Positions 1 to 64,000 of a DNA stretch of 64,000 nucleotides are shown piece after piece (the stretch's first letter is position 1; the number at the start of each line of letters is the position of its first letter). The notes beneath the pieces are model-generated. The model was not told where the DNA came from. It was given only the letters and a program-made list of their open reading frames with translations, and did no database searches. The DNA lies in the NCBI GenBank assembly GCA_902789245.1, contig CADAND010000003.1, positions 86,168 through 150,167 on the forward strand, given 5' to 3'. Made by a program: the position numbers and the translations under genes. This DNA comes from an uncultured Bacteroidia bacterium. Lineage in GTDB: Bacteria; Bacteroidota; Bacteroidia; Bacteroidales; UBA932.

Positions 1-384
1 GTGGACTCCGATCAGCTCTCCTTCGAGCTGGCCGCACGTATGGCGTTCCGTCACGCTTGTCCGAAGTGCAAGCCTGTCATCCTGGAGCCCATCATGAACC
101 TCGAGGTCGTGACCCCGGAGGACTACATGGGCGACATCGTGGGCGACCTGAACCGTCGCCGCGGACAGATTGTCGCGATGGACTCGACGACCAACGGCGC
201 CCGCATCGTGAAGGCCTTCGTGCCTCTCTCCGAGCAGTTCGGCTACGTCACCGTGCTCCGCACCCTGTCTTCAGGCCGTGCCACCAGCACGATGTCGTTC
301 GACCACTACGCCGAGGTCCCGGCCGCCATGGCCAAGGACATCGTGGAGAAGAGCGGCTATCATGTGCCGTCTGACGACGAATAG
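1..384 (+). CDS. fusA: Elongation factor G, C-terminal part (cut by window start)
   Basis: This is the last 127 codons of the translocation GTPase EF-G; the G domain and domains II-III lie outside the window. What remains is the end of domain IV and the domain V ferredoxin-like fold, recognisable by [20 protein letters not shown] and the following RRRGQI segment. The GTG at base 1 is an internal valine codon, not a start. It is followed 26 nt later by rpsJ, the usual fusA-rpsJ order at the head of the S10 cluster. The family assignment is secure; only the length is unknown here. Confidence 0.95.
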
Positions 385-410
385 TATTGAAATGAAAAAA
401 TGCTTTTGAT

Positions 411-716
411 ATGAGCCAGAAAATTAGAATCAAACTCAAGTCTTTCGACCACATGCTCGTGGACAAGTCCGCGGCCAAGATCGTCGAGACCGTGAAGTCT
501 ACCGGCGCTAAGGTGAATGGCCCCATTCCCCTTCCCACCAACAAGAAGATCTTCACCGTGAACCGCTCCACCTTCGTGAACAAGAAGGCCCGCGAGCAGT
601 TCGAGCTCGACTCCTACCGCCGGCTTCTTGACATCGAGGAGTCCAACGCCAAGACCGTGGACGCCCTGATGAAGCTTGAGCTCCCCTCCGGTGTGGAGGT
701 CGAGATCAAGGTCTGA
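411..716 (+). CDS. rpsJ: 30S ribosomal protein S10
   Basis: S10 (uS10) binds the 3' major domain of 16S rRNA in the head of the small subunit and doubles as NusE in antitermination complexes. The 101-residue product has normal length and the conserved [14 protein letters not shown] start and the PIPLPTNKK loop that enters the rRNA. The ATG follows fusA by 26 nt. In most Bacteroidales rplC comes directly after rpsJ; here a hairpin and a tRNA gene follow instead and rplC lies 7.8 kb downstream. Confidence 0.97.
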
Positions 717-743
717 GCCTGATCGGCATACAGAGTAACGAAC

Positions 744-776
744 ATGCAGGGCCGTCCCGGATAGGGCGGTCCTGCA
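744..776 (+). terminator. Hairpin behind rpsJ (terminator-like or processing stem)
   Basis: ATGCAGG and CCTGCAT form a perfect 7-bp outer stem, continued inward by about seven more pairs including two G-U wobbles. There is no U tract; the tRNA begins 4 nt later. It could end the fusA-rpsJ transcript or be a processing signal releasing the tRNA from it. Confidence 0.5.
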
Positions 777-779
777 TTC

Positions 780-854
780 GGTCCCTTAGCTCAGTTGGTT
801 AGCAGCAGCTGACTCATAATCAGCGGGTCGCAGGTTCAAGTCCTGCAGGGACCA
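780..854 (+). tRNA. tRNA with CAT anticodon (elongator Met or lysidine-type Ile2)
   Basis: The acceptor stem GGTCCCT/AGGGACC, the anticodon arm GCTGA-CTCATAA-TCAGC and the T arm GCAGG-TTCAAGT-CCTGC fold cleanly; the D stem has one mismatch. The discriminator is A and CCA is not encoded. The anticodon CAT fits elongator Met or, after lysidine modification by TilS, Ile2. The C4-G69 and C5-G68 acceptor pairs resemble E. coli tRNA-Ile2 rather than tRNA-Met, so Ile2 is a real possibility, but I cannot decide by eye. Confidence 0.92.
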
Positions 855-919
855 CGACGCAAAGAAAGCGCCCGCCAGCCGGCGGGCGCTTTCGCGTCGG
901 GTCCCGCAGGACTTGAACC
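833..919 (+). terminator. Strong terminator whose stem reaches back into the tRNA
   Basis: The core is a perfect 12-bp stem at 865-876 and 881-892 with loop AGCC, followed by TTTC. Outside it 855-860 pairs with 894-899, 848-853 with 900-905, and 833-846 with 906-919. The whole 3' T arm and acceptor end of the tRNA are thus mirrored behind the terminator. Confidence 0.75.
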
Positions 920-920
920 C

Positions 921-995
921 GTCGGCGCTGCGCGCCTCCTTGATCCATTGGGGGAGGGATCCCCCAAACCCCCTCGGTCGCTGCGCTCCGAATAC
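921..995. repeat. Post-tRNA repeat element, copy A
   Basis: A 75-bp stretch directly behind the tRNA terminator that has a relative at 36385-36459 behind the tRNA-Leu. Shared blocks are the GCTGCG/CCTT start, a central 8-bp stem (TTGGGGGA with TCCCCCAA in this copy) and the end CGGTCGCTGCGCTCCGA. No gene is seen in it. Confidence 0.6.
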
Positions 996-1008
996 CATCA
1001 TTCCTCTA

Positions 1009-1035
1009 GTCATTCCGGGCTTGACCCGGAATCTC
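1009..1035. repeat. REP-like palindrome GTCATTCCGGG..CCCGGAATCTC
   Basis: An 8-bp perfect stem ATTCCGGG/CCCGGAAT around CTTGA with fixed flanks GTC and CTC. Identical 27-bp copies occur at 16269-16295 and 56015-56041; related palindromes with other stems occur elsewhere in the window. Confidence 0.8.
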
Positions 1036-1184
1036 CAAACCCTGTCTCCCACCCACAGGACGGGATTCCGGAACAGAACAGGCCCCAAAACAGACACAGA
1101 AACGCAAAAACGCGATTCTGTATCAATATATCCCGTATTATTGTTCCCGAATTTCCGTATATTCGCAGTATAAACAGAAACGAT

Positions 1185-1481
1185 ATGCTGTCAGAGCAGA
1201 TAGACCTGATGATGGAACAACTCCCGAAGGTGCGCGAGGCGGTCGAGGTCCTGAAGGAGGTGATCGAGACGGACGTCCGTTCGGTGCCGGATTTCGACAG
1301 TTCGGTACTGCCGGACATGTTTGATGCCATCGAGGCTGATATCAATATACTCAACGTCGCATTGCCCCTGGACCGCCAGGATGATTATGCCGGGTATGAG
1401 GACGAAGTGGACGAGGGACGGACCCTGGTCTCCCGGGCGGAGTCGCTGCTCTCCACCGCACGTAAGAAATACTCTCTCTGA
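1185..1481 (+). CDS. Uncharacterised 98-residue acidic protein
   Basis: I do not recognise a family. The product is cytoplasmic by appearance (no signal peptide or membrane segment), acidic and largely helical, beginning MLSEQIDLMMEQLPKVREAV and ending in a basic RKKYSL tail. The ATG at 1185 is preferred over an upstream in-frame extension because a promoter-like TATATTCG sits at 1158-1165 and the upstream codons run through the REP repeat. A 54-codon membrane peptide follows after 9 nt and may be cotranscribed. Confidence 0.6.
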   Translation: MLSEQIDLMMEQLPKVREAVEVLKEVIETDVRSVPDFDSSVLPDMFDAIEADINILNVALPLDRQDDYAGYEDEVDEGRTLVSRAESLLSTARKKYSL

Positions 1482-1490
1482 TCTTTTAGT

Positions 1491-1655
1491 ATGAATAAGC
1501 GACAAAAACTGCAAGTATCACTGGGAATCGTGTTCGCAGTCCTTTTCGTCATATGGATATTCCTCCCGTGCCCGTGGTATTCCAGAATCCTTGGCCTGAC
1601 ATCCAATGCTTTGGGCTTTCTGAGCATGGTCGTATCTTACCGGGCCGAAGGCTAA
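1491..1655 (+). CDS. Small single-span membrane protein (54 residues)
   Basis: A short frame opening with MNKRQKLQVS and then a continuous hydrophobic stretch (about residues 11-27) ending at a PCPW turn, and a second weakly hydrophobic part around residues 34-49. The basic N-terminus suggests a cytoplasmic N-end. It starts 9 nt after the preceding gene. No family is recognised; the coding call rests on the clean start, the hydrophobic pattern and the tight spacing. Confidence 0.45.
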   Translation: MNKRQKLQVSLGIVFAVLFVIWIFLPCPWYSRILGLTSNALGFLSMVVSYRAEG

Positions 1656-1721
1656 GGTAGAGAACTGTTTACACCATTCCAAAAGCGTCCTGACGGGAAC
1701 GTACCTTTTGTCGTTTTCTGC

Positions 1722-1751
1722 TTTGGATTTATGAGATTTTTCCTATATTTG
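1722..1751 (+). promoter_or_regulatory. Bacteroidota-type promoter of the bactofilin gene
   Basis: TTTG at 1722-1725 and TATATTTG at 1744-1751, 18 bp apart, match the -33/-7 consensus. The ATG lies 33 nt downstream. Confidence 0.7.
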
Positions 1752-1783
1752 TCTGCGCGAATAGCAACCAATGTCCAAAAAAT

Positions 1784-2212
1784 ATGAGTGAGAATACCAA
1801 CTCCGCTATCATTTCCGAAGGAATGACCGTCACCAGAGGTTCCATTACCAACAAGAATGGACTGACCATTTTCGGCAAGGTCCTTCGGGGAAGCGTCACC
1901 TCCCTGTCCGAGGTGGTAATCGAGGAGAACGGCGTCCTGGAGGGCAAACTGCTCGCCAGGTCTTTTGATGTCAAGGGCAAGTTCTCCGGCACTGCCATCG
2001 TCCGTGGGACGGTCACCCTGCGCAAAGGTTGCTTCGTCAAGGGAGCCATCGACTGCGGTTCCATCATCATCGAGGAGGGTGCGGTCATTTCCGATTCCAC
2101 ACACACCCTTGGCGAGAAGTTGATTCTCGACAAGCTCAGGGCCGACAAGGCCTATTGCGAACTGGAGAAGACCGGAAGCCGGGTCTCCGAGCCCTCGGTT
2201 TCCAAGCAATAA
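1784..2212 (+). CDS. Bactofilin (polymer-forming cytoskeletal protein)
   Basis: Bactofilins polymerise without nucleotide into filaments at the inner face of the membrane and organise envelope processes. The 142-residue product has the usual layout: a short disordered N-terminus with TSEGMTV-like tail, a central right-handed beta-helix domain (about residues 20-110) with the repeating G-x-V/I pattern seen in IFGKVLRGSVTSLSEVVIEE and KGKFSGTAIVRGTVT, and a polar C-terminal tail. It has its own promoter and is followed by an independent outer-membrane protein gene. Its role here (shape, cell-wall hydrolase placement) is inferred from the family. Confidence 0.88.
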   Translation: MSENTNSAIISEGMTVTRGSITNKNGLTIFGKVLRGSVTSLSEVVIEENGVLEGKLLARSFDVKGKFSGTAIVRGTVTLRKGCFVKGAIDCGSIIIEEGAVISDSTHTLGEKLILDKLRADKAYCELEKTGSRVSEPSVSKQ

Positions 2213-2333
2213 TCTCGACAATCATTAAACAGAGTATTCAAAGGTACCGACGGGCTTGAAAGCTGGCCGGTATTCTTTGTGTATGATTGTTTGCTAATTT
2301 GTTAAGATATGGGAAAATCGAAAAGATTATTCC

Positions 2334-2341
2334 TAAATTTG
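2334..2341 (+). promoter_or_regulatory. -7 element directly in front of the porin start
   Basis: TAAATTTG ends 7 nt before the ATG at 2349, leaving almost no room for a 5' leader. No good TTTG lies at the expected upstream distance. Confidence 0.5.
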
Positions 2342-2348
2342 CACAGTT

Positions 2349-3398
2349 ATGCACCTAAAACTAACCCAACCACTATTCTTGATCCTATTGTTTTTTCCGG
2401 GGGTCCTTTCCGCACAGCAGTCTGTGAAGGAATGGTTTTCGCATCCGGCCCTGTCGGCCGCCGCGATGATCTCCGAGAAATACACGCCGCAGGACGGCTC
2501 GTTCAAAACTTCCACGATTACCATGTTGCGGGCTTGCTTTGGCACCGAGAAGGACCCGTTCAAAGTCACGTTGATTTTTGATATCCCCACGACCCGTTTC
2601 CTGACGCTGGAGGCGCATTGGCAGCCGCTTCCGCAGATCGGTGTCCGTGTCGGTCTGCAGAAGATGCTGTTCATGACGGAGACCACGTACGCGCCATACA
2701 TGCTCGGCATGGTCGGTTTTTCCCAGGCGGCGTCTTATCTGGGCGGTTATTCCAACGACATAACGGGGATCAGCTCGCGCAGCCGCGATGTCGGCATCGT
2801 GCTGCAGGGTTCCTTTTTCCCGACAGGGCATGGCGTTCCGCGCCTGAGCTATGCCTTCGGCGTGTTCAACGGCAACGGCAACAACCTCATCGACAACAAC
2901 AGAGCCAAGGATATTCATGGCCGTCTGATTTTCTCGCCCGTGAAGGGCCTGCGGATTTCGGCGGGCTTCATGTCGGGATATTATTCGCCGGTGGGGGAGC
3001 GTCGGCCGGACAGCCATCACCATACCGACGAGGACCTGGCTTGCCGTCACCGCATCACCGGCGGCGTCTGGTACGAGAGCCAGAAATGGTTCTTCCGGAG
3101 CGAGAATGTCTATGGCGTGACGGACGGTCTGCGCAGCGACGGCGTGATGGCCATGGCGGGCTGGATTTTCAAGCCCAGGCTGCAGCTGGCCGCGCGCGTG
3201 GACCACTTCCAGCGCAACCTGTCAGACCCGCTCAGCGGCAGCACCAAGGCGGATCTCTGCTTCACGCACCGCCTGACGGACGACGGCACTATTTTCTACT
3301 CGATCCAGTACGGCCACACCTTCTACTCGGATCCGAACGTCAAGGGCCTTGACGCCATCATCCTCTGCCTGAGCATCGCGTTCCTTCGCACGCTTTAG
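2349..3398 (+). CDS. Outer-membrane beta-barrel, porin O/P-like
   Basis: A 349-residue secreted protein with a signal peptide (MHLKLTQPLFLILLFFPGVLSAQ, cleavage after LSA) and alternating amphipathic strands with aromatic girdles such as GVWYESQKWFFRSENVYGV and an aromatic-rich last third. The pattern, short periplasmic turns and motifs like SPVKGLRISAGFMSGYY resemble phosphate-selective porin O/P family barrels. No substrate can be inferred. It lies alone between its own -7 element and a strong terminator, so it is probably monocistronic and its mRNA nearly leaderless. Confidence 0.7.
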   Translation: MHLKLTQPLFLILLFFPGVLSAQQSVKEWFSHPALSAAAMISEKYTPQDGSFKTSTITMLRACFGTEKDPFKVTLIFDIPTTRFLTLEAHWQPLPQIGVRVGLQKMLFMTETTYAPYMLGMVGFSQAASYLGGYSNDITGISSRSRDVGIVLQGSFFPTGHGVPRLSYAFGVFNGNGNNLIDNNRAKDIHGRLIFSPVKGLRISAGFMSGYYSPVGERRPDSHHHTDEDLACRHRITGGVWYESQKWFFRSENVYGVTDGLRSDGVMAMAGWIFKPRLQLAARVDHFQRNLSDPLSGSTKADLCFTHRLTDDGTIFYSIQYGHTFYSDPNVKGLDAIILCLSIAFLRTL

Positions 3399-3422
3399 CC
3401 GGCTGCATTCCAAGATTGTTAC

Positions 3423-3461
3423 CGTACCGCCGGGCCTGGAGCCTGGCGGTACGTTTTTTTT
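3423..3461 (+). terminator. Intrinsic terminator of the porin gene
   Basis: A 13-bp stem (3423-3435 with 3441-3453, one G-T wobble) and loop CTGGA are followed by eight T. The next promoter's TATCTTTG (3464-3471) begins 3 nt after the T tract. Confidence 0.92.
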
Positions 3462-3463
3462 GC

Positions 3464-3471
3464 TATCTTTG
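3464..3471 (+). promoter_or_regulatory. -7 element of the cdaA-mutS2-yraN-manC operon
   Basis: TATCTTTG matches TAnnTTTG; the predicted leader to the cdaA ATG is about 25 nt. The upstream -33 region falls inside the terminator stem. Confidence 0.6.
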
Positions 3472-3502
3472 TGAGTGTGCTTGCACCTTAACCCGATAGG
3501 CA

Positions 3503-4288
3503 ATGCTGGATTTTTTGAATTTCTCCTGGATAGATATCCTTGACATCCTGATGGTCGCCCTGATCATCTTCCTGATTTTCAGGTGGATCCGCGGGTCGAC
3601 CGCCATCAATATCTTCATTGCCATCATCATCGTGCTGCTCGTCCGCGTGGTCGCGGAGGCCGTTGGCATGAAGATGATCTCCTCCCTGCTCGGCACCGTC
3701 ATCGACATGGGCGCCGTGGCGCTGGTCGTGATCTTCCAGCCGGAGATCCGCCGCTTCCTGAGTTCGCTGGGCCGCAAGGCCGAGACGACGCTCCAGCAGC
3801 CGGGTTTCCTGCAGTGGCTCTTCCCCTCCTGGCAGAGCGGCCAGGTGGACGTGAAGGCCCTGCGCGAAATCACGGAGGCCGTCCGCGAGATGGCGGCGCA
3901 GAAGGAAGGCGCGCTCATCCTCATCCTCCACAAGAACTCGCTGGACGACATCGTCGCCACCGGCGACGTGGTGGACGCCGAGATCAGCCGCCGCCTGATC
4001 ATGAACATCTTCTTTAAGAATTCCCCCCTGCACGACGGCGCGATGGTCATCGCGAACAACCGCATCGCCGCGGCCCGGTGCACCCTTCCGATCACGGAGC
4101 GCACCGACCTGCCGGCCCGCTACGGCATGCGCCACAAGGCCGCCCTCGGCATTTCCGAGCAGTGCGACGCCGATGTGATCGTCGTCAGCGAGGAAACGGG
4201 AGGCATCTCGCTCGTCCGCGGCGGGCAGATTACGCCCATCGAATCCATCAATGCCCTGAACCTGCTGCTCGGAGAGAAGACGGAATGA
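3503..4288 (+). CDS. cdaA: Diadenylate cyclase (c-di-AMP synthase)
   Basis: Condenses two ATP into the second messenger cyclic di-AMP at the membrane, controlling osmotic and cell-wall balance. The 261-residue protein has three N-terminal membrane helices (about residues 11-30, 34-54, 62-78) and a DisA_N catalytic domain with the DGA motif at 178-180 and an RHK version of the RHR motif at 210-212. This is the CdaA (YbbP) architecture and length. Its TGA overlaps the ATG of mutS2 by 3 bases, so the two are translationally coupled. Start chosen at the only ATG giving a full first helix. Confidence 0.93.
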   Translation: MLDFLNFSWIDILDILMVALIIFLIFRWIRGSTAINIFIAIIIVLLVRVVAEAVGMKMISSLLGTVIDMGAVALVVIFQPEIRRFLSSLGRKAETTLQQPGFLQWLFPSWQSGQVDVKALREITEAVREMAAQKEGALILILHKNSLDDIVATGDVVDAEISRRLIMNIFFKNSPLHDGAMVIANNRIAAARCTLPITERTDLPARYGMRHKAALGISEQCDADVIVVSEETGGISLVRGGQITPIESINALNLLLGEKTE

Positions 4289-6750
4289 CCCACACCCGAC
4301 TGGAAAGCAAACTCGGTTTCGACAAGATCCGCAAGATGATTGCCGACCGCTGCCTGACGGATTACGCCGCCGGGCGCGTGGCCGAGGAGAGCTTTTCCAC
4401 GGACCCGGACATCATCCGGCAGCGGCTCGCGCTGACCGACGAGATGCGCCTGGTGCTGATGTTCGAGGAGAACTTCCCGACCACGGGCTACATCGACGCC
4501 ATTCCCTTCCTGTCGGCCCTGGAGCGTGACGGCTCCTGTATCGATGTGCTCTCCCTGGGCAAGCTCAAGACCGTGACCGACACGATCCGTCGCGTCCTGC
4601 ACTTCTTCGGCAGCATCAAGAGCGGGATCTACCCGCAGCTCGAGCGGCTGGCCTCGCCGGTCCGCTCCTTCCCCGAGGTGCAGCGGCGCATCGAATCCAT
4701 CCTCGACAAATACGGCGACATTAAGGACTCCGCCTCCGATCATCTCTTCGAGATCCGTCGCGACCTCCGCAACAAAGAGGCCGCCATCTCCAAGCGGGCC
4801 GGAGCCATCCTGCGCCAGGCGCAGGAGGAGGGGGTCGTGGACGCCGACGCGGACGTGACCATCCGCGACGGGAAATACCTTATCCCGGTGGGCACTTCCG
4901 CCAAGCGCAAGCTGCCCGGCTTCGTGCACGACGTGTCCGCCTCCGGCAAGACCGCCTTCATCGAGCCCGCCGAGATCATCGAGCTGGAGAACGACATCGC
5001 GGAGCTCCACTTCGAGGAGGAGCGCGAGATCCGCAAGATCCTGCTTGAGTTCACCGACTTCCTGCGTCCCTATCTGCCCGACCTTTTGGGCGGTGCCGCC
5101 TTCATCGGCGAGCTGGACTTCCTGATGGCCAAGGCGCAGACGGCGCTCGACTTCGTGGCCGGCATGCCTGTCGTCTCGGACGATGGCAGCCTGTCGCTGC
5201 GCAAGGCGCGCCACCCGCTGTTGGAGAAGGCGCTCGCGCGCGAAGGGCGCAGCATCGTGCCGCTCACCGTCACGCTGAGCCCGCAGAAGCGCATCCTGCT
5301 GATTTCCGGCCCCAACGCCGGCGGCAAGTCCGTCTGCCTGAAGACGGTCGGACTGCTCCAGTATATGTTCCAGTGGGGCATGCTCATCCCCACATCCGAG
5401 AGCTCCGAGCTTCCGGTCTTCGACCGCATTGCCGTGAGCATCGGCGACGACCAGAACCTCGAGGACGACTTGAGTACCTACAGTTCCTTCCTCGCGGACA
5501 TGCGCGATATGCTCGCCGACGCTGACGAGCACACGCTCGTGCTCATCGACGAATTCGGCTCCGGCACGGAGCCTGCGGCCGGCGGCGCCATTGCCGAGGC
5601 GATCCTCGCCGAGCTCGACCGTCGCGGCGTGCGGGGAGTGATCACCACGCATTACACCAACCTCAAGCTTTACGCCGCGGGCGCCGACACGCACGTGGTC
5701 AACGGCGCCATGCTCTACGACGCCGCAAAGATCGCCCCGATGTTCCAGCTGGAGATCGGCCTGCCCGGCAACTCCTTCGCTTTCGAGCTCGCGCGCAAGA
5801 TGCGCCTCCCGGAGAGCATCGTCAAGGACGCGGAGACGCGCGCCGGCGAGGAGTTCGTCGGCATCGAGCGCAACCTCCGCAAGATCGCCCGCAACCGCCG
5901 GGCGCTGGACGAGAAGCTCCAGAAGATCAAGCATACCGACAAGGCCCTCGAGGGCATCACCGAGCGCTATGAGAAGGAGCTCGAGGACATCCGCCAGCAG
6001 AAGAAGGCCATCCTCGACGAGGCCCGGCAGGAAGCCGAGCAGATCGTCCGGGGCGCCGGCAAGCAGGTCGAGAAGACCATCCGCGACATCAAGGAGGCCC
6101 AGGCCGAGAAGGAGCAGACCAAGGCCGCGCGCCAGGAGCTCCAGGGCTTCCTGGGTGCGCTCCAGGAGCGCAAATCCAACGAAAAGAAAAAGCGGGACGA
6201 GTACATCGACCGCAAGCTCGAGCAGCTCAAGAAGCGCAAGAAGGGCGGCCCGGCCGCCGCGGCGCCCGAGCCTGCCCGCAGCGAGTCGCTCAAGGTGGGC
6301 GAGAAGGTCCGCATCAAGGACAACGGCCTCGTGGGAGAGGTCGCCAAGATCAGCAGCAAGTCCGTGACCGTGATCGTCGGCAACATCACGAGTACCATGG
6401 TTCCCACGCGTGTGGAACGCATATCCTCGAACGAATTCCGCGAAGCGTCCCGCAAGGCCTTCGCCCCCGTGCAGCAGCGGGTGGACAGCGCCATCACCGA
6501 GCGCAAGCTCTCCTTCAAGCCGGAGCTGGACGTCCGCGGCGAGCGCCTCGCCGACGCCCTTGACATCGTCACCCATTTCATCGACGACGCCGTCATGCTC
6601 GGCGTCGGCTCCGTGCGCATCATCCACGGCAAAGGAACCGGCGTGCTGCGCGAAGAGATCCAGAAATACCTCCGGACCATCCCCGGGCTGTCCGTCAGCG
6701 ACGAAGACGTGCGGACGGGCGGCACTGGCGTAACCGTCGTCAAGCTATGA
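4285..6750 (+). CDS. mutS2: Endonuclease MutS2
   Basis: MutS2 is a MutS-like ATPase with a C-terminal Smr nuclease domain, acting in suppression of homologous recombination and, in some bacteria, in rescue of collided ribosomes. The 821-residue product has the MutS core and ABC ATPase with Walker A GPNAGGKS (342-349), Walker B LVLIDEFGSGTEP, a long coiled coil (about 520-640), a KOW-like segment and the Smr domain with LDVRGER (about 748) and HGKGTGVL (about 781). The ATG at 4285 overlaps the cdaA stop; its TGA overlaps yraN. The open frame upstream of 4285 only reads through cdaA. Confidence 0.94.
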   Translation: MTHTRLESKLGFDKIRKMIADRCLTDYAAGRVAEESFSTDPDIIRQRLALTDEMRLVLMFEENFPTTGYIDAIPFLSALERDGSCIDVLSLGKLKTVTDTIRRVLHFFGSIKSGIYPQLERLASPVRSFPEVQRRIESILDKYGDIKDSASDHLFEIRRDLRNKEAAISKRAGAILRQAQEEGVVDADADVTIRDGKYLIPVGTSAKRKLPGFVHDVSASGKTAFIEPAEIIELENDIAELHFEEEREIRKILLEFTDFLRPYLPDLLGGAAFIGELDFLMAKAQTALDFVAGMPVVSDDGSLSLRKARHPLLEKALAREGRSIVPLTVTLSPQKRILLISGPNAGGKSVCLKTVGLLQYMFQWGMLIPTSESSELPVFDRIAVSIGDDQNLEDDLSTYSSFLADMRDMLADADEHTLVLIDEFGSGTEPAAGGAIAEAILAELDRRGVRGVITTHYTNLKLYAAGADTHVVNGAMLYDAAKIAPMFQLEIGLPGNSFAFELARKMRLPESIVKDAETRAGEEFVGIERNLRKIARNRRALDEKLQKIKHTDKALEGITERYEKELEDIRQQKKAILDEARQEAEQIVRGAGKQVEKTIRDIKEAQAEKEQTKAARQELQGFLGALQERKSNEKKKRDEYIDRKLEQLKKRKKGGPAAAAPEPARSESLKVGEKVRIKDNGLVGEVAKISSKSVTVIVGNITSTMVPTRVERISSNEFREASRKAFAPVQQRVDSAITERKLSFKPELDVRGERLADALDIVTHFIDDAVMLGVGSVRIIHGKGTGVLREEIQKYLRTIPGLSVSDEDVRTGGTGVTVVKL

Positions 6751-7136
6751 AAACGGACCGGACCGTCGTCGGCCGCAAGGGAGAAGAGGAGGCCAGCCGT
6801 TACCTCGCCCGTCTCGGGCACAGGATCCTGGCGCGCAACTGGCGCGGCGGCCACCTCGAGCTGGACATCATCACCCTGCTGGGCAGCGAACTCCACTTCG
6901 TGGAAGTGAAGAGCCGCGTGGCGCCCGTCATGGCCGAGCCGGAGCGCAACGTCGGCCGCACCAAACAGCGGCGCATGGTCGCCGCCGCCCAGGCCTTCCT
7001 GCACGGTGACGACCGGAAAGACCTGCCCGCCGACCTGGAAATCTTTTTTGACGTGATGTCGGTGGTTTTCTACGGGACGGGCGCAGAATTTGATATAGAG
7101 TATTACCCCAAAGCTTTTGTACCACTTTATGCTTAA
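6747..7136 (+). CDS. YraN family (UPF0102) endonuclease-like protein
   Basis: A 129-residue protein with the PD-(D/E)XK-like core of the UPF0102/YraN family: GRKGEEEASRYL near the N-terminus, ELDII with the presumed catalytic Asp40, and EVKSR with Glu53 and Lys55. The family is related to Holliday-junction resolvases but no defined role is established. It overlaps mutS2 by 4 nt and the next gene by 8 nt, so the four genes from cdaA form one tight operon. Confidence 0.88.
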   Translation: MKTDRTVVGRKGEEEASRYLARLGHRILARNWRGGHLELDIITLLGSELHFVEVKSRVAPVMAEPERNVGRTKQRRMVAAAQAFLHGDDRKDLPADLEIFFDVMSVVFYGTGAEFDIEYYPKAFVPLYA

Positions 7137-8220
7137 TAACCATTACTATTGTATAATCATGGCCGGCGGCATCGGATCCCGCTTCTGGCCCATCAGCCGC
7201 ACCGACCAGCCCAAGCAGTTCCTCGATTTCAGCATCCAGGGCCGCTCCTTCCTGCGCCGCACCTACGACCGCATGAAGGTCGTCATCCCCGAGGAAAACA
7301 TCATCGTGGTGAGCCTGGAGCGCTACCGGGACCAGGTCCGCGCGCACCTGCCGGAGCTCCCCGAGCAGAACCTGCTGCTGGAACCCTACAACCGCAACAC
7401 CGCTCCCTGTATCGCCTTCGCCACCTACACGATCCTGCAGCGCGATCCGGACGCCGTCACCGTCGTGACGCCTTCCGACCATGCCATCGCGCACCATGAC
7501 GTGTTCAACAAGACCCTGCTCGATGCGCTCTCCTATGCGGCCGGCAGCGATGCGCTCATCACCCTGGGAGTCGTTCCCTCGCGTGCGGATTCCAATTTCG
7601 GCTACATCCAGATGGCCGGCAAGTCCAAGAATGGCAGCCCGGTCAAGGTCAAGACTTTCACCGAGAAGCCCGATCCGGAGCTCGCCCGCGTCTTCGTGGA
7701 GACGAACGAGTTCCTGTGGAATTCCGGTATCTTCGTCTGGCGTGCGGACGCCATCCGGCAGGCGCTGGAGAAGTATGCTCCCGAGATCACCAGCCTCTGG
7801 ACCGGCTGGCCCGAGGTGTACGGCACTGCCGGGCAGCAGGCCTTCGTGGACCGCATCTACACGGACATGCCCCGCATTTCCATCGACTACGCCGTGATGG
7901 AGAAAACGGACAACGCCTGGGTCTATCCCGCGGAATTCCGCTGGGCCGATATCGGGAACTGGGAGTCCCTCTATGAGTACCTCGCCTACCACGACGAACA
8001 CGGCAACGCGCTGAACCGCACCGCCCGCCGGCTGCTCGTGGACAGTTCCGACAACATCGTCTATTCCACCCGCGACGACAAGCTCCTGGCCATCCGCGGG
8101 ATGGAGGACTTCATCGTCATCGACACCGAGGACGTGCTGATGATTTGCCCGCGCGACGAGAAGAAGCTCAAGGAATTCCTTTCCCGGCTCGCCATGCCCG
8201 AATATGAGGAGTACCGCTAG
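7129..8220 (+). CDS. manC: Mannose-1-phosphate guanylyltransferase
   Basis: Makes GDP-mannose from GTP and mannose-1-phosphate for surface polysaccharides and glycoproteins. The 363-residue protein shows the nucleotidyltransferase signature MAGGIGSRFWP (11-21), FTEKPD (about 177), and the single-domain length seen in Bacteroidota without a fused isomerase. Start chosen at ATG 7129 (MLNNHYYCIIMAGG), which overlaps yraN by 8 nt; a TTG at 7117 is in frame but adds only four residues. It is the last gene of the cdaA operon. Confidence 0.9.
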   Translation: MLNNHYYCIIMAGGIGSRFWPISRTDQPKQFLDFSIQGRSFLRRTYDRMKVVIPEENIIVVSLERYRDQVRAHLPELPEQNLLLEPYNRNTAPCIAFATYTILQRDPDAVTVVTPSDHAIAHHDVFNKTLLDALSYAAGSDALITLGVVPSRADSNFGYIQMAGKSKNGSPVKVKTFTEKPDPELARVFVETNEFLWNSGIFVWRADAIRQALEKYAPEITSLWTGWPEVYGTAGQQAFVDRIYTDMPRISIDYAVMEKTDNAWVYPAEFRWADIGNWESLYEYLAYHDEHGNALNRTARRLLVDSSDNIVYSTRDDKLLAIRGMEDFIVIDTEDVLMICPRDEKKLKEFLSRLAMPEYEEYR

Positions 8221-8241
8221 CTATTCCGCACATACAACTAT

Positions 8242-8272
8242 GTCATTCGCCGGCCCTGGACCGGCGAATCTC
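8242..8272. repeat. REP-like palindrome GTCATTCGCCGG..CCGGCGAATCTC
   Basis: Same fixed flanks as the 27-bp repeat but with the stem ATTCGCCGG/CCGGCGAAT. A third relative with the same stem ends is at 43818-43843. It follows the manC stop by 22 nt and is followed by TTTTTCTG, so it may serve as terminator. Confidence 0.65.
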
Positions 8273-8280
8273 TTTTTCTG

Positions 8281-8383
8281 GGCTTGCCGCGCGTTGGCGT
8301 TGCGGAGGGCGGAGCAGAAATTGTTTTTTCGAGCAACCGCACGAAAAAACAATTTCTGTCCGCCCGCGGGGGAAAGGCAAGCC
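8281..8383. other. Large intergenic hairpin region upstream of rplC
   Basis: A perfect 17-bp inverted repeat (8315-8331 and 8342-8358; ends CAGAAATTG, tops TTTTTTCG) is nested inside GGCTTGCC (8281-8288) and GGCAAGCC (8376-8383), with partial pairing of GGCGGA and TCCGCCC between. No coding frame with family resemblance crosses it. Parts resemble 22448-22510 and 43861-43990. Confidence 0.6.
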
Positions 8384-8418
8384 TTCGTTCCGGCAAAGAA
8401 AAGATTGGAAATCAACTA

Positions 8419-8449
8419 TTTGTAATTTGAGAAATTTGTTGTATCTTTG
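8419..8449 (+). promoter_or_regulatory. Promoter of the rplC-rpsC operon
   Basis: TTTG at 8419-8422 and TATCTTTG at 8442-8449 with 19 bp spacing, followed by GCAGCCCGC. The predicted leader to rplC is about 55 nt, AT-rich near the start codon. Confidence 0.8.
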
Positions 8450-8509
8450 CAGCCCGCTAAAATGCGCGGAAACTTATAAAGTATTTATAAACAATTAATT
8501 AACAAACCA

Positions 8510-9136
8510 ATGCCTGGATTAATTGGAAAGAAAATCGGAATGACTTCCGTTTTCGGTGCCGACGGTAAGAATATACCGTGCACCGTTATCGAGGCTGGTC
8601 CGTGCGTCGTTACGCAGCTGCGTACTCTTGAAAAAGATGGCTATGAGGCCGTGCAGCTTGCCTATGGCGAAACCACCGAAAAGCACACCAGCGCGCCCCT
8701 GATGGGGCACTTCAAGAAGGCAGGTGTCACCCCCAAGCGCAAGCTGGTCGAGTTCAAGGCCGACTTCGAGGGTGAGCTGGCCCTCGGCACCACGTTCACC
8801 GTGGCCGACATCTTCACCGAGGATGTCAAGTACGTGGACGTGATTGGTACCTCCAAAGGTAAGGGTTTCCAGGGTGTTGTGCACCGTCATCACTTCGCCG
8901 GCGTCGGCGGACAGACCCACGGCCAGCACAACCGTCTGCGTCACCCCGGTTCCATGGGTGCATCGTCCTGGCCGTCCCGCGTCCTTCCCGGAATGCGTAT
9001 GGCCGGTCACATGGGCAACGAGCGCGTGAAGGTCGAGAACCTCGAAGTGCTCAAAGTGCTCCCTGAGAACAATCTTCTCGTTGTCAAGGGCTCCGTCCCC
9101 GGGGCCAAGGGTTCTTATGTAATTGTGGAGGCTTAG
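8510..9136 (+). CDS. rplC: 50S ribosomal protein L3
   Basis: L3 (uL3) nucleates 23S rRNA folding and reaches the peptidyl-transferase centre. The 208-residue product has normal length, starts [15 protein letters not shown], and carries the conserved loop [20 protein letters not shown] near residue 140. It is the first gene of a seven-gene ribosomal block with its own promoter, no longer adjacent to rpsJ. Confidence 0.97.
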
Positions 9137-9140
9137 TGCT

Positions 9141-9770
9141 ATGGAATTAGAAGTTTTGAAAATTGACGGCTCCAAGTCCGGCAAGAAAGTGACGCTCGAA
9201 CAGAACGTCTTCGGCATTGAGCCCAACGACCACGCCGTTTATCTCGACGTCGTCCAGTATCTCGCCAACCAGCGTCACGGCAACGCCAAGACCAAGGATC
9301 GCAGCGAGAACTCGCACAGCACCAAGAAGCTCGGTCGCCAGAAGGGCGGCGGTGGCGCACGCCACGGCTCCCTCAAGTCGAACATCTTCGTCGGCGGTGG
9401 CCGCGTGTTCGGTCCCGTTCCGCGTTTCTATCATAACAAGTTGAACAAGAAGGTCAAGGCCCTTGCCCGCAAGTCCGCGCTGACCTACAAGGCCCAGGAG
9501 AATGCCATCATTATCCTCGAGCCGTTCACGATGGATGCACCCAAGACCAAGGAGCTCCTCGCGATCAACGCCGCCATCAAGGCCGGCGACCGCAAGGTTC
9601 TCTACGTGCTTCCGCAGAATTCCACCAATATCTTTCTTTCATCCCGCAACCTTCCGCAGGTGAACGTCCTCTCCGTTGACGAGATCAACACCTACGCCAT
9701 CATGAACGCCAATACCCTGGTGCTCTTCGACGGCGTGCAGGACATCCTGGCCGAGCGGAACATGCGCTAA
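9141..9770 (+). CDS. rplD: 50S ribosomal protein L4
   Basis: L4 (uL4) lines the peptide exit tunnel and in some bacteria represses its own operon. The 209-residue protein has the Bacteroidota start MELEVLKIDG, the tunnel loop with GGGGARHGSLKSNIFVGGG and the C-terminal NVLSVDEINTY region. ATG 9141 lies 4 nt after the rplC stop; an upstream in-frame GTG at 9123 would overlap rplC and is not needed. Confidence 0.97.
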   Translation: MELEVLKIDGSKSGKKVTLEQNVFGIEPNDHAVYLDVVQYLANQRHGNAKTKDRSENSHSTKKLGRQKGGGGARHGSLKSNIFVGGGRVFGPVPRFYHNKLNKKVKALARKSALTYKAQENAIIILEPFTMDAPKTKELLAINAAIKAGDRKVLYVLPQNSTNIFLSSRNLPQVNVLSVDEINTYAIMNANTLVLFDGVQDILAERNMR

Positions 9771-9782
9771 AAGTACACGAAG

Positions 9783-10073
9783 ATGGGAATTATCATTAAG
9801 CCAATCGTTACTGAGAAGCTGACGGATCAGGGCGAAAAGTTGAACCGTTACGGTTTTATCGTCGATGGTAAAGCCAACAAGCTTCAGATCAAGGACGCCG
9901 TGGAGAAGATGTACAACGTCTCCGTGGCAGATGTCAATACGGTGAACTATCACGGCAAGCGCAAGAGCCGCTACACCAAGGCGGGTCTGCTCCGCGGCCG
10001 GATGAATCACTTCAAGAAGGCGTACATCACCCTCGCCGGTGATGACAAGATTGATTTCTACGCTAATATTTAA
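9783..10073 (+). CDS. rplW: 50S ribosomal protein L23
   Basis: L23 (uL23) sits at the tunnel exit and is the docking site for trigger factor and SRP. The 96-residue product has the family start [15 protein letters not shown] and the [10 protein letters not shown] loop. It follows rplD by 12 nt and is followed by rplB, the standard order. Confidence 0.96.
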
Positions 10074-10087
10074 GGGAGGAACAGACA

Positions 10088-10912
10088 ATGGCAGTTAGAA
10101 AATTCAAACCGGTTACTCCCGGTCAAAGGAACAAAGTGATCAGCACCTTCGAGGAGATCACTGCGAAGAAACCCCAGAAATCATTGTGTGAGCCTCTCAA
10201 GAGCTCCGGCGGTCGTAACAACACCGGTCAGATGACCGTGCGTTACATCGGTGGCGGTCACAAGAGAATGTACCGTATCATCGACTTCCGCCGCGCCAAG
10301 GACGAGTGCACCGCCACGGTTCTGACCATCGAGTATGATCCGAACCGCAGCGCCCGCATCGCCCTGGTTCAGTATGAAGACGGAGAGAAGAGATACATCA
10401 TCGCTCCGAAAGGACTCAAGGTGGGTCAGGTAATCGCCTCCGGCAGCGGCGTCGCTCCGGAAGTCGGCAACTGCCTCCCGCTCAGCGAAATTCCTGTTGG
10501 TACCCTCGTGCACTGCATCGAACTTCGTCCCGGTCAGGGCGCCGCAATGGCCCGTTCCGCCGGTACGTTCGCGCAGCTCGCCGCCCGCGAAGGCTCCCAC
10601 GCCGTGCTCCGTCTGCCCTCCGGCGAGACCCGCATGGTGCTCGTGTCCTGCCGCGCCACCGTCGGTGAGGTTTCCAACACCGACCACAATCTGGAGAGCC
10701 ACGGCAAGGCCGGCCGTCGTCGCTGGCTGGGCAAGCGCCCGCACAACCGTGGTGTTGTGATGAACCCGCACGATCACCCGATGGGTGGTGGTGAAGGCCG
10801 CGCTTCCGGTGGACACCCGCGTTCCCGTAAGGGTCTCCCTGCAAAGGGCTACAAGACGCGTAATCCGAAGGCCGCTTCCAACAAGTTCATCATCGAGAGA
10901 AGAAAGAAATAA
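10088..10912 (+). CDS. rplB: 50S ribosomal protein L2
   Basis: L2 (uL2) binds domain IV of 23S rRNA next to the peptidyl-transferase centre. The 274-residue protein is full length with the signature [18 protein letters not shown] near residue 222, including the conserved histidines. A Shine-Dalgarno-like GGGAGGA at 10074-10080 precedes the ATG by 7 nt, which is unusual for this phylum where such motifs are rare. Confidence 0.97.
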
Positions 10913-10933
10913 CAGGAATTAACTTTTGAGATT

Positions 10934-11206
10934 ATGAGTCGTTCTTTAAGAAAAGGTCCCTATATCCAGGAAGCCCTGGAGAAGAGAGTTCTTGCTATGA
11001 ATGATGGTAGCAAGAAGAAGGAAGTGGTCAAGACCTGGTCCCGTGCCAGCATGATCTCTCCTGACTTTATCGGCCATACGATCGCCGTTCACAACGGGAA
11101 CAAGTTCATCCCTGTGTACGTCACCGAGCAGATGGTCGGCCACAAGCTGGGCGAGTTCGCCCCTACCCGCAACTTTAGAGGTCATTCAGGTAACAATAAG
11201 AAGTAA
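10934..11206 (+). CDS. rpsS: 30S ribosomal protein S19
   Basis: S19 (uS19) is in the head of the small subunit and contacts S13 and the A-site finger. The 90-residue product has the [10 protein letters not shown] start, the [17 protein letters not shown] core and the [12 protein letters not shown] end of the family. It lies 21 nt behind rplB and 5 nt before rplV. Confidence 0.97.
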
Positions 11207-11211
11207 TCATT

Positions 11212-11628
11212 ATGGGAAAGCGTAAAAGACTTATGGCCGAGCGCCTCAAGGAGGCGAAGAAGGTTACAGCTGTTGCCAAGCTGAATGACGTCCCCACCTC
11301 TCCCCGCAAGATGCGTCTGGTGGCCGACACCGTCCGTGGTGTTGAGGTCAACCGCGCTCTCGACCTGCTCAAGTTCAGCAAGCGTGAGGCCTCCGTGCGT
11401 CTGGAGAAGCTGATCCGCAGCGCCGTCGCCAACTGGGAAGCCAAGAACCCGGAGCAGAGCAAGGAACTGGACAACGGCAACGTTTATGTCAAGACCATCA
11501 TGGTTGACGAAGGCCGTACGCTGAAGCGCATCCGCCCGTGCCCGCAGGGCCGTGCCGGTCGCATCCGCAAGCGTTCCAACCATGTCACGGTCATCCTCGA
11601 TGTCAAACAACCAGTGGAGAATAAGTAA
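11212..11628 (+). CDS. rplV: 50S ribosomal protein L22
   Basis: L22 (uL22) contacts all six 23S domains and its beta-hairpin lines the exit tunnel. The 138-residue product has the family core [17 protein letters not shown] and the hairpin [17 protein letters not shown]. It carries about 25 extra N-terminal residues rich in Lys/Ala ([17 protein letters not shown]), as is common in Bacteroidota. Confidence 0.96.
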
Positions 11629-11630
11629 TT

Positions 11631-12392
11631 ATGGGACAGAAAACTAATCCTATCAGCAACAGAATCGGTATCACCCGTGGTTGGGACTCTAACTGGTGTG
11701 GTGGTAACTACGCGGAGAAGATCGCTGAGGACTTCGAGATCCGCAAGTATCTCGGCAACCGTCTGGCCAAGGCCAGCCTCAGCCGCATCGTTATCGAGCG
11801 TACCCTCAAGCTCATCACGGTCACGATCTACGCGGCCCGTCCCGGTTTCATCATCGGCAAGGGCGGCACTGAGGTCGACAAACTCAAGGAAGAGCTCAAG
11901 AAGGTCACCAAGAAGGATGTCCAGATTAACATCTACGAAGTGAAGCGCCCCGAGGTGGACGCCAACATCGTGGCTGACAGCATCGCCCGTCAGATCGAGG
12001 GCCGTGTGTCCTATCGCCGCGCCATCAAGATGGCCATCGCCAACACGATGCGCGTCGGTGCCGAAGGCATCAAGGTCCAGATCGCCGGTCGTGTCGGCGG
12101 CGCCGAAATGGCTCGCAGCGAAATGTTCAAGGAAGGCCGTACGCCGCTCCATACGTTCCGCGCCGACATCGACTACGCCCTCGCGGTGGCCAACACCAAG
12201 GTGGGTACCCTCGGTATCAAGGTGTGGATCTGCAATGGTGAGCGCTATGGCAAGCAGGATCTGACTCCTGCCGCCCTCGCTGCCGCCAATGCGCAGGCTA
12301 CCGGCCAGAACCGTGGCGGTGGCCGCGGTGGCGACCGTCGTCCCCGCCGGGATGGCGACCGTGACCGTCGTCCGCGTCGCGACAACAAGTAA
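11631..12392 (+). CDS. rpsC: 30S ribosomal protein S3
   Basis: S3 (uS3) helps form the mRNA entry tunnel and its helicase function. The 253-residue protein has the start [14 protein letters not shown], a KH domain with [12 protein letters not shown] and the C-terminal RS3 domain. Residues from about 225 form an Arg/Gly/Asp-rich tail with repeats of DRRPRRDGD. It is normally followed by rplP; here it is followed by a terminator, and rplP is 10.3 kb away. Confidence 0.97.
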
Positions 12393-12425
12393 TTAATTGA
12401 GATTAATCAATTTATTGCTATATTT

Positions 12426-12459
12426 GATGCCGGTTCCGGGATTCGGAACCGGCATCTTT
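12426..12459 (+). terminator. Terminator of the rplC-rpsC operon
   Basis: GATGCCGGTTCC (12426-12437) and GGAACCGGCATC (12445-12456) form a perfect 12-bp stem, followed by TTTA. Its position directly behind rpsC shows that the ribosomal block really ends here. Confidence 0.85.
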
Positions 12460-12488
12460 AGTAGTGTATTATAATAAATGAGAAAAAG

Positions 12489-13367
12489 ATGAAGAAATTC
12501 GTTATGATCGCAGCGGCGGCGCTGGTGGCGCTCGCCGGTTGCAAGCAGCCGACCAGCGAGGAAGTGCTGGACGGCTTCCGTGCAGACCTTCAGGCCCTGG
12601 AGGAAGAATATAACGCGTCCGCCACGAAAATCAGCGAGGACGCCACGCTCGACGATGCGCAGAAGGCTGGGAAAATCGGCGACCTGCAGGATGAGATCAT
12701 CGGCAAGATGGCCGACGCCGGCCGCACGCTGCTGAACAAGTATTACGCCGACACGCTGGTGGCTCCCGCCGTGCTGAGCGAGGTCGTCTATTACCTCGAT
12801 GACAACGAGCTGAGCGCCATCTTCGCCAAGATGCCGGAGAATGTCAAGTCCGACAAGTTCGTCGCCCGTACGATCGAGAGTACCACCGCCCGCCTGGGCA
12901 CGGCCGTGGGCAAGAAGTTCACGGATTTCACCGTGGATCACGTGGCCGGCGTGGACAAGGACGGCAATCCGATCTACGAGAAGAAGAGCCTCTCCGACTT
13001 CGTCGGTAAGGGGAAAGTGATGCTCGTGGACTTCTGGTCCCCCTGGTGCCCGCCCTGCAAGGCCGAGATCCCCAATATCAAGGACGTCTGGGAGAAGTAC
13101 CATGGCGATGACTTCGACGTGCTGAGCGTCGCTGTCTGGGAGGAGAGCCGCAAGATGGACTGGCACAACACCATCGACACGGCGGCCGTCTACGGCATGA
13201 AGTGGCTGCAGCTCAACAACGGCCACCAGGAGCCCGCTTCCCTCTACGGCATTGACGGCATTCCGCACATGATCCTCTTCGACAAGGACGGCACCATCCT
13301 CAAGCGCGGCGATGACCTGCGCGGGGCCGCGACGGAGAAAGCCGTCGCCGAAGTCCTTGGACGTTAG
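12489..13367 (+). CDS. TlpA-like thioredoxin-fold lipoprotein
   Basis: A periplasm-facing lipoprotein with signal peptide and lipobox LAGC (Cys18), an N-terminal helical part of about 120 residues of the type found in Bacteroidota DUF4369/TlpA-like proteins, and a C-terminal thioredoxin-like domain with the redox motif WCPPC at 186-190 and cis-proline segment GIDGIPHMILFD. It is expected to reduce or isomerise disulfides in the envelope; the substrate is unknown. The 3' end overlaps the open frame of uvrC. Confidence 0.85.
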   Translation: MKKFVMIAAAALVALAGCKQPTSEEVLDGFRADLQALEEEYNASATKISEDATLDDAQKAGKIGDLQDEIIGKMADAGRTLLNKYYADTLVAPAVLSEVVYYLDDNELSAIFAKMPENVKSDKFVARTIESTTARLGTAVGKKFTDFTVDHVAGVDKDGNPIYEKKSLSDFVGKGKVMLVDFWSPWCPPCKAEIPNIKDVWEKYHGDDFDVLSVAVWEESRKMDWHNTIDTAAVYGMKWLQLNNGHQEPASLYGIDGIPHMILFDKDGTILKRGDDLRGAATEKAVAEVLGR

Positions 13368-15150
13368 GGAGAAAATATCTCTTTTACCGCATTCCCCGGG
13401 TGTCTATCGATATTATGACGCCGCGGGGAATGTGATCTATGTAGGCAAGGCCAAGGACCTGGCCAAGCGTGTCGCGCAGTATTTCGTGGACCCGGAACGG
13501 CTCACGGTCAAGACGCGCCTGCTGGTGTCGAGGATTGCGGACCTGCAGTACTCCGTGGTGGACACGGAGGCGGACGCGCTGCTGCTGGAGAACAACCTCA
13601 TCAAGCAGTACAAGCCGCGCTACAACATCCTGCTCAAGGACTCCAAGACCTATCCCTGGATCTGCGTGACCGCGGACGAATTCCCCAAGGTGTTCCTGAC
13701 GCGGCGCGTGGTGAAGAACGGATCCCGCTACTACGGGCCCTACAGCTCGGTCATGCATGCCCGGGCGCTGCTGGAGTTCTTCCGCGAGACCTATCCGCTC
13801 CGCTCCTGCAATCTCAAGATCAACTCCGACGCCATTCTGCGCGGCAAGTTCCGCCCCTGCCTCGACTTCCATATCGGACGTTGCAAAGGCTGTTGCATCG
13901 GGGCTGTGTCCCGCGAGGAGTACGGCGGCTGGATCGACGAGATCGAGCGCCAGCTCTCCGGCGGGGTGAACGGCATCATCCGGGACTACAAGGCGCGGAT
14001 GACGGCCGCTGCGGACGCGCTCGACTTCGAGTCCGCGCAGCTTTACAAACAGCGCATCGATGTCCTGCAGCAGCATTACGCCAAGAGCATCATCACGGCG
14101 GCCGGCGACCGGGACGTGGACGTCTTCGCCCTCGAGGTCGACGGGGCCGAGGCCTTCGGCAGCTTCCTGCGCATCCGCGGCGGCGCCATCATCCAGTCGC
14201 TGAACCTCGGTTTCAAGATGAATATCGAGGAGGACCGCGCGGCGGTGCTGAGCGAGTTCATCGCCGAGATCGCCTCCAAGTTCGGCTCGCTCCGGGGCGA
14301 GGTCATCGTCCCCTTCCTGCCCGATGTGGAGCTGGAAGGCGTCGAGTTCCGCATCCCCGTGCGCGGCGACAAGCTGGCACTGCTGGAGCTCGGCGCCAAG
14401 AATGCCCGGGAGTACCGGGCCAATTCGCTCAAACAGCGCGAGCACACCAATCCCGACGAGTACCGCGCCGCGGTGCTCGAGGAGCTGCGCAAGGCCCTCG
14501 GGATGAAGGTCCCGCCCGTGCACATGGAGTGCTTCGACAATTCCAACATCCAGGGCACGAACCCCGTGGCTTCGTGCGTGGTGTTCCGCAATGCGGAGCC
14601 TTCCAAGAAGGATTACCGCAAATTCAAGATCAAGACCGTGGTGGGCGCGAACGACTACGCCTCCATGAAGGAGGTCGTGAACCGCCGCTACGCGCGCATG
14701 CTGGAAGAAGCTCCCGACGACCTGCCGCAGCTGGTGGTGATCGACGGCGGCAAGGGCCAGCTCGATTTCGCCTACCAGGCGCTCTGTGAGCTGGGTATCC
14801 AGGACCGCCTGACGGTCGTGGGTCTGGCGAAGCGCCTCGAAGAGGTGATCCGGGTGGGGGACCCGTATCCCCTGTTCCTTGACCGCAATTCTCAGGCCCT
14901 CAAGGTGTTGCAGCGCATCCGCGACGAAGCGCACCGTTTCGGCATCACTTTCCATCGCTCGCTGCGCAGCAAGGCGGCCATCCAGTCGGCGCTTCGTGCC
15001 ATCCCGGGTGTGGGAGAGCAGACGGAGCAGCGCCTGCTGATGCACTTCGGCAGCGTGGCCCGCATCGCGGCCGCTCCGGAGGCGGACCTGGCCGCGCTGG
15101 TGGGGCCCGCCCTGGCAAAACGTATCCATGAACAACTCAACCATGAATAA
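13312..15150 (+). CDS. uvrC: Excinuclease ABC subunit C
   Basis: UvrC makes both incisions during nucleotide excision repair together with UvrB. The product has an N-terminal GIY-YIG nuclease (SPGVYRYYDAAGNVIYVGKA), a Cys-rich FHIGRCKGCCIG segment, a UVR coiled coil, the RNase H-like C-terminal nuclease with ECFDNSNIQGTNPVAS and VVIDGGKGQL, and a terminal helix-hairpin-helix IPGVGEQTEQRLL. The ATG at 13312 overlaps the preceding gene by 56 nt and its first 15 residues look like readthrough; a TTG at 13357 (LDVREKISLL) may be the real start. Length either way (597-612) is normal. Confidence 0.93.
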   Translation: MTCAGPRRRKPSPKSLDVREKISLLPHSPGVYRYYDAAGNVIYVGKAKDLAKRVAQYFVDPERLTVKTRLLVSRIADLQYSVVDTEADALLLENNLIKQYKPRYNILLKDSKTYPWICVTADEFPKVFLTRRVVKNGSRYYGPYSSVMHARALLEFFRETYPLRSCNLKINSDAILRGKFRPCLDFHIGRCKGCCIGAVSREEYGGWIDEIERQLSGGVNGIIRDYKARMTAAADALDFESAQLYKQRIDVLQQHYAKSIITAAGDRDVDVFALEVDGAEAFGSFLRIRGGAIIQSLNLGFKMNIEEDRAAVLSEFIAEIASKFGSLRGEVIVPFLPDVELEGVEFRIPVRGDKLALLELGAKNAREYRANSLKQREHTNPDEYRAAVLEELRKALGMKVPPVHMECFDNSNIQGTNPVASCVVFRNAEPSKKDYRKFKIKTVVGANDYASMKEVVNRRYARMLEEAPDDLPQLVVIDGGKGQLDFAYQALCELGIQDRLTVVGLAKRLEEVIRVGDPYPLFLDRNSQALKVLQRIRDEAHRFGITFHRSLRSKAAIQSALRAIPGVGEQTEQRLLMHFGSVARIAAAPEADLAALVGPALAKRIHEQLNHE

Positions 15151-15886
15151 ATCCGATCTTTTCAACAAAATCTTCAACGCCTTCATCCTGATTGGGATGG
15201 CAGTCGTGACGATCCTGGTGACCGGAATCAAGCTGCAGGGGGCGGAAAGCGGACGGGCGCTGCTCATCATTGCGGCTGTCGGATCCCTGGCCGGTGTGCT
15301 GGCCAACGTCCTGTCGGCCAACGGCCGCATCCTCACTTTCCTGTTCGGTCTCATCGACGTGACGGTCTATGGCGCCATGTGCCTGGCGGGAGCCAAATAC
15401 GGCAACGCCGCGCTGCACCTGCTCTACTTCCTGCCGATGCAGGTCATCGGCTTCGTGCAGTGGAAGAAGCGGGGCGCAGGCGAGGGGAAGCAGGTCCACG
15501 CCCGTCGGCTGGACGGCCGGAAATGGCTGCTGTACGGGTCCATCTTCCTGGTCGGCCTGGTGATTGCCTATTTCGTCCTTTGTGCCCTGGACAAGACGGA
15601 AGCGGCCGGAGTGGTGCGCTGGCTGGTCCTGACGGACGCCCTGTCGATGATGTGCAATGTCCTGGGACAGTACCTCATGTCCACGGCCTACATGGAGCAG
15701 TGGCTCTTCTGGATCGGGGTCAACATCGCTTCCGTCGTGATGTGGGTGCTGACGCTCCGGCAGACCCCTGATTCGTCATATGCGCTCATCTATGTTGTGA
15801 AATACAGCTTTTATTTGTTAAACTCGCTCAATGGCCTGCGTATCTGGCTGGCCCTCAGCAAGGAGGGGGGAAGTTTGGAAAATTGA
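15128..15886 (+). CDS. pnuC: Nicotinamide riboside / mononucleotide transporter PnuC
   Basis: PnuC carriers bring nicotinamide riboside across the inner membrane by facilitated diffusion for NAD salvage. The 252-residue protein has about seven hydrophobic helices and the family blocks NVLGQYLMSTAYMEQWLFW and the aromatic YVVKYSFYLLNSL end. It overlaps the uvrC end by 23 nt if ATG 15128 is used, or by 8 nt with ATG 15143; I cannot choose. There is no nadR-type kinase beside it. Confidence 0.85.
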   Translation: MNNSTMNKSDLFNKIFNAFILIGMAVVTILVTGIKLQGAESGRALLIIAAVGSLAGVLANVLSANGRILTFLFGLIDVTVYGAMCLAGAKYGNAALHLLYFLPMQVIGFVQWKKRGAGEGKQVHARRLDGRKWLLYGSIFLVGLVIAYFVLCALDKTEAAGVVRWLVLTDALSMMCNVLGQYLMSTAYMEQWLFWIGVNIASVVMWVLTLRQTPDSSYALIYVVKYSFYLLNSLNGLRIWLALSKEGGSLEN

Positions 15887-15905
15887 ATTTTTTTCCGTTA
15901 CTTTG
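15874..15905 (+). promoter_or_regulatory. Probable promoter of acpP
   Basis: TTTG at 15874-15877 and TTACTTTG at 15898-15905 with 20 bp spacing; the -7 element lacks one base between TA and TTTG. The first element lies inside the end of pnuC. Confidence 0.5.
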
Positions 15906-15961
15906 TCCCCGATATTATGATACGAAAGTACTAACAAAAACCTTTATATCTTATTAACATC

Positions 15962-16204
15962 ATGGAATACGCAGAAATCGTAGAAAAAGTGAAAGCGATC
16001 ATCGTCGACAAGCTCGGCGTGGAGCCTTCCGAGGTGACCGAGACCGCTAATTTCACCAATGATCTGGGCGCTGACTCCCTTGACACCGTGGAGCTTCTTA
16101 TGGAGTTCGAGAAGGTGTTCGGCATCAAGATTCCCGATGAGGAGACCAGCACGATCGCCACGGTCAAGGACGCTTGCGACAAAGTCGCCGAGAAACTTGC
16201 CTAA
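15962..16204 (+). CDS. acpP: Acyl carrier protein
   Basis: The 80-residue carrier of growing fatty acids, modified by a 4'-phosphopantetheine arm on Ser39 of the DSL motif ([20 protein letters not shown]). Strongly acidic as expected. It has its own promoter and terminator, so it is monocistronic here, away from the fabF or fabD genes it often neighbours. Confidence 0.96.
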
Positions 16205-16227
16205 TCCGGTTTGAAGATCCGAAAACA

Positions 16228-16262
16228 AAACCGACCTGCATCCGCAGGCCGGTTTCTTTTTC
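16228..16262 (+). terminator. Terminator of acpP
   Basis: AAACCG-A-CCTGC pairs with GCAGG-C-CGGTTT around ATCC, followed by CTTTTTCT. A copy of the 27-bp REP-like palindrome follows at 16269. Confidence 0.85.
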
Positions 16263-16268
16263 TATATA

Positions 16269-16295
16269 GTCATTCCGGGCTTGACCCGGAATCTC
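16269..16295. repeat. REP-like palindrome GTCATTCCGGG..CCCGGAATCTC
   Basis: Identical to the 27-bp copies at 1009-1035 and 56015-56041. It lies between the convergent acpP and DUF4270 genes and overlaps the last codons of the latter. Confidence 0.8.
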
Positions 16296-17943
16296 AGTTC
16301 TCCTGGTTCGGCAGCGCGAAGACCAGCTTCAGCGTCGGGGCGGAGTTGGACTCCGGTCCGTTCAGCGCGGCGCGGTAGAAGCGGTCGGTATCCAGCTTGA
16401 TGCTCTTGGACGTGGAGGTGTGGGATACGCTGGCCTGCTGGGCCATCATGGCGTAGGTCAGGTAGTTGTTGTAGTAGCTGCCGTATCCGCCGTACCCGCC
16501 GCCATAGCCGCCGTATCCACCGTAACCGTATCCGCCGTACATGCCGTTATAGTAGCTGGAGTAGGCGAGGTAGTTGAGCATTTCCTGCTGCTCTTTGCTT
16601 GCGGTGCTGACCGTGGTCACGGTCTCCTGGGCCATGACGAGCAGCCAGATGTCGTAGTTGCCGGAGAGCAGATTCTTGGTTGAGCTCTTGTCGGTGGCGC
16701 TCTCGTCAACCTTGAGGATTTCCTGCATGTGGTAGGTGATGTCCGGGGCGTAGCGCATCAGCGACCGGTCCACGTCGCCCTGGTTCTCGTTGCTGGAGCT
16801 GGAGTCGGTCAGGCCCATGTAGGCTGTGGACTCGTCGTTGACGAGCCGGCAGGTGGGCGAGAGCCGGTAGGGCCAGTAGGACATATCCTTGTAGTCCTCC
16901 GGGAAGACGAAGGGGAAGATCAGCGAAGCCTTGTTGATGACGGCGTCCTTGGGATTGCCGCCCACCTCAATGATGGCCTTTTCCACCTGATGCTTCAGGC
17001 TCAGGGCGGAGATGACGGGCTTGAGTCCGCCGCCGCCCTCGATGGTGATTTCCCGTTGCGCGTCGCCTGCCCGGTCGCGGGTTTCCTGGCCGGTGTGGTT
17101 GAGGGCATACTGCGGGAATGTGCCGGTGTAGGCCTCGAACAGGGAATCAAGCGGGAAGAAGTCGGCCGCGCCGTACCAGAAGAGTACCGTCGTGTCCTTG
17201 CGGATGCCGTCGAACTCTGCGGAATAGTTCAGGGTGGCGACATTGCCCATGATGTACCCGTAGTCTTTGTCGTAGGCCATCTGGACGTCCAGCATGTCGA
17301 TGCGGCCGCCGTCCTCGTGCGGGATTTCGGTCTCCATGTAGATGCCCGGGAACTTGGCGAGATAGGTCTCGATATCCTTGAGGTCGTCCTGGGTGATCTG
17401 GAGGTATTTCTTGCCGAATTCTTCGGTGAATTCAAAAGTCAGGGAATCGGTGCCGTTGATGACCGGCGTTCCTTTGGCGATGCGCTTGGTGCTGTGCTGG
17501 ATAGGACGGTTGATGTCGTAATCGACCTCCGGATCCAGCGCGTGCTCCAGGGCGTACACGTTTACGCGCTGCAGGATATTCTCCTGCGTGGGGTCGAGGA
17601 AGCTGGTGGTGTCGCACGCGGCGGCAAAGCGGAAGCGCTTGAAGACCGGGTTCTTGCCCATGTCGAGCTTGTCCTGGAACAGCGGAATGAGCGTCACGGC
17701 GCTGGAGCGGGTGGTCAGGCCGTACTCCGGCTCGCGGATGGCGCCGATGGTGATGCGGGCGTCGGAGTAGCCGGACAGGTTGTCCGCCATCTTCGTGGTG
17801 ATGCCCTCGAGGGGGACCTCCACCGTGTGGAAGGTGTAGGTCTCCACGGTGGGAACGAGATTCCCGCCGAGGGTGCTGTCGGTTTCTATGCAGGAGTAGC
17901 AGCAGAACAGGACTGCCGCCAGCGCAAGGAGTCTGGTTTTCAT
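16294..17943 (-). CDS. DUF4270 domain lipoprotein
   Basis: A 549-residue surface or periplasmic lipoprotein of the Bacteroidota family DUF4270; function unknown. It has a signal peptide with lipobox-like CCYSC, the family start DSTLGGNLVPTVETYTFHTVEV, and long beta-rich regions. Near the C-terminus (about residues 485-510) a Gly/Tyr tract GMYGGYGYGGYGGYGGGYGG interrupts the domain. ATG 17943 is preferred; ATG 17955 would overlap the preceding gene by 11 nt. It follows the GT5-type gene directly, so the two are cotranscribed, an association also seen in other Bacteroidota. Confidence 0.82.
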   Translation of the reverse strand: MKTRLLALAAVLFCCYSCIETDSTLGGNLVPTVETYTFHTVEVPLEGITTKMADNLSGYSDARITIGAIREPEYGLTTRSSAVTLIPLFQDKLDMGKNPVFKRFRFAAACDTTSFLDPTQENILQRVNVYALEHALDPEVDYDINRPIQHSTKRIAKGTPVINGTDSLTFEFTEEFGKKYLQITQDDLKDIETYLAKFPGIYMETEIPHEDGGRIDMLDVQMAYDKDYGYIMGNVATLNYSAEFDGIRKDTTVLFWYGAADFFPLDSLFEAYTGTFPQYALNHTGQETRDRAGDAQREITIEGGGGLKPVISALSLKHQVEKAIIEVGGNPKDAVINKASLIFPFVFPEDYKDMSYWPYRLSPTCRLVNDESTAYMGLTDSSSSNENQGDVDRSLMRYAPDITYHMQEILKVDESATDKSSTKNLLSGNYDIWLLVMAQETVTTVSTASKEQQEMLNYLAYSSYYNGMYGGYGYGGYGGYGGGYGGYGSYYNNYLTYAMMAQQASVSHTSTSKSIKLDTDRFYRAALNGPESNSAPTLKLVFALPNQEN

Positions 17944-17944
17944 C

Positions 17945-18763
17945 TTAAAGTTCATCGTAAAAACTGCAGTACGAATCGATGTAGCTGCCATCCTCCATGG
18001 CCTTGCGGTCGTAGGGAAGGATCGGGAGTCCGAGCGACTTGCAGTGGTTCACAATCTCCGGCTCGACCTTGTCCGCGGCGAGGATGACGCCATCGGCGTA
18101 CTGGACGGCCAATTTAGCAAGATTTATGCCAGTGGGGTCCTCGAGAAGCGACACGTCTTCGTGGGTGAGACCGCCGAAGCAGGCCTTCTCCGCGAAGGCC
18201 GGATGGAACGGCTCTTTCGGAGTGTCGTCATAGACCGACAGGACAATCTTGCTGGAGGAGAAAATGGGATCGTCTTTATAAGCTTTCTTGAGATAGGCGG
18301 GGAGGAGGTGGGAGATCCAGCCCTGGCAGTGGATGACATCCGGCGCCCAGCGCAGCTTCTTGACCGTCTCGAGCACGCCGCGCGCGAAGAAGATGGTCCG
18401 CTCGTCATTGTCCTCGAAGGCCTTGCCGGAGGCGTCGCAGAAGGGCTGCTTGCGGCGGAAGTAGTCTTCGTTGTCGATGAAGTAAACCTGGATGCGCGCG
18501 GAGGAGATGGAGGCGACCTTGATGATCAGCGGCCGGTCCACTTCCGCGATGATGATATTCATGCCCGACAGGCGGATGACTTCGTGGAGCTGGTTCTTGC
18601 GCTCGTTGATGCAGCCGTAACGCGGCATGAATGAGCGGATTTCGCGCTTGCGCTCCTGCGTGCCCTGCGGGAGGTACCGTCCGACATGTGCGATATCAGA
18701 CTCCGGAAGATACGGATAGATCTCCGAGTTGACGAAAAGGATTTTCTGCTTAATATCGCTCAT
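17945..18763 (-). CDS. Glycogen/starch synthase N-terminal (GT5) domain protein
   Basis: The 272-residue protein resembles the first Rossmann half of GT5 glycogen synthases: it starts KQKILFVNSEIYPYLPESD, has DEDYF-type linker sequences and WAPDVIHCQGWISHLLPAYL. The second half with the ADP-glucose site is missing, and the length is that of a known short Bacteroidota form, not an obvious truncation. Whether it is catalytic is doubtful. ATG 18763 is chosen; a GTG 6 nt upstream is possible. It is divergent from ftsX and upstream of DUF4270. Confidence 0.78.
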   Translation of the reverse strand: MSDIKQKILFVNSEIYPYLPESDIAHVGRYLPQGTQERKREIRSFMPRYGCINERKNQLHEVIRLSGMNIIIAEVDRPLIIKVASISSARIQVYFIDNEDYFRRKQPFCDASGKAFEDNDERTIFFARGVLETVKKLRWAPDVIHCQGWISHLLPAYLKKAYKDDPIFSSSKIVLSVYDDTPKEPFHPAFAEKACFGGLTHEDVSLLEDPTGINLAKLAVQYADGVILAADKVEPEIVNHCKSLGLPILPYDRKAMEDGSYIDSYCSFYDEL

Positions 18764-18807
18764 ATCCACAAAGATAAGAATTTTTTTCCAATTATATGTC
18801 TTTTCAT

Positions 18808-18815
18808 TATCTTTG
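18808..18815 (+). promoter_or_regulatory. -7 element of the ftsX operon
   Basis: TATCTTTG followed by GAGGTC, 19 nt before the ftsX ATG. No clear -33 element. Confidence 0.55.
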
Positions 18816-18834
18816 AGGTCTAAATTGGTGGAAT

Positions 18835-19713
18835 ATGGCCCGACAGGAGAAAAAGATGTTGCGGAAGCGTATCGTGAATGCTTACCTCTCCAGCGTGATC
18901 AGCATCAGCCTTGTGCTCCTGCTGACCGGGGTTGCCGCCCTGCTCGTGATCAATGCGAGCGGCGTGACGAAATACCTCAAAGAAAACATGCGCATCTCGG
19001 TCCTGCTGCGGGACGACGCCACCGAAAAGCAGGCTCGCGAGTGGGCCGGGGCGCAGGACGCCCAGCCCTATGTCCACTCCACGCGTGTCATCACGCGCGA
19101 AGAAGGCGCCGAGGAGCTGAAGCAGATGCTGGGCGAGGATTTCCTGGACGTCTTCGAGACCTCTCCCGTTCCCCTCTCGGTCGACGTGACGCTGAATGCG
19201 GACTATGTCCAGAAAGACAGCCTGGCGCGCGTGACCAAGGCCCTGGCCGTCTCTCCGCTCGTGGACGAGGTGGTGGCGCAGCAGACGATGGTGGAGGCGC
19301 TGACGACCAACCTGACGCGCATTTCCATCGTGCTGGGCGTGTTCATCCTGCTGCTGCTGTTCATCTCGTTTGTCCTCATCAACAATACCGTGCGCGTGAG
19401 TGTGTTCGCGCGCCGTTTCACGATCCACACGATGAAGCTGGTCGGGGCCACCCGCGGTTTCATCCGCGCTCCCTTCGTGCGGGCGGCGGTGCTGCAGGGG
19501 CTGGTCTCCTCGGTGCTGGCCGCAGGCATGCTCTGGGCTCTGCTGGCCGCTCTGCGCCGCTCCTTCCCGGAGCTGGCCTCCATCGTGGACCTGCGGCAGG
19601 TACTGGTCGTCTGCGGCATTGTTGTTGCGTGTGGCATCCTGCTTTGCGTGATTTCCACCTGGATGGTGGTGAACCGGCTGGTCGCCACGTCCAAGGATGA
19701 CCTATATTATTGA
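18835..19713 (+). CDS. ftsX: Cell division protein FtsX
   Basis: FtsX is the membrane part of the FtsEX complex that activates cell-wall hydrolases at the septum. The 292-residue protein has a short basic N-terminus, one membrane helix (about 20-42), a periplasmic domain of about 115 residues, and three C-terminal helices (about 160-185, 210-235, 255-280) with the family motif NNTVRVSVFARRFTIHTMKLVGA. ftsE is not next to it. It heads a run with DUF3098, uppP and lpxH, all envelope genes. Confidence 0.92.
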   Translation: MARQEKKMLRKRIVNAYLSSVISISLVLLLTGVAALLVINASGVTKYLKENMRISVLLRDDATEKQAREWAGAQDAQPYVHSTRVITREEGAEELKQMLGEDFLDVFETSPVPLSVDVTLNADYVQKDSLARVTKALAVSPLVDEVVAQQTMVEALTTNLTRISIVLGVFILLLLFISFVLINNTVRVSVFARRFTIHTMKLVGATRGFIRAPFVRAAVLQGLVSSVLAAGMLWALLAALRRSFPELASIVDLRQVLVVCGIVVACGILLCVISTWMVVNRLVATSKDDLYY

Positions 19714-19716
19714 GAA

Positions 19717-19953
19717 ATGGAAAAAAAAGATAAGATGGCCCTCAATGCGAAAGGGCTGAAACTGATGCTCGCGGGCCTGATTGTGATGGTGGCCGGCTAC
19801 ATCCTGATGATGGGTGGCGGGTCGGATGATCCGCAGGTCTTCAACGAGGCCATGTTCAATTTCCGGCGGCTTGTGGCCGCCCCCGTGGTGATCGTTGCGG
19901 GCATTGTCGTGGAAGTGGTCGCCCTCGTGGGCGCGTACAGGAAAAAGCAGTAA
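19717..19953 (+). CDS. DUF3098 membrane protein
   Basis: A 78-residue protein with two membrane helices (about 16-33 and 50-72) and the conserved block MMGGGSDDPQVFNEAMFNFRR between them, diagnostic of DUF3098. Function unknown. It starts 3 nt after ftsX and precedes uppP by 6 nt; ftsX-DUF3098-uppP is a recurrent Bacteroidota arrangement, which suggests an envelope role. Confidence 0.88.
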   Translation: MEKKDKMALNAKGLKLMLAGLIVMVAGYILMMGGGSDDPQVFNEAMFNFRRLVAAPVVIVAGIVVEVVALVGAYRKKQ

Positions 19954-19959
19954 ACGGGT

Positions 19960-20763
19960 ATGGAGTGGTTTGAAGCCTTGATTCTCGGCCTGGTCCAGGG
20001 CCTGACCGAGTTCCTTCCGGTGAGCAGCAGCGGCCACCTGGCCATTGGCAAGGCCCTGCTGGGCGTGGAGCCCTCGGGGGACCTGATCTTCGAGGTCGCG
20101 GTCCATGCCGCTACGGTCCTTGCGACCATCGTCGTCTTCCGGAAAGAGATCTGGAAGCTGCTCTGCGGCCTGTTCAAGTTCAAGTATAACGATGAGACGG
20201 ACTATATCGCCAAGATTGTCGTGTCGATGATCCCGGTGTTCGTGGTCGGCATGTTCTTCAAGGACCAGGTGGAGGCCGCCTTCAATTCGATGCGGGTGGT
20301 GGGCGTGTGCCTGCTGGTCACGGCTCTGCTTCTGACCTTGTCCGACTGGCTTTCCGTACGCGTGCATGCGGCTGTGAAGGAGAGCCGCAACGGCATCAAT
20401 TTCTGGCAAGCCTTCGTCGTGGGCCTCGGCCAGGCCTGTGCGGTGCTGCCCGGTCTGTCCCGTTCCGGCACGACCATCTCGACCGGCCTGCTGAGCGGCG
20501 TGAAGCGTGAGAGCATGGCGCAATTCTCCTTCCTGATGGTGCTGGTGCCCATTCTCGGGGAGACGTTCCTGGACGTGGTCGACGGCGACATGGCCGCCTC
20601 CGCAGTCGGGGCGCTGCCCCTGCTGATCGGCTTCGTGGCCGCCTTCTTCTCAGGCCTCTTTGCCTGCCGGGTGATGATCGCCCTGGTGCGCAGGGCGCAG
20701 CTCAAGTGGTTCGGCCTCTATTGCGCGCTGGCCGGTCTGTTGGTCCTGATCTTCCTGGCCTGA
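19960..20763 (+). CDS. uppP: Undecaprenyl-diphosphatase
   Basis: Removes a phosphate from undecaprenyl diphosphate to recycle the lipid carrier for peptidoglycan and surface glycans. The 267-residue BacA-type protein has EFLPVSSSGHL at 17-27 (catalytic Glu and the first signature) and LPGLSRSGTT at about 164-173 (second signature with Arg), with eight or so membrane segments. Its TGA overlaps the ATG of lpxH. Confidence 0.95.
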   Translation: MEWFEALILGLVQGLTEFLPVSSSGHLAIGKALLGVEPSGDLIFEVAVHAATVLATIVVFRKEIWKLLCGLFKFKYNDETDYIAKIVVSMIPVFVVGMFFKDQVEAAFNSMRVVGVCLLVTALLLTLSDWLSVRVHAAVKESRNGINFWQAFVVGLGQACAVLPGLSRSGTTISTGLLSGVKRESMAQFSFLMVLVPILGETFLDVVDGDMAASAVGALPLLIGFVAAFFSGLFACRVMIALVRRAQLKWFGLYCALAGLLVLIFLA

Positions 20764-21515
20764 TGGCGGAGCGGGACCTTATATATTTCGTGGCCGACGT
20801 CCACCTGGGCCGTCAGGCGGAGAACCGGGCGGAGGTGGAGGAGCGTTTCCTTGCTTTCTTGAAGGGCCTGCCTGCGGCGTCGATGTCCCGGCTGTATCTG
20901 CTGGGCGACATCTGGGACTTCTGGTACGAGTACCACGACGTGGTGCCGCGAGAGGGATTCCGCGTGGTGGCGGAGCTGGTCCGCCTGATGGACGAGGGCG
21001 TGGAGGTGTGGTTCTGCCCCGGCAACCATGACATCTGGACCTTTTCCTTCTTCAAGGACCTGGGGATCCATTATTTCGAGCAGCCGCTCTTCGTGCGGCT
21101 GGGCGACAAGGATTTCTGCCTGGGCCACGGCGACCTGCTGGGCGGCGCGACGCGGGGCTATTCGTTCCTGATCAAGGTTTTCCACAACCACTTCCTCCAG
21201 CGGCTCTTCGCGGCGATTCATCCGACGCTGGCCTTCCGCTGGGCGCGCGCCTGGTCCGGGTCCAGCCGGAAGAAGCATCCGTACCACAAGTTCCGTGGGG
21301 AGGAAGAGTTTCTGTATCAGTTCGCTGCCGGTGCGGAGCAGGAGCGCCACGTGGACTATTTCGTGTTCGGCCACTACCACGATTCCGTGGACATGACGCT
21401 CCCCGGGGGCGCGAGGCTGATTGTGCTGAAGGACTGGTCGCAGGGGGGAATGCCCTGCGCGGTCTTTAACGGTTCTTCTTTCGAACTTCGCTCTCCAGCG
21501 TCTCCCGCTGAATGA
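20763..21515 (+). CDS. lpxH: UDP-2,3-diacylglucosamine diphosphatase (LpxH-type)
   Basis: Hydrolyses UDP-2,3-diacylglucosamine to lipid X in lipid A synthesis. The 250-residue metallophosphoesterase has the metal motifs ADVHLG (Asp12, His14), GDIWDFW (Asp49), GNHD (87-90) and GHYHDS near the end. ATG 20763 overlaps the uppP stop (TGATG). The 3' end overlaps the convergent DUF4294 gene by 50 nt. LpxH and other LpxH-like hydrolases are hard to separate by eye, but lpxK also occurs in this window. Confidence 0.86.
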   Translation: MAERDLIYFVADVHLGRQAENRAEVEERFLAFLKGLPAASMSRLYLLGDIWDFWYEYHDVVPREGFRVVAELVRLMDEGVEVWFCPGNHDIWTFSFFKDLGIHYFEQPLFVRLGDKDFCLGHGDLLGGATRGYSFLIKVFHNHFLQRLFAAIHPTLAFRWARAWSGSSRKKHPYHKFRGEEEFLYQFAAGAEQERHVDYFVFGHYHDSVDMTLPGGARLIVLKDWSQGGMPCAVFNGSSFELRSPASPAE

Positions 21516-22206
21516 CGGTTTTGGCGGGACGCTCCATGAAGATGGAGTAGTAGAAGGCGTCCCACTGCCCGGAGTCCCAGATTTTGCATAGCTCTTCGAT
21601 CTTGGCGTCTTCGCCCTTGGTGGGGTCGTAGCGCGTCTTGAGGTTCTGGGAGAAGAGCTTGGCTACGAGCTGCCAGAAGTTGGCGGTCAAGCCGTTTTCG
21701 TAGGTCTTGATGATGGTGTACGCGCTCATCCCGCATTCGCGGTCGATCAGGCGCATCATGACCAGTCCCTGTGTCACCGTCATGTGGCGGATGTCCTGCT
21801 CGAAGAGGCGGAAGAGCTCTTTTTCGACGTCGTTGATGTAACGGGTGCGTTCGGAGCGCCTGGTCGCGTCGGCGGCGATGGTGCTGTCCACCTGGGCAAT
21901 CATTTTCCGGCCCACAAGGGCGTAGGGATAGACTTTGTTGAAGTTGTAGACCAGCTTGTAGTACTTGCGCCAGTCGCCATCCCGCATCCTTCTTCCCTTC
22001 GGGAAAATCCACACCGGGTCGAGGGTTTCCATGAAGACGGTGTCGCCCTTCTCGTCCAGCTCGAAGTACATCGGCGTGCCGGTCACGGGCCGGCGCGACT
22101 GCTGCCGGGCCTCACGCAGGGTCTCCCGCGCGGTCTCGGACTGTGCCCGCGCCGGCAGCGCGGCCGCCGCCAGCAGCAGAATCAGTATGAATCCCTTGTA
22201 CTTCAT
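21466..22206 (-). CDS. DUF4294 secreted protein
   Basis: A 246-residue exported protein with signal peptide (KGFILILLLAAAALPARAQ) and the family region LDPVWIFPKGRRMRDGDWRKYYKLVYNFNKVYPYA. The role of DUF4294 is unknown. ATG 22206 is chosen because a -7 element in the opposite direction (TAACTTTG, 22213-22220) ends only 6 nt upstream; the longer frame from 22224 would start inside that promoter. The mRNA is probably nearly leaderless. The 3' end runs 50 nt into lpxH. Confidence 0.82.
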   Translation of the reverse strand: MKYKGFILILLLAAAALPARAQSETARETLREARQQSRRPVTGTPMYFELDEKGDTVFMETLDPVWIFPKGRRMRDGDWRKYYKLVYNFNKVYPYALVGRKMIAQVDSTIAADATRRSERTRYINDVEKELFRLFEQDIRHMTVTQGLVMMRLIDRECGMSAYTIIKTYENGLTANFWQLVAKLFSQNLKTRYDPTKGEDAKIEELCKIWDSGQWDAFYYSIFMERPAKTVIQRETLESEVRKKNR

Positions 22207-22212
22207 TGTCCG

Positions 22213-22220
22213 CAAAGTTA
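22213..22220 (-). promoter_or_regulatory. -7 element of the DUF4294 gene
   Basis: TAACTTTG on the minus strand, 6 nt before the ATG. Its nearness to the start implies little or no 5' leader. Confidence 0.55.
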
Positions 22221-22614
22221 GCAAAAATCCCGCCAGCCACGCCCCGTCCGCAAGCCGTTGTGGGCTGTTTGCCGGATACCTGCGACTCTCGGCAGGGGCC
22301 CGCGTGCGCAGACGCTATCCCGCAGCGCGACAGGCAGTGCTGCCGGCAAACCCGTGGCCGCCCGTGGCCTCGTGAACGGGAGGGGCCCGCGCCGCAAGGC
22401 GTGGGAGGGATGAGCGAAGCGAAGGTTTGCGGCAGCAGCTGCCTGCGCGCAAGGGGCGTTGCGAAGGGGCGGTTGACCGCGGTCGAAAATGTGCGAAAAA
22501 AGTTTTCGACAGAGTTTGTAAGTGATTGAAGAATGTGGAGTTGACCTACGAGATTTTGTGTCGAAAAAGTTTGAAATATTTTGCAAAACATGATGCTAAT
22601 TCAATATTTTTTAC
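22221..22614. other. Long gene-free region upstream of rplP
   Basis: About 260 bp of very GC-rich DNA (22221-22485) with small palindromes (GACCGCGGTC at 22475-22484) and a repeated GGGCCCGCG (22298 and 22382), then about 130 bp of AT-rich DNA with an inverted pair GTCGAAAA (22482-22489) and TTTTCGAC (22503-22510). I see no protein family in any frame and none of the common structured RNAs. Confidence 0.5.
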
Positions 22615-22622
22615 TAAATTTG
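22615..22622 (+). promoter_or_regulatory. -7 element of the rplP-rplQ ribosomal operon
   Basis: TAAATTTG followed by CAGTCCC, the same initial sequence as at the tRNA-Leu and rRNA promoters. The leader to rplP is about 80 nt. No TTTG at the usual spacing. Confidence 0.65.
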
Positions 22623-22705
22623 CAGTCCCAAAAACTGGCCTCTAACCGCGTAAGAAGCTGATTTTGAGGATTTTAAGCGATAATTATTTTAAAAGTAATA
22701 CTGAG

Positions 22706-23125
22706 ATGTTACAACCTAAGAGAACAAAGTTTAGAAGGGAACAGAAGAACCGCATGAAGGGCAACGCCCAGCGCGGCAACCAGCTCGCGTTCGGTTCCTT
22801 CGGTATCAAGACCCTTGAGAATTGCTGGCTGACCGCCCAGCAGATCGAAGCTGCCCGTCAGGCTATCTCCCGTCGGATGAACCGTGAGGGTCAGATCTGG
22901 ATCCGTGTCTTCCCTGTGAAGCCGATCACCAAGAAGCCGCTCGATACCCGTATGGGTAAAGGTAAGGGCGATCCGTACGCATTCGTCGCTCCGATCACCC
23001 CGGGCCGCATCATCTTCGAAGCCGAGGGCGTTTCCCTCGAGACCGCCAAAGAGGCCATGCGCCTTGGCGCCAACAAGCTCCCGATCGCGACCAAGTTCGT
23101 CGTCCGCCGGGATTATGTCGAATAA
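22706..23125 (+). CDS. rplP: 50S ribosomal protein L16
   Basis: L16 (uL16) organises the A-site region of 23S rRNA. The 139-residue product has the start [19 protein letters not shown] and the [16 protein letters not shown] core. ATG 22706 matches the family start; the upstream in-frame ATG at 22664 would add a leader peptide not found in L16. It opens the second large ribosomal block instead of following rpsC. Confidence 0.97.
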
Positions 23126-23142
23126 TTAATGGAGAAAGAGTA

Positions 23143-23337
23143 ATGAAAGCAGCTGAAGCACGCGAAATGTCTGTAGCAGACCTGCGCGACCGCATCCAGA
23201 TCGAGAAGAGCAATCTCGACACCATGAAAATCAATCACGCGATTTCTCCGTTGGAGGACACTTCCAAAATCAGTAAGACCAGAAGGGATATCGCCCTCAT
23301 GATCACGATCCTTGCTGAGAAAGAAAAACAGAATTAA
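23143..23337 (+). CDS. rpmC: 50S ribosomal protein L29
   Basis: L29 (uL29) lies near the tunnel exit. The 64-residue, two-helix product begins [18 protein letters not shown] and contains the [13 protein letters not shown] stretch typical of Bacteroidota L29. It sits between rplP and rpsQ with 17 and 11 nt gaps; a weak purine-rich GGAGAAAGAG precedes the ATG. Confidence 0.96.
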
Positions 23338-23348
23338 ATCAGACAATC

Positions 23349-23603
23349 ATGGAAAGAAATCTTCGTAAGGAAAGAATCGGAGTGGTGGTCAGCAACAAGA
23401 TGGATAAGACCATCATCGTTGCCGTTGAAATTAAAGAGAAACATCCCTTGTACGGTAAGTTCGTCAAGAAGACCACCAAGTTCGTTGCCCAGGACGACAA
23501 GAATGAGTGCGGTGAGGGTGATACCGTCCGCATCATGGAGACCCGTCCGCTGAGCAAGACCAAGAACTGGAGATTAGTTGAAATCATCGAAAAAGCAAAA
23601 TAG
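23349..23603 (+). CDS. rpsQ: 30S ribosomal protein S17
   Basis: S17 (uS17) is a primary 16S binder of the 5' domain. The 84-residue OB-fold protein shows [20 protein letters not shown] and [18 protein letters not shown], the family signature. Standard place between rpmC and rplN. Confidence 0.97.
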
Positions 23604-23609
23604 TACACT

Positions 23610-23975
23610 ATGATACAGCAGGAAACACGTTTACAGGTGGCCGACAACAGCGGTGCAAAGGAAGTCCTCTGCATCCGCGTCCTTGGCGGTACCCACCATC
23701 GTTATGCGACTGTCGGCGACACGATCGTCGTCGCCATCAAGAGCGCTATCCCTGGCTCTGACGCCAAGAAGGGCACCGTTTCGCGCGCTGTCGTGGTTCG
23801 CACGAAGAAAGAGATCCGTCGCGCCGACGGTTCCTATATCCGTTTCGACGACAACGCCTGCGTCCTTCTGAACAATGCAGGCGAACTCCGCGGCACCCGT
23901 ATTTTCGGCCCTGTGGCCCGCGAGCTCCGCGAGAACTTCATGAAGATCGTTTCACTGGCACCGGAGGTCCTTTAA
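23610..23975 (+). CDS. rplN: 50S ribosomal protein L14
   Basis: L14 (uL14) forms part of the subunit interface. The 121-residue product starts [19 protein letters not shown] and carries the [11 protein letters not shown] end of the family. It follows rpsQ by 6 nt. Confidence 0.97.
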
Positions 23976-23987
23976 TTAATAAGCATT

Positions 23988-24305
23988 ATGAAAAAGTTAC
24001 ATATTAAGAAAGGCGACACCGTGTATGTAAATGCCGGTAACGACAAAGGGAAGACCGGTAAGGTGCTTTCCGTCGATCCGCAGGCCGATCGCGCCGTGGT
24101 CGAAGGCGTCAATATGGTGAGCAAGCACACCAAGCCGAATTCCAAGCAGCCTCAGGGCGGCATCGTCAAGCAGGAGGCTCCCATTCACATTTCCAATCTC
24201 AATCTTCTTGACCCCAAGACGAACACCCCGACCCGCGTGGGTTACCGGATGGACGGCGACAAGAAGGTCCGTTACGCTAAAAAATCTGGGGAGGAGATCA
24301 AGTAA
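23988..24305 (+). CDS. rplX: 50S ribosomal protein L24
   Basis: L24 (uL24) starts 23S folding. The 105-residue protein has an N-terminal KOW motif ([21 protein letters not shown]) and the [18 protein letters not shown] block. It lies 12 nt after rplN and 2 nt before rplE. Confidence 0.97.
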
Positions 24306-24307
24306 TT

Positions 24308-24907
24308 ATGGCTACCAAGAAAAAAGCACCCGTAGAGGCCGCCGCGGCGCCCGCAGGATATGTGCCTGCCCTCAAGAAGGTCTACAAAGAGGAAATCGTG
24401 GAGAAGCTGACCAAGCAGTTCTCCTATACCACCCCGATGCAGGTTCCCCGTCTGCTCAAGATCACCATCAACGAGGGTGTCGGTGACGCCACCCAGGACA
24501 AGAAGATCGTTGAGGAGGCTGCTGAGGAGCTTTCCATCATCACTGGCCAGAAGGCCATCATCACGATGTCCAAGAAGGACGTCTCCAACTTCAAGCTCCG
24601 TCGCGGCATGCCGATCGGCACCAAGGTGACCCTTCGCGATGTCAAGATGTACGAGTTCCTTGAGAAGCTCATCCGCGTCGCCCTGCCGCGTATCCGCGAC
24701 TTCAACGGCGTGGCCGAGAACATGGACGGCCAGGGCAACTACACCCTCGGCCTCAAGGAGCAGATCATCTTCCCGGAGATCGATATCGACAAGAACCCGC
24801 GCATCCACGGCCTGGAGATCACCTTCGTGACCACTGCCCGTACCGATGAGGAGTGCCACGCGCTGCTCGCTGCGTTCGGTGTGCCTTTCAAGAAACATAA
24901 CAAATAA
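24308..24907 (+). CDS. rplE: 50S ribosomal protein L5
   Basis: L5 (uL5) carries 5S rRNA and contacts the P-site tRNA. The 199-residue product has [15 protein letters not shown] and the RDFNGV loop. Its N-terminus has about 15 extra residues, [20 protein letters not shown], a lysine/alanine extension compared with the usual 180-residue form. Confidence 0.96.
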
Positions 24908-24913
24908 GATACT

Positions 24914-25183
24914 ATGGCAAAAGAATCAATGAAAGCCCGCGAAGTAAAACGCGCGAAAATGGTTGCTAAGTATGCTGAGAAGAGAAAGGCCCTCAAAGAG
25001 GCCGGCGATTGGGCTGCCCTTGACAAGCTCCCCAAGAACTCTTCTTCCGTCCGCCTTCACAACCGCTGCTCCCTGACGGGTCGTCCGAAGGGCTACATGC
25101 GTGTGTTCGGCATCAGCCGTATCCAGTTCCGCGAGATGGCCAGCAATGGTCTCATCCCGGGTGTCAAGAAGGCAAGTTGGTAA
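24914..25183 (+). CDS. rpsN: 30S ribosomal protein S14 (zinc-free form)
   Basis: S14 (uS14) is a late-assembling head protein. At 89 residues with [14 protein letters not shown] and a single cysteine, it is the long C-minus form without the zinc CxxC pairs. Standard position between rplE and rpsH. Confidence 0.96.
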
Positions 25184-25204
25184 TAAATAAAAGTAAGAAA
25201 CAAT

Positions 25205-25600
25205 ATGACTGATCCGATCGCAGATTATCTCACCAGGATCCGCAACGCCTATATGGCCGGCAAGAAGGTCGTGGAGATTCCTTCCTCCAAGATGAAGGTC
25301 GCCATCACCCAGATCCTGTGCGAGAAGGGCTATATCCTCAGCTACAAGGTGGTTGAGGGCAACCCTTTCAATACCATCAAAATCGCTCTGAAGTACCACC
25401 CGCAGACCAAGATGGCCGCCATCAAGAAGATTGAGCGCGTGTCCACCCCGGGTCTCCGTCAGTACACGGGTGTCGACGATATGCCGCGCGTCCTGAACGG
25501 CCTCGGCATCGCCATCCTGTCCACCCCGAAGGGCGTCATCACCGACAAGGAAGCCAAGGAGCTTGGCGTCGGCGGTGAGGTTATTTGCTACGTTTATTAA
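25205..25600 (+). CDS. rpsH: 30S ribosomal protein S8
   Basis: S8 (uS8) binds the central domain of 16S rRNA and in E. coli represses the spc operon. The 131-residue protein begins MTDPIADYLTRIRNAYMAGK and ends with the LGVGGEVICYVY block. No S8-type mRNA target is evident by eye upstream of rplE here. Confidence 0.97.
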   Translation: MTDPIADYLTRIRNAYMAGKKVVEIPSSKMKVAITQILCEKGYILSYKVVEGNPFNTIKIALKYHPQTKMAAIKKIERVSTPGLRQYTGVDDMPRVLNGLGIAILSTPKGVITDKEAKELGVGGEVICYVY

Positions 25601-25619
25601 TCTCTAAAGTAATAGATAA

Positions 25620-26180
25620 ATGTCACGAATTGGTAAATTGCCTGTAAGCCTTCCGTCCGGCGTGAGCGTCGAGCTCCTTCCCGGCAACGTGCTGAAGGTT
25701 AAAGGACCTCACGGTGAGATGTGCCAGAAGATTGATCCGGACATCAAGGTCACTGTTGAGGACAATCAGATCAAGTTCGAGCGTCCGACCGACCAGCCTC
25801 GTCACCGCTCCATGCACGGTCTCTACCGCGCCCTGGTGCACAACATGGTCGTCGGCGTGTCCGAGCAGTTCACTACCCAGCAGGAACTGGTGGGTGTCGG
25901 TTACCGTGTGGCCGCTGCCGGCCAGCTGCTGACCTTCTCCCTCGGTTATTCCCATGAAATCCAGCTGATGCTTCCGAAGGAAGTCACCGCCGAGGTGCCC
26001 GACGTCAAGAAGGGCGAGAACCCTCGCCTCGTGCTGAAGAGCTGCGACAAGCAGCTGCTCGGCCAGGTGGCTGCCAAGATCCGTTCTTTCCGCAAGCCTG
26101 AACCGTACAAGGGCAAGGGTATTAAGTTCGTTGGCGAGACGCTTCGCCGTAAGGCCGGTAAGACCGCCGCAGCTAAATAA
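25620..26180 (+). CDS. rplF: 50S ribosomal protein L6
   Basis: L6 (uL6) supports the factor-binding site next to the sarcin-ricin loop. The 186-residue protein has two related domains, the start MSRIGKLPVSLPSGV and the C-terminal signature PEPYKGKGIKFVGE. Confidence 0.97.
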   Translation: MSRIGKLPVSLPSGVSVELLPGNVLKVKGPHGEMCQKIDPDIKVTVEDNQIKFERPTDQPRHRSMHGLYRALVHNMVVGVSEQFTTQQELVGVGYRVAAAGQLLTFSLGYSHEIQLMLPKEVTAEVPDVKKGENPRLVLKSCDKQLLGQVAAKIRSFRKPEPYKGKGIKFVGETLRRKAGKTAAAK

Positions 26181-26195
26181 TAGGAGGATAGAATT

Positions 26196-26558
26196 ATGGC
26201 ACTTAGTAGAATTGAAAGAAGAAGAAGGATTCACTTCCGTATACGCAAGCACGTCAACGGCACTGCTGAGAAGCCTCGCATGGTGGTTTTCCGCAGCAAC
26301 AAGCAGATCTACGTGCAGGTGGTCGACGACGAGCAGGGCAAGACGCTTTGCGCCGCCGCTTCCAACGACAAGGAGCTTGCCGCACAGTGCAAGGGCAAGA
26401 ACGGCATTGAAGCTGCTGCCGTGGTCGGCAAGGCCATCGCGGAGCGCTGCAAGGCGAAAGGTATCACCGCGATCTGCTTCGATCGTGGCGGCTACCTCTT
26501 CCACGGTAGAGTTAAAAGTTTGGCAGATGCTGCCCGTGAAGGCGGCCTCGTATTCTAA
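26196..26558 (+). CDS. rplR: 50S ribosomal protein L18
   Basis: L18 (uL18) binds 5S rRNA. The 120-residue protein has the [20 protein letters not shown] start and the [14 protein letters not shown] end. A Shine-Dalgarno-like AGGAGG at 26182-26187 lies 8 nt before the ATG. Confidence 0.97.
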
Positions 26559-26569
26559 GAGTTAAGACT

Positions 26570-27088
26570 ATGGCAAATACTAATGTTAAGAGAGTAAAGA
26601 CGTCTGACCTTGAGCTCAAGGACAGACTGGTCGCCATCCAGCGCGTCACCAAGGTGACCAAGGGTGGTCGTCACTTCCGCTTCGCTGCCATCGTCGTCGT
26701 CGGTGACGAGAACGGTGTCGTAGGCTATGGTCTTGGCAAAGCGAACGAAGTCACTGCCGCGATCGCGAAGGGTGTGGAAGATGCGAAGAAGAATCTGGTG
26801 AAGATTCCCGTCATCAACACCACCATCCCGCACGAGCAGGAGGCGAAATTCGGTGGTTCCCGCGTGTTCATGAAGCCCGCAGCGCCCGGTACCGGTGTCA
26901 AGGCCGGTGGTGCTATGCGTGCTGTCTTCGAGTCCGTCGGTGTGCAGAACGTGCTGGCGAAGTCCAAGGGTTCTTCCAACCCTCACAACCTCGTCAAGGC
27001 GACTGTCCTGGCCCTCACCCAGATGCGCGATGCTTACACCGTGGCCGGTCTTCGCGGCGTTGCTATGAATAAGGTTTTCAACGGCTAG
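26570..27088 (+). CDS. rpsE: 30S ribosomal protein S5
   Basis: S5 (uS5) shapes decoding accuracy and the mRNA entry. The 172-residue product has the double-stranded RNA-binding part with [19 protein letters not shown] and [10 protein letters not shown], followed by the ribosomal fold with [15 protein letters not shown]. Confidence 0.97.
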
Positions 27089-27100
27089 GAGGACACGACT

Positions 27101-27283
27101 ATGGCAAAGTACAAAATTACCCAGATTATCAGCAGCAACGGAGAGACCCGTCGCCAGAAGGACAACCTTCGTTGCCTCGGCATCCGCGGCATGCACAAGA
27201 CCGTGGAGGTGGAGAAGACCCCGATTACCGAGGGTCAGGTCGCCAAGATCGCCCATCTCTGCAAAGTTGAAGTTATTGACTAA
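27101..27283 (+). CDS. rpmD: 50S ribosomal protein L30
   Basis: L30 (uL30), 60 residues, single ferredoxin-like fold with KITQIISSNGETRRQK and LRCLGIRGMHKTVEV. An AGGAGG at 27087-27092 precedes the start by 8 nt and overlaps the rpsE stop. Confidence 0.96.
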   Translation: MAKYKITQIISSNGETRRQKDNLRCLGIRGMHKTVEVEKTPITEGQVAKIAHLCKVEVID

Positions 27284-27298
27284 AGGAGGACCTGAGAG

Positions 27299-27748
27299 AT
27301 GAAACTTAATAATTTGACACCTGCTGCGGGTTCTACCCATACCAGCAAGAGAGTCGGTCGCGGTCAGGGTTCCGGTAAGGGTGGCACCGCCACCCGCGGT
27401 ACCAAGGGTGCCCAGGCCCGCGCCGGTTACGAGCACAAGATCGGTTTCGAAGGCGGCCAGATGCCGCTGCAGCGCCGTCTGCCGAAGTTCGGCTTCAAGA
27501 ACCCGACCCGCGTCGAGTACAAGGCCATCAATGTCTCTGACATCGAGGCTCTTGCCGCCGCTACCGGGCTCCAGGAGCTGGGCCTCGCCGAGATCGTCGC
27601 CGCCGGCCTCGCCGGCAAGAACGATCTGGTGAAGGTGCTTGGCAATGGAGAAATCAAGGCTGCCGCCACGGTGACCGCCAACGCTTTCTCCAAGTCCGCT
27701 ATCGCCAAAATCGAGGCTGCCGGTGGTAAGGCGGTCGTAATCGAATAG
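27299..27748 (+). CDS. rplO: 50S ribosomal protein L15
   Basis: L15 (uL15) is a late assembly protein. The 149-residue product starts MKLNNLTPAAGSTHTSKR, has the Gly-rich GRGQGSGKGGTATRGTKG loop and GFEGGQMPLQRRLPK. The Shine-Dalgarno-like AGGAGG at 27284-27289 lies 9 nt before the ATG. secY follows by 2 nt. Confidence 0.97.
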   Translation: MKLNNLTPAAGSTHTSKRVGRGQGSGKGGTATRGTKGAQARAGYEHKIGFEGGQMPLQRRLPKFGFKNPTRVEYKAINVSDIEALAAATGLQELGLAEIVAAGLAGKNDLVKVLGNGEIKAAATVTANAFSKSAIAKIEAAGGKAVVIE

Positions 27749-27750
27749 TC

Positions 27751-29088
27751 ATGAAGAAGTTTATCGAGACCATCAAAAACATCTTCAAGATCGAGGAGCT
27801 CCGCAAGAGACTCGTCTACACGTTCCTGCTGATCCTGGTTTACCGTTTCGGCTGCTTCGTGGTGCTTCCGGGCATTGACGCGTCCATGCTGGCCAACCTC
27901 CAGAGCAACACGCAGGAAGGCCTCGTCGGCCTCCTGAACATGTTCTCCGGCGGCGCCTTCGGTAACGCTTCGATCTTCGCGCTGGGTGTGATGCCGTACA
28001 TCTCGGCATCCATCGTCATCCAGCTGCTGGGCGTCTTCGTCCCGTATTTCCGCAAACTCCAGATGGAGGGCGAGAGCGGGCGCAAGAAGATGAACCAGAT
28101 GACGCGGTGGCTGACCATCCTCATCATCTGCATCCAGGGCCCGGCCTACATGGCCGCCGTGCACAACCAGATTCCCGCTGCCGCTTTCGTGGCCGTGAAT
28201 CAGCTCGGCTGGAGCAACTTTATGTTCAACCTCGTGTCCACCATCATCCTGATGGCCGGCTCGATGTTCGTGATGTGGCTCGGTGAGCGCATCACCGACC
28301 GTGGCATCGGCAACGGTATCTCCCTGATCATCATGATCGGTATCGTCGCCCGTCTGCCTTACGCCCTGATGGCTGAGGTCCAGGAGAAGGTCGCGACCAA
28401 CAACGGTGGTGTCATCCTCCTGATCGTGGAGTTCCTGCTCTGGTTCTTTGTGGTCGTGGCTGCGATCGCGCTGGTCCAGGCTGTCCGCCGCGTTCCTGTG
28501 CAGTACGCCAAGCGCGTGATCGGCAACAAGCAGTACGGCGGTGTCCGCCAGTACATCCCGTTGAAGATCAACGCTGCCGGCGTGATGCCTATCATCTTCG
28601 CCCAGGCCCTGATGCTCTTCCCGCTCATCTTCTCCCGCTGGGACGCTACGCGCGGACTCGCGGCGACGCTGGGCAACTACGAGGGTATCTGGTATAACAT
28701 CATCTTCTTCATCCTGATCGTGATCTTCACGTACTTCTACACGGCCGTCACCGTCAACCCGACGATGATGTCCGAGAGCATGAAGCGGGATGGAGGATTC
28801 ATCCCCGGCGTGAAGCCCGGCAAGAAGACCGTGGAGTACCTGGACAGCATCATGTCCAAGGTGACCCTCCCGGGTTCCATCTTCCTCGGCTTCATCGCCA
28901 TTCTCCCTGCCTTTGCGCGGTTTTTCGGTGTCACCAACGCGTTTGCGAGCTTCTACGGCGGTACTTCGCTGCTGATCCTCGTGGGTGTGGTTCTCGACAC
29001 GCTGCAGCAGGTGGAAAGTTATTTGCTGATGCGCCACTACGACGGTCTGATGAAGACCGGTCGTCTGAGCGGGCGCTCAGGTATGTAG
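27751..29088 (+). CDS. secY: Protein translocase subunit SecY
   Basis: SecY is the pore of the Sec translocon in the inner membrane. The 445-residue protein has ten membrane helices, the plug region after helix 1 and motifs such as GERITDRGIGNGISLIIMIG and the cytoplasmic loop NKQYGGVRQYIPLKINAAGV. It lies at the end of the spc part between rplO and map, the common order in Bacteroidota. Confidence 0.97.
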   Translation: MKKFIETIKNIFKIEELRKRLVYTFLLILVYRFGCFVVLPGIDASMLANLQSNTQEGLVGLLNMFSGGAFGNASIFALGVMPYISASIVIQLLGVFVPYFRKLQMEGESGRKKMNQMTRWLTILIICIQGPAYMAAVHNQIPAAAFVAVNQLGWSNFMFNLVSTIILMAGSMFVMWLGERITDRGIGNGISLIIMIGIVARLPYALMAEVQEKVATNNGGVILLIVEFLLWFFVVVAAIALVQAVRRVPVQYAKRVIGNKQYGGVRQYIPLKINAAGVMPIIFAQALMLFPLIFSRWDATRGLAATLGNYEGIWYNIIFFILIVIFTYFYTAVTVNPTMMSESMKRDGGFIPGVKPGKKTVEYLDSIMSKVTLPGSIFLGFIAILPAFARFFGVTNAFASFYGGTSLLILVGVVLDTLQQVESYLLMRHYDGLMKTGRLSGRSGM

Positions 29089-29111
29089 TTCTTTGAATAA
29101 ATTGAACGGTT

Positions 29112-29891
29112 GTGATCAAGCCTAAGACTGAAGAAGAAATCGAGCTGCTTCGCGAGAATGCCATCATCGTCTCGAAGACGCTGGCGGAAGTCGGTAAAGC
29201 GGTTGCCCCTGGTGTGACAACGAAAACGTTGAATAAGGTGGCCGAGACTTTCATCCGCGACCACGGCGCGATTCCCAGCTTCCTTGGTTTCGAGGGCTTC
29301 CCGGCAGCCATCTGTGCCTCTGTCAACGATGTCGTGGTCCACGGTTTTCCGTCCGACTATGTCCTCAAGGAGGGCGACATCGTCAGTGCGGACATCGGCA
29401 CGCTCTACAAGGGCTATAACGGCGACTCGTGCTACACCTTCCCCGTCGGGGAGGTGTCGCCCGAGACCCGCAAGCTCCTGGACGTGACGAAGGCTTCGCT
29501 CTATAAGGGCATCGAGGCGGCTGTCGCGGGTGCGCGGATCGGAGATATCGGATACGCGGTGCAATCGTACGCTGAATCATTCGGTTTCTCCGTCGTCCGC
29601 GAACTCGAAGGACACGGAATCGGCCGGGAGATGCACGAGAATCCGGGAGTGCCCAACTACGGGCGTCCGGGTCGCGGCACCCACCTGGTGGACGGAATGG
29701 TCCTGTGTATTGAGCCGATGATCAACGCCGGCGGCAAGGCGGTCTATCTGGACAGAAACGGATGGGCCGTGCATACCGCCGACCACAAGAATTCGGCCCA
29801 TTACGAGCTTACGGTTGTTGTCCGGAAAGGCCGGGCCGAGCAGCTCTCAACTTTCGATTTTATCGAGAAAGATGGCACGATTAAATTTTAA
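29112..29891 (+). CDS. map: Methionine aminopeptidase, type I
   Basis: Removes the initiator methionine from new proteins. The 259-residue enzyme carries the five metal ligands of the pita-bread fold in SADIGTLYKGYNGDSC (two Asp), ELEGHGIGREMHENPGVPN (His), IEPMI and the C-terminal HYELTVVV (Glu). The start is a GTG at 29112 (MIKPKTEEEIELL); no ATG gives the conserved N-terminus. Confidence 0.95.
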   Translation: MIKPKTEEEIELLRENAIIVSKTLAEVGKAVAPGVTTKTLNKVAETFIRDHGAIPSFLGFEGFPAAICASVNDVVVHGFPSDYVLKEGDIVSADIGTLYKGYNGDSCYTFPVGEVSPETRKLLDVTKASLYKGIEAAVAGARIGDIGYAVQSYAESFGFSVVRELEGHGIGREMHENPGVPNYGRPGRGTHLVDGMVLCIEPMINAGGKAVYLDRNGWAVHTADHKNSAHYELTVVVRKGRAEQLSTFDFIEKDGTIKF

Positions 29892-29903
29892 AGTGATTTT
29901 TTA

Positions 29904-30122
29904 ATGTCCAAACAAGTAGCAATAGAACAAGATGGAAAGGTTATCGAGACCCTTCCGAACGCGATGTTCAAAGTCGAGCTTGAGAACGGTCACGTCCTGC
30001 TCTGCAATATTTCGGGCAAGATGCGTATGAACTTTATCCATATTCTTCTTGGCGACAAGGTTAGAGTTGAGATTTCACCGTACGATTTAACCAAAGGCAG
30101 AATATCTTTCAGATACAAATAA
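29904..30122 (+). CDS. infA: Translation initiation factor IF-1
   Basis: IF-1 binds the A site of the 30S subunit during initiation. The 72-residue OB-fold protein has [20 protein letters not shown] and the end KGRISFRYK. It sits between map and rpmJ, as in other Bacteroidota. Confidence 0.97.
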
Positions 30123-30134
30123 AAACGCATAGAT

Positions 30135-30251
30135 ATGAAAGTCAAGACATCCATCAAGAAGCGCAGCGAAGATTGCAAGATCGTCAGACGCAAAGGCCGC
30201 CTGTACGTCATCTGCAAGAAGAACCCCAAGTTCAAGATGCGCCAAGGATAA
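30135..30251 (+). CDS. rpmJ: 50S ribosomal protein L36
   Basis: A 38-residue protein, [20 protein letters not shown] at the start and [11 protein letters not shown] at the end. Of the four zinc ligands of classical L36 only Cys14 and Cys27 remain; the first Cys is Ser and the His is Phe, so it is a zinc-free type. It lies 12 nt after infA and 32 nt before rpsM. Confidence 0.95.
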
Positions 30252-30283
30252 TCAATCAGTAACAAATTAAGTAAAGTATAATT

Positions 30284-30661
30284 ATGGCAAGAATCGCCGG
30301 TGTAGATTTACCGAACAACAAACAGGGAGAAATAGGTCTGACCTATATCTTCGGTATCGGCCGCTCTTCCGCGAAGCGAATCCTCGAGAAGTGCGGAATC
30401 GATCCCACCATCAAAGTGGGCGACTGGAATGATGACCAGATCGCCAAGATCCGTTCCGAGATCAATGAGGAGTACAAGATCGAGGGCGAGCTCCGCTCCT
30501 CCGTCCAGATGGACATCAAGCGCCTCATGGATATCGGTTGCTATCGCGGAATCCGCCATCGTCTCGGACTTCCCGTCCGTGGCCAGAGCACCAAGAACAA
30601 CGCCCGTACCCGCAAGGGTCGCAAGAAGACCGTTGCCAACAAGAAGAAGGCGACCAAGTAA
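30284..30661 (+). CDS. rpsM: 30S ribosomal protein S13
   Basis: S13 (uS13) forms inter-subunit bridges and contacts tRNA. The 125-residue product has [20 protein letters not shown], the helix-two-turn-helix and the basic [18 protein letters not shown] tail. First gene of the alpha part of the cluster. Confidence 0.97.
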
Positions 30662-30674
30662 AAACTGATGAATT

Positions 30675-31061
30675 ATGGCAAAGAAAACTACAACATCCAA
30701 GAGAGTTGTCAAGGTTGAAGCTTATGGCGAGGCCCATATTTCATCGACCTTCAACAACGTCATCGTGTCCCTGACCAACGCCCAGGGCCAGGTGATCAGC
30801 TGGGGCTCCGCCGGTAAGTGCGGCTTCAGAGGCTCCAAGAAGAACACCCCGTACGCTGCCCAGATGGCCGCCGAGGATGCCGCGAAGACGGCTTTCGACG
30901 CCGGTCTGCGTCGCGTCAAGTGCTACGTCAAAGGTCCGGGTTCCGGTCGTGAGTCCGCCATCCGTACCATCAACAACGCCGGTATCATCGTGACCGAGAT
31001 CGTCGACGTCACCCCGATGCCGCACAACGGGTGCCGTCCTAAAGGCCGTCGTAAAGTTTAA
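30675..31061 (+). CDS. rpsK: 30S ribosomal protein S11
   Basis: S11 (uS11) lies on the platform beside the mRNA exit. The 128-residue protein has [20 protein letters not shown] and the C-terminal [18 protein letters not shown]. Confidence 0.97.
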
Positions 31062-31080
31062 TTCTTAAAACAAGACTACT

Positions 31081-31683
31081 ATGGCAAGATATACAGGTCC
31101 CAGCACCAAGATCGCCCGTAAATTCGGCGAGCCGATTTTCGGCTCTGACAAGTATTTTGAGAAGCGCAACTATCCTCCGGGACAGCACGGCCTCGCCGCG
31201 AAGCGCAAGAAGTCCAAGGAATATGCTACCCAGCTGAAGGAGAAGCAGAAAGTCAAGTACATGTACGGTGTGCTCGAGCGTCAGTTCCACAACACCTACG
31301 AGAAGGCTTCCCGCATGGCCGGCCAGAAGGGTGAGAACCTCGTGATTCTCCTCGAGTCCCGTCTGGACAATATCGTGTACCGTCTCGGTATTGCCCCGAC
31401 CCGCGCCGCCGCCCGTCAGCTCGTGTCCCACCACCACATCACCCTGAACGGCAATGTGTGCAGCATCCCCTCCACCCAGGTGAAGGCCGGCGACACCGTG
31501 GCCGTCCGTGAGCGCTCCAAGAGCCTCGAGGTGATCCAGAACAGCGTGGCCTCCGTGACCAAGTATGCCTGGCTGGACTTCGACACCAAGACCCTCAGTG
31601 GTAAGTTCCTCAACGTTCCGACCCGTGCGGAAATCCCCGAGAACATCAACGAGCAGCTGATCGTCGACCTCTATTCCAAATAA
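31081..31683 (+). CDS. rpsD: 30S ribosomal protein S4
   Basis: S4 (uS4) starts 16S assembly and in E. coli represses the alpha operon. The 200-residue product has the start [20 protein letters not shown], an S4 RNA-binding domain ([20 protein letters not shown]) and no zinc cysteines. It lies directly before rpoA. Confidence 0.97.
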
Positions 31684-31702
31684 TCCTTAACACCACTGTA
31701 AT

Positions 31703-32710
31703 ATGGCAATCTTAGCATTTCAGAAACCGGACAAGGTGATTATGCTCGAAAGCACCGACACTGTCGGCCGTTTCGAATTCCGGCCGCTCGAGCCGGGCTA
31801 CGGCCAGACGATCGGTAACGCTCTTCGTCGCATCTTGCTGGCCTCCCTGGAGGGGTTTGCTATCAGTCAGATCAAGATCTCCGGCGTGGACCAGGAGTTC
31901 CAGACCATCCCCGGCGTTATCGAGGGGATGCAGGACATCATCCTGAACCTCAAGCAGGTGCGTTTCCGCCGCATGGTCGAGACCGTGGATACTGAGACGG
32001 CAAACATCGTCATCAGCGGCAAGCAGGAGTTTACGGCAGAAGATATCTCCAAAGGATTGTCTTCTTTCATGGTGTTGAATCCCGAATTGCACATCTGCTC
32101 GCTCGAGCCTTCCGTGAAGCTCGAAATCTCCCTCGTCATCACGAAGGGTCGTGGTTTCGTGCCCGCTGAGGAGCTCCGCGACGAGAACACGCCGATCGGT
32201 ACCATTCCGGTCGATGCGATCTACACGCCGATCCGCAAGGTCAACTGGAGTGTGGAGAACTGGCGTGTCGAGCAGAAGACGGATTACGAGAAACTCAATC
32301 TTGAGATCGTGACGGACGGTTCGATTTCCCCGAACGCTGCCCTTCACGAGGCGGCCAACATCCTGATCTACCACTTCAAGCTCTTTACCGACGACAAGAA
32401 GATGTCGCTGGAGAGCACGGTGGAGACCGACAGCAAGGAGCTGGACGAGGAGTCGCTGCACATGCGTCACCTCCTCCTGACCAAGCTCTCCGATGTGGGC
32501 CTGTCGGTGCGTGCTTTCAACTGCCTCAAGGCGGCTGAGATCGACACCTTCGCCGACCTCGTGTCCTATTCCCGTCCCGAGCTGATGAAGTTCCGCAACT
32601 TCGGCCGGAAGTCCCTCAACGAAATCGACCTCCTGGTCGAGAAGATGAAGCTTTCGTTCGGAATGGACGTCACCAAGTATAATATTGAACCCAAGAAAAA
32701 GACTGTATAA
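31703..32710 (+). CDS. rpoA: RNA polymerase alpha subunit
   Basis: Alpha dimerises to start RNA polymerase assembly and its C-terminal domain contacts promoters and regulators. The 335-residue protein has the N-terminal domain with [20 protein letters not shown] and a C-terminal domain with [20 protein letters not shown] and [11 protein letters not shown] helix-hairpin-helix. Standard place between rpsD and rplQ. Confidence 0.97.
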
Positions 32711-32712
32711 AG

Positions 32713-33282
32713 ATGAGACACAATAAAGCTATCAATCATCTTGGTCGTCAGGCTGGCCACCGCAAGGCGCTCCTCGCCAACATGGCCTGCTCCCTGATCC
32801 AGCACAAGCGCATCACCACCACCGTGGCGAAGGCCAAGGCCCTGAAGAGCTATATCGAGCCGCTTATCACCAAGTCCAAGGAGGATACGACCCACAGCCG
32901 TCGCGTTGTGTTCAGCTACCTCAAGGACAAGGAGGCTGTGACCGAACTGTTCCGCACCATCGCCCCGAAGATCGCCGATCGTCCGGGCGGATACACCCGC
33001 GTGCTGCACATCGGTTTCCGCCAGGGTGACGCCGCCGAGATGGCGCTGATCGAACTCGTTGACTTCAACGAGGCCGCTCTCGCCGCCGCTCCGAAGGCTG
33101 CTGCCAAGAAGACTACCCGCCGTAGCCGCGCCAAGAAAGCCGAGGCCGCTCCCGCTGAGGAAGCTCCCAAGGCGGAAGAGGTGAAGGCTGAGGCTCCCGC
33201 CGAGGAGCCGAAGGCTGAAGCCCCGAAGGCCAAGAAGGCTGCTCCCAAGGCCAAGAAGGCCGAAGAGCCGAAGGCGGAGTAA
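32713..33282 (+). CDS. rplQ: 50S ribosomal protein L17 with long Ala/Lys/Glu tail
   Basis: L17 (bL17) core (residues 1-120) is typical: [20 protein letters not shown] and [20 protein letters not shown]. After residue 125 comes a 65-residue low-complexity tail of KAEA/PKAEE type repeats, which lengthens the protein to 189 residues. It ends the ribosomal block; the convergent aro gene ends only 3 nt away, with no terminator between them. Confidence 0.95.
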
Positions 33283-33285
33283 ATC

Positions 33286-35265
33286 CTAAAGCCTGAACCC
33301 GGGGAATGATTTCCCCACGCAAGCCTCATCGTCGATGACGATGGGGCTTTCTGTTCCCAGGGAGGCCACCTGCAGGGCCATCACCATGCGGTGGTCGTGA
33401 CGCGAGGTGTATTCGCCGCCCTTGAGCAGTCGTCCGCCAAGCAGCCGGGCGGCGAGGGTCTCGCCCCAGACCACCAGCTCGTCGCCCTCGATGCGGGCTT
33501 CTACGCCCATCTGCAGGAGCATCTCGAGGATGGCTTCCGCGCGGTTGGACTCTTTGGTGGCCAGGCGTCCCACGCCTGCGATACGGCTCTCGCCTGCGCA
33601 GAAAGCGGCGAGTACGGCGATAATGGGGAAGAGGTCGGGCGCATTCGAAAGGTCCTGCTGGAAGGCTTCCAGCGGGGCTTTTCGTACGCAGACGGTGCCG
33701 CCCTCCAGCTGCGAGACCACGGCGCCCGCATCCACAAGGATGTCGATGACGCTCAGGTCGGCCTGCAGGGAGGTGGTGTCCATTCCGACGAGTTCGGCCG
33801 AGCCAAAGACGGCGCCGGCCACGAGGAAGTTGGCGGCAGCGCTCCAGTCGCCTTCGATGTCGAAATCGGCGGCGCGGTAGTGCTGGCGGCCGCGTATCTT
33901 GAAGTTGATGCCGGTGCAGCCGGACCAGTCGTCCGCTTCCAGCATTTCGGCGTCGCCCTCCATTTCGCTCCGGGTCTGGATGCCGAAATGGCGCAGGACG
34001 TCGAGGGTGATGTACATGTACGGGATGCTCTTGGGCTCGCTGACGCGCAGCAGCGACTCCTTGTCGCACAGCGGCAGGGCCATCAACAGGCCGGAAATGA
34101 GCTGGGAGCCGCCTTTGCCGGGGACTTCGGCCGTGCCCGGGATGAGGTGTCCCTTGACGGTGGCGGGGATGAAGACTTCCTTCCCTTCGCGCTCCTGCGC
34201 GTTGGAGAGCAGCACGCCGAAGGCGGCCATGATGTCCGCGGCGCCGCTGAGTGGCCGGCGGAGCAGGGTGCCGCGGCCGTTCACGGAGAAGTTTCCGTCG
34301 CCGACGGCGGCAAGCACCGGGATGGTCAGGCGCGTGAGCAGGCCGGATTCGCCGGTGTCCACGCTGCCGGGATGCAGCATGCCGCAGCGTGCACCGATGC
34401 CGGTGATGGTCAGATTTTCGCCGTTCTGCTCGACCGTGGCGCCGAGGGCGCGGGCGAGCGAGAGTGCGGCCTCCGAGTCCCCGCAGGGGCTGTAGCCGCC
34501 CAGATGCGAGGTGCCTTCGGCCAGCGCCGCGGCTAGGATCGCCCGCTGGGCGAAGCTTTTCGACGCAGGCATGCGGCGGCCCTCCGCCCGGTAGGGCTTG
34601 CGGTCGCCGTATAGGGTGGCGTAGAGCTCCGCGAGCGGCCATTGGCCGGGAGCGGTGGCCTCTTCCGCGCCCAGCGCGGCAAAGGTGAACGGCGCCCCGC
34701 GGCGCAGGCACTGCAGGCGCGTATCGCGTCCCGCATCGCCCATGCCGAAGGCCACGAGCCGTCCCTGGAGCGAGTCCACGCCCTCCAGCACGAGGCTGTA
34801 GAGGGACTCGATCCGTGCGGCGTCTTCCGCCGTGTGGCAGGTGGTCACGACCTTGGCGATGTCGGCGCCGTAGCGGAAACAGCGTGCCAGGGCCATCTGC
34901 AGGACCTCCATGTCCGGCGTGCCTTCGAAATCGTGGAAGGAACGGATGATTTCCGTGCCGCTCTTGCGGCAGAGCTGCTGGAAATGCTTGCTCATCTGGG
35001 CCGGGGCCTCAATCTCGAGGTCGGCGAAGCGGGCGCCTGCCTCGATGGCCACGCGCATCCGACGCTCCGCCTCCTCGGGCGAGGGGCAGCCGTCGATGCG
35101 GCAGGTGGCGATGAGCGGTGTGTCGGACTCGCTGAAGAGTTCTTCAATCTGGTCGTCCGTGAGGTCGCAGCGGTCGAGGCGGATCTCCGCCATTTCGACC
35201 GCGGGGTCTTCGAGAATCGCGAGGATCTGCTCGAAGCTCTTATGCTGCAGGCTGGTGCAAATCAT
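33286..35265 (-). CDS. Fused type I 3-dehydroquinate dehydratase / EPSP synthase (AroD-AroA)
   Basis: A 659-residue bifunctional shikimate enzyme. Residues 1-220 are a type I dehydroquinase: start MICTSLQHKSFEQIL, catalytic His111 in SFHDF and Schiff-base Lys138 in DIAKVV. Residues from about 225 are EPSP synthase: MPASKSFAQRAILAAALAEG (phosphate and PEP binding), DTGESGLLTRL, VPGKGGSQLISGLLMALPL and DHRMVMALQVA. It would perform steps 3 and 6 of chorismate synthesis in the cytoplasm. The start overlaps the aroB end by 26 nt, so the genes are coupled. The sequence is continuous; no frameshift is needed to join the halves. Confidence 0.88.
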   Translation of the reverse strand: MICTSLQHKSFEQILAILEDPAVEMAEIRLDRCDLTDDQIEELFSESDTPLIATCRIDGCPSPEEAERRMRVAIEAGARFADLEIEAPAQMSKHFQQLCRKSGTEIIRSFHDFEGTPDMEVLQMALARCFRYGADIAKVVTTCHTAEDAARIESLYSLVLEGVDSLQGRLVAFGMGDAGRDTRLQCLRRGAPFTFAALGAEEATAPGQWPLAELYATLYGDRKPYRAEGRRMPASKSFAQRAILAAALAEGTSHLGGYSPCGDSEAALSLARALGATVEQNGENLTITGIGARCGMLHPGSVDTGESGLLTRLTIPVLAAVGDGNFSVNGRGTLLRRPLSGAADIMAAFGVLLSNAQEREGKEVFIPATVKGHLIPGTAEVPGKGGSQLISGLLMALPLCDKESLLRVSEPKSIPYMYITLDVLRHFGIQTRSEMEGDAEMLEADDWSGCTGINFKIRGRQHYRAADFDIEGDWSAAANFLVAGAVFGSAELVGMDTTSLQADLSVIDILVDAGAVVSQLEGGTVCVRKAPLEAFQQDLSNAPDLFPIIAVLAAFCAGESRIAGVGRLATKESNRAEAILEMLLQMGVEARIEGDELVVWGETLAARLLGGRLLKGGEYTSRHDHRMVMALQVASLGTESPIVIDDEACVGKSFPGFRL

Positions 35266-36193
35266 CCAGGTCTTTGATTATCACCTTGCCGATTTTCTTG
35301 ATCAGGACAAAGTGGATGATGCCTTTCTCGGCTTTCTTGTCTTTCCAAAGGGCGGCTTCCAGTTCCGTTTCCGGGCAGGGGAGCTCCGTCGGGAGCCCGC
35401 AGGCCTGCAGGTCCTTGCGGATTTTCTCCGCGAGACCGGCCTTGCACAGGCCCAGGCGCTCGGACAGGAGGGCTGCCTGCACCATGCCCACGGCGACGGC
35501 CTCGCCGTGCGTCATCGGCTCGGCGGTTTCGTGCGTGTGCTGGTACCACTCGATGGCGTGGGCGTAGGTGTGTCCGAGGTTCAGGTAGCGACGGATATTC
35601 TCTTCGTAGGGATCCTGCTCCACGATCTTGCGTTTGACGGCAGCGGCCGCCTCGATGAGCGGCGCGAGCGCGGCGAAGTCGATTTTCGGCTCGGAGAGCA
35701 CTTTGACGGCCTTCTCGTAATGGTCGCCCTTGTTGTCGATGATGAAGGTCTTGAGCATTTCGGCGGCGCCGGAGCGCAGCTCGCGCGCGGGGAGCGTCTG
35801 CAGGACCTCGGGCAGGATGCGGGTGTAGATGGGGAATTTCGTGACCCCGATCATGTTTTTGTAGCTGTCCAGGTTCACGCCCGTCTTGCCGCCCACGCCC
35901 GCGTCCACCTGGCTGAGCAGGGTGGTGGGGTAGTTGGCATAGCGCACACCGCGCTTGTAGATGCTGGCGGCGAAGCCCACCAGGTCGGTGGTCACGCCGC
36001 CGCCCACGGCCCAGACGATGGCGTCGCGGTTCGCGCCCTGCGCGAGCAGCCAGCGGCAGATGTCCAGCACGGTGTCCATCGTCTTGTGCGCTTCGTCGGC
36101 GGTGATGGCCAGCGACGGTCGCCCCTCGGCCAGTTTCAGCGCGAAAGGCTCGATGTTGCGGTCGTAGATGACGTAAATGCTCTTATTCTCCAT
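35240..36193 (-). CDS. aroB: 3-dehydroquinate synthase
   Basis: Converts DAHP to 3-dehydroquinate, the second shikimate step. NAD and substrate sites are visible: VGGGVTTDLVGFAASIYKRG, NYPTTLLSQVDAGVGGKTGVN, and the zinc ligands in NLGHTYAHAIE and HGEAVAVG. At 317 residues from ATG 36193 (MENKSIYVIYDRNIE) it is 30-45 residues shorter than E. coli AroB, with a compact N-terminal nucleotide domain. The longer frame upstream would run through the tRNA promoter and is rejected. Confidence 0.9.
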   Translation of the reverse strand: MENKSIYVIYDRNIEPFALKLAEGRPSLAITADEAHKTMDTVLDICRWLLAQGANRDAIVWAVGGGVTTDLVGFAASIYKRGVRYANYPTTLLSQVDAGVGGKTGVNLDSYKNMIGVTKFPIYTRILPEVLQTLPARELRSGAAEMLKTFIIDNKGDHYEKAVKVLSEPKIDFAALAPLIEAAAAVKRKIVEQDPYEENIRRYLNLGHTYAHAIEWYQHTHETAEPMTHGEAVAVGMVQAALLSERLGLCKAGLAEKIRKDLQACGLPTELPCPETELEAALWKDKKAEKGIIHFVLIKKIGKVIIKDLDDLHQPAA

Positions 36194-36218
36194 ACGGGAA
36201 GCGAAGATACGGCAAAAA

Positions 36219-36249
36219 TTTGATAAATCGCGTTTTTTAAATACCTTTG
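36219..36249 (+). promoter_or_regulatory. Promoter of tRNA-Leu
   Basis: TTTG at 36219-36222 and TACCTTTG at 36242-36249 with 19 bp spacing, followed by CAGTCCC. The tRNA begins 13 nt after the -7 element. Confidence 0.85.
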
Positions 36250-36261
36250 CAGTCCCTACCA

Positions 36262-36346
36262 GCCCTGATGGCGGAATTGGTAGACGCGCTGGACTCAAAA
36301 TCCAGTGGCCTTTAAAGCCGTGCGGGTTCGATTCCCGCTTAGGGCA
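36262..36346 (+). tRNA. tRNA-Leu (CAA anticodon)
   Basis: An 85-nt class II tRNA with acceptor stem GCCCTGA/TTAGGGC, D arm with GGCGGAATTGGTAGACGC, anticodon loop CTCAAAA (anticodon CAA), an extended variable arm GTGGCCTTTAAAGCCGT and T arm GCGGG-TTCGATT-CCCGC. Discriminator A; CCA not encoded. Confidence 0.96.
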
Positions 36347-36383
36347 CGCGAGCCCGGCCAGTCGGCCGGGCTTTCGCGTGCCC
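36342..36383 (+). terminator. tRNA-Leu terminator with stem extending into the acceptor end
   Basis: AGCCCGGCC (36351-36359) pairs with GGCCGGGCT (36364-36372), followed by TTT; outside it GGGCACGCG (36342-36350, including tRNA 3' bases) pairs with CGCGTGCCC (36375-36383). The core plus CGG/TTTCGCG is repeated at 36459-36482. Confidence 0.8.
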
Positions 36384-36384
36384 C

Positions 36385-36459
36385 GGCGTCGCTGCGTTCC
36401 GCCTTTTATTCATCGAGGGGCGTTCCCCTCGAGCTCCCCCGGTCGCTACGCTCCGATAC
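36385..36459. repeat. Post-tRNA repeat element, copy B
   Basis: Relative of 921-995. Shared blocks are GCTGCG, CCTT and the end CGGTCGCTACGCTCCGA; the central stem is TCGAGGGG/CCCCTCGA here instead of TTGGGGGA/TCCCCCAA. No gene is seen from 36384 to 36656. Confidence 0.6.
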
Positions 36460-36629
36460 GGCCAGTCGGCCGGGCTTTCGCGCGCCCCGGGAAATGTCCA
36501 ATAGACCGGTGTTGCTGATGCAAGAGGAAAGGCAAGGTTAAATGGTCGTTTTAGTGTATATTTACGCCGCAGGGTAAAAGAATATATCAGAAAGACCAAA
36601 TTTTTATCGAAGAACTGTCCGTATTTACG

Positions 36630-36637
36630 TATCTTTG
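36630..36637 (+). promoter_or_regulatory. -7 element of the polysaccharide deacetylase gene
   Basis: TATCTTTG, 19 nt before the ATG at 36657. No convincing -33 element. Confidence 0.5.
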
Positions 36638-36656
36638 GAGAGAAAACATAACCAAG

Positions 36657-37349
36657 ATGAAAACATTAACCAAACTCTCCCTGATGATCTGCCTTTCCGC
36701 ATTCGCGATGGCCTGCGCTCCCAAGGAGCCGGTCAAGTACCTCGCCCTGTCCTTTGATGACGGTCCCAACCTGACCACCGAATCGAAAATGCTCGACGTT
36801 CTGGCCAAGCACAAGGTGCCCGCTACCTTCTTCGTCATCGGCAAGAATATCACCGACAAGAGCGCCGAGAACATGAAGCGCGCCATCAAGCAGGGCTGCG
36901 AGATCGGCAACCACTCCTTCACCCACCCGATGATGACCACGATGGACGAAGCCCAGGTCAAGGAGGAAATCGAGACCACCTCCGCCCTGATCGAGCAGAT
37001 CACCGGGAAGCGTCCGGAGTTCTTCCGCCCGCCGTACATCAACGTCAAGCCGGAGATGTACGACTGGATCGACCTCACCTTCATCTGCGGCAAGGGCTGC
37101 CAGGACTGGGAAGCTTCGGTCGACAAGGAGTTCCGCCGCCAGGGCATCATCGACAACGCCGAGCCCGGCGCCATCTACCTCCTGCATGACTTTGAGGGCA
37201 ACGAAGCCACCGTCGAGGCGCTCGACGAGGCCATCCCCGTTCTTAAAGAGCAGGGCTACGTCTTCGTGACCGTGTCTGAGCTCTTCCAGAAGCTGAATTG
37301 CACCCCGGACGGCCACACGATGTACACCGTCGTCCCCGACGGCAGATAA
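36657..37349 (+). CDS. Polysaccharide deacetylase (NodB-type, CE4) lipoprotein
   Basis: A 230-residue predicted lipoprotein (Cys20 after SAFAMA) with a NodB homology domain: LSFDDGP with the metal Asp at 34-35, GNHSFTHP with His86 and His90, and FFRPPYINV. CE4 enzymes remove N-acetyl groups from peptidoglycan or other glycans; the actual substrate is unknown. It stands alone between a promoter and a convergent gene that ends 3 nt away. Confidence 0.88.
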   Translation: MKTLTKLSLMICLSAFAMACAPKEPVKYLALSFDDGPNLTTESKMLDVLAKHKVPATFFVIGKNITDKSAENMKRAIKQGCEIGNHSFTHPMMTTMDEAQVKEEIETTSALIEQITGKRPEFFRPPYINVKPEMYDWIDLTFICGKGCQDWEASVDKEFRRQGIIDNAEPGAIYLLHDFEGNEATVEALDEAIPVLKEQGYVFVTVSELFQKLNCTPDGHTMYTVVPDGR

Positions 37350-37352
37350 GCG

Positions 37353-37898
37353 CTACTCTTTCGGGTGTAGCCGCTGATAGAACTTGACGCCGCGCACGAG
37401 CGCGTCGAAGTCGCTCTTCTGCATTTGCGCGGAGCGGCTGTAGGTGTCGCGCTGGACGGTGAATTCGAGCGACTTGGTCAGCAACGGCTTGCGGTACGTG
37501 ACGCGGACCGGCTCCAGCTTCTCGTTCGGGAAGCCGATGGCCACGCACCCCGCCGTTTCCAGCCCCGTGCCGGGTTGCTCCTTGAACAGCGACTGGAGCT
37601 GCTGCATGCTCTCCAGCGCCTCGGCGACGGACTCGCCCAGCGGGATGAACAGCTCGGAGAGCGGATCGATGTAGGCCTGGATCACGTCGTCGCCAATGCC
37701 CAGGCGGCCGACGGTCAGGTAGTAATGGTTCGCGCCCTCCGCGGGCATATTGAAGACCTCCAGCGTCTCTATGGAGAAGCTGTCGATTTCTCGCTCGATT
37801 TGGACCAGCTCCAGCCGCTGGGGGATGTCCTGGGCGGAAGCGAGCACGGGAAGTGCCGCCAGGACCAGGAGGGTCAGGGATTTCCGGATAATGTTCAT
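37353..37898 (-). CDS. Secreted protein of unknown function (181 residues)
   Basis: It has a signal peptide (KSLTLLVLAALPVLASAQ) and a mixed alpha/beta mature part with FNMPAEGANHYYLTVGRLGIGDDVIQ and a basic C-terminus. I do not recognise a family. It starts 24 nt behind the serine hydrolase gene and is therefore probably cotranscribed with it. Confidence 0.6.
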   Translation of the reverse strand: MNIIRKSLTLLVLAALPVLASAQDIPQRLELVQIEREIDSFSIETLEVFNMPAEGANHYYLTVGRLGIGDDVIQAYIDPLSELFIPLGESVAEALESMQQLQSLFKEQPGTGLETAGCVAIGFPNEKLEPVRVTYRKPLLTKSLEFTVQRDTYSRSAQMQKSDFDALVRGVKFYQRLHPKE

Positions 37899-37922
37899 AA
37901 TAATCTGTGTTTTAGTGTTGCG

Positions 37923-39503
37923 TTAATACGTGCTCTTGATCCGGGACGCCGTGAGGGTGATGTCGCGCGTGGCGGGCGCCGGGGCGGGGTTGCCCTGGAA
38001 GCGGCGCGGCTGCGGCGCGACGACGGTGACGGTCAGCTCGTCGCGGTCGGGCGAGAAGCTGAAGCGGAAGCGCTCCTGGCAGCCGTTGTTGAAGAGCGAC
38101 AGGTAGTAGGCGCCCAGCTCGTCCGGCGTGGTCCAGGTGCACCAGCCGGCCGTGGTCATCGGCGTGGTATTCATCGAATTGGCATAGACCGTCCCGCCGA
38201 AGAGCAGGGTGCGGTCGGTGCTGCCCATGCGCCAGTCGTCCAGCCCGAAGGGGATGTTGTGGATGGCCTCGCCCGTCTCGAGCGTCAGGGTCATGTTGCC
38301 CTGCGCGTCGAAGCGGAAGGCGATGCCCGTCAGGCCGTAGGCGTTCTGGTGCATGCGGTAGCGCAGGGTGCGGGAGCGCTCGCCCGGGGCCTGTGATGCC
38401 TCCGGGAAGGGGTGCTGGAGCTCGTAGCCGGCGAGCTCCGCCTGCAGGTCGAAGCCCTTGTTGGGCTTGAGCTTCTTCGGGCTCATGCCCTCCAGCATAT
38501 TGTAGATGAGCTGGTTGAATCCTGCCTCGTCGCCGATCTGGCCGTTCGAGGCGACCACCAGGTCGTACTCCGGGATCACCATGATCAGCTGGTTCTGCCC
38601 GCCGATGGCGCGGTAGGAGTTGTGGCGGCCCATCCAGACCTGGTAGCCGTAGCCCTGGCCGCCGTCGTCCTTGTTGTTCTCCTCCTCGGAGAGCTCGGGA
38701 CGCTGGAAGATGTGCGGCGTGGTCATCGCCTCCACCCATTCGCGGTTGAGCAGCTGCCTGCCCTGCCAGACGCCTTTGTTTTTCAGGAAGATGCCGAACT
38801 TGGCGAGGTCGGAGGTCTTGCTGTGCATGCCGCCGTTGCCCATGTTGCGCCCGTCCAGGTCCATCTCCCACACCACGTCGCGGATGCCCAGCGGGTCCAG
38901 CAGGCGCGGCTTCAGGTATTCGTAGAGGGTGAGCCCCGTCACGCGGGTGATGATCTGCGAGAGCATGTGGGAGCAGGTGATATTATAGGCGAACGAGGTG
39001 CCCGGCTCATGGGCGTAGTCCATTGCGAGGAAGGAGCGCACCTGGTCGTCGCCGGAGCCCGGATATTGCGTGCGGGCGTGGCCGGCAGACATGGTGAGCA
39101 GGTGCTCGACCGTCAGGCGCTCCAGCTCCGGGGCGGTCTTCGCCGGCATCAGGTCCGGGAAGAAATCCTTGACGCGGTCGCTGACCTTCAGCAGGCCCTC
39201 CTGCACGGCGAAGCCCACTGCAGCGCCCGTGAAGGACTTGGTGGCGGAGTACATGGCGTGCGGGTACTGGGGCCCGTAGGGGCGCCACCAGTGCTCGGCC
39301 ACGACCTTGTCGTGCCGGAGAATCATCAGGCCGTGGACTTCGTAGCCGCCCTCATCCAGGGCGCGGACGAAATCGGCGATGGCTTCGGAGCGGATGCCCT
39401 CCGCTTCGGGGGTGCTGCGCTGCAGGCCGTCGTCATAGGTCTGGGCGCTCAGCGTAAGGCCCAGCAGTGCGGCCAGGCAGCAGGTCAGGATGCGGGTATA
39501 CAT
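37923..39503 (-). CDS. Serine hydrolase of the beta-lactamase / esterase (class C-like) family
   Basis: A 526-residue exported enzyme (signal peptide ending LGLTLSAQ). The penicillin-binding fold spans residues 40-360 with the nucleophile motif SATK at 86-89, the YNITCSH segment for the second motif, and FGGTV late in the protein. The final 150 residues form a lipocalin-like C-terminal domain. Such proteins act as esterases, D-peptidases or D-aminopeptidases; nothing points to antibiotic resistance. On the minus strand it has TACCTTTG at 39529-39536. Confidence 0.82.
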   Translation of the reverse strand: MYTRILTCCLAALLGLTLSAQTYDDGLQRSTPEAEGIRSEAIADFVRALDEGGYEVHGLMILRHDKVVAEHWWRPYGPQYPHAMYSATKSFTGAAVGFAVQEGLLKVSDRVKDFFPDLMPAKTAPELERLTVEHLLTMSAGHARTQYPGSGDDQVRSFLAMDYAHEPGTSFAYNITCSHMLSQIITRVTGLTLYEYLKPRLLDPLGIRDVVWEMDLDGRNMGNGGMHSKTSDLAKFGIFLKNKGVWQGRQLLNREWVEAMTTPHIFQRPELSEEENNKDDGGQGYGYQVWMGRHNSYRAIGGQNQLIMVIPEYDLVVASNGQIGDEAGFNQLIYNMLEGMSPKKLKPNKGFDLQAELAGYELQHPFPEASQAPGERSRTLRYRMHQNAYGLTGIAFRFDAQGNMTLTLETGEAIHNIPFGLDDWRMGSTDRTLLFGGTVYANSMNTTPMTTAGWCTWTTPDELGAYYLSLFNNGCQERFRFSFSPDRDELTVTVVAPQPRRFQGNPAPAPATRDITLTASRIKSTY

Positions 39504-39528
39504 GGTCTTATTCAGTGTTACATTTATT

Positions 39529-40780
<1,252 letters not shown>

Positions 40781-40797
40781 ATCCCCGTTTGACGTAA

Positions 40798-40838
40798 GAA
40801 TGGTCCGGCGATTGGCGTTCCGGACCATTCTTTTTTTT
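40798..40838 (+). terminator. Terminator of the esterase gene
   Basis: GAATGGTCCGG (40798-40808) and CCGGACCATTC (40820-40830) form a perfect 11-bp stem, followed by eight T whose last base begins the next -7 element. Confidence 0.92.
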
Positions 40839-40845
40839 ACCTTTG
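40838..40845 (+). promoter_or_regulatory. -7 element of the symporter gene
   Basis: TACCTTTG overlaps the last T of the preceding terminator and ends 7 nt before the ATG at 40853. Confidence 0.6.
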
Positions 40846-40852
40846 TATGGAT

Positions 40853-42061
40853 ATGAAGAGTGACTTCCTGAAGAATTACGGCGCGACGCTCCTGCTGCTG
40901 CTCGGCTTGGTGGCTGGCGGCGTGCTGGGTGCAGTCCTGGGGGACGGAGCCCACGTCCTGCGGGTGCCGGGCATGTTGTTCCTCAATCTGGTCTTCATGC
41001 TGGTGGTGCCGCTGGTGTTCTTCTCCGTGGCGCATTCCATCGTGGTGATGCAGCGCAGCGGCGTGATCGGCAGGGTGCTCGCCACGTCGCTGGGCGTGTT
41101 TCTCTTTATGTCGCTCGTGGCCGGGATTCTCGGCTACGGCTTCATGTCCGTGTGGAATCCTTTCGCCCGGCTCCTCGGGCAGGGCGGGTCCGCGTCCGGC
41201 AGCGTGATGGCCGAGGGCGTGGATGTGGGCGAGGCAATCGTGTCTGCCCTGACCGTCAATGACTTCCCCCTGCTGCTTTCGCGGGAGCACCTGTTGCCGC
41301 TCATTCTCTTCACCGCTCTCTTCGGGCTCGCGGTGGCCCTGCTGGGCCAGAAGGCCGCGCTCGTGGAGCGTTTCATCGCCGAGGGCGAGGCTGTGATCAT
41401 CAAGATGATGGAGCTGGTGATGAAACTCGCGCCCATCGGTATCGGCTGCTATTTTGCCGACACCATCGGCTCGCTCGGCGGCCAGATCGTGGGGGACTAT
41501 TTCGAGATCTTCCTGGTGGTGTGCGCCGCCAGCGCCGTGTGCTACCTGGTATTCTTCTCCCTGTATGCGCTCTTCTGCCGCGTACCGCTCGGGCGCTTCT
41601 GGAAGGAAATGATTCCACCTTCGGCGACCGCCGTCGGCACTTGTTCTTCTGCCGCTTCCATGCCGGTCACCATGGCCGCCGCGCGGCGCCTCGACGTGAG
41701 CGACAGGCTGGTCGAGGGCGTCATCCCGCTGGGGACCCACCTGCACAAGGACGGCTCCGTGATCACGTCGGTGGCCAAGGTGCTCTTTGCGCTCTACTTC
41801 TTCGGTGCGGCACCGGAAGGCTTCGAGGGCGCCGCGCTGGTCGTCCTCGTGGCGTTGCTGGAAAGCATTGTCGTGGGTGCCATCCCCGTGGGCGGCATGA
41901 CCGGCGAACTGCTCATCTGCGCCGTCCTGGGCCTGGATCCCTCCTTCGCGGCCGCAATGCTGATCATCGGCACCATCTGCGACATCCCCGCCACGCTGCT
42001 CAACGCCACGGGCAACCTCGTCGCCCCGCTGCTCGTCCAACGGCTGACCCCGCTTAAATAG
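40853..42061 (+). CDS. Dicarboxylate / amino-acid:cation symporter (DAACS family)
   Basis: A 402-residue inner-membrane carrier related to GltP and DctA. Eight helices and two re-entrant loops are evident; the serine-rich TCSSAASMPVT hairpin, HLHKDGSVI, IPVGGMTGEL and the ion-binding NATGN motif (in place of the usual NMDGT) mark the family. Substrate is probably an acidic amino acid or C4-dicarboxylate taken up with Na+ or H+. ATG 40853 is chosen because the upstream ATG at 40847 lies within the expected transcription start zone. The 3' end overlaps the convergent M24 peptidase by 8 nt. Confidence 0.88.
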   Translation: MKSDFLKNYGATLLLLLGLVAGGVLGAVLGDGAHVLRVPGMLFLNLVFMLVVPLVFFSVAHSIVVMQRSGVIGRVLATSLGVFLFMSLVAGILGYGFMSVWNPFARLLGQGGSASGSVMAEGVDVGEAIVSALTVNDFPLLLSREHLLPLILFTALFGLAVALLGQKAALVERFIAEGEAVIIKMMELVMKLAPIGIGCYFADTIGSLGGQIVGDYFEIFLVVCAASAVCYLVFFSLYALFCRVPLGRFWKEMIPPSATAVGTCSSAASMPVTMAAARRLDVSDRLVEGVIPLGTHLHKDGSVITSVAKVLFALYFFGAAPEGFEGAALVVLVALLESIVVGAIPVGGMTGELLICAVLGLDPSFAAAMLIIGTICDIPATLLNATGNLVAPLLVQRLTPLK

Positions 42062-43808
42062 CCGCGGTCTTCTCCCGCAGCCAGTCGGCGATCTCGCTGG
42101 GAAGGTGCGGGGAGAGGGTGCGGTAGACGCGCTCCTGGTAGGCGTTGAGCCAGTCGATTTCGCTGCAGTCCAGCAGCGAGAGGTCCAGCCCGTCGGTCTC
42201 GAAGTGGCAGAGGGTCAGCGTCTCGAAAGCGAGCCAGCGGCCGAATTCGTTCTGCCCGGCAGGCACGACCAGCATCAGGCTCTCATGGCGCACGCCGTGC
42301 TTCCCTTCCCGGTAGATGCCGGGCTCGTCGGAGAGGATCATTCCCGGTTCCAGGGCCGTGGGGTTGAGGTCCTGCCGCAGGTCGACCGGGCCTTCGTGTA
42401 CGCCGAGGAACCAGCCGACGCCGTGGCCCGTGCCGTGACCGAAATTGCGTTTGCTGTGCCAGAGCGGCATGCGGGCGATGGCATCCAGACGGCAACAGGG
42501 GGTCCCTTCCGGGAAAACGGCCATCGCCAGGTCGATGTGGCCTTTCAGCACCAGCGTGTAGTCTTCCCGCTCCAGGGCGCTGATCCGCCCGAAGGGGATG
42601 GTGCGGGTGATGTCCGTCGTGCCGTTGTCGTATTGCCCGCCGCTGTCGCAGAGGTAGAGTCCGCCTTCGCGGATCACGGGAGCGTGGGTGTGCGGGGTGA
42701 TATAATGCGGCAGGGCGGCGCCGGGGCCGAAGGCGGAGATGGTCTCGAAGCTGTCGCCGTGGTAGCCCGGGATGTCGGCGCGCAGCTGGCCCAGCTTGAC
42801 GGCGGCGTCCCACTCCGTGACCTCGCGCCCGGCGTCCACCGAGCGCTCCAGCCAGTACAGGTAGCGCTCCATCGCGAGCCCGTCCTGCAGGTGCGCCTCG
42901 CGCATCCCGGCAATCTCGGTGGCATTCTTGACGGCCTTGCGCAGGCCTACGGGGCTTTTGCCGACCTCGAGAGGTACCTTGGCGGCAGTCAGGCCCGTAT
43001 AGAGCTGGTAGTTGAGGGTGGCGGCGTCCACGAAGAGCCGCCCCTGGAACTCGGAGGAGAGAAAGTCGATGTCGGCGTAGGGCAGGGTGCGCACCCCGTC
43101 GGCTTCCAGGATGCTGAACGTGGCCGTGGAGTCGGGGTCCTCGACCGTATCCTTGAGCACGTACCAGGCAACATCCTCCTGCGTGACGAGCAGGTAGCTG
43201 ATCACGAACGGGTTGTAGTCGATGTCGGAGGCGCGGACGTTGAGCAGCCAGGCGATTTCGTCCAGCGCCGTCAGCAGGATCCCGTCGCAGTCGCGCTCCC
43301 GCAGGAAGCCGCGGATCCAGTCCAGCTTCTCGCGGCGGCTCTCGCCGGGGTTCGCCGTGAAGACGGGCGTCTGCGGGATGGCGGGCCGGTCCGTCCAGAA
43401 GGGGCTCAGCAGGTCCGGGACGCTGATCACGGTCCCGGGCAGCGACTGCGCGAAATCGGCGCCCACGCACAGCCCGTCCACGGCAATGAGTCCCTCGCCG
43501 CCGAACTGGCGCTCCAGCCACTCGGGGATCAGGACCTGCTCTGGGACGCGCGTCTTGTGGAGCACGATGCCCGTCCCGGCGAGTTGCTGCTCCGCCTGGA
43601 TGAAGTAGCGCGTGTCGGTCCAGAGGCCGGCGTGGTCCAGGGTGACCACCAGGTCGCCCGCCTCGCCGGTGAAGCCGGAGAGCCACTCCACCTGCTTCCA
43701 GCGCTCGGCTGGGTATTCGCTGCAATGGGGATCCGAGCCGGTTACGACCACCGCGTCCCAGCCTCGGGCGCGCATCAGGGTGCGCAGGGTTTCGATTCTG
43801 TCTGCCAT
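42054..43808 (-). CDS. Xaa-Pro aminopeptidase (M24 family)
   Basis: Cytoplasmic 584-residue metallopeptidase that removes the first residue before proline. Two creatinase-like N-terminal domains (about 1-300) are followed by the M24 catalytic domain with metal ligands in LCDSGGQYDNGTTDITRT (two Asp), GHGTGHGVGWFLGVHEGP (His), SDEPGIYREGKHGVRHE (Glu) and the C-terminal family domain with FETLTLCHFE. ATG 43808 gives MADRIETLRTLM; the longer upstream frame crosses a REP-like palindrome and is not coding. Confidence 0.9.
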   Translation of the reverse strand: MADRIETLRTLMRARGWDAVVVTGSDPHCSEYPAERWKQVEWLSGFTGEAGDLVVTLDHAGLWTDTRYFIQAEQQLAGTGIVLHKTRVPEQVLIPEWLERQFGGEGLIAVDGLCVGADFAQSLPGTVISVPDLLSPFWTDRPAIPQTPVFTANPGESRREKLDWIRGFLRERDCDGILLTALDEIAWLLNVRASDIDYNPFVISYLLVTQEDVAWYVLKDTVEDPDSTATFSILEADGVRTLPYADIDFLSSEFQGRLFVDAATLNYQLYTGLTAAKVPLEVGKSPVGLRKAVKNATEIAGMREAHLQDGLAMERYLYWLERSVDAGREVTEWDAAVKLGQLRADIPGYHGDSFETISAFGPGAALPHYITPHTHAPVIREGGLYLCDSGGQYDNGTTDITRTIPFGRISALEREDYTLVLKGHIDLAMAVFPEGTPCCRLDAIARMPLWHSKRNFGHGTGHGVGWFLGVHEGPVDLRQDLNPTALEPGMILSDEPGIYREGKHGVRHESLMLVVPAGQNEFGRWLAFETLTLCHFETDGLDLSLLDCSEIDWLNAYQERVYRTLSPHLPSEIADWLREKTAAI

Positions 43809-43817
43809 ATATTTTTG

Positions 43818-43843
43818 TTCGCCGGCTCCGACCGGCGAATCTC
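43818..43843. repeat. REP-like palindrome TTCGCCGG..CCGGCGAATCTC
   Basis: A GC-rich stem of the same type as 8242-8272, 9 nt upstream of the peptidase start. Confidence 0.6.
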
Positions 43844-43860
43844 TACAAATATAGGCAATT

Positions 43861-44173
43861 CCGGACAGAAATCCCTGTAAAAACCTGGCTGGTCCCCTCA
43901 AAATAGGTGGGACCTGCCAGAAAAACCGGCCTATTTCTGTCCGGTGCTTCTGGTAGAGGCGGCAGGGCGGGCTTGCCTTCCCCACGCGGCAAGTCCCCGA
44001 CTGCACAGGCATACGGCCACAGGCCCCCGCACATCCTCCCACACCGGCTGCCGCAAATGGGAAGGTGGTTGCCGGGCACAAAACAGGCCTCCAGCGTGCC
44101 CGACAAAAACTCCGACCCGACCTCTTCGTTATTCGTCGTCCTCGACTGGCGAATAGAAGGGACCTGCCAGAAA
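43861..44173. other. Gene-free structured region with repeats
   Basis: A perfect 12-bp inverted repeat CCGGACAGAAAT (43861-43872) / ATTTCTGTCCGG (43933-43944) encloses TGGC-T-GGTCCC / GGGACC-T-GCCA (43886-43919). GGGACCTGCCAGAAA occurs at 43909-43923 and again near 44159-44173, and GGGCTTGCC/GGCAAGTCCC pairs around 43970. No protein family is visible in any frame over about 390 bp. Confidence 0.5.
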
Positions 44174-44202
44174 TACAAATAGAAATCAGGATTTAGTTCT
44201 AA

Positions 44203-44361
44203 TTATACCGGAAAAGTGCAGCGCTTCTTGACTTCCTCGTAGACACGCATGATTTCCTCGACCTCTTCCTGAGGTAGAGGTTTGACATTGTGTGCCGCCA
44301 TCTCGAAGCGGTATGCATCCTCGTCGTAGAGAATAGGGGTTTCTTTAATTGGCTTTGCCAT
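44203..44361 (-). CDS. Small charged protein (52 residues), divergent from the methyltransferase genes
   Basis: The frame reads MAKPIKETPILYDEDAYRFE at the start and ends in EEVKKRCTFPV, with a Glu-rich middle helix. Peptides that begin this way are common in Bacteroidota and often sit beside toxin-like genes, but no partner is present downstream. A -7 element TACATTTG (minus, 44425-44432) and a small leader hairpin CTGCAT/ATGCAG precede it, which supports expression. I do not assign a function; an antitoxin-like role is only a guess. Confidence 0.6.
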   Translation of the reverse strand: MAKPIKETPILYDEDAYRFEMAAHNVKPLPQEEVEEIMRVYEEVKKRCTFPV

Positions 44362-44424
44362 AATCGTGTTTTTTTAAAGTTTATAAGTTTAGCTGGATCT
44401 GCATAATAGATGCAGGTCTCTGTG

Positions 44425-44453
44425 CAAATGTAAGCCTTTTTCGGGAAATCAAA
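44425..44453 (-). promoter_or_regulatory. Promoter of the 52-residue gene
   Basis: On the minus strand TTTG (44450-44453) and TACATTTG (44425-44432), 17 bp apart. The leader of about 60 nt contains CTGCAT/ATGCAG (44399-44415). Confidence 0.55.
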
Positions 44454-44463
44454 AACTTTTTCG

Positions 44464-44471
44464 TAGATTTG
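44464..44471 (+). promoter_or_regulatory. Possible promoter of the methyltransferase-helicase operon
   Basis: TAGATTTG on the plus strand, back to back with the minus promoter. If used, it leaves a leader of about 255 nt that contains two hairpins and a U-rich terminator. Confidence 0.4.
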
Positions 44472-44548
44472 CTTCTGCAATAACACCAACAGGGTATTAT
44501 AGACATATTTTTTAGATAGCACAAGCTATTTATTCGGTCGTCTCGAAA

Positions 44549-44640
44549 CCTAGGAAATTTCAAAACGTACCACCGGATAAGTCAGTGAGTGCCTGCGCTT
44601 TGGCGTGGGTGTGACTTATTCAGGTACCGGCCTTCCTAGG
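44549..44640 (+). promoter_or_regulatory. Nested stem-loop leader upstream of the methyltransferase operon
   Basis: Three nested stems: CCTAGGAA (44549-44556) with TTCCTAGG (44633-44640), GTACC (44567-44571) with GGTAC (44623-44627), and ATAAGTCA (44577-44584) with TGACTTAT (44612-44619), topped by CCTGCGC-TTTG-GCGTGGG. GAATAAGTCA recurs at 44701-44710 and could pair with 44612-44621 instead. It resembles the sensing half of an attenuator. Confidence 0.5.
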
Positions 44641-44684
44641 GGCAAGAGACGTGAATGGGAATCATTCACGCCTTTCTTTTTGCC
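44641..44684 (+). terminator. Terminator-like hairpin in the leader
   Basis: CGTGAATG (44650-44657) and CATTCACG (44663-44670) form a perfect 8-bp stem followed by CCTTTCTTTTT; GGCAA (44641-44645) can also pair with TTGCC (44680-44684). It lies 50 nt before the first start codon. Confidence 0.65.
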
Positions 44685-44733
44685 TCCAGGAGGTCTCGTC
44701 GAATAAGTCAGCCTGTGCGCATGAAAGCGCAGA

Positions 44734-45375
44734 ATGGACACCCAAATCAAGTCCAAGGAAAGGGTGGCCGCTCACGGGGAGGTATTTACCAATCCCCGGG
44801 AGGTGAATGCCATGCTGGACCTTGTGAAGGCGGAGACGGAGCGTATAGACTCCCGTTTCCTGGAGCCAGCATGTGGCGACGGAAACTTCCTCATAGAGAT
44901 TCTACGGCGCAAACTCGCCATCTGCGAGGCCCGCGTCAAAGCAAAGCAATATACTCAGCTCCAATACGAACACGATGCCATCTGGGCCATCTCCAGTATC
45001 TACGGTATCGAACTCTTGGCCGATAATGCCGCAGCCTGTCGGGAGCGTCTTCTGAACTACTTCACGGAGCAATACCAGAGCCTCTTTAAATCAAAATGCA
45101 AGGACAACTGCATCGAAGCGGCCCGGTACATCCTTTCCAAGAATATCATCCACGGCGATGCCCTCACTTACAAGCGTGTGGACAAGCCTGACGAGTGGAT
45201 TCATATCAGTGAATGGAGCTTTATCGGGGCTGATAAGGTCAACCGCCGGGACTACGAATTCTCCTATCTCGTTGGTGAATACGAAAGCGACGGGCTTTTC
45301 TCCGACCTCCCCGCCGAGACCTATGCGCCTGTCCATTTCCTCAAGATAAATGCTGCTGCTTATGGTGAACAGTAA
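44734..45375 (+). CDS. Methyltransferase-like protein without catalytic motif IV
   Basis: The 213-residue protein has the front of an N6-adenine methyltransferase: HGEVFTNPREVNAML (motif X-like), FLEPACGDGNFLIEIL (motif I, SAM binding, 43-58), YGIELLADNAAACRERLL (motif II) and NIIHGDAL (motif III-like). The NPPY/DPPY motif needed for adenine methylation is absent and the protein ends where that domain would continue. There is no sign of a frameshift; the next gene starts inside its end with its own motifs X and I. It may be a SAM-binding partner of the next protein. First gene of a three-gene operon. Confidence 0.75.
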   Translation: MDTQIKSKERVAAHGEVFTNPREVNAMLDLVKAETERIDSRFLEPACGDGNFLIEILRRKLAICEARVKAKQYTQLQYEHDAIWAISSIYGIELLADNAAACRERLLNYFTEQYQSLFKSKCKDNCIEAARYILSKNIIHGDALTYKRVDKPDEWIHISEWSFIGADKVNRRDYEFSYLVGEYESDGLFSDLPAETYAPVHFLKINAAAYGEQ

Positions 45376-46936
45376 TTATAATCCGGACGTACTCAACTGC
45401 ATTGCCAACCTGAGCAATGACGAGGTTTTCACCCCGCCGGAACTGGCCAATCGAGTCCTGGACCTGTTGCCGCAGGACCTTTTCAAGAGCCCTGATACCA
45501 AGTTCCTCGATCCATTCTCAAAAAGCGGCGTCTTCCTTAGGGAAATCGTCAAGCGGCTCGATCGTGGTCTGGAATCTCTTTTGCCTGACCGGCAACTCCG
45601 TATCGACCATATCCTGCACAACCAGGTCTTCGGCATCGCTATCACGGAATTGACCTCTTACCTGTCACGGCGCTCCGTTTACTGCAGCAAGCAGGCCAAT
45701 GGGAAATACAGCGTATCCCGTTTCAGTACTGAGAGCGGCAATATTCTCTATGCCAACCGCTCCCACACCTGGGAGAACGGCAAGTGCAAATTCTGCGGCG
45801 CATCCCAGCAGGTGTACGACCGCGGCTCTGAGGCAGAGCAATATGCCTATATGTTCATCCACACAGACAATCCCAAGCAATTCTTTGGAAATATGAAGTT
45901 TGACGTAATCATCGGCAATCCTCCGTATCAACTATCTTTTGGACTCGAAGGTGGAAATAGTGCGAATGCAAAATCCATTTACAATCTATTCATTTCGCAG
46001 GCAATAAAACTATCGCCTAGGTATCTAGTAATGATTACCCCCAGTCGTTGGATGACAAAAACGGCTCAAGGTATTCCGGAAGAGTGGGTCGATAAGATGT
46101 TAAAAAACAAACACTTTAGGATAATGCATGATTATGAGGACGCAACCGAGTGTTTCCCGGGTGTCGAAATAAAAGGAGGGATAAACTACTTCCTCTGGGA
46201 TAACAATTATTCGGGTGTTTGCGAATATTTCTTTCACTCAAAACAAGAAAAACAACCAATCTTTCGAAAAGAATACCTTGATAGCAAAGATGCTGGCGTA
46301 GTTATTCGAAGCCCTAGGGCATATTCCATTATTGATAAAATAGAAAGAATCGAGGGTAAATACTACTCTACGGCAAGCAAAAACTTTTCTGGCCTGGTTA
46401 GTCCAAAGCATTTCTTTGACGATAGTGATTTGCTAACATCAAATTGGCATGGCTACAAAGATAATCAAAGCGACGAGTATTCAATCAAGTACTACCTAAA
46501 CTTGAATCGAGAGCGAACATACAAATGGATTTCTATAAATCAACTTCCAAAGAACAAAGCGACAAAAGACCTTCATAAAGTCTTTATTCCGGCCGCTGGT
46601 GGTAGTGGAAATGATGATATTATTTTGGGAAAGCCGTTTTATGGAGAACCGAATAGCGTGTGTTCTCAAACATTTCTGGTCATCGGATATGATCCCAACT
46701 CGAACCACTTTGATAGAGAATCCTGTGAGAATATCATCTCTTATATTCGAACTAGGTTTTTCCGATATCTTGTTTCAATAAAGAAGAAAACCCAAAATGG
46801 TCCCAGAGGAGTATATCAGTTTGTTCCTATTCAGGATTTCTCACTTCCTTGGACTGATGACATGCTATACAAGAAGTACAATTTGACCGAAGATGAAATC
46901 GCGTTCATTGAATCAATGATTCGTCCAATGGAATAG
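45362..46936 (+). CDS. Eco57I-type adenine-specific DNA methyltransferase
   Basis: A 524-residue N6-adenine methyltransferase. Motif X is EVFTPPELANRVL (21-33), motif I is FLDPFSKSG (48-56) and the catalytic motif IV is NPPY at 186-189 in FDVIIGNPPYQ. Between them lies a possible metal knuckle KCKFC (141-145). The rest, from about residue 195, is probably the target recognition part. That part is much richer in AT than the first 190 codons and the neighbouring genes. ATG 45362 overlaps the previous gene by 14 nt; ATG 45350 is in frame but adds only MLLL. The next gene starts 3 nt after the stop. Confidence 0.88.
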   Translation: MVNSNYNPDVLNCIANLSNDEVFTPPELANRVLDLLPQDLFKSPDTKFLDPFSKSGVFLREIVKRLDRGLESLLPDRQLRIDHILHNQVFGIAITELTSYLSRRSVYCSKQANGKYSVSRFSTESGNILYANRSHTWENGKCKFCGASQQVYDRGSEAEQYAYMFIHTDNPKQFFGNMKFDVIIGNPPYQLSFGLEGGNSANAKSIYNLFISQAIKLSPRYLVMITPSRWMTKTAQGIPEEWVDKMLKNKHFRIMHDYEDATECFPGVEIKGGINYFLWDNNYSGVCEYFFHSKQEKQPIFRKEYLDSKDAGVVIRSPRAYSIIDKIERIEGKYYSTASKNFSGLVSPKHFFDDSDLLTSNWHGYKDNQSDEYSIKYYLNLNRERTYKWISINQLPKNKATKDLHKVFIPAAGGSGNDDIILGKPFYGEPNSVCSQTFLVIGYDPNSNHFDRESCENIISYIRTRFFRYLVSIKKKTQNGPRGVYQFVPIQDFSLPWTDDMLYKKYNLTEDEIAFIESMIRPME

Positions 46937-46939
46937 CCT

Positions 46940-49669
46940 ATGGCAGCACAAGACCTCCTCCGAAACAGAGTATCAGAGACTCCGATGATATATGCCTACA
47001 AGCACGTAGGGGTACCGGCTCACGAACGGATGCTCAAAGTCGGTTACACAACACGTGAAGTAGAATCACGAGTTCGGGAGCAAAATCTCACGAACCATAT
47101 TCCTTACGAAATCGTCTTGAAACGCCCGGCAATGCGCAAGGACGGTTCCTCGTTTACTGACAAGCTGGTCCATCGTATCCTCAGAAAGAATCACATCCAG
47201 AATCCTGAAGGAGAATGGTTCGTCTGTGATGTCAAGACCGTTGAGAAGGCAATTGCATCAGCAGTGGAGGGCAAGGATACCATAGTTGACCGTATCTACG
47301 ATTTTCCGATGCGTCCGGAGCAGGAACGTGCTGTAGCAAAGACATCGGCCTACTTAGAGGCTTTCAAAAAAGACCCCGCCAACCGTGGCCTCACGCCGCA
47401 CTTCCTATGGAATGCCAAGATGCGCTTCGGCAAGACCTTCACTACCTACCAGCTTGCTCTCAAGATGGGATGGAAGAAGGTGCTGGTCCTTACCTTCAAA
47501 CCGGCCGTAAAGACTGCCTGGGAAGAAGACCTCCTCACGCACAAGGACTTCGAAGGCTGGCAATTCTGTCAGAAGCAGGAAGACAGAGAATTCAACTATG
47601 TAAACGAGCGCAAGCCCTTTGTCTGTTTCGCCTCCTTCCAGGATGTGTTGGGAAAGAATGACGCGGGTGGTATCAAGGCCACCAACAAATGGATTCAGAC
47701 TGTAAATTGGGACTGCATCGTACTGGATGAGTACCACTACGGAGCTTGGGGCAAGAACGCCAAGAACTTCTACGACAAGAAGGACCCTGCTCTGAAACGG
47801 GCAGAGGAAGTAGGAGAGATTATCACCGAGGACGCCGATAATGCCCGCGAATTGGAAGCCCGAGAAATGTATGATGAAGGCTTGATGCCGCTTCGTACCG
47901 GTGCCTACCTATATCTGTCCGGGACACCGTTCCGCGCCATTTCCACCGGTGAGTTCATCGAGGAACAAATATACAACTGGACTTACTCCGACGAGCAGGC
48001 GGCCAAGGAAGCATGGCAAGGGCCGAAGAACCCTTACGCACAGCTTCCCAAGATGGTGATGCTCACATACCAGTTGCCGGACAGCATCCGTGAGATTGCT
48101 GCCCAGGGAGAGTTTGACGAATTCGACCTGAATGAGTTCTTCCGCGCAGAGGGTGACTATTTCCTGCACGAGGAGTATGTCCAGAAATGGCTTGACTTAA
48201 TCCGTGGCGCCTACACGGAGAATATCGTTACGGAGCTCAAATTGGGCACAGAGAAACCGCCGATGCCGTTCTCTGATGCCCGTCTGCTCAGTTACCTGCA
48301 GCACACCTACTGGTTCCTCCCCAGCGTCGCAGCATGTAGGGCGATGGCTAAACTCTTGAAGAAACGTTCCAATCGGTTTTATGCCGATTATGAAGTCATA
48401 GTAGCAGCCGGCAACGAAGCAGGTATGGGTGCGAAGGCGGTAGATCCCGTCTATAATGCGATGGGCGAACCGCAGCAGACCAAGACCATCACCCTTTCCT
48501 GCGGCAAACTCTCTACAGGCGTTACCGTGAAGCCTTGGACCGGCATTATGATGCTTCGAAATACCACTTCGCCGGAAACCTATTTCCAGGCTGCCTTCCG
48601 CGTCCAGTCCCCTTGGACCACAAAGGACGAATCTGGCGAAGAAGTCATCCTCAAGCCGCTTTGCTATGTCTTCGACTTTGCGCCGAATAGGGCGTTGCGC
48701 CAGGTCGAGGAATACAGTTGCCAACTCAACGTTCATGAGTCCAATCCAGAAAAGAAGGTGGAGCAGTTCATCAAGTTCCTGCCCATTCTGGCCTTCGACG
48801 GTTCTTCCATGAAGGAGATTGACGCTGCTGGTGTGCTCGATATGGCGATGAGCGGCACCACCGCCACGCTCCTTGCCCGTCGCTGGGAGAGCGCCGTGCT
48901 GGTCAACGTGGATAATGCCACCCTCCAGCGCCTGATGAGTAACCCCGATGCAATGAAGGCCCTGATGAACATCGAGGGCTTCCGCAATCTCAATTCCGAC
49001 ATTGAAACCATCATCAACAAGTCCGAGCACGTCAAGAATACCAAGAAGGAGAAAGGTGATGACCTTACGCCTAAACAGAAAAAACAGCTCACGGAGGAGG
49101 AAAAGGAATACAAAAGCAAGCGTAAAGAGATCCAGGAGAAACTCATCAAGTTCGCCACCAGAATACCGGTCTTTATGTACCTAACGGATTACCGAGAATA
49201 CTGCCTTAAGGATGTTATCGAACAACTTGAACCCGAACTCTTCCGTAAGGTCACAGGCCTCACCCTCAAGGATTTCAGCCTGCTGGTCAGTCTGGGCGTC
49301 TTCAATAGCGAATTGATGAATGACGCTGTCTACAAGTTCAAGCGCTACGAGGATTCTTCCTTGGAGTACACCGGTATTGACAAACATACTGGCACTGTCA
49401 TCGGACTCTGGGATACCGCTATTGACACTTCCGTCATTGCCGGCCCCGACCGGCAATCACCTGTTGTAAATGAGATGGCCGATCAGGTCGGGCATGACGA
49501 AAGGGAACTTTGGGAACGTCTGCTGGTTGGCGATACCGTCATCCACAAGAGCCTTGGCCCTGGCGAGGTCATGGCCCTGGACGATAAATACCTCATCGTC
49601 AAATTCTCGGATCGAGAATCCAAGTTCCTCTATCCGGCTGCTTTCGAGAAAGGATATTTGACGGTCTAA
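46940..49669 (+). CDS. GIY-YIG/T5orf172 nuclease - superfamily 2 helicase fusion
   Basis: A 909-residue protein. Residues 15-105 resemble the T5orf172/GIY-YIG nuclease fold (MIYAYKHVGV, MLKVGYTTREVESRVREQ, then LVHRILRKN and GEWFVCD). From about 125 follows an SF2 helicase: Q-like MRPEQERAV, motif I as KMRFGKT (160-166), motif II DEYH (263-266), motif III LSGTP (326-330), and motifs V-VI with CGKLSTGVTV and FQAAFRVQSPW (about 517-556). A charged coiled coil near 700-735 and a terminal small beta domain (DTVIHKSLGPGEVMALDD) end it. It is the likely restriction and translocation subunit of the locus. Confidence 0.82.
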   Translation: MAAQDLLRNRVSETPMIYAYKHVGVPAHERMLKVGYTTREVESRVREQNLTNHIPYEIVLKRPAMRKDGSSFTDKLVHRILRKNHIQNPEGEWFVCDVKTVEKAIASAVEGKDTIVDRIYDFPMRPEQERAVAKTSAYLEAFKKDPANRGLTPHFLWNAKMRFGKTFTTYQLALKMGWKKVLVLTFKPAVKTAWEEDLLTHKDFEGWQFCQKQEDREFNYVNERKPFVCFASFQDVLGKNDAGGIKATNKWIQTVNWDCIVLDEYHYGAWGKNAKNFYDKKDPALKRAEEVGEIITEDADNARELEAREMYDEGLMPLRTGAYLYLSGTPFRAISTGEFIEEQIYNWTYSDEQAAKEAWQGPKNPYAQLPKMVMLTYQLPDSIREIAAQGEFDEFDLNEFFRAEGDYFLHEEYVQKWLDLIRGAYTENIVTELKLGTEKPPMPFSDARLLSYLQHTYWFLPSVAACRAMAKLLKKRSNRFYADYEVIVAAGNEAGMGAKAVDPVYNAMGEPQQTKTITLSCGKLSTGVTVKPWTGIMMLRNTTSPETYFQAAFRVQSPWTTKDESGEEVILKPLCYVFDFAPNRALRQVEEYSCQLNVHESNPEKKVEQFIKFLPILAFDGSSMKEIDAAGVLDMAMSGTTATLLARRWESAVLVNVDNATLQRLMSNPDAMKALMNIEGFRNLNSDIETIINKSEHVKNTKKEKGDDLTPKQKKQLTEEEKEYKSKRKEIQEKLIKFATRIPVFMYLTDYREYCLKDVIEQLEPELFRKVTGLTLKDFSLLVSLGVFNSELMNDAVYKFKRYEDSSLEYTGIDKHTGTVIGLWDTAIDTSVIAGPDRQSPVVNEMADQVGHDERELWERLLVGDTVIHKSLGPGEVMALDDKYLIVKFSDRESKFLYPAAFEKGYLTV

Positions 49670-49681
49670 GCCCCGTCGCGA

Positions 49682-50806
49682 TTATACTTCCGTAATAAAC
49701 TCCGTAAACATCGTCCGCTCCTCTTCCGTCAGGAACTCCGCGGAGATGGGGATTTTGAACAGGCGCTCCATGAGCGCCTGTGGCATTCCCGTGCAGTCCA
49801 GCAGCCGCTGGGCATCTTTCTCCGTCGTGATGACGGCGGCGGTGCTCTGCTTGTTCGCGGCATCCTGGATGCGCGTGATGTCCTTCCACGCGAAGCGGTG
49901 GTGGTCCGGGAAGCGGAAATGCTCGCAGATCCGGTAGGAGTCGCTCAGGTAGGAGCGAAGCGCCTTGTCCGATGCGATGCCCGTCACGAGGATGGCGGAC
50001 TTGGAATAGGCGTAGCGCGGCTCTGCCGTCGGGAAAACGCCCTCCGCCGGCGCATATTGCACGGTGGTGAAGAAGATCAGCTGGCGGCGTCCCTTCGGGT
50101 TGGTCGCCTCGCAGGCGGACGGCAGGTAGTCCGTGAAGCCCAGGTCGCGGACGAAGGCGGCGCGCTCGGCTGCGTCCAGCTCGGCCGGACACTTGGTCAC
50201 GATGAGCGCATCGGCTTCGTAGATCCGCTCCGGCAGGTCGCGCAGGCGGCCCAGCGGCAGCAGCATGTCCTTCTGGACGGGGCGGTTGTAGTCCACCAGC
50301 ACCACGCTCTTGTGCGTCTTGAGACGGCGGTACTGGAAGGCGTCGTCCAGCACGATATAGTCAGCGGGTTTGAATTCGCGGTTCCAGCAGCGCTTCTCCC
50401 AGCGGCGTCCCTTCAGCTTCTCGGGATGCACCAGCAGGTCGCAGCCCTGCTCGCGCTTCTTGTCCACGGCCACGACCACGTCGGGGAACTTCTTCTTGAT
50501 CTGCATCGGCTCGTCGCCGTACATGACGGCACTTCCCTCGGAGGTCACCTGCTGGAAGCCCTGGCTGTCGCGCTTGTAGCCGCGCGAAAGCACGGCCAGC
50601 TGCTTGTCGCACCAGTCCGGGTGCTGCTGCAGCAGGCGCAGGACCATCTCCACGTGCGGGGTTTTCCCGGTGCCGCCGACAGTCACGTTGCCGATGCAGA
50701 GCGTCGGCACTTCGGCGTAGCTGAACTTGCGCCCGGGGCGGTTCCACCGGCGGTTGCGGGCTTTCAGGACCCAGTAATAAGGGAAGAGAAGGAACTTGTC
50801 AATCAT
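49682..50806 (-). CDS. lpxK: Tetraacyldisaccharide 4'-kinase
   Basis: LpxK phosphorylates the 4' position of the lipid A precursor at the inner membrane. The 374-residue protein has an N-terminal membrane-associated helix, Walker A GNVTVGGTGKTP (39-50), SRGYKRDSQGF, and DYIVLDDAFQYRRLK. It is the last gene of the pyrH-frr-dusB-lpxK run, overlapping dusB by 8 nt. Confidence 0.94.
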   Translation of the reverse strand: MIDKFLLFPYYWVLKARNRRWNRPGRKFSYAEVPTLCIGNVTVGGTGKTPHVEMVLRLLQQHPDWCDKQLAVLSRGYKRDSQGFQQVTSEGSAVMYGDEPMQIKKKFPDVVVAVDKKREQGCDLLVHPEKLKGRRWEKRCWNREFKPADYIVLDDAFQYRRLKTHKSVVLVDYNRPVQKDMLLPLGRLRDLPERIYEADALIVTKCPAELDAAERAAFVRDLGFTDYLPSACEATNPKGRRQLIFFTTVQYAPAEGVFPTAEPRYAYSKSAILVTGIASDKALRSYLSDSYRICEHFRFPDHHRFAWKDITRIQDAANKQSTAAVITTEKDAQRLLDCTGMPQALMERLFKIPISAEFLTEEERTMFTEFITEV

Positions 50807-51794
50807 ATCGCTGTTCTATGGTGTCCAGAATATCGTTCAGCTCGGCCACGTCCAGGGTCGTGACCATGCGCATGCGGGTCTCCTTGAAGTCGGGCAGGCC
50901 CTTGAAGTAGCAGGACAGGTGGCGGCGCATCTCGTAGATGCCGCGCGGCTCGCCCTTGTACTGCAGCGACAGGGCCAGGTGGCGGCGCGCCAGGGCCACT
51001 TTCTCCGCCACCGTCAGGGCGGGCATGGGCTCGCCGTGGTCCAGGTAGTGGCGGATCTCCCGGAAGATCCAGGGATGCCCGAAGGTCGCGCGACCGATCA
51101 TGATGCCGTCCACGCCGTAGCGCTCGAAGGCCTGCTTCGCAGAAGGGCCGTCGGTGATGTCGCCGTTGCCGATGATAGGAATGTGCATGCGGGGGTTGGC
51201 CTTGACGGCGCCGATCAGCGTCCAGTCGGCCTCGCCCTTGTAGAGCTGGCAGCGGGTGCGGCCGTGAATGGTCAGGGCCGCGATGCCCACGTCCTGCAGG
51301 CGCTCCGCGAGCTCGACAATGATTTTGGACTGGTCGTCCCAGCCCAGGCGCGTCTTGACGGTGACGGGTTTGCCGACCGCCTCTACGACGGCCTTGGTGA
51401 TGGCCACCATCTTGTCCGGCTCGCGCATCATGCCGGAACCGGCGCCGCGGCCCGCGATCTTGCTCACGGGGCAGCCGAAGTTGATGTCGACGAGGTCGGC
51501 TCCGTGGCCGCCCGTCAGCTCTGCCGCGCGCTCGGCCATCCGGGCCGCGTCCACCATCGCGTCGGGGTGCTGGCCGTAGATCTGGATGCCCACGGGGGCC
51601 TCCTCCTCGAGCGTGTGCATCTTGGCAATGGTCTTGGGGACGTCGCGGACCAGTCCGTCGGAATTGACGAACTCCGTGTAGACCATGGCGGCACCCTGCT
51701 CACGACAGAGCACGCGGAAGGAGACGTCCGTGACGTCTTCCATCGGCGCGAGCAGCAGCGGACGCTCGCCCAGGTCCAGGGCTCCGATCTTCAT
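50799..51794 (-). CDS. dusB: tRNA-dihydrouridine synthase
   Basis: An FMN enzyme that reduces uridines in the tRNA D loop. The 331-residue protein has a TIM barrel with LLLAPMEDVTD at the FMN site, the catalytic Cys108 in NFGCPVSKI, TVKTRLGWDD and HGRTRCQLYKG, and the C-terminal helical domain. It resembles the DusB group most. It lies 10 nt behind frr. Confidence 0.93.
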   Translation of the reverse strand: MKIGALDLGERPLLLAPMEDVTDVSFRVLCREQGAAMVYTEFVNSDGLVRDVPKTIAKMHTLEEEAPVGIQIYGQHPDAMVDAARMAERAAELTGGHGADLVDINFGCPVSKIAGRGAGSGMMREPDKMVAITKAVVEAVGKPVTVKTRLGWDDQSKIIVELAERLQDVGIAALTIHGRTRCQLYKGEADWTLIGAVKANPRMHIPIIGNGDITDGPSAKQAFERYGVDGIMIGRATFGHPWIFREIRHYLDHGEPMPALTVAEKVALARRHLALSLQYKGEPRGIYEMRRHLSCYFKGLPDFKETRMRMVTTLDVAELNDILDTIEQRYD

Positions 51795-51804
51795 AATGAA
51801 GATC

Positions 51805-52374
51805 TTAGACCGTCATGATCTCCTTTTCCTTGGCGGCGACGATGTCGTCCACCTTCTTGACGTTCTTGTCGGTGATCTTCTGCACCTCGGCTTCGGCCTC
51901 CTTTTCGGTGTCCTCGGACATGCCGTCGTTCTTCTGAGCCTTCTTGAGGAGTTCGATCCCGTCGCGACGGGCGTTGCGGACCACGACCTTGGCGTTCTCG
52001 CCGGTGGACTTGGCCTTCTTGATGAGGTCCTTGCGGCGATCCTCGGTCAGGGCCGGGACGGTGCAGCGGATGACCTCGCCGTTGTTCTGCGGGGTCAGGC
52101 CGAGGTTGGCATCGATGATCGCCTTCTCGATCTTGTTGATGAGGTTCTTCTCCCAGGGCTGCAGCGCGAGGGTCTTCGCGTCCGGTGCTGAGATGGACGC
52201 CACCTGGTGAAGGGGGGTGGGGGTGCCGTAATAGTCGATGGTCACGCCGTTGAAGATGGCCGGGTTGGCCTTGCCGACGCGGTAGGACTTGAGGTCTTCC
52301 TCCAGGAAGTTGATCGCCTCCTGCATTTTGCCTTCGGTCAGGTCGATGATTTCTTTTGCTCTGTCGGTTAACAT
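51805..52374 (-). CDS. frr: Ribosome recycling factor
   Basis: RRF splits post-termination ribosomes together with EF-G. The 189-residue, three-helix protein shows the family region GKANPAIFNGVTIDYYGTPTPL and RRDGIELLKKAQK. It follows pyrH by 40 nt, a widely conserved pair. Confidence 0.97.
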   Translation of the reverse strand: MLTDRAKEIIDLTEGKMQEAINFLEEDLKSYRVGKANPAIFNGVTIDYYGTPTPLHQVASISAPDAKTLALQPWEKNLINKIEKAIIDANLGLTPQNNGEVIRCTVPALTEDRRKDLIKKAKSTGENAKVVVRNARRDGIELLKKAQKNDGMSEDTEKEAEAEVQKITDKNVKKVDDIVAAKEKEIMTV

Positions 52375-52414
52375 ATCTTTTTCCTATTTTATTATATACT
52401 AGTAATTTATTAGT

Positions 52415-53113
52415 CTAAGCGTGAACGACCGTTCCGATTTTTTCTCCGTTCAGCAGGCGGGTCAGATTCCCGTCCTGCTCCACGTTGAAGACGATGATGG
52501 GGATGGGGCCCTGCTCGCAAAGGGCGAAGGCGGTCATGTCCATCACCTTCAGCTTGTCGGAGATGGCTTTCGAGAAGGTGAGCTCCTCGTAGCGCGTAGC
52601 GGTCGGGTTCTTCTCGGGGTCGGCGGTATAGACGCCGTCCACGCGGGTGCCCTTCAGCAGGGCGTCCGCCTCGATCTCGAGGGCGCGCAGCGCGGCGCCG
52701 GAGTCGGTGGTGAAGAAGGGGTTGCCGGTGCCGCCGGCGATGAGGGCTACGCCGCCGCGGTTCAGCACGGCGAGGGCGTCTTCCTTCCTATAATAATGTG
52801 CGACGGGATTCATCGGGGTGGCGGTGAAGACTTCCGCCTCCACGCCCAGGCTGCGGATGGCGCCGGCGATCGCCAGCGCGTTCATCACCGTGGCGAGCAT
52901 GCCCATGCGGTCGCCCGTGATGCGGTCGAAACCCTTGCCCATGCCCTGCAGGCCGCGGAAGAAATTCCCGCCGCCGTTGACGACGGCCACCTGGTGGCCA
53001 GCCTTGACGGCGTCCACGATCTCGCGGGCGTAGCGCATGAGGTATTTCTCGTCGATTCCTTTTCCTGCGGGGCCGCCCAGGGACTCGCCGCTCAGCTTTA
53101 GCAAAACTCTCAT
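52415..53113 (-). CDS. pyrH: UMP kinase
   Basis: Phosphorylates UMP to UDP for all pyrimidine nucleotides. The 232-residue protein of the amino-acid kinase fold has LLKLSGESLGG, VVNGGGNFFRG, GDRMGMLATVMNALA and GTGNPFFTTDSGAALRA. ATG 53113 (MRVLLKLSGES) matches the family start; the 31 codons upstream are not conserved in type. First gene of the minus-strand operon. Confidence 0.96.
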   Translation of the reverse strand: MRVLLKLSGESLGGPAGKGIDEKYLMRYAREIVDAVKAGHQVAVVNGGGNFFRGLQGMGKGFDRITGDRMGMLATVMNALAIAGAIRSLGVEAEVFTATPMNPVAHYYRKEDALAVLNRGGVALIAGGTGNPFFTTDSGAALRALEIEADALLKGTRVDGVYTADPEKNPTATRYEELTFSKAISDKLKVMDMTAFALCEQGPIPIIVFNVEQDGNLTRLLNGEKIGTVVHA

Positions 53114-53133
53114 AGTTGTTCTGTTATCAATAA

Positions 53134-53183
53134 ATTCCAGCCTTCGCTGGAATGAGCACCGTTCGTCGGTCCGGGCCCGGACC
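53134..53183. repeat. Two palindromes between pyrH and the sdhC-like gene
   Basis: ATTCCAGC/GCTGGAAT (53134-53153, a minus-oriented member of the GTCATTC family) and the perfect 16-bp palindrome GGTCCGGGCCCGGACC (53168-53183). They lie in the 167-bp divergent intergenic region. Confidence 0.6.
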
Positions 53184-53243
53184 GGAAACGCTTTAACGAA
53201 AAACAAATTTATTGGAAAATTATGAAACTTGCAAGATTCGGGT

Positions 53244-53251
53244 TATATTTG
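53244..53251 (+). promoter_or_regulatory. -7 element of the sdhC-like gene
   Basis: TATATTTG followed by CAGTCC; the leader to the ATG is about 25 nt. Confidence 0.6.
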
Positions 53252-53280
53252 CAGTCCAGACTAGCTTTAATCCAAACACG

Positions 53281-54006
53281 ATGTTTATATTCAACTCCTC
53301 TATCGGCAAGAAATTCATCCAGGCGGTGAGTGGAGCCTTCCTGATCTTTTTCCTCATCCTTCACGGAGTAATCAATTTCTTCTCCGTCATCGATTCCTTC
53401 ACGGGCAAGTTCGGTGTCGTCGCGAACGACGAGGCGATCTTCAGCAAGGGCGACGGCCTGTTCAAGCTCGGCTGCGACTTCATGTCCACGCCGGTCATTG
53501 ACATCATGGTCCCGATCCTCGCGCTTGGTTTTGTGATCCATATCGCCTATGGCTGCTGGTTGACCTGGCAGAACATCCGCGCCCGCGGCGGCGTGAAGCG
53601 TTACGAAGTGGCCAGCAAGGCCGCCGTCGATTCCTGGTCCGCCAAGAACATGCTCGTGCTTGGTATCATGGTCCTCGGTTTCCTGGGCTTCCACCTGACG
53701 CACTTCTGGGCCAAGATGCAGCTCCCGGAGATGTTCGGCGTCGGTAATTTCGAGAACAATCCTTATCTCCTGCTGACCACCACGTTCGGTCACTGGTGGG
53801 TTGTGGCGCTCTACATTGTGTGGTTCGTCGCCATCTGGTTCCACCTCGTGCACGGCTTCTGGAGCATGTTCCAGACCGTCGGCTGGAACGGCAAGACCTG
53901 GTTCAAGCGCCTGAAGGTCATCGGTGTTATCGTCGCTACGCTGATTGTCTTCCTGTTCGTCGCCACCGCGATCAACGCCTTTGTCCAGGCGAACTTCATT
54001 GCCTAA
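53281..54006 (+). CDS. sdhC: Succinate dehydrogenase / fumarate reductase cytochrome b subunit
   Basis: A 241-residue inner-membrane diheme cytochrome b of the b558 type with five helices: it starts FNSSIGKKFIQAVSG and carries candidate heme histidines in LILHGVIN, LGFVIHIAYG, FHLTHFWA and FHLVHGFW. It normally anchors the SdhA flavoprotein and SdhB iron-sulfur subunit and passes electrons to or from quinone. Here sdhA and sdhB do not follow: the next gene is rplM with its own promoter. The assignment is firm, the missing partners are the oddity. Confidence 0.88.
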   Translation: MFIFNSSIGKKFIQAVSGAFLIFFLILHGVINFFSVIDSFTGKFGVVANDEAIFSKGDGLFKLGCDFMSTPVIDIMVPILALGFVIHIAYGCWLTWQNIRARGGVKRYEVASKAAVDSWSAKNMLVLGIMVLGFLGFHLTHFWAKMQLPEMFGVGNFENNPYLLLTTTFGHWWVVALYIVWFVAIWFHLVHGFWSMFQTVGWNGKTWFKRLKVIGVIVATLIVFLFVATAINAFVQANFIA

Positions 54007-54012
54007 GGCATA

Positions 54013-54043
54013 TTTGTTTTTTCAGAATAAATGACTACCTTTG
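54013..54043 (+). promoter_or_regulatory. Promoter of rplM-rpsI (and possibly rpsB-tsf)
   Basis: TTTG at 54013-54016 and TACCTTTG at 54036-54043, 19 bp apart, followed by CGGTCCC. TCCCT (54046-54051) can pair with AGGGA (54061-54065) in the first nucleotides of the leader, followed by ATTTTT. Confidence 0.8.
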
Positions 54044-54100
54044 CGGTCCCTATTTTGTGTAGGGATCGCAATTTTTATTAACTATTTAAAGATCAAGACA

Positions 54101-54553
54101 GTGGACACACAAAGCTACAAAACTGTTTCGCTTAACAAAGCGACGGTTGACAAAAAGTGGGTTGTCATTGACGCGACTGATCTCGCTCTTGGTCGTCTTG
54201 CTGCCCGCGTGGTGCTTGTCCTTCGTGGCAAGACCAAACCGGGTTACACGCCCCACGTGGACTGCGGTGACAACGTCATCGTCGTCAACGCGGAGAAGGT
54301 TGCCCTCAGCGGCAAGAAGATGACCGACCGGGTTTACACCCGCTACACCGGCTATCCCGGCGGACAGCGGTTCACGACCCCTCGCGAGATTCTCGCCAAG
54401 CGGCCTACGGAACTTGTCCGGAGAGCAGTCAAGGGTATGCTCCCGAAGACCCGTCTTGGTGCCGACCTCCTCAACAACCTGTTCATCTATGCAGGTCCGG
54501 AGCACCCGCACCAGGCCCAGAACCCGAAAGAAATCAAGTTGGACGAAATTTAA
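54101..54553 (+). CDS. rplM: 50S ribosomal protein L13
   Basis: L13 (uL13) is an early assembly protein. The 150-residue product has SYKTVSLNKATVDKKWVVID, the PHVDCGDNVIVVNA block and TGYPGGQR. The start is GTG 54101, matching the MDT(Q/L)SYKT start of Bacteroidota L13; the longer frame from 54041 runs through the promoter. It is followed by rpsI after 9 nt. Confidence 0.96.
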   Translation: MDTQSYKTVSLNKATVDKKWVVIDATDLALGRLAARVVLVLRGKTKPGYTPHVDCGDNVIVVNAEKVALSGKKMTDRVYTRYTGYPGGQRFTTPREILAKRPTELVRRAVKGMLPKTRLGADLLNNLFIYAGPEHPHQAQNPKEIKLDEI

Positions 54554-54562
54554 ACAGAGCAA

Positions 54563-54952
54563 ATGGAACAGACACACGCCCTTGGAAGACGTAAAGCAGC
54601 TGTCGCTCGCGTTTATCTCACTCCCGGCGCCGGCAATGTCACGGTCAACGGTCGCGCTCTCGAGACGTATTTTGCGCTCGACTCCCTCCGCTACATCGTG
54701 AACCAGCCGTTCGAAGTTACCTCGACGCTCGGCCAGTTTGACGTGAAGGTCACCGTTATCGGCGGTGGTATCAAAGGTCAGGCTGAAGCCATCCGTCTGG
54801 GTATCGCCCGCGCCCTCAGCGAGCTGGACCGTGAAGCTTACCGTTCTGCACTGAAGGCCGCCGGTTTCCTCACCCGCGATGCTCGCGAGGTTGAGCGCAA
54901 GAAGCCGGGTCAGCCGGGTGCACGCCGCCGCTTCCAGTTCAGTAAACGTTAG
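54563..54952 (+). CDS. rpsI: 30S ribosomal protein S9
   Basis: S9 (uS9) reaches the P-site tRNA with its C-terminal tail. The 129-residue protein has [28 protein letters not shown] and the ending RRRFQFSKR. Standard rplM-rpsI pair. Confidence 0.97.
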
Positions 54953-54960
54953 TTACTGCC

Positions 54961-55139
54961 CGTTTTACGGCACAGCCGCGGTTCTAAACTTCCGGTGTCC
55001 GTGAGGACCGAGATGGGAAGTTGCCGCGCTGCGGAAAAGGTTGGAGACCGGACAAGGCTCCGCTACTCCGCCTTGAAGAAAAGAGGCCCCGACACCGGGG
55101 ACAGTTTAAAAAGAACAAAAACAAACAACGACACACACA
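54961..55139 (+). promoter_or_regulatory. Structured leader of rpsB
   Basis: CGCGG (54977-54981) pairs with CCGCG (55024-55028), AACTTCC (54987-54993) with GGAAGTT (55016-55022), with an inner CGGTGTCC-GTGA-GGACCG loop. Further hairpins are CAAGG/CCTTG (about 55052-55075) and CCCCG-ACAC-CGGGG (55087-55100). An AT-rich stretch precedes the ATG. This looks like an autoregulatory leader for S2, but I cannot match it to a described family. Confidence 0.55.
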
Positions 55140-55958
55140 ATGTCACGTACAAATTTCCAGGAATTGCTTGATGCAGGTGTTCACTTCGGCCACCTGGCCC
55201 GTAAGTGGAACCCTAAGATGGCTCCCTATATCTTCGACCAGAAGAACGGAATCCACATCATCGACCTGCACAAGACCATCGGCAAGATCGATGAGGCTGC
55301 CGACGAGATGAAGCAGCTGGCCAAGAGTGGCCGCAAGATTCTCTTCGTCGCCACCAAGAAGCAGGCCAAGGATCTCGTCAAGGAAAAGGCCACCGCGGTC
55401 AACATGCCCTCCATCACGGAGCGCTGGGCCGGCGGTATGCTGACCAACTTCCCGACGATCCGCAAGGCCGTCAAGAAAATGTCCACCATCGACAAGATGA
55501 AAGAGGACGGTACCTTCGACAAGCTCGCCAAGCGTGAGCGTCTGCAGGTCGACCGTCAGCGCGCCAAGCTCGAGAAGAACCTCGGCTCGATCCGCGACAT
55601 GTCCCGCCTTCCTTCCGCCCTGTTCGTCATCGACGTGCAGAAGGAGGCCAACGCCGTCAAAGAGGCCAACCGCCTCAACATCCCGGTATTCGCAATGGTT
55701 GATACTTGTTGCGATCCCACCCCGATTGATTATGTGATACCGGCGAACGACGACGCGACGAAGTCCATCGAGTGCGTGCTGAACGTCCTCTGCGCAGCCA
55801 TCCAGGAAGGCCTCGACGAGCGCAAGCTCGAGAAGGACAAGGAGGCTGTCGAGGAGTCTGCGGCTGACGAGGCGGCCAAGCCCGCCGCCGCCCGCAAGCT
55901 CCGCGCCCGCAAGGGTGGCAAGGACGCCGAGGAGAAAGCCGAAGAGGCAGCCGAATAA
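55140..55958 (+). CDS. rpsB: 30S ribosomal protein S2
   Basis: S2 (uS2) joins late on the 30S platform. The 272-residue protein has [35 protein letters not shown] and [19 protein letters not shown]. After residue 235 an acidic/basic alanine-rich tail ([20 protein letters not shown]) extends it. It precedes tsf as in most bacteria, with an unusual 97-nt gap holding two palindromes. Confidence 0.97.
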
Positions 55959-55977
55959 TTATCCATTTGTAATACAA

Positions 55978-56041
55978 GTCATCCCCGGCCCGGCCGGGGA
56001 TTTCAAAACAAATCGTCATTCCGGGCTTGACCCGGAATCTC
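55978..56041. repeat. Two REP-like palindromes in the rpsB-tsf gap
   Basis: GTCATCCCCGGCC..GGCCGGGGATTTC (55978-56004) is followed by the 27-bp GTCATTCCGGG..CCCGGAATCTC copy (56015-56041). The tsf ATG is 15 nt further on. Confidence 0.8.
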
Positions 56042-56055
56042 AAAAAAAGAAAATT

Positions 56056-57051
56056 ATGGCTATTACTGCAGCAGATGTAATGAAGCTCCGGAAGATGACT
56101 TCCGCAGGTATGATGGATTGCAAGAAGGCCCTTGAGGAAGCCAACGGCGACTTCGAGAAGGCCATCGGCATCATCCGCGAGAAGGGCAAGCTCGTGGCCG
56201 CCAAGCGTGCGGACCGTGAGACTTCCGAAGGTGCGGTGAAGGCTCGTGTGGCCGGTAACAAGGCTATCCTTGTCTGCCTCGGCTGCGAGACCGACTTCGT
56301 GTCCCGCAACTCCGATTTCCAGGATCTCGCCAACGCGATCGCCGACGTGGCCATCGCGAACTGCCCTGCCGACATCGAAGGCCTGAAGGCCTGCAAGATG
56401 GCGGACGGCTATACCGTCGAGGAGGCCGTTGAGGCCCAGACCGGCAAGACCGGTGAGAAGCACGTCCTCGCTTACTACGCGTTCGTGGAGGCTCCCTTCG
56501 TGGTCGAGTACATCCACACGCTGAACGGCAAGCTCGGCGCCCTCGTCGGCTTCAACAAGGAGGTCCCTGCGGAGCTCGCCAAGGGTATCGTGATGCAGGT
56601 CGCATCCATGAACCCGGTGGCCATCTCCCCGGAGGACTGCCCGGCTGAGGTGATCGAGAACGAGAAGAAGATCGCGATCGAGAAGACCAAGGAAGAGCAG
56701 GTCCAGAAGGCCGTTGACGCCGCCCTCAAGAAGGCCGGCATCAACCCTGCCCACGTGGACAGCGAGGATCACATCGAGTCCAATACCGCCAAGGGTTGGC
56801 TCACCCAGGAGCAGGCTGACAAGGCCCGTGAGATCATCAAGACCGTCGGCGCCGAGAAGGCCGCGAACCTTCCTGCCGCGATGATCGAGAACATCGCCAA
56901 CGGCCGTGTCCAGAAGTTCCTCAAGGAGAACACCCTGACGGAGCAGGAGTACCAGATGGCCGACGACAAGTCCACCGTCGCCCAGGCGCTTGCCGCCTTC
57001 GACAAGGACGCCAAGGTCGTCGCCACCAAGCGCTTCTCCCTGAACGACTAA
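56056..57051 (+). CDS. tsf: Elongation factor Ts
   Basis: EF-Ts exchanges GDP on EF-Tu. The 331-residue product begins [20 protein letters not shown] and has the UBA domain (1-55) with [16 protein letters not shown], then two core subdomains with [20 protein letters not shown] and [19 protein letters not shown]. It is at the long end of the family (E. coli 283). ATG 56056 is the conserved start; the frame upstream only reads through the palindromes. Confidence 0.96.
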
Positions 57052-57074
57052 TTCAACAAGTCAAATATTGCAGA

Positions 57075-57102
57075 AATGGCTCGCACACTGCGAGCCATTT
57101 TT
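57075..57102 (+). terminator. Terminator of rpsB-tsf
   Basis: AATGGCTCGCA (57075-57085) and TGCGAGCCATT (57089-57099) form an 11-bp stem with loop CAC and a T tract to 57102. The next -7 element starts at 57105. Confidence 0.9.
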
Positions 57103-57104
57103 GT

Positions 57105-57112
57105 TATCTTTG
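57105..57112 (+). promoter_or_regulatory. -7 element of the flippase gene
   Basis: TATCTTTG, 7 nt before the ATG at 57120; near-leaderless configuration right behind a terminator. Confidence 0.6.
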
Positions 57113-57119
57113 CATCCAT

Positions 57120-58571
57120 ATGAATCTGAAGAGTCTTGCGAAGGATACGGCCTTGTACGGGCTGGTGAGCATCGTCGGGCGGTTCCTGAACTATCTGCTG
57201 GTGCCGGTGCACACGTACTACATCCCCGTGGAGAGCGGCGGGTACGGCATCGTGTCCAACCTGTATGCCTACGCGGCGCTGCTCCTGGCGCTGCTGACCT
57301 TCGGCATGGAGACGACCCTGTTCCGTTTCGCGAACAAGCCCGGCACCGACGACAAGATGGTCTACAGCAGCGCCCTCCGGATGGTGGGCGGCGTGGGCCT
57401 CGGCTTCCTCGCGCTGGTCTTCCTGTTGCTGACCCCGATTTCCGGGGCGATGGGCTATGAAGCGCACCCGGAGTACATTGCGATGTTCGCGCTCATCACG
57501 GCGCAGGATGCGTTCCAGGCAGTCATGTTCAGCCGCCTGCGCCAGCAGCGCCGGCCGCTGCGCTTCGTGTTCCTGAAGCTGTCCTTCATCGTCCCGAGCG
57601 TCCTGCTGAACCTCTTCATCTTCCTGGTGATGCCGAAGATTCCGGCCATGCAGGCGATCTTCCAGCAGTTCAACTACGGCGTGGGGCTCATCTTCATGGC
57701 GAACCTTCTCTGCACGACCGTGGTGTCCTTCCTCTTCATCCCTGAGATCAAGGGTATCGCCTACGGTTTCGACAAGGGCCTGGCGAAGGAGATGCTGGGC
57801 TACTCCTGGCCGCTGCTGATCCTGGGCCTGGTGGGCGTGCTCAACCAGGTGTCGGACAAGATCCTGCTCCCGAAGCTGATGCCGGGCGAGGAGGGTATGG
57901 TGCAGCTGGGCATTTACGGCGCCTGCGTCAAGCTGGCGATGGTGATGGCCCTGCTCACGCAGGCCTTCCGCTACGCCTACGAACCCATCGTTTTCGCGGA
58001 CAACAAGGACAAGAACAGCCCGTCGACGCTCGCCGACGGGACGAAATACTTCATCATCTTCACCCTGCTCGCCTTCCTCGCGGTGATGTTCTACCTGCCG
58101 CTGCTGCAGCATTTCATCGGCGGGGACTACCGGGAGGGCCTCGGCGTCATCCCCATCGTGATGATGGCTGAAATCTTCATGGGCGTGTACTTCAACCTCT
58201 CCTTCTGGTACAAGCTCACCGACCAGAACTGGTGGGGCGCGATCATCAGCGCCATCGGCGTGGCCGTGATGATCGCGATCAATGTTATCTTCGTGCCGAA
58301 GATCGGCTATTGGGCCTGCGCCTGGGGCGGATTTGCCGGCTACGGCATCCCGATGCTGATCAGCTACTTCCTCGGGCAGAAGAAGTATCCCATCCCGTAT
58401 GACCTGAAGGCCGTCGGCAAATTCGCGTTGCTCGCGGGCGCGCTCTTCGCGGTGTACTGGTTCTGGCTGCGCACGCTGCCCGCGTGGGCGCAGATGACCG
58501 TCGGCACGGTCCTGCTGGTGCCTTACTGCCTGCTGGCCTGGAAAGAAATCAAAACATCCAAAGCAATATGA
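57120..58571 (+). CDS. Polysaccharide / lipid-linked oligosaccharide flippase (MOP superfamily)
   Basis: A 483-residue inner-membrane protein with about 14 hydrophobic helices of the Wzx/polysaccharide synthase type. The first block SLAKDTALYGLVSIVGRFLNYLLVP is typical. Such proteins turn lipid-linked glycans to the periplasmic side. It stands outside any glycosyltransferase cluster, so it may serve a core housekeeping lipid-linked substrate. The TGA overlaps the ATG of the cyclophilin gene. Confidence 0.85.
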   Translation: MNLKSLAKDTALYGLVSIVGRFLNYLLVPVHTYYIPVESGGYGIVSNLYAYAALLLALLTFGMETTLFRFANKPGTDDKMVYSSALRMVGGVGLGFLALVFLLLTPISGAMGYEAHPEYIAMFALITAQDAFQAVMFSRLRQQRRPLRFVFLKLSFIVPSVLLNLFIFLVMPKIPAMQAIFQQFNYGVGLIFMANLLCTTVVSFLFIPEIKGIAYGFDKGLAKEMLGYSWPLLILGLVGVLNQVSDKILLPKLMPGEEGMVQLGIYGACVKLAMVMALLTQAFRYAYEPIVFADNKDKNSPSTLADGTKYFIIFTLLAFLAVMFYLPLLQHFIGGDYREGLGVIPIVMMAEIFMGVYFNLSFWYKLTDQNWWGAIISAIGVAVMIAINVIFVPKIGYWACAWGGFAGYGIPMLISYFLGQKKYPIPYDLKAVGKFALLAGALFAVYWFWLRTLPAWAQMTVGTVLLVPYCLLAWKEIKTSKAI

Positions 58572-59248
58572 AACGTATTTTAACTCTCACCCTCTGCTGC
58601 CTCGGCGCGGCTGCCCTGCTGGTCAGCTGCGGCGGGAACGCCGCCAAGAAAGCCGCCCGGGAGGCGGAAAAGGCCGCCGCCGACTCCGTCGCGGCAGCGG
58701 AACAAACCCAACGTACCATGGAGAAAATCGCCCAACTGCCGGCCGAGCCGGTTTTCGACATCATCACCTCGATGGGTGTCATCAAGATCAAACTTTACGA
58801 AGGCACTCCCAAGCACCGCGAGAATTTCGCGAAACTCGCCCTCGAGAAATATTATGACGGGATGCTCTTCCACCGCGTCATCAACGGCTTCATGATCCAG
58901 GGCGGCGACCCGCTGACCAAGGATGCGGCCAACAAGGCCCGCTTCGGCACGGGCGGTCCGGACTACACCGTCCCCGCTGAGTTCGTGCCCGAGTACCGCC
59001 ACAAGAAGGGCGCCATCGCGGCCGCCCGCCGCGGCGACGCCGTCAATCCCTACAAGGAATCCTCCGGCTCCCAGTTCTATCTGGTTCAGGATGAGCGCAA
59101 TTGCGCCCAGTTGGACGGGGAGTACACCGTGTTCGGCGAGACCATTGAGGGCCTCGACGTGATCGACAAGATCGCCGCCGTCCAGACCGACGGCCGCGAC
59201 TGCCCGGTCCAGGATGTAAAAATCATCACGGTCAAGCTCGAAGAATAG
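58568..59248 (+). CDS. Peptidyl-prolyl isomerase, cyclophilin-type lipoprotein
   Basis: A 226-residue predicted lipoprotein (lipobox LLVSC, Cys21) with an Ala/Glu/Lys helical linker (about 26-55) and a cyclophilin domain showing FAKLALEKYYDGMLFHRVINGFMIQGGDP and SGSQFYLVQD. It would speed proline isomerisation in the periplasm or at the inner face of the outer membrane. ATG 58568 overlaps the flippase stop; the upstream in-frame ATG lies deep in the flippase gene. Confidence 0.9.
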   Translation: MKRILTLTLCCLGAAALLVSCGGNAAKKAAREAEKAAADSVAAAEQTQRTMEKIAQLPAEPVFDIITSMGVIKIKLYEGTPKHRENFAKLALEKYYDGMLFHRVINGFMIQGGDPLTKDAANKARFGTGGPDYTVPAEFVPEYRHKKGAIAAARRGDAVNPYKESSGSQFYLVQDERNCAQLDGEYTVFGETIEGLDVIDKIAAVQTDGRDCPVQDVKIITVKLEE

Positions 59249-59325
59249 CCGTGCTGGCATAAAAATTGCTATTGAAATTAACCGAATAGTTTTTTCATAG
59301 GTTTAATTTTAGGTTAGAATTGCGA

Positions 59326-59360
59326 GAGGGCCCCGCTGGGAAGCGGGACCCTCAGTTTTT
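59326..59360 (+). terminator. Terminator of the flippase-cyclophilin operon
   Basis: GAGGGCCCCGC (59326-59336) pairs with GCGGGACCCTC (59343-59353), one C-A mismatch, followed by AGTTTTTTT. Confidence 0.85.
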
Positions 59361-59443
59361 TTATTATTTCTTTGGGCTGGGAAGCGGGACCCTCAATTTT
59401 TTTATTATTTCTTTGGGCTGGGAAGCGGGACCCTTGATTTTTT
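59335..59443. repeat. 41-bp tandem repeat, about 2.6 copies
   Basis: Units start at 59335, 59376 and 59417 and read GCTGGGAAGCGGGACCCTCA then T-rich TTATTATTTCTTTGG. The first unit supplies the 3' arm and T tract of the terminator; the next copies repeat this arm without the matching 5' arm. The third copy ends near 59443. Confidence 0.85.
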
Positions 59444-59477
59444 CACGCAGAATGGGCGTTCTTTTTCGGGAAATGTT

Positions 59478-59485
59478 TATTTTTG
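59478..59485 (+). promoter_or_regulatory. -7 element of the DUF4954 operon
   Basis: TATTTTTG, 31 nt upstream of the ATG at 59517; no clear -33 element. Confidence 0.45.
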
Positions 59486-59516
59486 TGAGTTATAACACAC
59501 AAAAAGCCACATCTGT

Positions 59517-61721
59517 ATGGAAAAGGTGACTGTTCTCCCTCCCGAAAAGCTGATCAACGGTTGGATCGATCCCAAGTATCTCCCCGAAGGCAAGGACAAG
59601 TATTACATCCGCAACAAGCAGGTCCGCAAGCCGCACGGCGGCTGGCGCCACCTGACCAGCGACGAGATCGAGCGCCTGGTCAAGAACGACAACGCGGCTG
59701 CCAGCTGGGACACCATCTGGGTCACGGACGACTTCCGTCCGCAGGCGATCAAGAACAACAATTTCTTCGGCACCGTACGCATCGGACGCGTGTCCGAGAA
59801 CGGACTCCAGTTCCATGACCTGCGTCTGCCGATCGGCATCAGCAATTCCTCCATCCACTCCTGTGACATCGGCGACGACTGCGCCATCCACAACGTCCAC
59901 TACCTCTCGCACTATATCATCGGCAACCGCTCCATGCTCTTCAACGTCGAGGAGATGTGCGCCACGGACCACTCCAAGTTCGGCAACGGCATCATCAAGG
60001 ACGGCGAGTCCGAGGACGTGCGCGTCAAGATCGAGGTGATGAACGAGACCGGCTGCCGTGCGGTCTATCCCTTCGACGGGATGACGACGGCGGATGCCTA
60101 CATGTGGGCCAAGTACATCGACGACGAGCCCCTGCAGGCGAAACTCCGGGAGATCACCCAGGCATCCTTCGACAGCCACCGCGGCTACTACGGCACGGTG
60201 GGCGAGGGCTGCGTGATCAAGAATTCCTCCATCATCAAGGATGCCAGGATCGGCAACGCCTGCTACATCAAAGGCGCCAGCAAGCTCAAGAACATCACGA
60301 TCAACTCCTCCGAGAAGGAGCCGTCCCAGATCGGCGAGAACGTCATCCTGGTCAACGGTATCATGGGTTACGGCAGCCGCGTCTTCTATTCCTGCACGGC
60401 GATCCGTTTCGTGATCGGTAACAACAGCGCCCTCAAGTTCGGCGCCCGCCTGATCAACTCCGTGCTCGGAGACAATTCCACGATTTCCTGCTGCGAGGTG
60501 CTCCACAACCTCATTTTCCCGGCGCACGAGCAGCACCACAACAACTCCTTCCTGATCGCCGCCTGCGTCAAGGGACAGAGCAACATGGCCGCCGGCGCGA
60601 CCATCGGCTCCAACCACAACAGCCGCACCAACGACAACGAGGTGGTGGCCGGCCGCGGCTTCTGGCCCGGCCTGTGCACCAGCATCAAGCACTCCTGCGT
60701 GTTCGCCAGCTACACCCTCCTCGCCAAGGCCGACTACCCGGCCGAGCTGAACATCCCGCTCCCGTTCTCCCTGCTGAGCAACAATGCCAAGGAGGACCGG
60801 CTGGAGGTGGCGCCGGCCTTCTGGTGGAGCCACAACATGTACGCGCTGGCGCGCAACAACTGGAAGTACAAGACCCGCGACAAGCGGATCACCAAAACCC
60901 AGAACATCGAATTCGATACCTTCGCCCCCGATAGCATGGAGGAGACCCTCCAGGCCCGCGAACTGCTGGAGCTCTGGACGGCCAAGGCGTGGTATCGCCA
61001 GGAAAATAAACCTTTCGACAAACTCAAGGACGAGCAGCTGCGGGCTAAGGGCCGCGAATTGCTCAATGGGGACTCCAAGACCGTTGACGCGCTCAAGGTT
61101 CTCGGCGAGAACATGGAGAAAAGCCATCGGGACGTCCTCATCCGCCGGCCTTGGCGGGCCTATCACGCTTACGGTGACATGCTGGTGCATTATGCCGTGA
61201 TGAATGCGCTGGACTACCTCGAGGCCAATCCGGGTGAGACGCTCTCTTCCATGTCGGCCATGCTGAAGAGCCGTCGTCAGCGCGAGTGGGTCAACCTGGG
61301 CGGACAGCTGATGATGACGACCGAGTTCGATCGTCTCCGCGCCGATATCCGGAGCGGCAAACTGGCCGACTGGAAGGACATCCACAAGCGTTATAATGAC
61401 ATCTGGAGGCGTTATCCCGTCGACAAGCTCCGCCACGCCTATCTCTCGCTCTGCGCGCTGTTGGGTGTCGAAAAAATGGACGCAACCCTGTGGCAGCAGG
61501 CCATTGACGAGGAGGTCCGCATCCAGCACTATATCTGCGATGCGGTTTACAACACCCGCAAGAAAGACCACGAGAATCCCTTCCGCCAGGCCACTTACCG
61601 CAATGCCGAGGAGATGACCGCCGCGATCGGGACCCTGGATGAAAACAGCTTCGTCCGGCAGATCCGGTCGGAGACCGAGACCAACCTGCACCGCCTCGAG
61701 GAGCTCCGTTTACGTATCTAA
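59517..61721 (+). CDS. DUF4954 protein with left-handed beta-helix region
   Basis: A 734-residue cytoplasmic protein of the Bacteroidota family DUF4954. Residues about 95-400 contain hexapeptide-like repeats of the left-handed beta-helix fold (IHSCDIGDDCAIHNVHYL, VIKNSSIIKDARIGNACYIK) as in sugar acyl- or nucleotidyltransferases; the C-terminal 300 residues are helical and charged. The substrate is unknown. It is followed after 12 nt by a SIS-domain gene, which suggests a step in sugar-phosphate metabolism. Confidence 0.82.
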   Translation: MEKVTVLPPEKLINGWIDPKYLPEGKDKYYIRNKQVRKPHGGWRHLTSDEIERLVKNDNAAASWDTIWVTDDFRPQAIKNNNFFGTVRIGRVSENGLQFHDLRLPIGISNSSIHSCDIGDDCAIHNVHYLSHYIIGNRSMLFNVEEMCATDHSKFGNGIIKDGESEDVRVKIEVMNETGCRAVYPFDGMTTADAYMWAKYIDDEPLQAKLREITQASFDSHRGYYGTVGEGCVIKNSSIIKDARIGNACYIKGASKLKNITINSSEKEPSQIGENVILVNGIMGYGSRVFYSCTAIRFVIGNNSALKFGARLINSVLGDNSTISCCEVLHNLIFPAHEQHHNNSFLIAACVKGQSNMAAGATIGSNHNSRTNDNEVVAGRGFWPGLCTSIKHSCVFASYTLLAKADYPAELNIPLPFSLLSNNAKEDRLEVAPAFWWSHNMYALARNNWKYKTRDKRITKTQNIEFDTFAPDSMEETLQARELLELWTAKAWYRQENKPFDKLKDEQLRAKGRELLNGDSKTVDALKVLGENMEKSHRDVLIRRPWRAYHAYGDMLVHYAVMNALDYLEANPGETLSSMSAMLKSRRQREWVNLGGQLMMTTEFDRLRADIRSGKLADWKDIHKRYNDIWRRYPVDKLRHAYLSLCALLGVEKMDATLWQQAIDEEVRIQHYICDAVYNTRKKDHENPFRQATYRNAEEMTAAIGTLDENSFVRQIRSETETNLHRLEELRLRI

Positions 61722-61733
61722 AATCAACCTTTT

Positions 61734-62744
61734 ATGAATCTGAAAGACAACAAGTACGCTAAGTATTATCTGGTACAGGAGATGATGGGGACTGTCCCCA
61801 CCGTCGCCAAGTTTGATCCCGCATGCTCCCAGTTCGTCACGGAGTCCCTGCGCAAGACGGGCCGCATGTTCTTCACCGGCGAGGGCTCTTCCCGCCTGTT
61901 CCCGGCCAAGAACTGCCGCCGGGTCGCGCTGACCTGGGGCCTGCCCGTCGAGGTCCAGAACGACGGCTCCCACCAGGCTGCCGGCTATGACCTGAGTAAA
62001 TTCACCGTCCTGGTCGATTCCAACTCCGGCCGCACCAAGGAAGCCCTGATGCTCGCCAGGAAGCTGCAGGCCGAGGGCCACAAGGACTGCTTCGCGCTGA
62101 GCGCCAACCCCGACACCCCGATCCGCCAGGCCTGTGTGGACGGCCACGTCCTGGGTTGCGGGTGGGAGGAGGCCGTCGCCGCCACCAAGAGCGTGGCCGA
62201 GCAGGCTCTCTTCTGCGAATCCATCTTCTGGAACCTTGCCGGCAAGGATATGAAAGCCGCCCTGAAAGGCCTTCCCGAGAAGCTCGAGCAGGCGATGACC
62301 CTGCCCGTGGATCCCGAGATCGTGAAGTGGGTCAAAGGCGCCCACACCATCTACTTCGCCGGCTACAACGACGGCGTGGCCGAGGAGCTGACCCTCAAGA
62401 CCAACGAGATCACCCGTCGCAAGAGCGATTTCCTGGAGGGCACCTACGCCGTCCACGGCATCGAGGAAGTGATGCAGGAAGGCGACATCGTCTTCGTGGT
62501 GAATCCGATCGAGAGCGAGTACGACAAGTTCCTGACCGTCTTCAAGGGCGCAGGTGTGCACGTGGTGGCCATCGACACCAAGCCGACGCCGTTCGAGAAG
62601 ACCATCATCGTGCCGGAGGCCGGCGCAATGCAGCCGTATGTCTTCCTCTGCGCCGGTTGGAACGTCCTCGTGGAGGTCGGCATCAGCGACGGCATCAACC
62701 TCGACAAGCCGGAGCGCGCCCGCAAGGTCGGCAACGAAATGTAA
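61734..62744 (+). CDS. SIS-domain sugar isomerase-like protein
   Basis: A 336-residue protein of two SIS domains, like the isomerase half of GlmS but without the glutaminase domain. Sugar-phosphate motifs are FFTGEGSSRLFPA (47-59) and LVDSNSGRTKEAL (93-105); the second domain has IYFAGYNDGVAEE. It may bind or isomerise a phosphorylated (amino) sugar. Its close linkage with DUF4954 points to a shared pathway; it precedes lplA by 15 nt. Confidence 0.82.
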   Translation: MNLKDNKYAKYYLVQEMMGTVPTVAKFDPACSQFVTESLRKTGRMFFTGEGSSRLFPAKNCRRVALTWGLPVEVQNDGSHQAAGYDLSKFTVLVDSNSGRTKEALMLARKLQAEGHKDCFALSANPDTPIRQACVDGHVLGCGWEEAVAATKSVAEQALFCESIFWNLAGKDMKAALKGLPEKLEQAMTLPVDPEIVKWVKGAHTIYFAGYNDGVAEELTLKTNEITRRKSDFLEGTYAVHGIEEVMQEGDIVFVVNPIESEYDKFLTVFKGAGVHVVAIDTKPTPFEKTIIVPEAGAMQPYVFLCAGWNVLVEVGISDGINLDKPERARKVGNEM

Positions 62745-62759
62745 ATCCCCGGTCGCCGT

Positions 62760-63710
62760 ATGCGGTTTCTGACAAACCCTTCGACCGACCCCTGGTACAA
62801 TATGTCGTTCGACGAGTACTGCCTGGAGCAGTATCCGTCGAACGATGTTTTTTTCTATCTCTGGCGCAACCGTCCGTCCGTGATCGTGGGCGCCAACCAG
62901 AACGTCTATACCGAGGTGAATCTCGGCTACCTGGAGGCGAACGACATCCGGCTCGCCCGCCGGGTGACGGGAGGCGGCGCGGTCTATCACGACCTGCAGA
63001 ATCTCAACTACACCATCGTCGGGCGGGAAGTCTCGCCGGAGCCGGTCGCGCAGGCCCTGCGCGCGCTGGGTGTCCCGGCCGAGCTGACCGGGCGCAACGA
63101 CATCTTTGTCGAGGGCCGGAAGGTGTCCGGCTATGCCCGCCGCCTCTGGCGCGACCGGCAGATCATCCACGGCACGCTGATGTACGACGTGGACCTGGAC
63201 ACCCTGGCCCGTGCACTGGATGTGCCCGGCTCCAAGCTCGCCGTCAAGGGCATCGCCTCCGTGCGCAGCCGGGTGGCCAACCTGAAAGATTATCTGCCGC
63301 AATTCCCGTCCCTGGATGCGCTGCAGGCTGCCCTGGGGGAGATTCTGGCGGCAGGCGACGGGGAACTGCCTTTCGAGGACGCGCGCCGCGCGGAGGTACA
63401 GGCGCTCTCGGACGCGAAGTTCTCCACCTGGGAGTGGATCTACGGGCAGTCCCGCGGGGCGGACCTGGTCCGCCGGGCGCGCTTCGCCTGCGGCACCGTC
63501 GAGGTGCACGTCTCACTCGACCGCGGCGTGCTGACCGCCCTGCGCTTCGCGGGCGACTTCCAGGGCGCCCTGCCCGCCGAAGGCCTCGCCGCCATTCTTA
63601 CCGGTCTGCGGTACGACCGGAGCGCCTTGCAGGAGGCCCTTTCGGGGGCCTGCGTGGGGCGTTATTTCGATGGTCTGAGTACGCAGGAACTGCTTGATCT
63701 GCTTTTTTGA
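62760..63710 (+). CDS. lplA: Lipoate-protein ligase A
   Basis: Attaches lipoate to lysines of 2-oxoacid dehydrogenases or GcvH, using ATP. The 316-residue protein has RRVTGGGAVYHD (67-78), GRNDIFVEGRKVSG (111-124) with the catalytic-site Lys121, the domain FSTWEWIYGQS and a C-terminal small domain that forms lipoyl-AMP. It is the last protein gene before the rRNA operon. Confidence 0.93.
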   Translation: MRFLTNPSTDPWYNMSFDEYCLEQYPSNDVFFYLWRNRPSVIVGANQNVYTEVNLGYLEANDIRLARRVTGGGAVYHDLQNLNYTIVGREVSPEPVAQALRALGVPAELTGRNDIFVEGRKVSGYARRLWRDRQIIHGTLMYDVDLDTLARALDVPGSKLAVKGIASVRSRVANLKDYLPQFPSLDALQAALGEILAAGDGELPFEDARRAEVQALSDAKFSTWEWIYGQSRGADLVRRARFACGTVEVHVSLDRGVLTALRFAGDFQGALPAEGLAAILTGLRYDRSALQEALSGACVGRYFDGLSTQELLDLLF

Positions 63711-63728
63711 AAAATTTCTCAAAATAAA

Positions 63729-63760
63729 TTTGGCATTTTCGAAAAAGTGGTTTACCTTTG
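63729..63760 (+). promoter_or_regulatory. rRNA operon promoter
   Basis: TTTG at 63729-63732 and TACCTTTG at 63753-63760 with 20 bp spacing, followed by CAGTCCC. The leader to 16S is about 140 nt and starts with a small CCTTTCC-GAGA-GGAAGG hairpin. Confidence 0.85.
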
Positions 63761-63906
63761 CAGTCCCTTTCCGAGAGGAAGGATTGAAGATCATTGAAAA
63801 TACTGGAAGATAAGTACAAGCAAGTACCGAGAAACTAAGAATCGAGAGCGTTAATTTCTTTTGAAATTGATCGAGTGTCAGGAGAGACTAGAAGTATAAA
63901 GAATAT

Positions 63907-64000
63907 ACAAAGAAGAGTTTGATCCTGGCTCAGGATGAACGCTAGCGGCAGGCTTAACACATGCAAGTCGAGGGGCAGCGCGAGGTAGCAATACTTTGGC
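63907..64000 (+). rRNA. rrs: 16S ribosomal RNA, 5' end (cut by window end)
   Basis: GAAGAGTTTGATCCTGGCTC (from 63912) is the universal 16S start, corresponding to E. coli position 6 onward, so position 1 falls near 63907. The following AGGATGAACGCTAGCGGC and CTTAACACATGCAAGTCGA are typical of Bacteroidales. Only about 94 nt are present. Confidence 0.97.

Follow-up and report, generated by a model that had tools for sequence, protein, structure and literature searches.

Organization of the locus

The window, the 64,000-nt stretch of DNA from an uncultured Bacteroidia bacterium that we analysed, contains three consecutive genes, M1, M2 and R, the frames of which are all intact, and a divergent small open reading frame (ORF):

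44203–44361, − strand: divergent small ORF of 52 aa
44734–45375, + strand: M1, split methyltransferase subunit of 213 aa with motifs X, I, II and III, in which EWS replaces NPPY
45350–46936, + strand: M2, Eco57I-type adenine methyltransferase of 528 aa with NPPY, an altered motif I (DPxxKSG) and a C-terminal target-recognition domain
46940–49669, + strand: R, fusion of a GIY-YIG (T5orf172) nuclease and an SF2 helicase, 909 aa

An initial annotation, made from the letters alone, had described tightly linked genes for a methyltransferase-like protein without motif IV, an Eco57I-type adenine methyltransferase and a nuclease–helicase fusion of 909 residues, and each of these points was borne out. 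By ORF coordinates, the last 26 nt of M1 are shared with the start of M2, and M2 and R are separated by 3 nt (in some related loci the M2–R interval holds small and varied ORFs). The search with hidden Markov models that the annotation had proposed recovered the domains that it claimed, with Pfam matches of M1 to MmeI_Mtase (2.9e-6, residues 38–145), of M2 to Eco57I (6.6e-34) and of R to both T5orf172 (9.7e-11) and ResIII (3.9e-5). The divergent ORF, which the annotation had counted in the locus, does exist but is unrelated to the system: tblastn (E 0.01) found no homologue in the 85 fetched loci, many of which are cut, and the homologues elsewhere form a separate family, with matches in 8 of 61 genomes of the genus (own genome included) and a second copy on contig C14 of the own genome. 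It was therefore rejected as a part of the restriction–modification (RM) system.

Relative to the near genome G008 (L118), the RM operon is an insertion. Blocks equivalent to window positions 42067–43808 and 49715–51794 lie only 73 bp apart in G008 (an empty site), the second in inverted orientation compared with the window. An inverted repeat, TTCGCCGGCTCCGACCGGCGAA, is located at 43818–43839; it has 16 copies in the genome at ≤3 mismatches, and the reversed control has 0.

All three genes are orthologous to those of pDrdVI (Deinococcus wulumuqiensis NEB 479), with 47% (M1), 42% (M2) and 53% (R) identity and an identical gene order. Because of this shared content and order, the locus is, as judged by orthology, a DrdVI-type split RM system—a fresh member of a known, little-studied family. 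M1-2.DrdVI cloned in Escherichia coli ER2796 yielded 6mA at GCAGCC (PMC6430315), and PMC10113651 describes MaeIV (Methanococcus aeolicus PL15/Hp) as a split M1–M2 m6A methyltransferase and a DrdVI-like 'split methylase/RM'; in both cases, according to these sources, the M1–M2 genes give m6A at a non-palindromic site.

A methyltransferase probably divided between two proteins

In M1, E44-P45 and glycines G48 and G50 of the cofactor motif (motif I) are invariant in all 57 aligned rows; there is no NPPY, and by eye the expected place of motif IV is occupied by EWS, with W161 kept in 57/57 rows. In M2, NPPYQ is invariant and motif I has the form DPxxKSG, K58 being present in every row (69/69 for both, the window being counted twice, also as L081). 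M1 is homologous to the N-terminal part of M2 (hhalign, 96%), and this alignment places K58 at the first glycine of motif I, opposite G48 of M1. Three inspected fused forms also have lysine at the K58 position, as KSG or KQG. M1 comes as two flavours, A (as in the window) and B (EITCGEAPY), which are homologous to each other (hhalign probability, 97%); in B, motif I is altered, with GEA where GxG is expected.

M1 was present in all 73 loci with an intact 5′ side of M2 (type A in 58 and type B in 15; tblastn, ≥60 bits, anywhere in the locus, with 20 cut loci left out), a count in which three same-genome pairs (L083/L094, L084/L093 and L008/L095) appear twice and L021 and L026 are near-identical. 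Given this regular co-occurrence and the complementary loss of motifs, M1 and M2 probably form an obligate pair in which each protein supplies what the other lacks. A natural M1–M2 fusion was sought and rejected: the 30 matches to type A M1 (E <1e-30) lie in open frames of 83–283 aa.

The target-recognition domain of M2 comprises about residues 286–480, and such domains appear to have been swapped between systems. In L001, M1 (99%), residues 1–110 of M2 (96%) and R (92%) are nearly those of the window, yet the recognition domain is 23% identical; in L037, R is just 70% identical, yet the recognition domain is 68% identical; and in a fused enzyme from the same genus (G016, L084), the recognition domain is 51% and the aligned N-terminal part 37% identical. 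Plasmid relatives of the recognition domain have 27–32% identity among the matches listed (15 of 70), so that no motif is predicted for the window M2.

M1 might instead be a non-catalytic subunit, either HsdS-like in specificity or allosteric in regulation, with M2 binding SAM itself, and we consider this possible though rather doubtful. The predicted model of M2 (mean pLDDT, 86.2) forms a complete methyltransferase fold that resembles BrxX, CamA and M.TaqI, and it is modelled confidently in the region of its own motif I; M1 may thus be unneeded for completing the fold, which counts against a strict division of labour. Weak fold matches of M1 (best E 0.0067; none at E ≤0.001) weigh in the same direction, and the altered motif I of type B M1 favours a non-catalytic role. 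Against such a role, the first glycine of motif I in M2 is occupied by lysine throughout the alignment and in the three fused forms, and motif I of type A M1 is intact in all rows. Moreover, M1 is unlikely to choose the sequence, because its sequence in L001 has diverged far less than that of the recognition domain. Profile searches at E 0.01 found no PDB relative of M2 or R. We treat M1 and M2 as probable partners in one methyltransferase.

The nuclease–helicase and its relatives

The annotation had regarded a GIY-YIG nuclease at the N terminus of a helicase as unusual; among relatives of R it is the rule, with Y18, K33, G35, R44, D74, H78 and E92 each kept in 83–86 of 87 rows. The position equivalent to the metal-binding Glu of classical GIY-YIG members is presumably Asp in R. 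The helicase residues are likewise conserved (Walker K165 in 86, DExH E264 in 87 and R554 in 87 of the 87 rows), and R is predicted from these motifs to cleave DNA with ATP. In pDrdVI, the GIY-YIG residues of R align with those of the window, and T5orf172 was not called by Pfam at E 0.01. Residues of about 863–900 (window 49526–49639) resemble a C-terminal CarD/TRCF-like small domain (E 0.11), which is present in the longer R proteins; many relatives are just about 830–860 aa.

PMC6430315 and PMC10113651, as read, report no activity or cleavage by R for the DrdVI/MaeIV family, as would be expected if the system only methylates or has decayed and lost restriction. We find this improbable for the window, in which the three ORFs are intact, given the near-complete retention of nuclease and helicase residues across the R rows.

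At least 583 of the 593 stretches that matched the pattern encode an R relative. The 80 best loci were retained, and the record titles include Bacteroidales, other phyla and an archaeon. The distribution is patchy: R relatives occur in 4 of 41 near genomes, 2 of them with the fused form, and in 31 of the 392 genomes from the phylum; both counts include the own genome. R also matched 79 plasmid records (13 covering ≥80% of R) and 9 phage records (2 covering ≥80%), and the M1–M2–R order is found in plasmid and phage records as well; a Legionella example is more distant.

A pseudoknotted leader RNA

The region between the small ORF and M1 contains the following elements:

44530–44655, + strand: pseudoknotted leader RNA of ~125 nt (covariance model R1; permutation test on per-sequence strands)
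44539–44544/44646–44651, + strand: leader helix P0
44545–44548/44558–44561, + strand: leader helix P1
44549–44556/44633–44640, + strand: leader pseudoknot
44567–44571 and 44575–44584/44612–44621 and 44623–44627, + strand: leader helix P2, with an inner hairpin at 44590–44611
44650–44681, + strand: terminator-like element, with a hairpin of 9 pairs (44650–44670) and a U-rich tract (44673–44681)
44656–44733, + strand: remaining leader sequence before M1, with strands able to pair alternatively with the 3′ strands of P0 and P2

That the leader is structured, as first annotated, was confirmed by folding and by covarying helices. The 174 nt upstream of M1 fold at −76.5 kcal/mol (z −5.93; 0/200 shuffles as good). 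For the 230 nt upstream of type A M1 (30 shuffles each), z was ≤−3.7 in 31 of 33 Bacteroidales loci, the exceptions being L049 and L035, the latter with its RNA at a greater distance from M1; the other 20 loci tested all had z ≥−2.04. Upstream of type B M1, z was ≤−4.4 in 7 of 8 loci (30 shuffles each). As MAFFT with RNAalifold misaligned the variable helices of 28 leaders, pairing was assessed by a per-sequence comparison of cognate with non-cognate strands; an alignment of 68 matches based on the covariance model contained four weak matches and was unused. In 72 distinct RNAs with 2000 permutations, the observed pairings outscored every permutation. Cognate strands scored 7.69 for P0 (4.58 permuted; maximum, 5.11), 7.93 for the pseudoknot (5.26; 5.75) and 8.72 for P2 (6.60; 7.15). 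Pairing with the downstream segment scored 8.90 for the 3′ strand of P0 (6.31; 7.03), a test that takes in adjacent local hairpins, and 8.58 for the 3′ strand of P2 (7.39; 8.10). The 72 RNAs are related, so these results are not formal probabilities. In the window, 2 nt of the 5′ strand of the terminator-like hairpin also belong to P0; the region has 3 terminator-like sites compared with a mean of 6.6 in shuffles, which makes the element weak evidence alone. Together, the two alternative sets of helices and the U tract suggest an attenuator, and the leader likely acts in this way on operon transcription or translation. No Rfam family reached its gathering score and a search of literature records pointed to no earlier description; the leader is apparently an undescribed element.

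The model R1, built from 16 RM-operon leaders, found a single match per source in 37 of the 74 sources, every one a Bacteroidales locus; a match was absent from some Bacteroidales loci (for example, L022, L025, L044 and L047), the leaders of which are structured but different. Near genomes yielded 53 matches (29 of 101 genomes), the phylum 25 (18 of 392 genomes, all of the own class) and other classes or phyla one weak match (E 8e-4; 1 of 14 genomes). The own genome has three copies, on contigs C3, C4 (at its end) and C16. Among 40 of the 53 near matches for which downstream genes were fetched, methyltransferase operons follow in 11, a share biased upward because R1 was built from RM leaders. 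These have DrdVI-type M1 of type A (L139, L143 and L150; L139 and L143 come from the same genomes as L007 and L026) or type B (L172), an EcoRI-methylase-like gene (L140, L141, L144, L145, L147 and L149, by sequence likeness; L141 confirmed by Pfam) or an N6_Mtase gene (L161). The L141 operon (2186–4467, on own contig C16) encodes an EcoRI-type methylase and a GmrSD_N–HNH nuclease, and is thus a second methyltransferase system with the same leader. The remaining near matches either lie at contig ends or precede diverse genes, among them genes for lipoprotein-like, MBOAT and PKD proteins, and the downstream genes of 20 further matches are likewise varied. Besides the window, the leader RNA was noted in loci L139–L198. 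An arrangement in tandem integron-like cassettes was considered; the two matches in G042, a genome in one contig, are about 1 Mb from each other. In L159 (G019), a leader match with an insert is followed about 1.2 kb on by a fragment that by eye resembles an M2 recognition domain; this is perhaps a decayed DrdVI-type locus.

A role confined to the restriction machine was rejected for the leader, because many other genes stand behind it and the tested loci of other phyla gave no match. In Bacteroidia it is found ahead of further kinds of methyltransferase operon and of genes unrelated to them, so that it is a cis-element on which the operon draws, outside the restriction machine. We give about even chances to the broader proposal that it represents a new class of pseudoknotted cis-regulatory RNA of Bacteroidia, with alternative pairing of the P0 and P2 3′ strands serving as an attenuator or riboswitch, adopted by unrelated methyltransferase operons (DrdVI-type, EcoRI-methylase with GmrSD–HNH, and N6 methyltransferase). 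If this class holds up, an RNA regulator would be common to restriction systems and other Bacteroidia genes; its adoption would put restriction systems under RNA control, with a bearing on how an RM system can be turned on in a new host without killing it.

Proposed mechanism

We have high confidence in the overall account of a DrdVI-type split RM system with an M1–M2 methyltransferase, R as the cutter and a structured leader. M1 and M2 would together methylate adenine (m6A) in just one strand of a short, non-palindromic site, which the recognition domain of M2 would select, with M1 probably the cofactor-competent SAM half and M2 contributing NPPY catalysis and recognition. We infer that R would join M1–M2, sense an unmodified site, spend ATP through its SF2 motor and cut with the N-terminal GIY-YIG domain. 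Because the mark would be on one strand alone, we expect cleavage to depend on two sites or on translocation, as it does for type III and ISP enzymes. A seemingly odd locus is thereby placed in a known family that is biochemically little studied, and the question of why two half-degenerate methyltransferases stay together—M1 keeping the cofactor motif without NPPY, M2 keeping NPPY with an invariant lysine in the cofactor motif, a new detail—becomes testable.

Comparison with known systems

The system shares with DrdVI three orthologous genes in order, a split M1–M2 and a helicase R with aligned GIY-YIG residues. It differs in the recognition domain, which is 28% identical to that of DrdVI, so that another target is expected, and in its leader, as no leader RNA precedes the pDrdVI operon (z −1.2; no R1 match). 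The likeness to MaeIV, a split M1–M2 m6A methyltransferase, is by published description. Fused GIY-YIG–helicase–methyltransferase enzymes (Pediococcus pRS5, G016 and G030) carry the same R and M2 modules on a single chain (1417 aa for pRS5, with open frames of 1324 and 1341 for the genomes), with a type B M1 gene beside all three copies. The PADLOC model REase_MTase_IIG PDLC03626 (1359 aa) likewise matches R, then M2. MADS (MAD2 methyltransferase) was rejected, as M1 scored 16.6 bits against a curated cut-off of 720 and PADLOC mad2 matches were weak.

The annotation was right that the locus does not fit classical types I, IIG and III, and mistaken in treating it as unassignable, since orthology with pDrdVI puts it in the DrdVI/MaeIV 'split methylase/RM' family. 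There is no separate HsdS in the operon, the variable recognition domain lying within M2; the nuclease is in R and the methyltransferase in M1 and M2, rather than in one polypeptide; and in place of a single Mod with Res, motifs are divided between M1 and M2 and a GIY-YIG domain sits on the helicase. PADLOC matched M1, M2 and R through single-protein models alone (MTase_II or REase_MTase_IIG). The missing HsdS, the unfused nuclease and these single-protein matches could speak for an RM type that is new and belongs to none of the known families, a reading that we find hardly credible: genes, order and domains are as in DrdVI, already described as a split methylase/RM, which largely refutes it, and R relatives are widespread among the candidate stretches. 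Type ISP enzymes (LlaGI and LlaBIII) combine a helicase, a gamma-type methyltransferase and a recognition domain with an Mrr-type nuclease in one polypeptide and modify one strand. The DrdVI-type system of the window shares the helicase, methyltransferase, recognition domain and predicted one-strand modification, and differs in having three ORFs and a GIY-YIG nuclease. DrdVI itself is listed as type IIG (PMC6430315), a label that fits the architecture poorly: the nuclease and the methyltransferase are carried by separate chains, and SF2 motifs are present in R.
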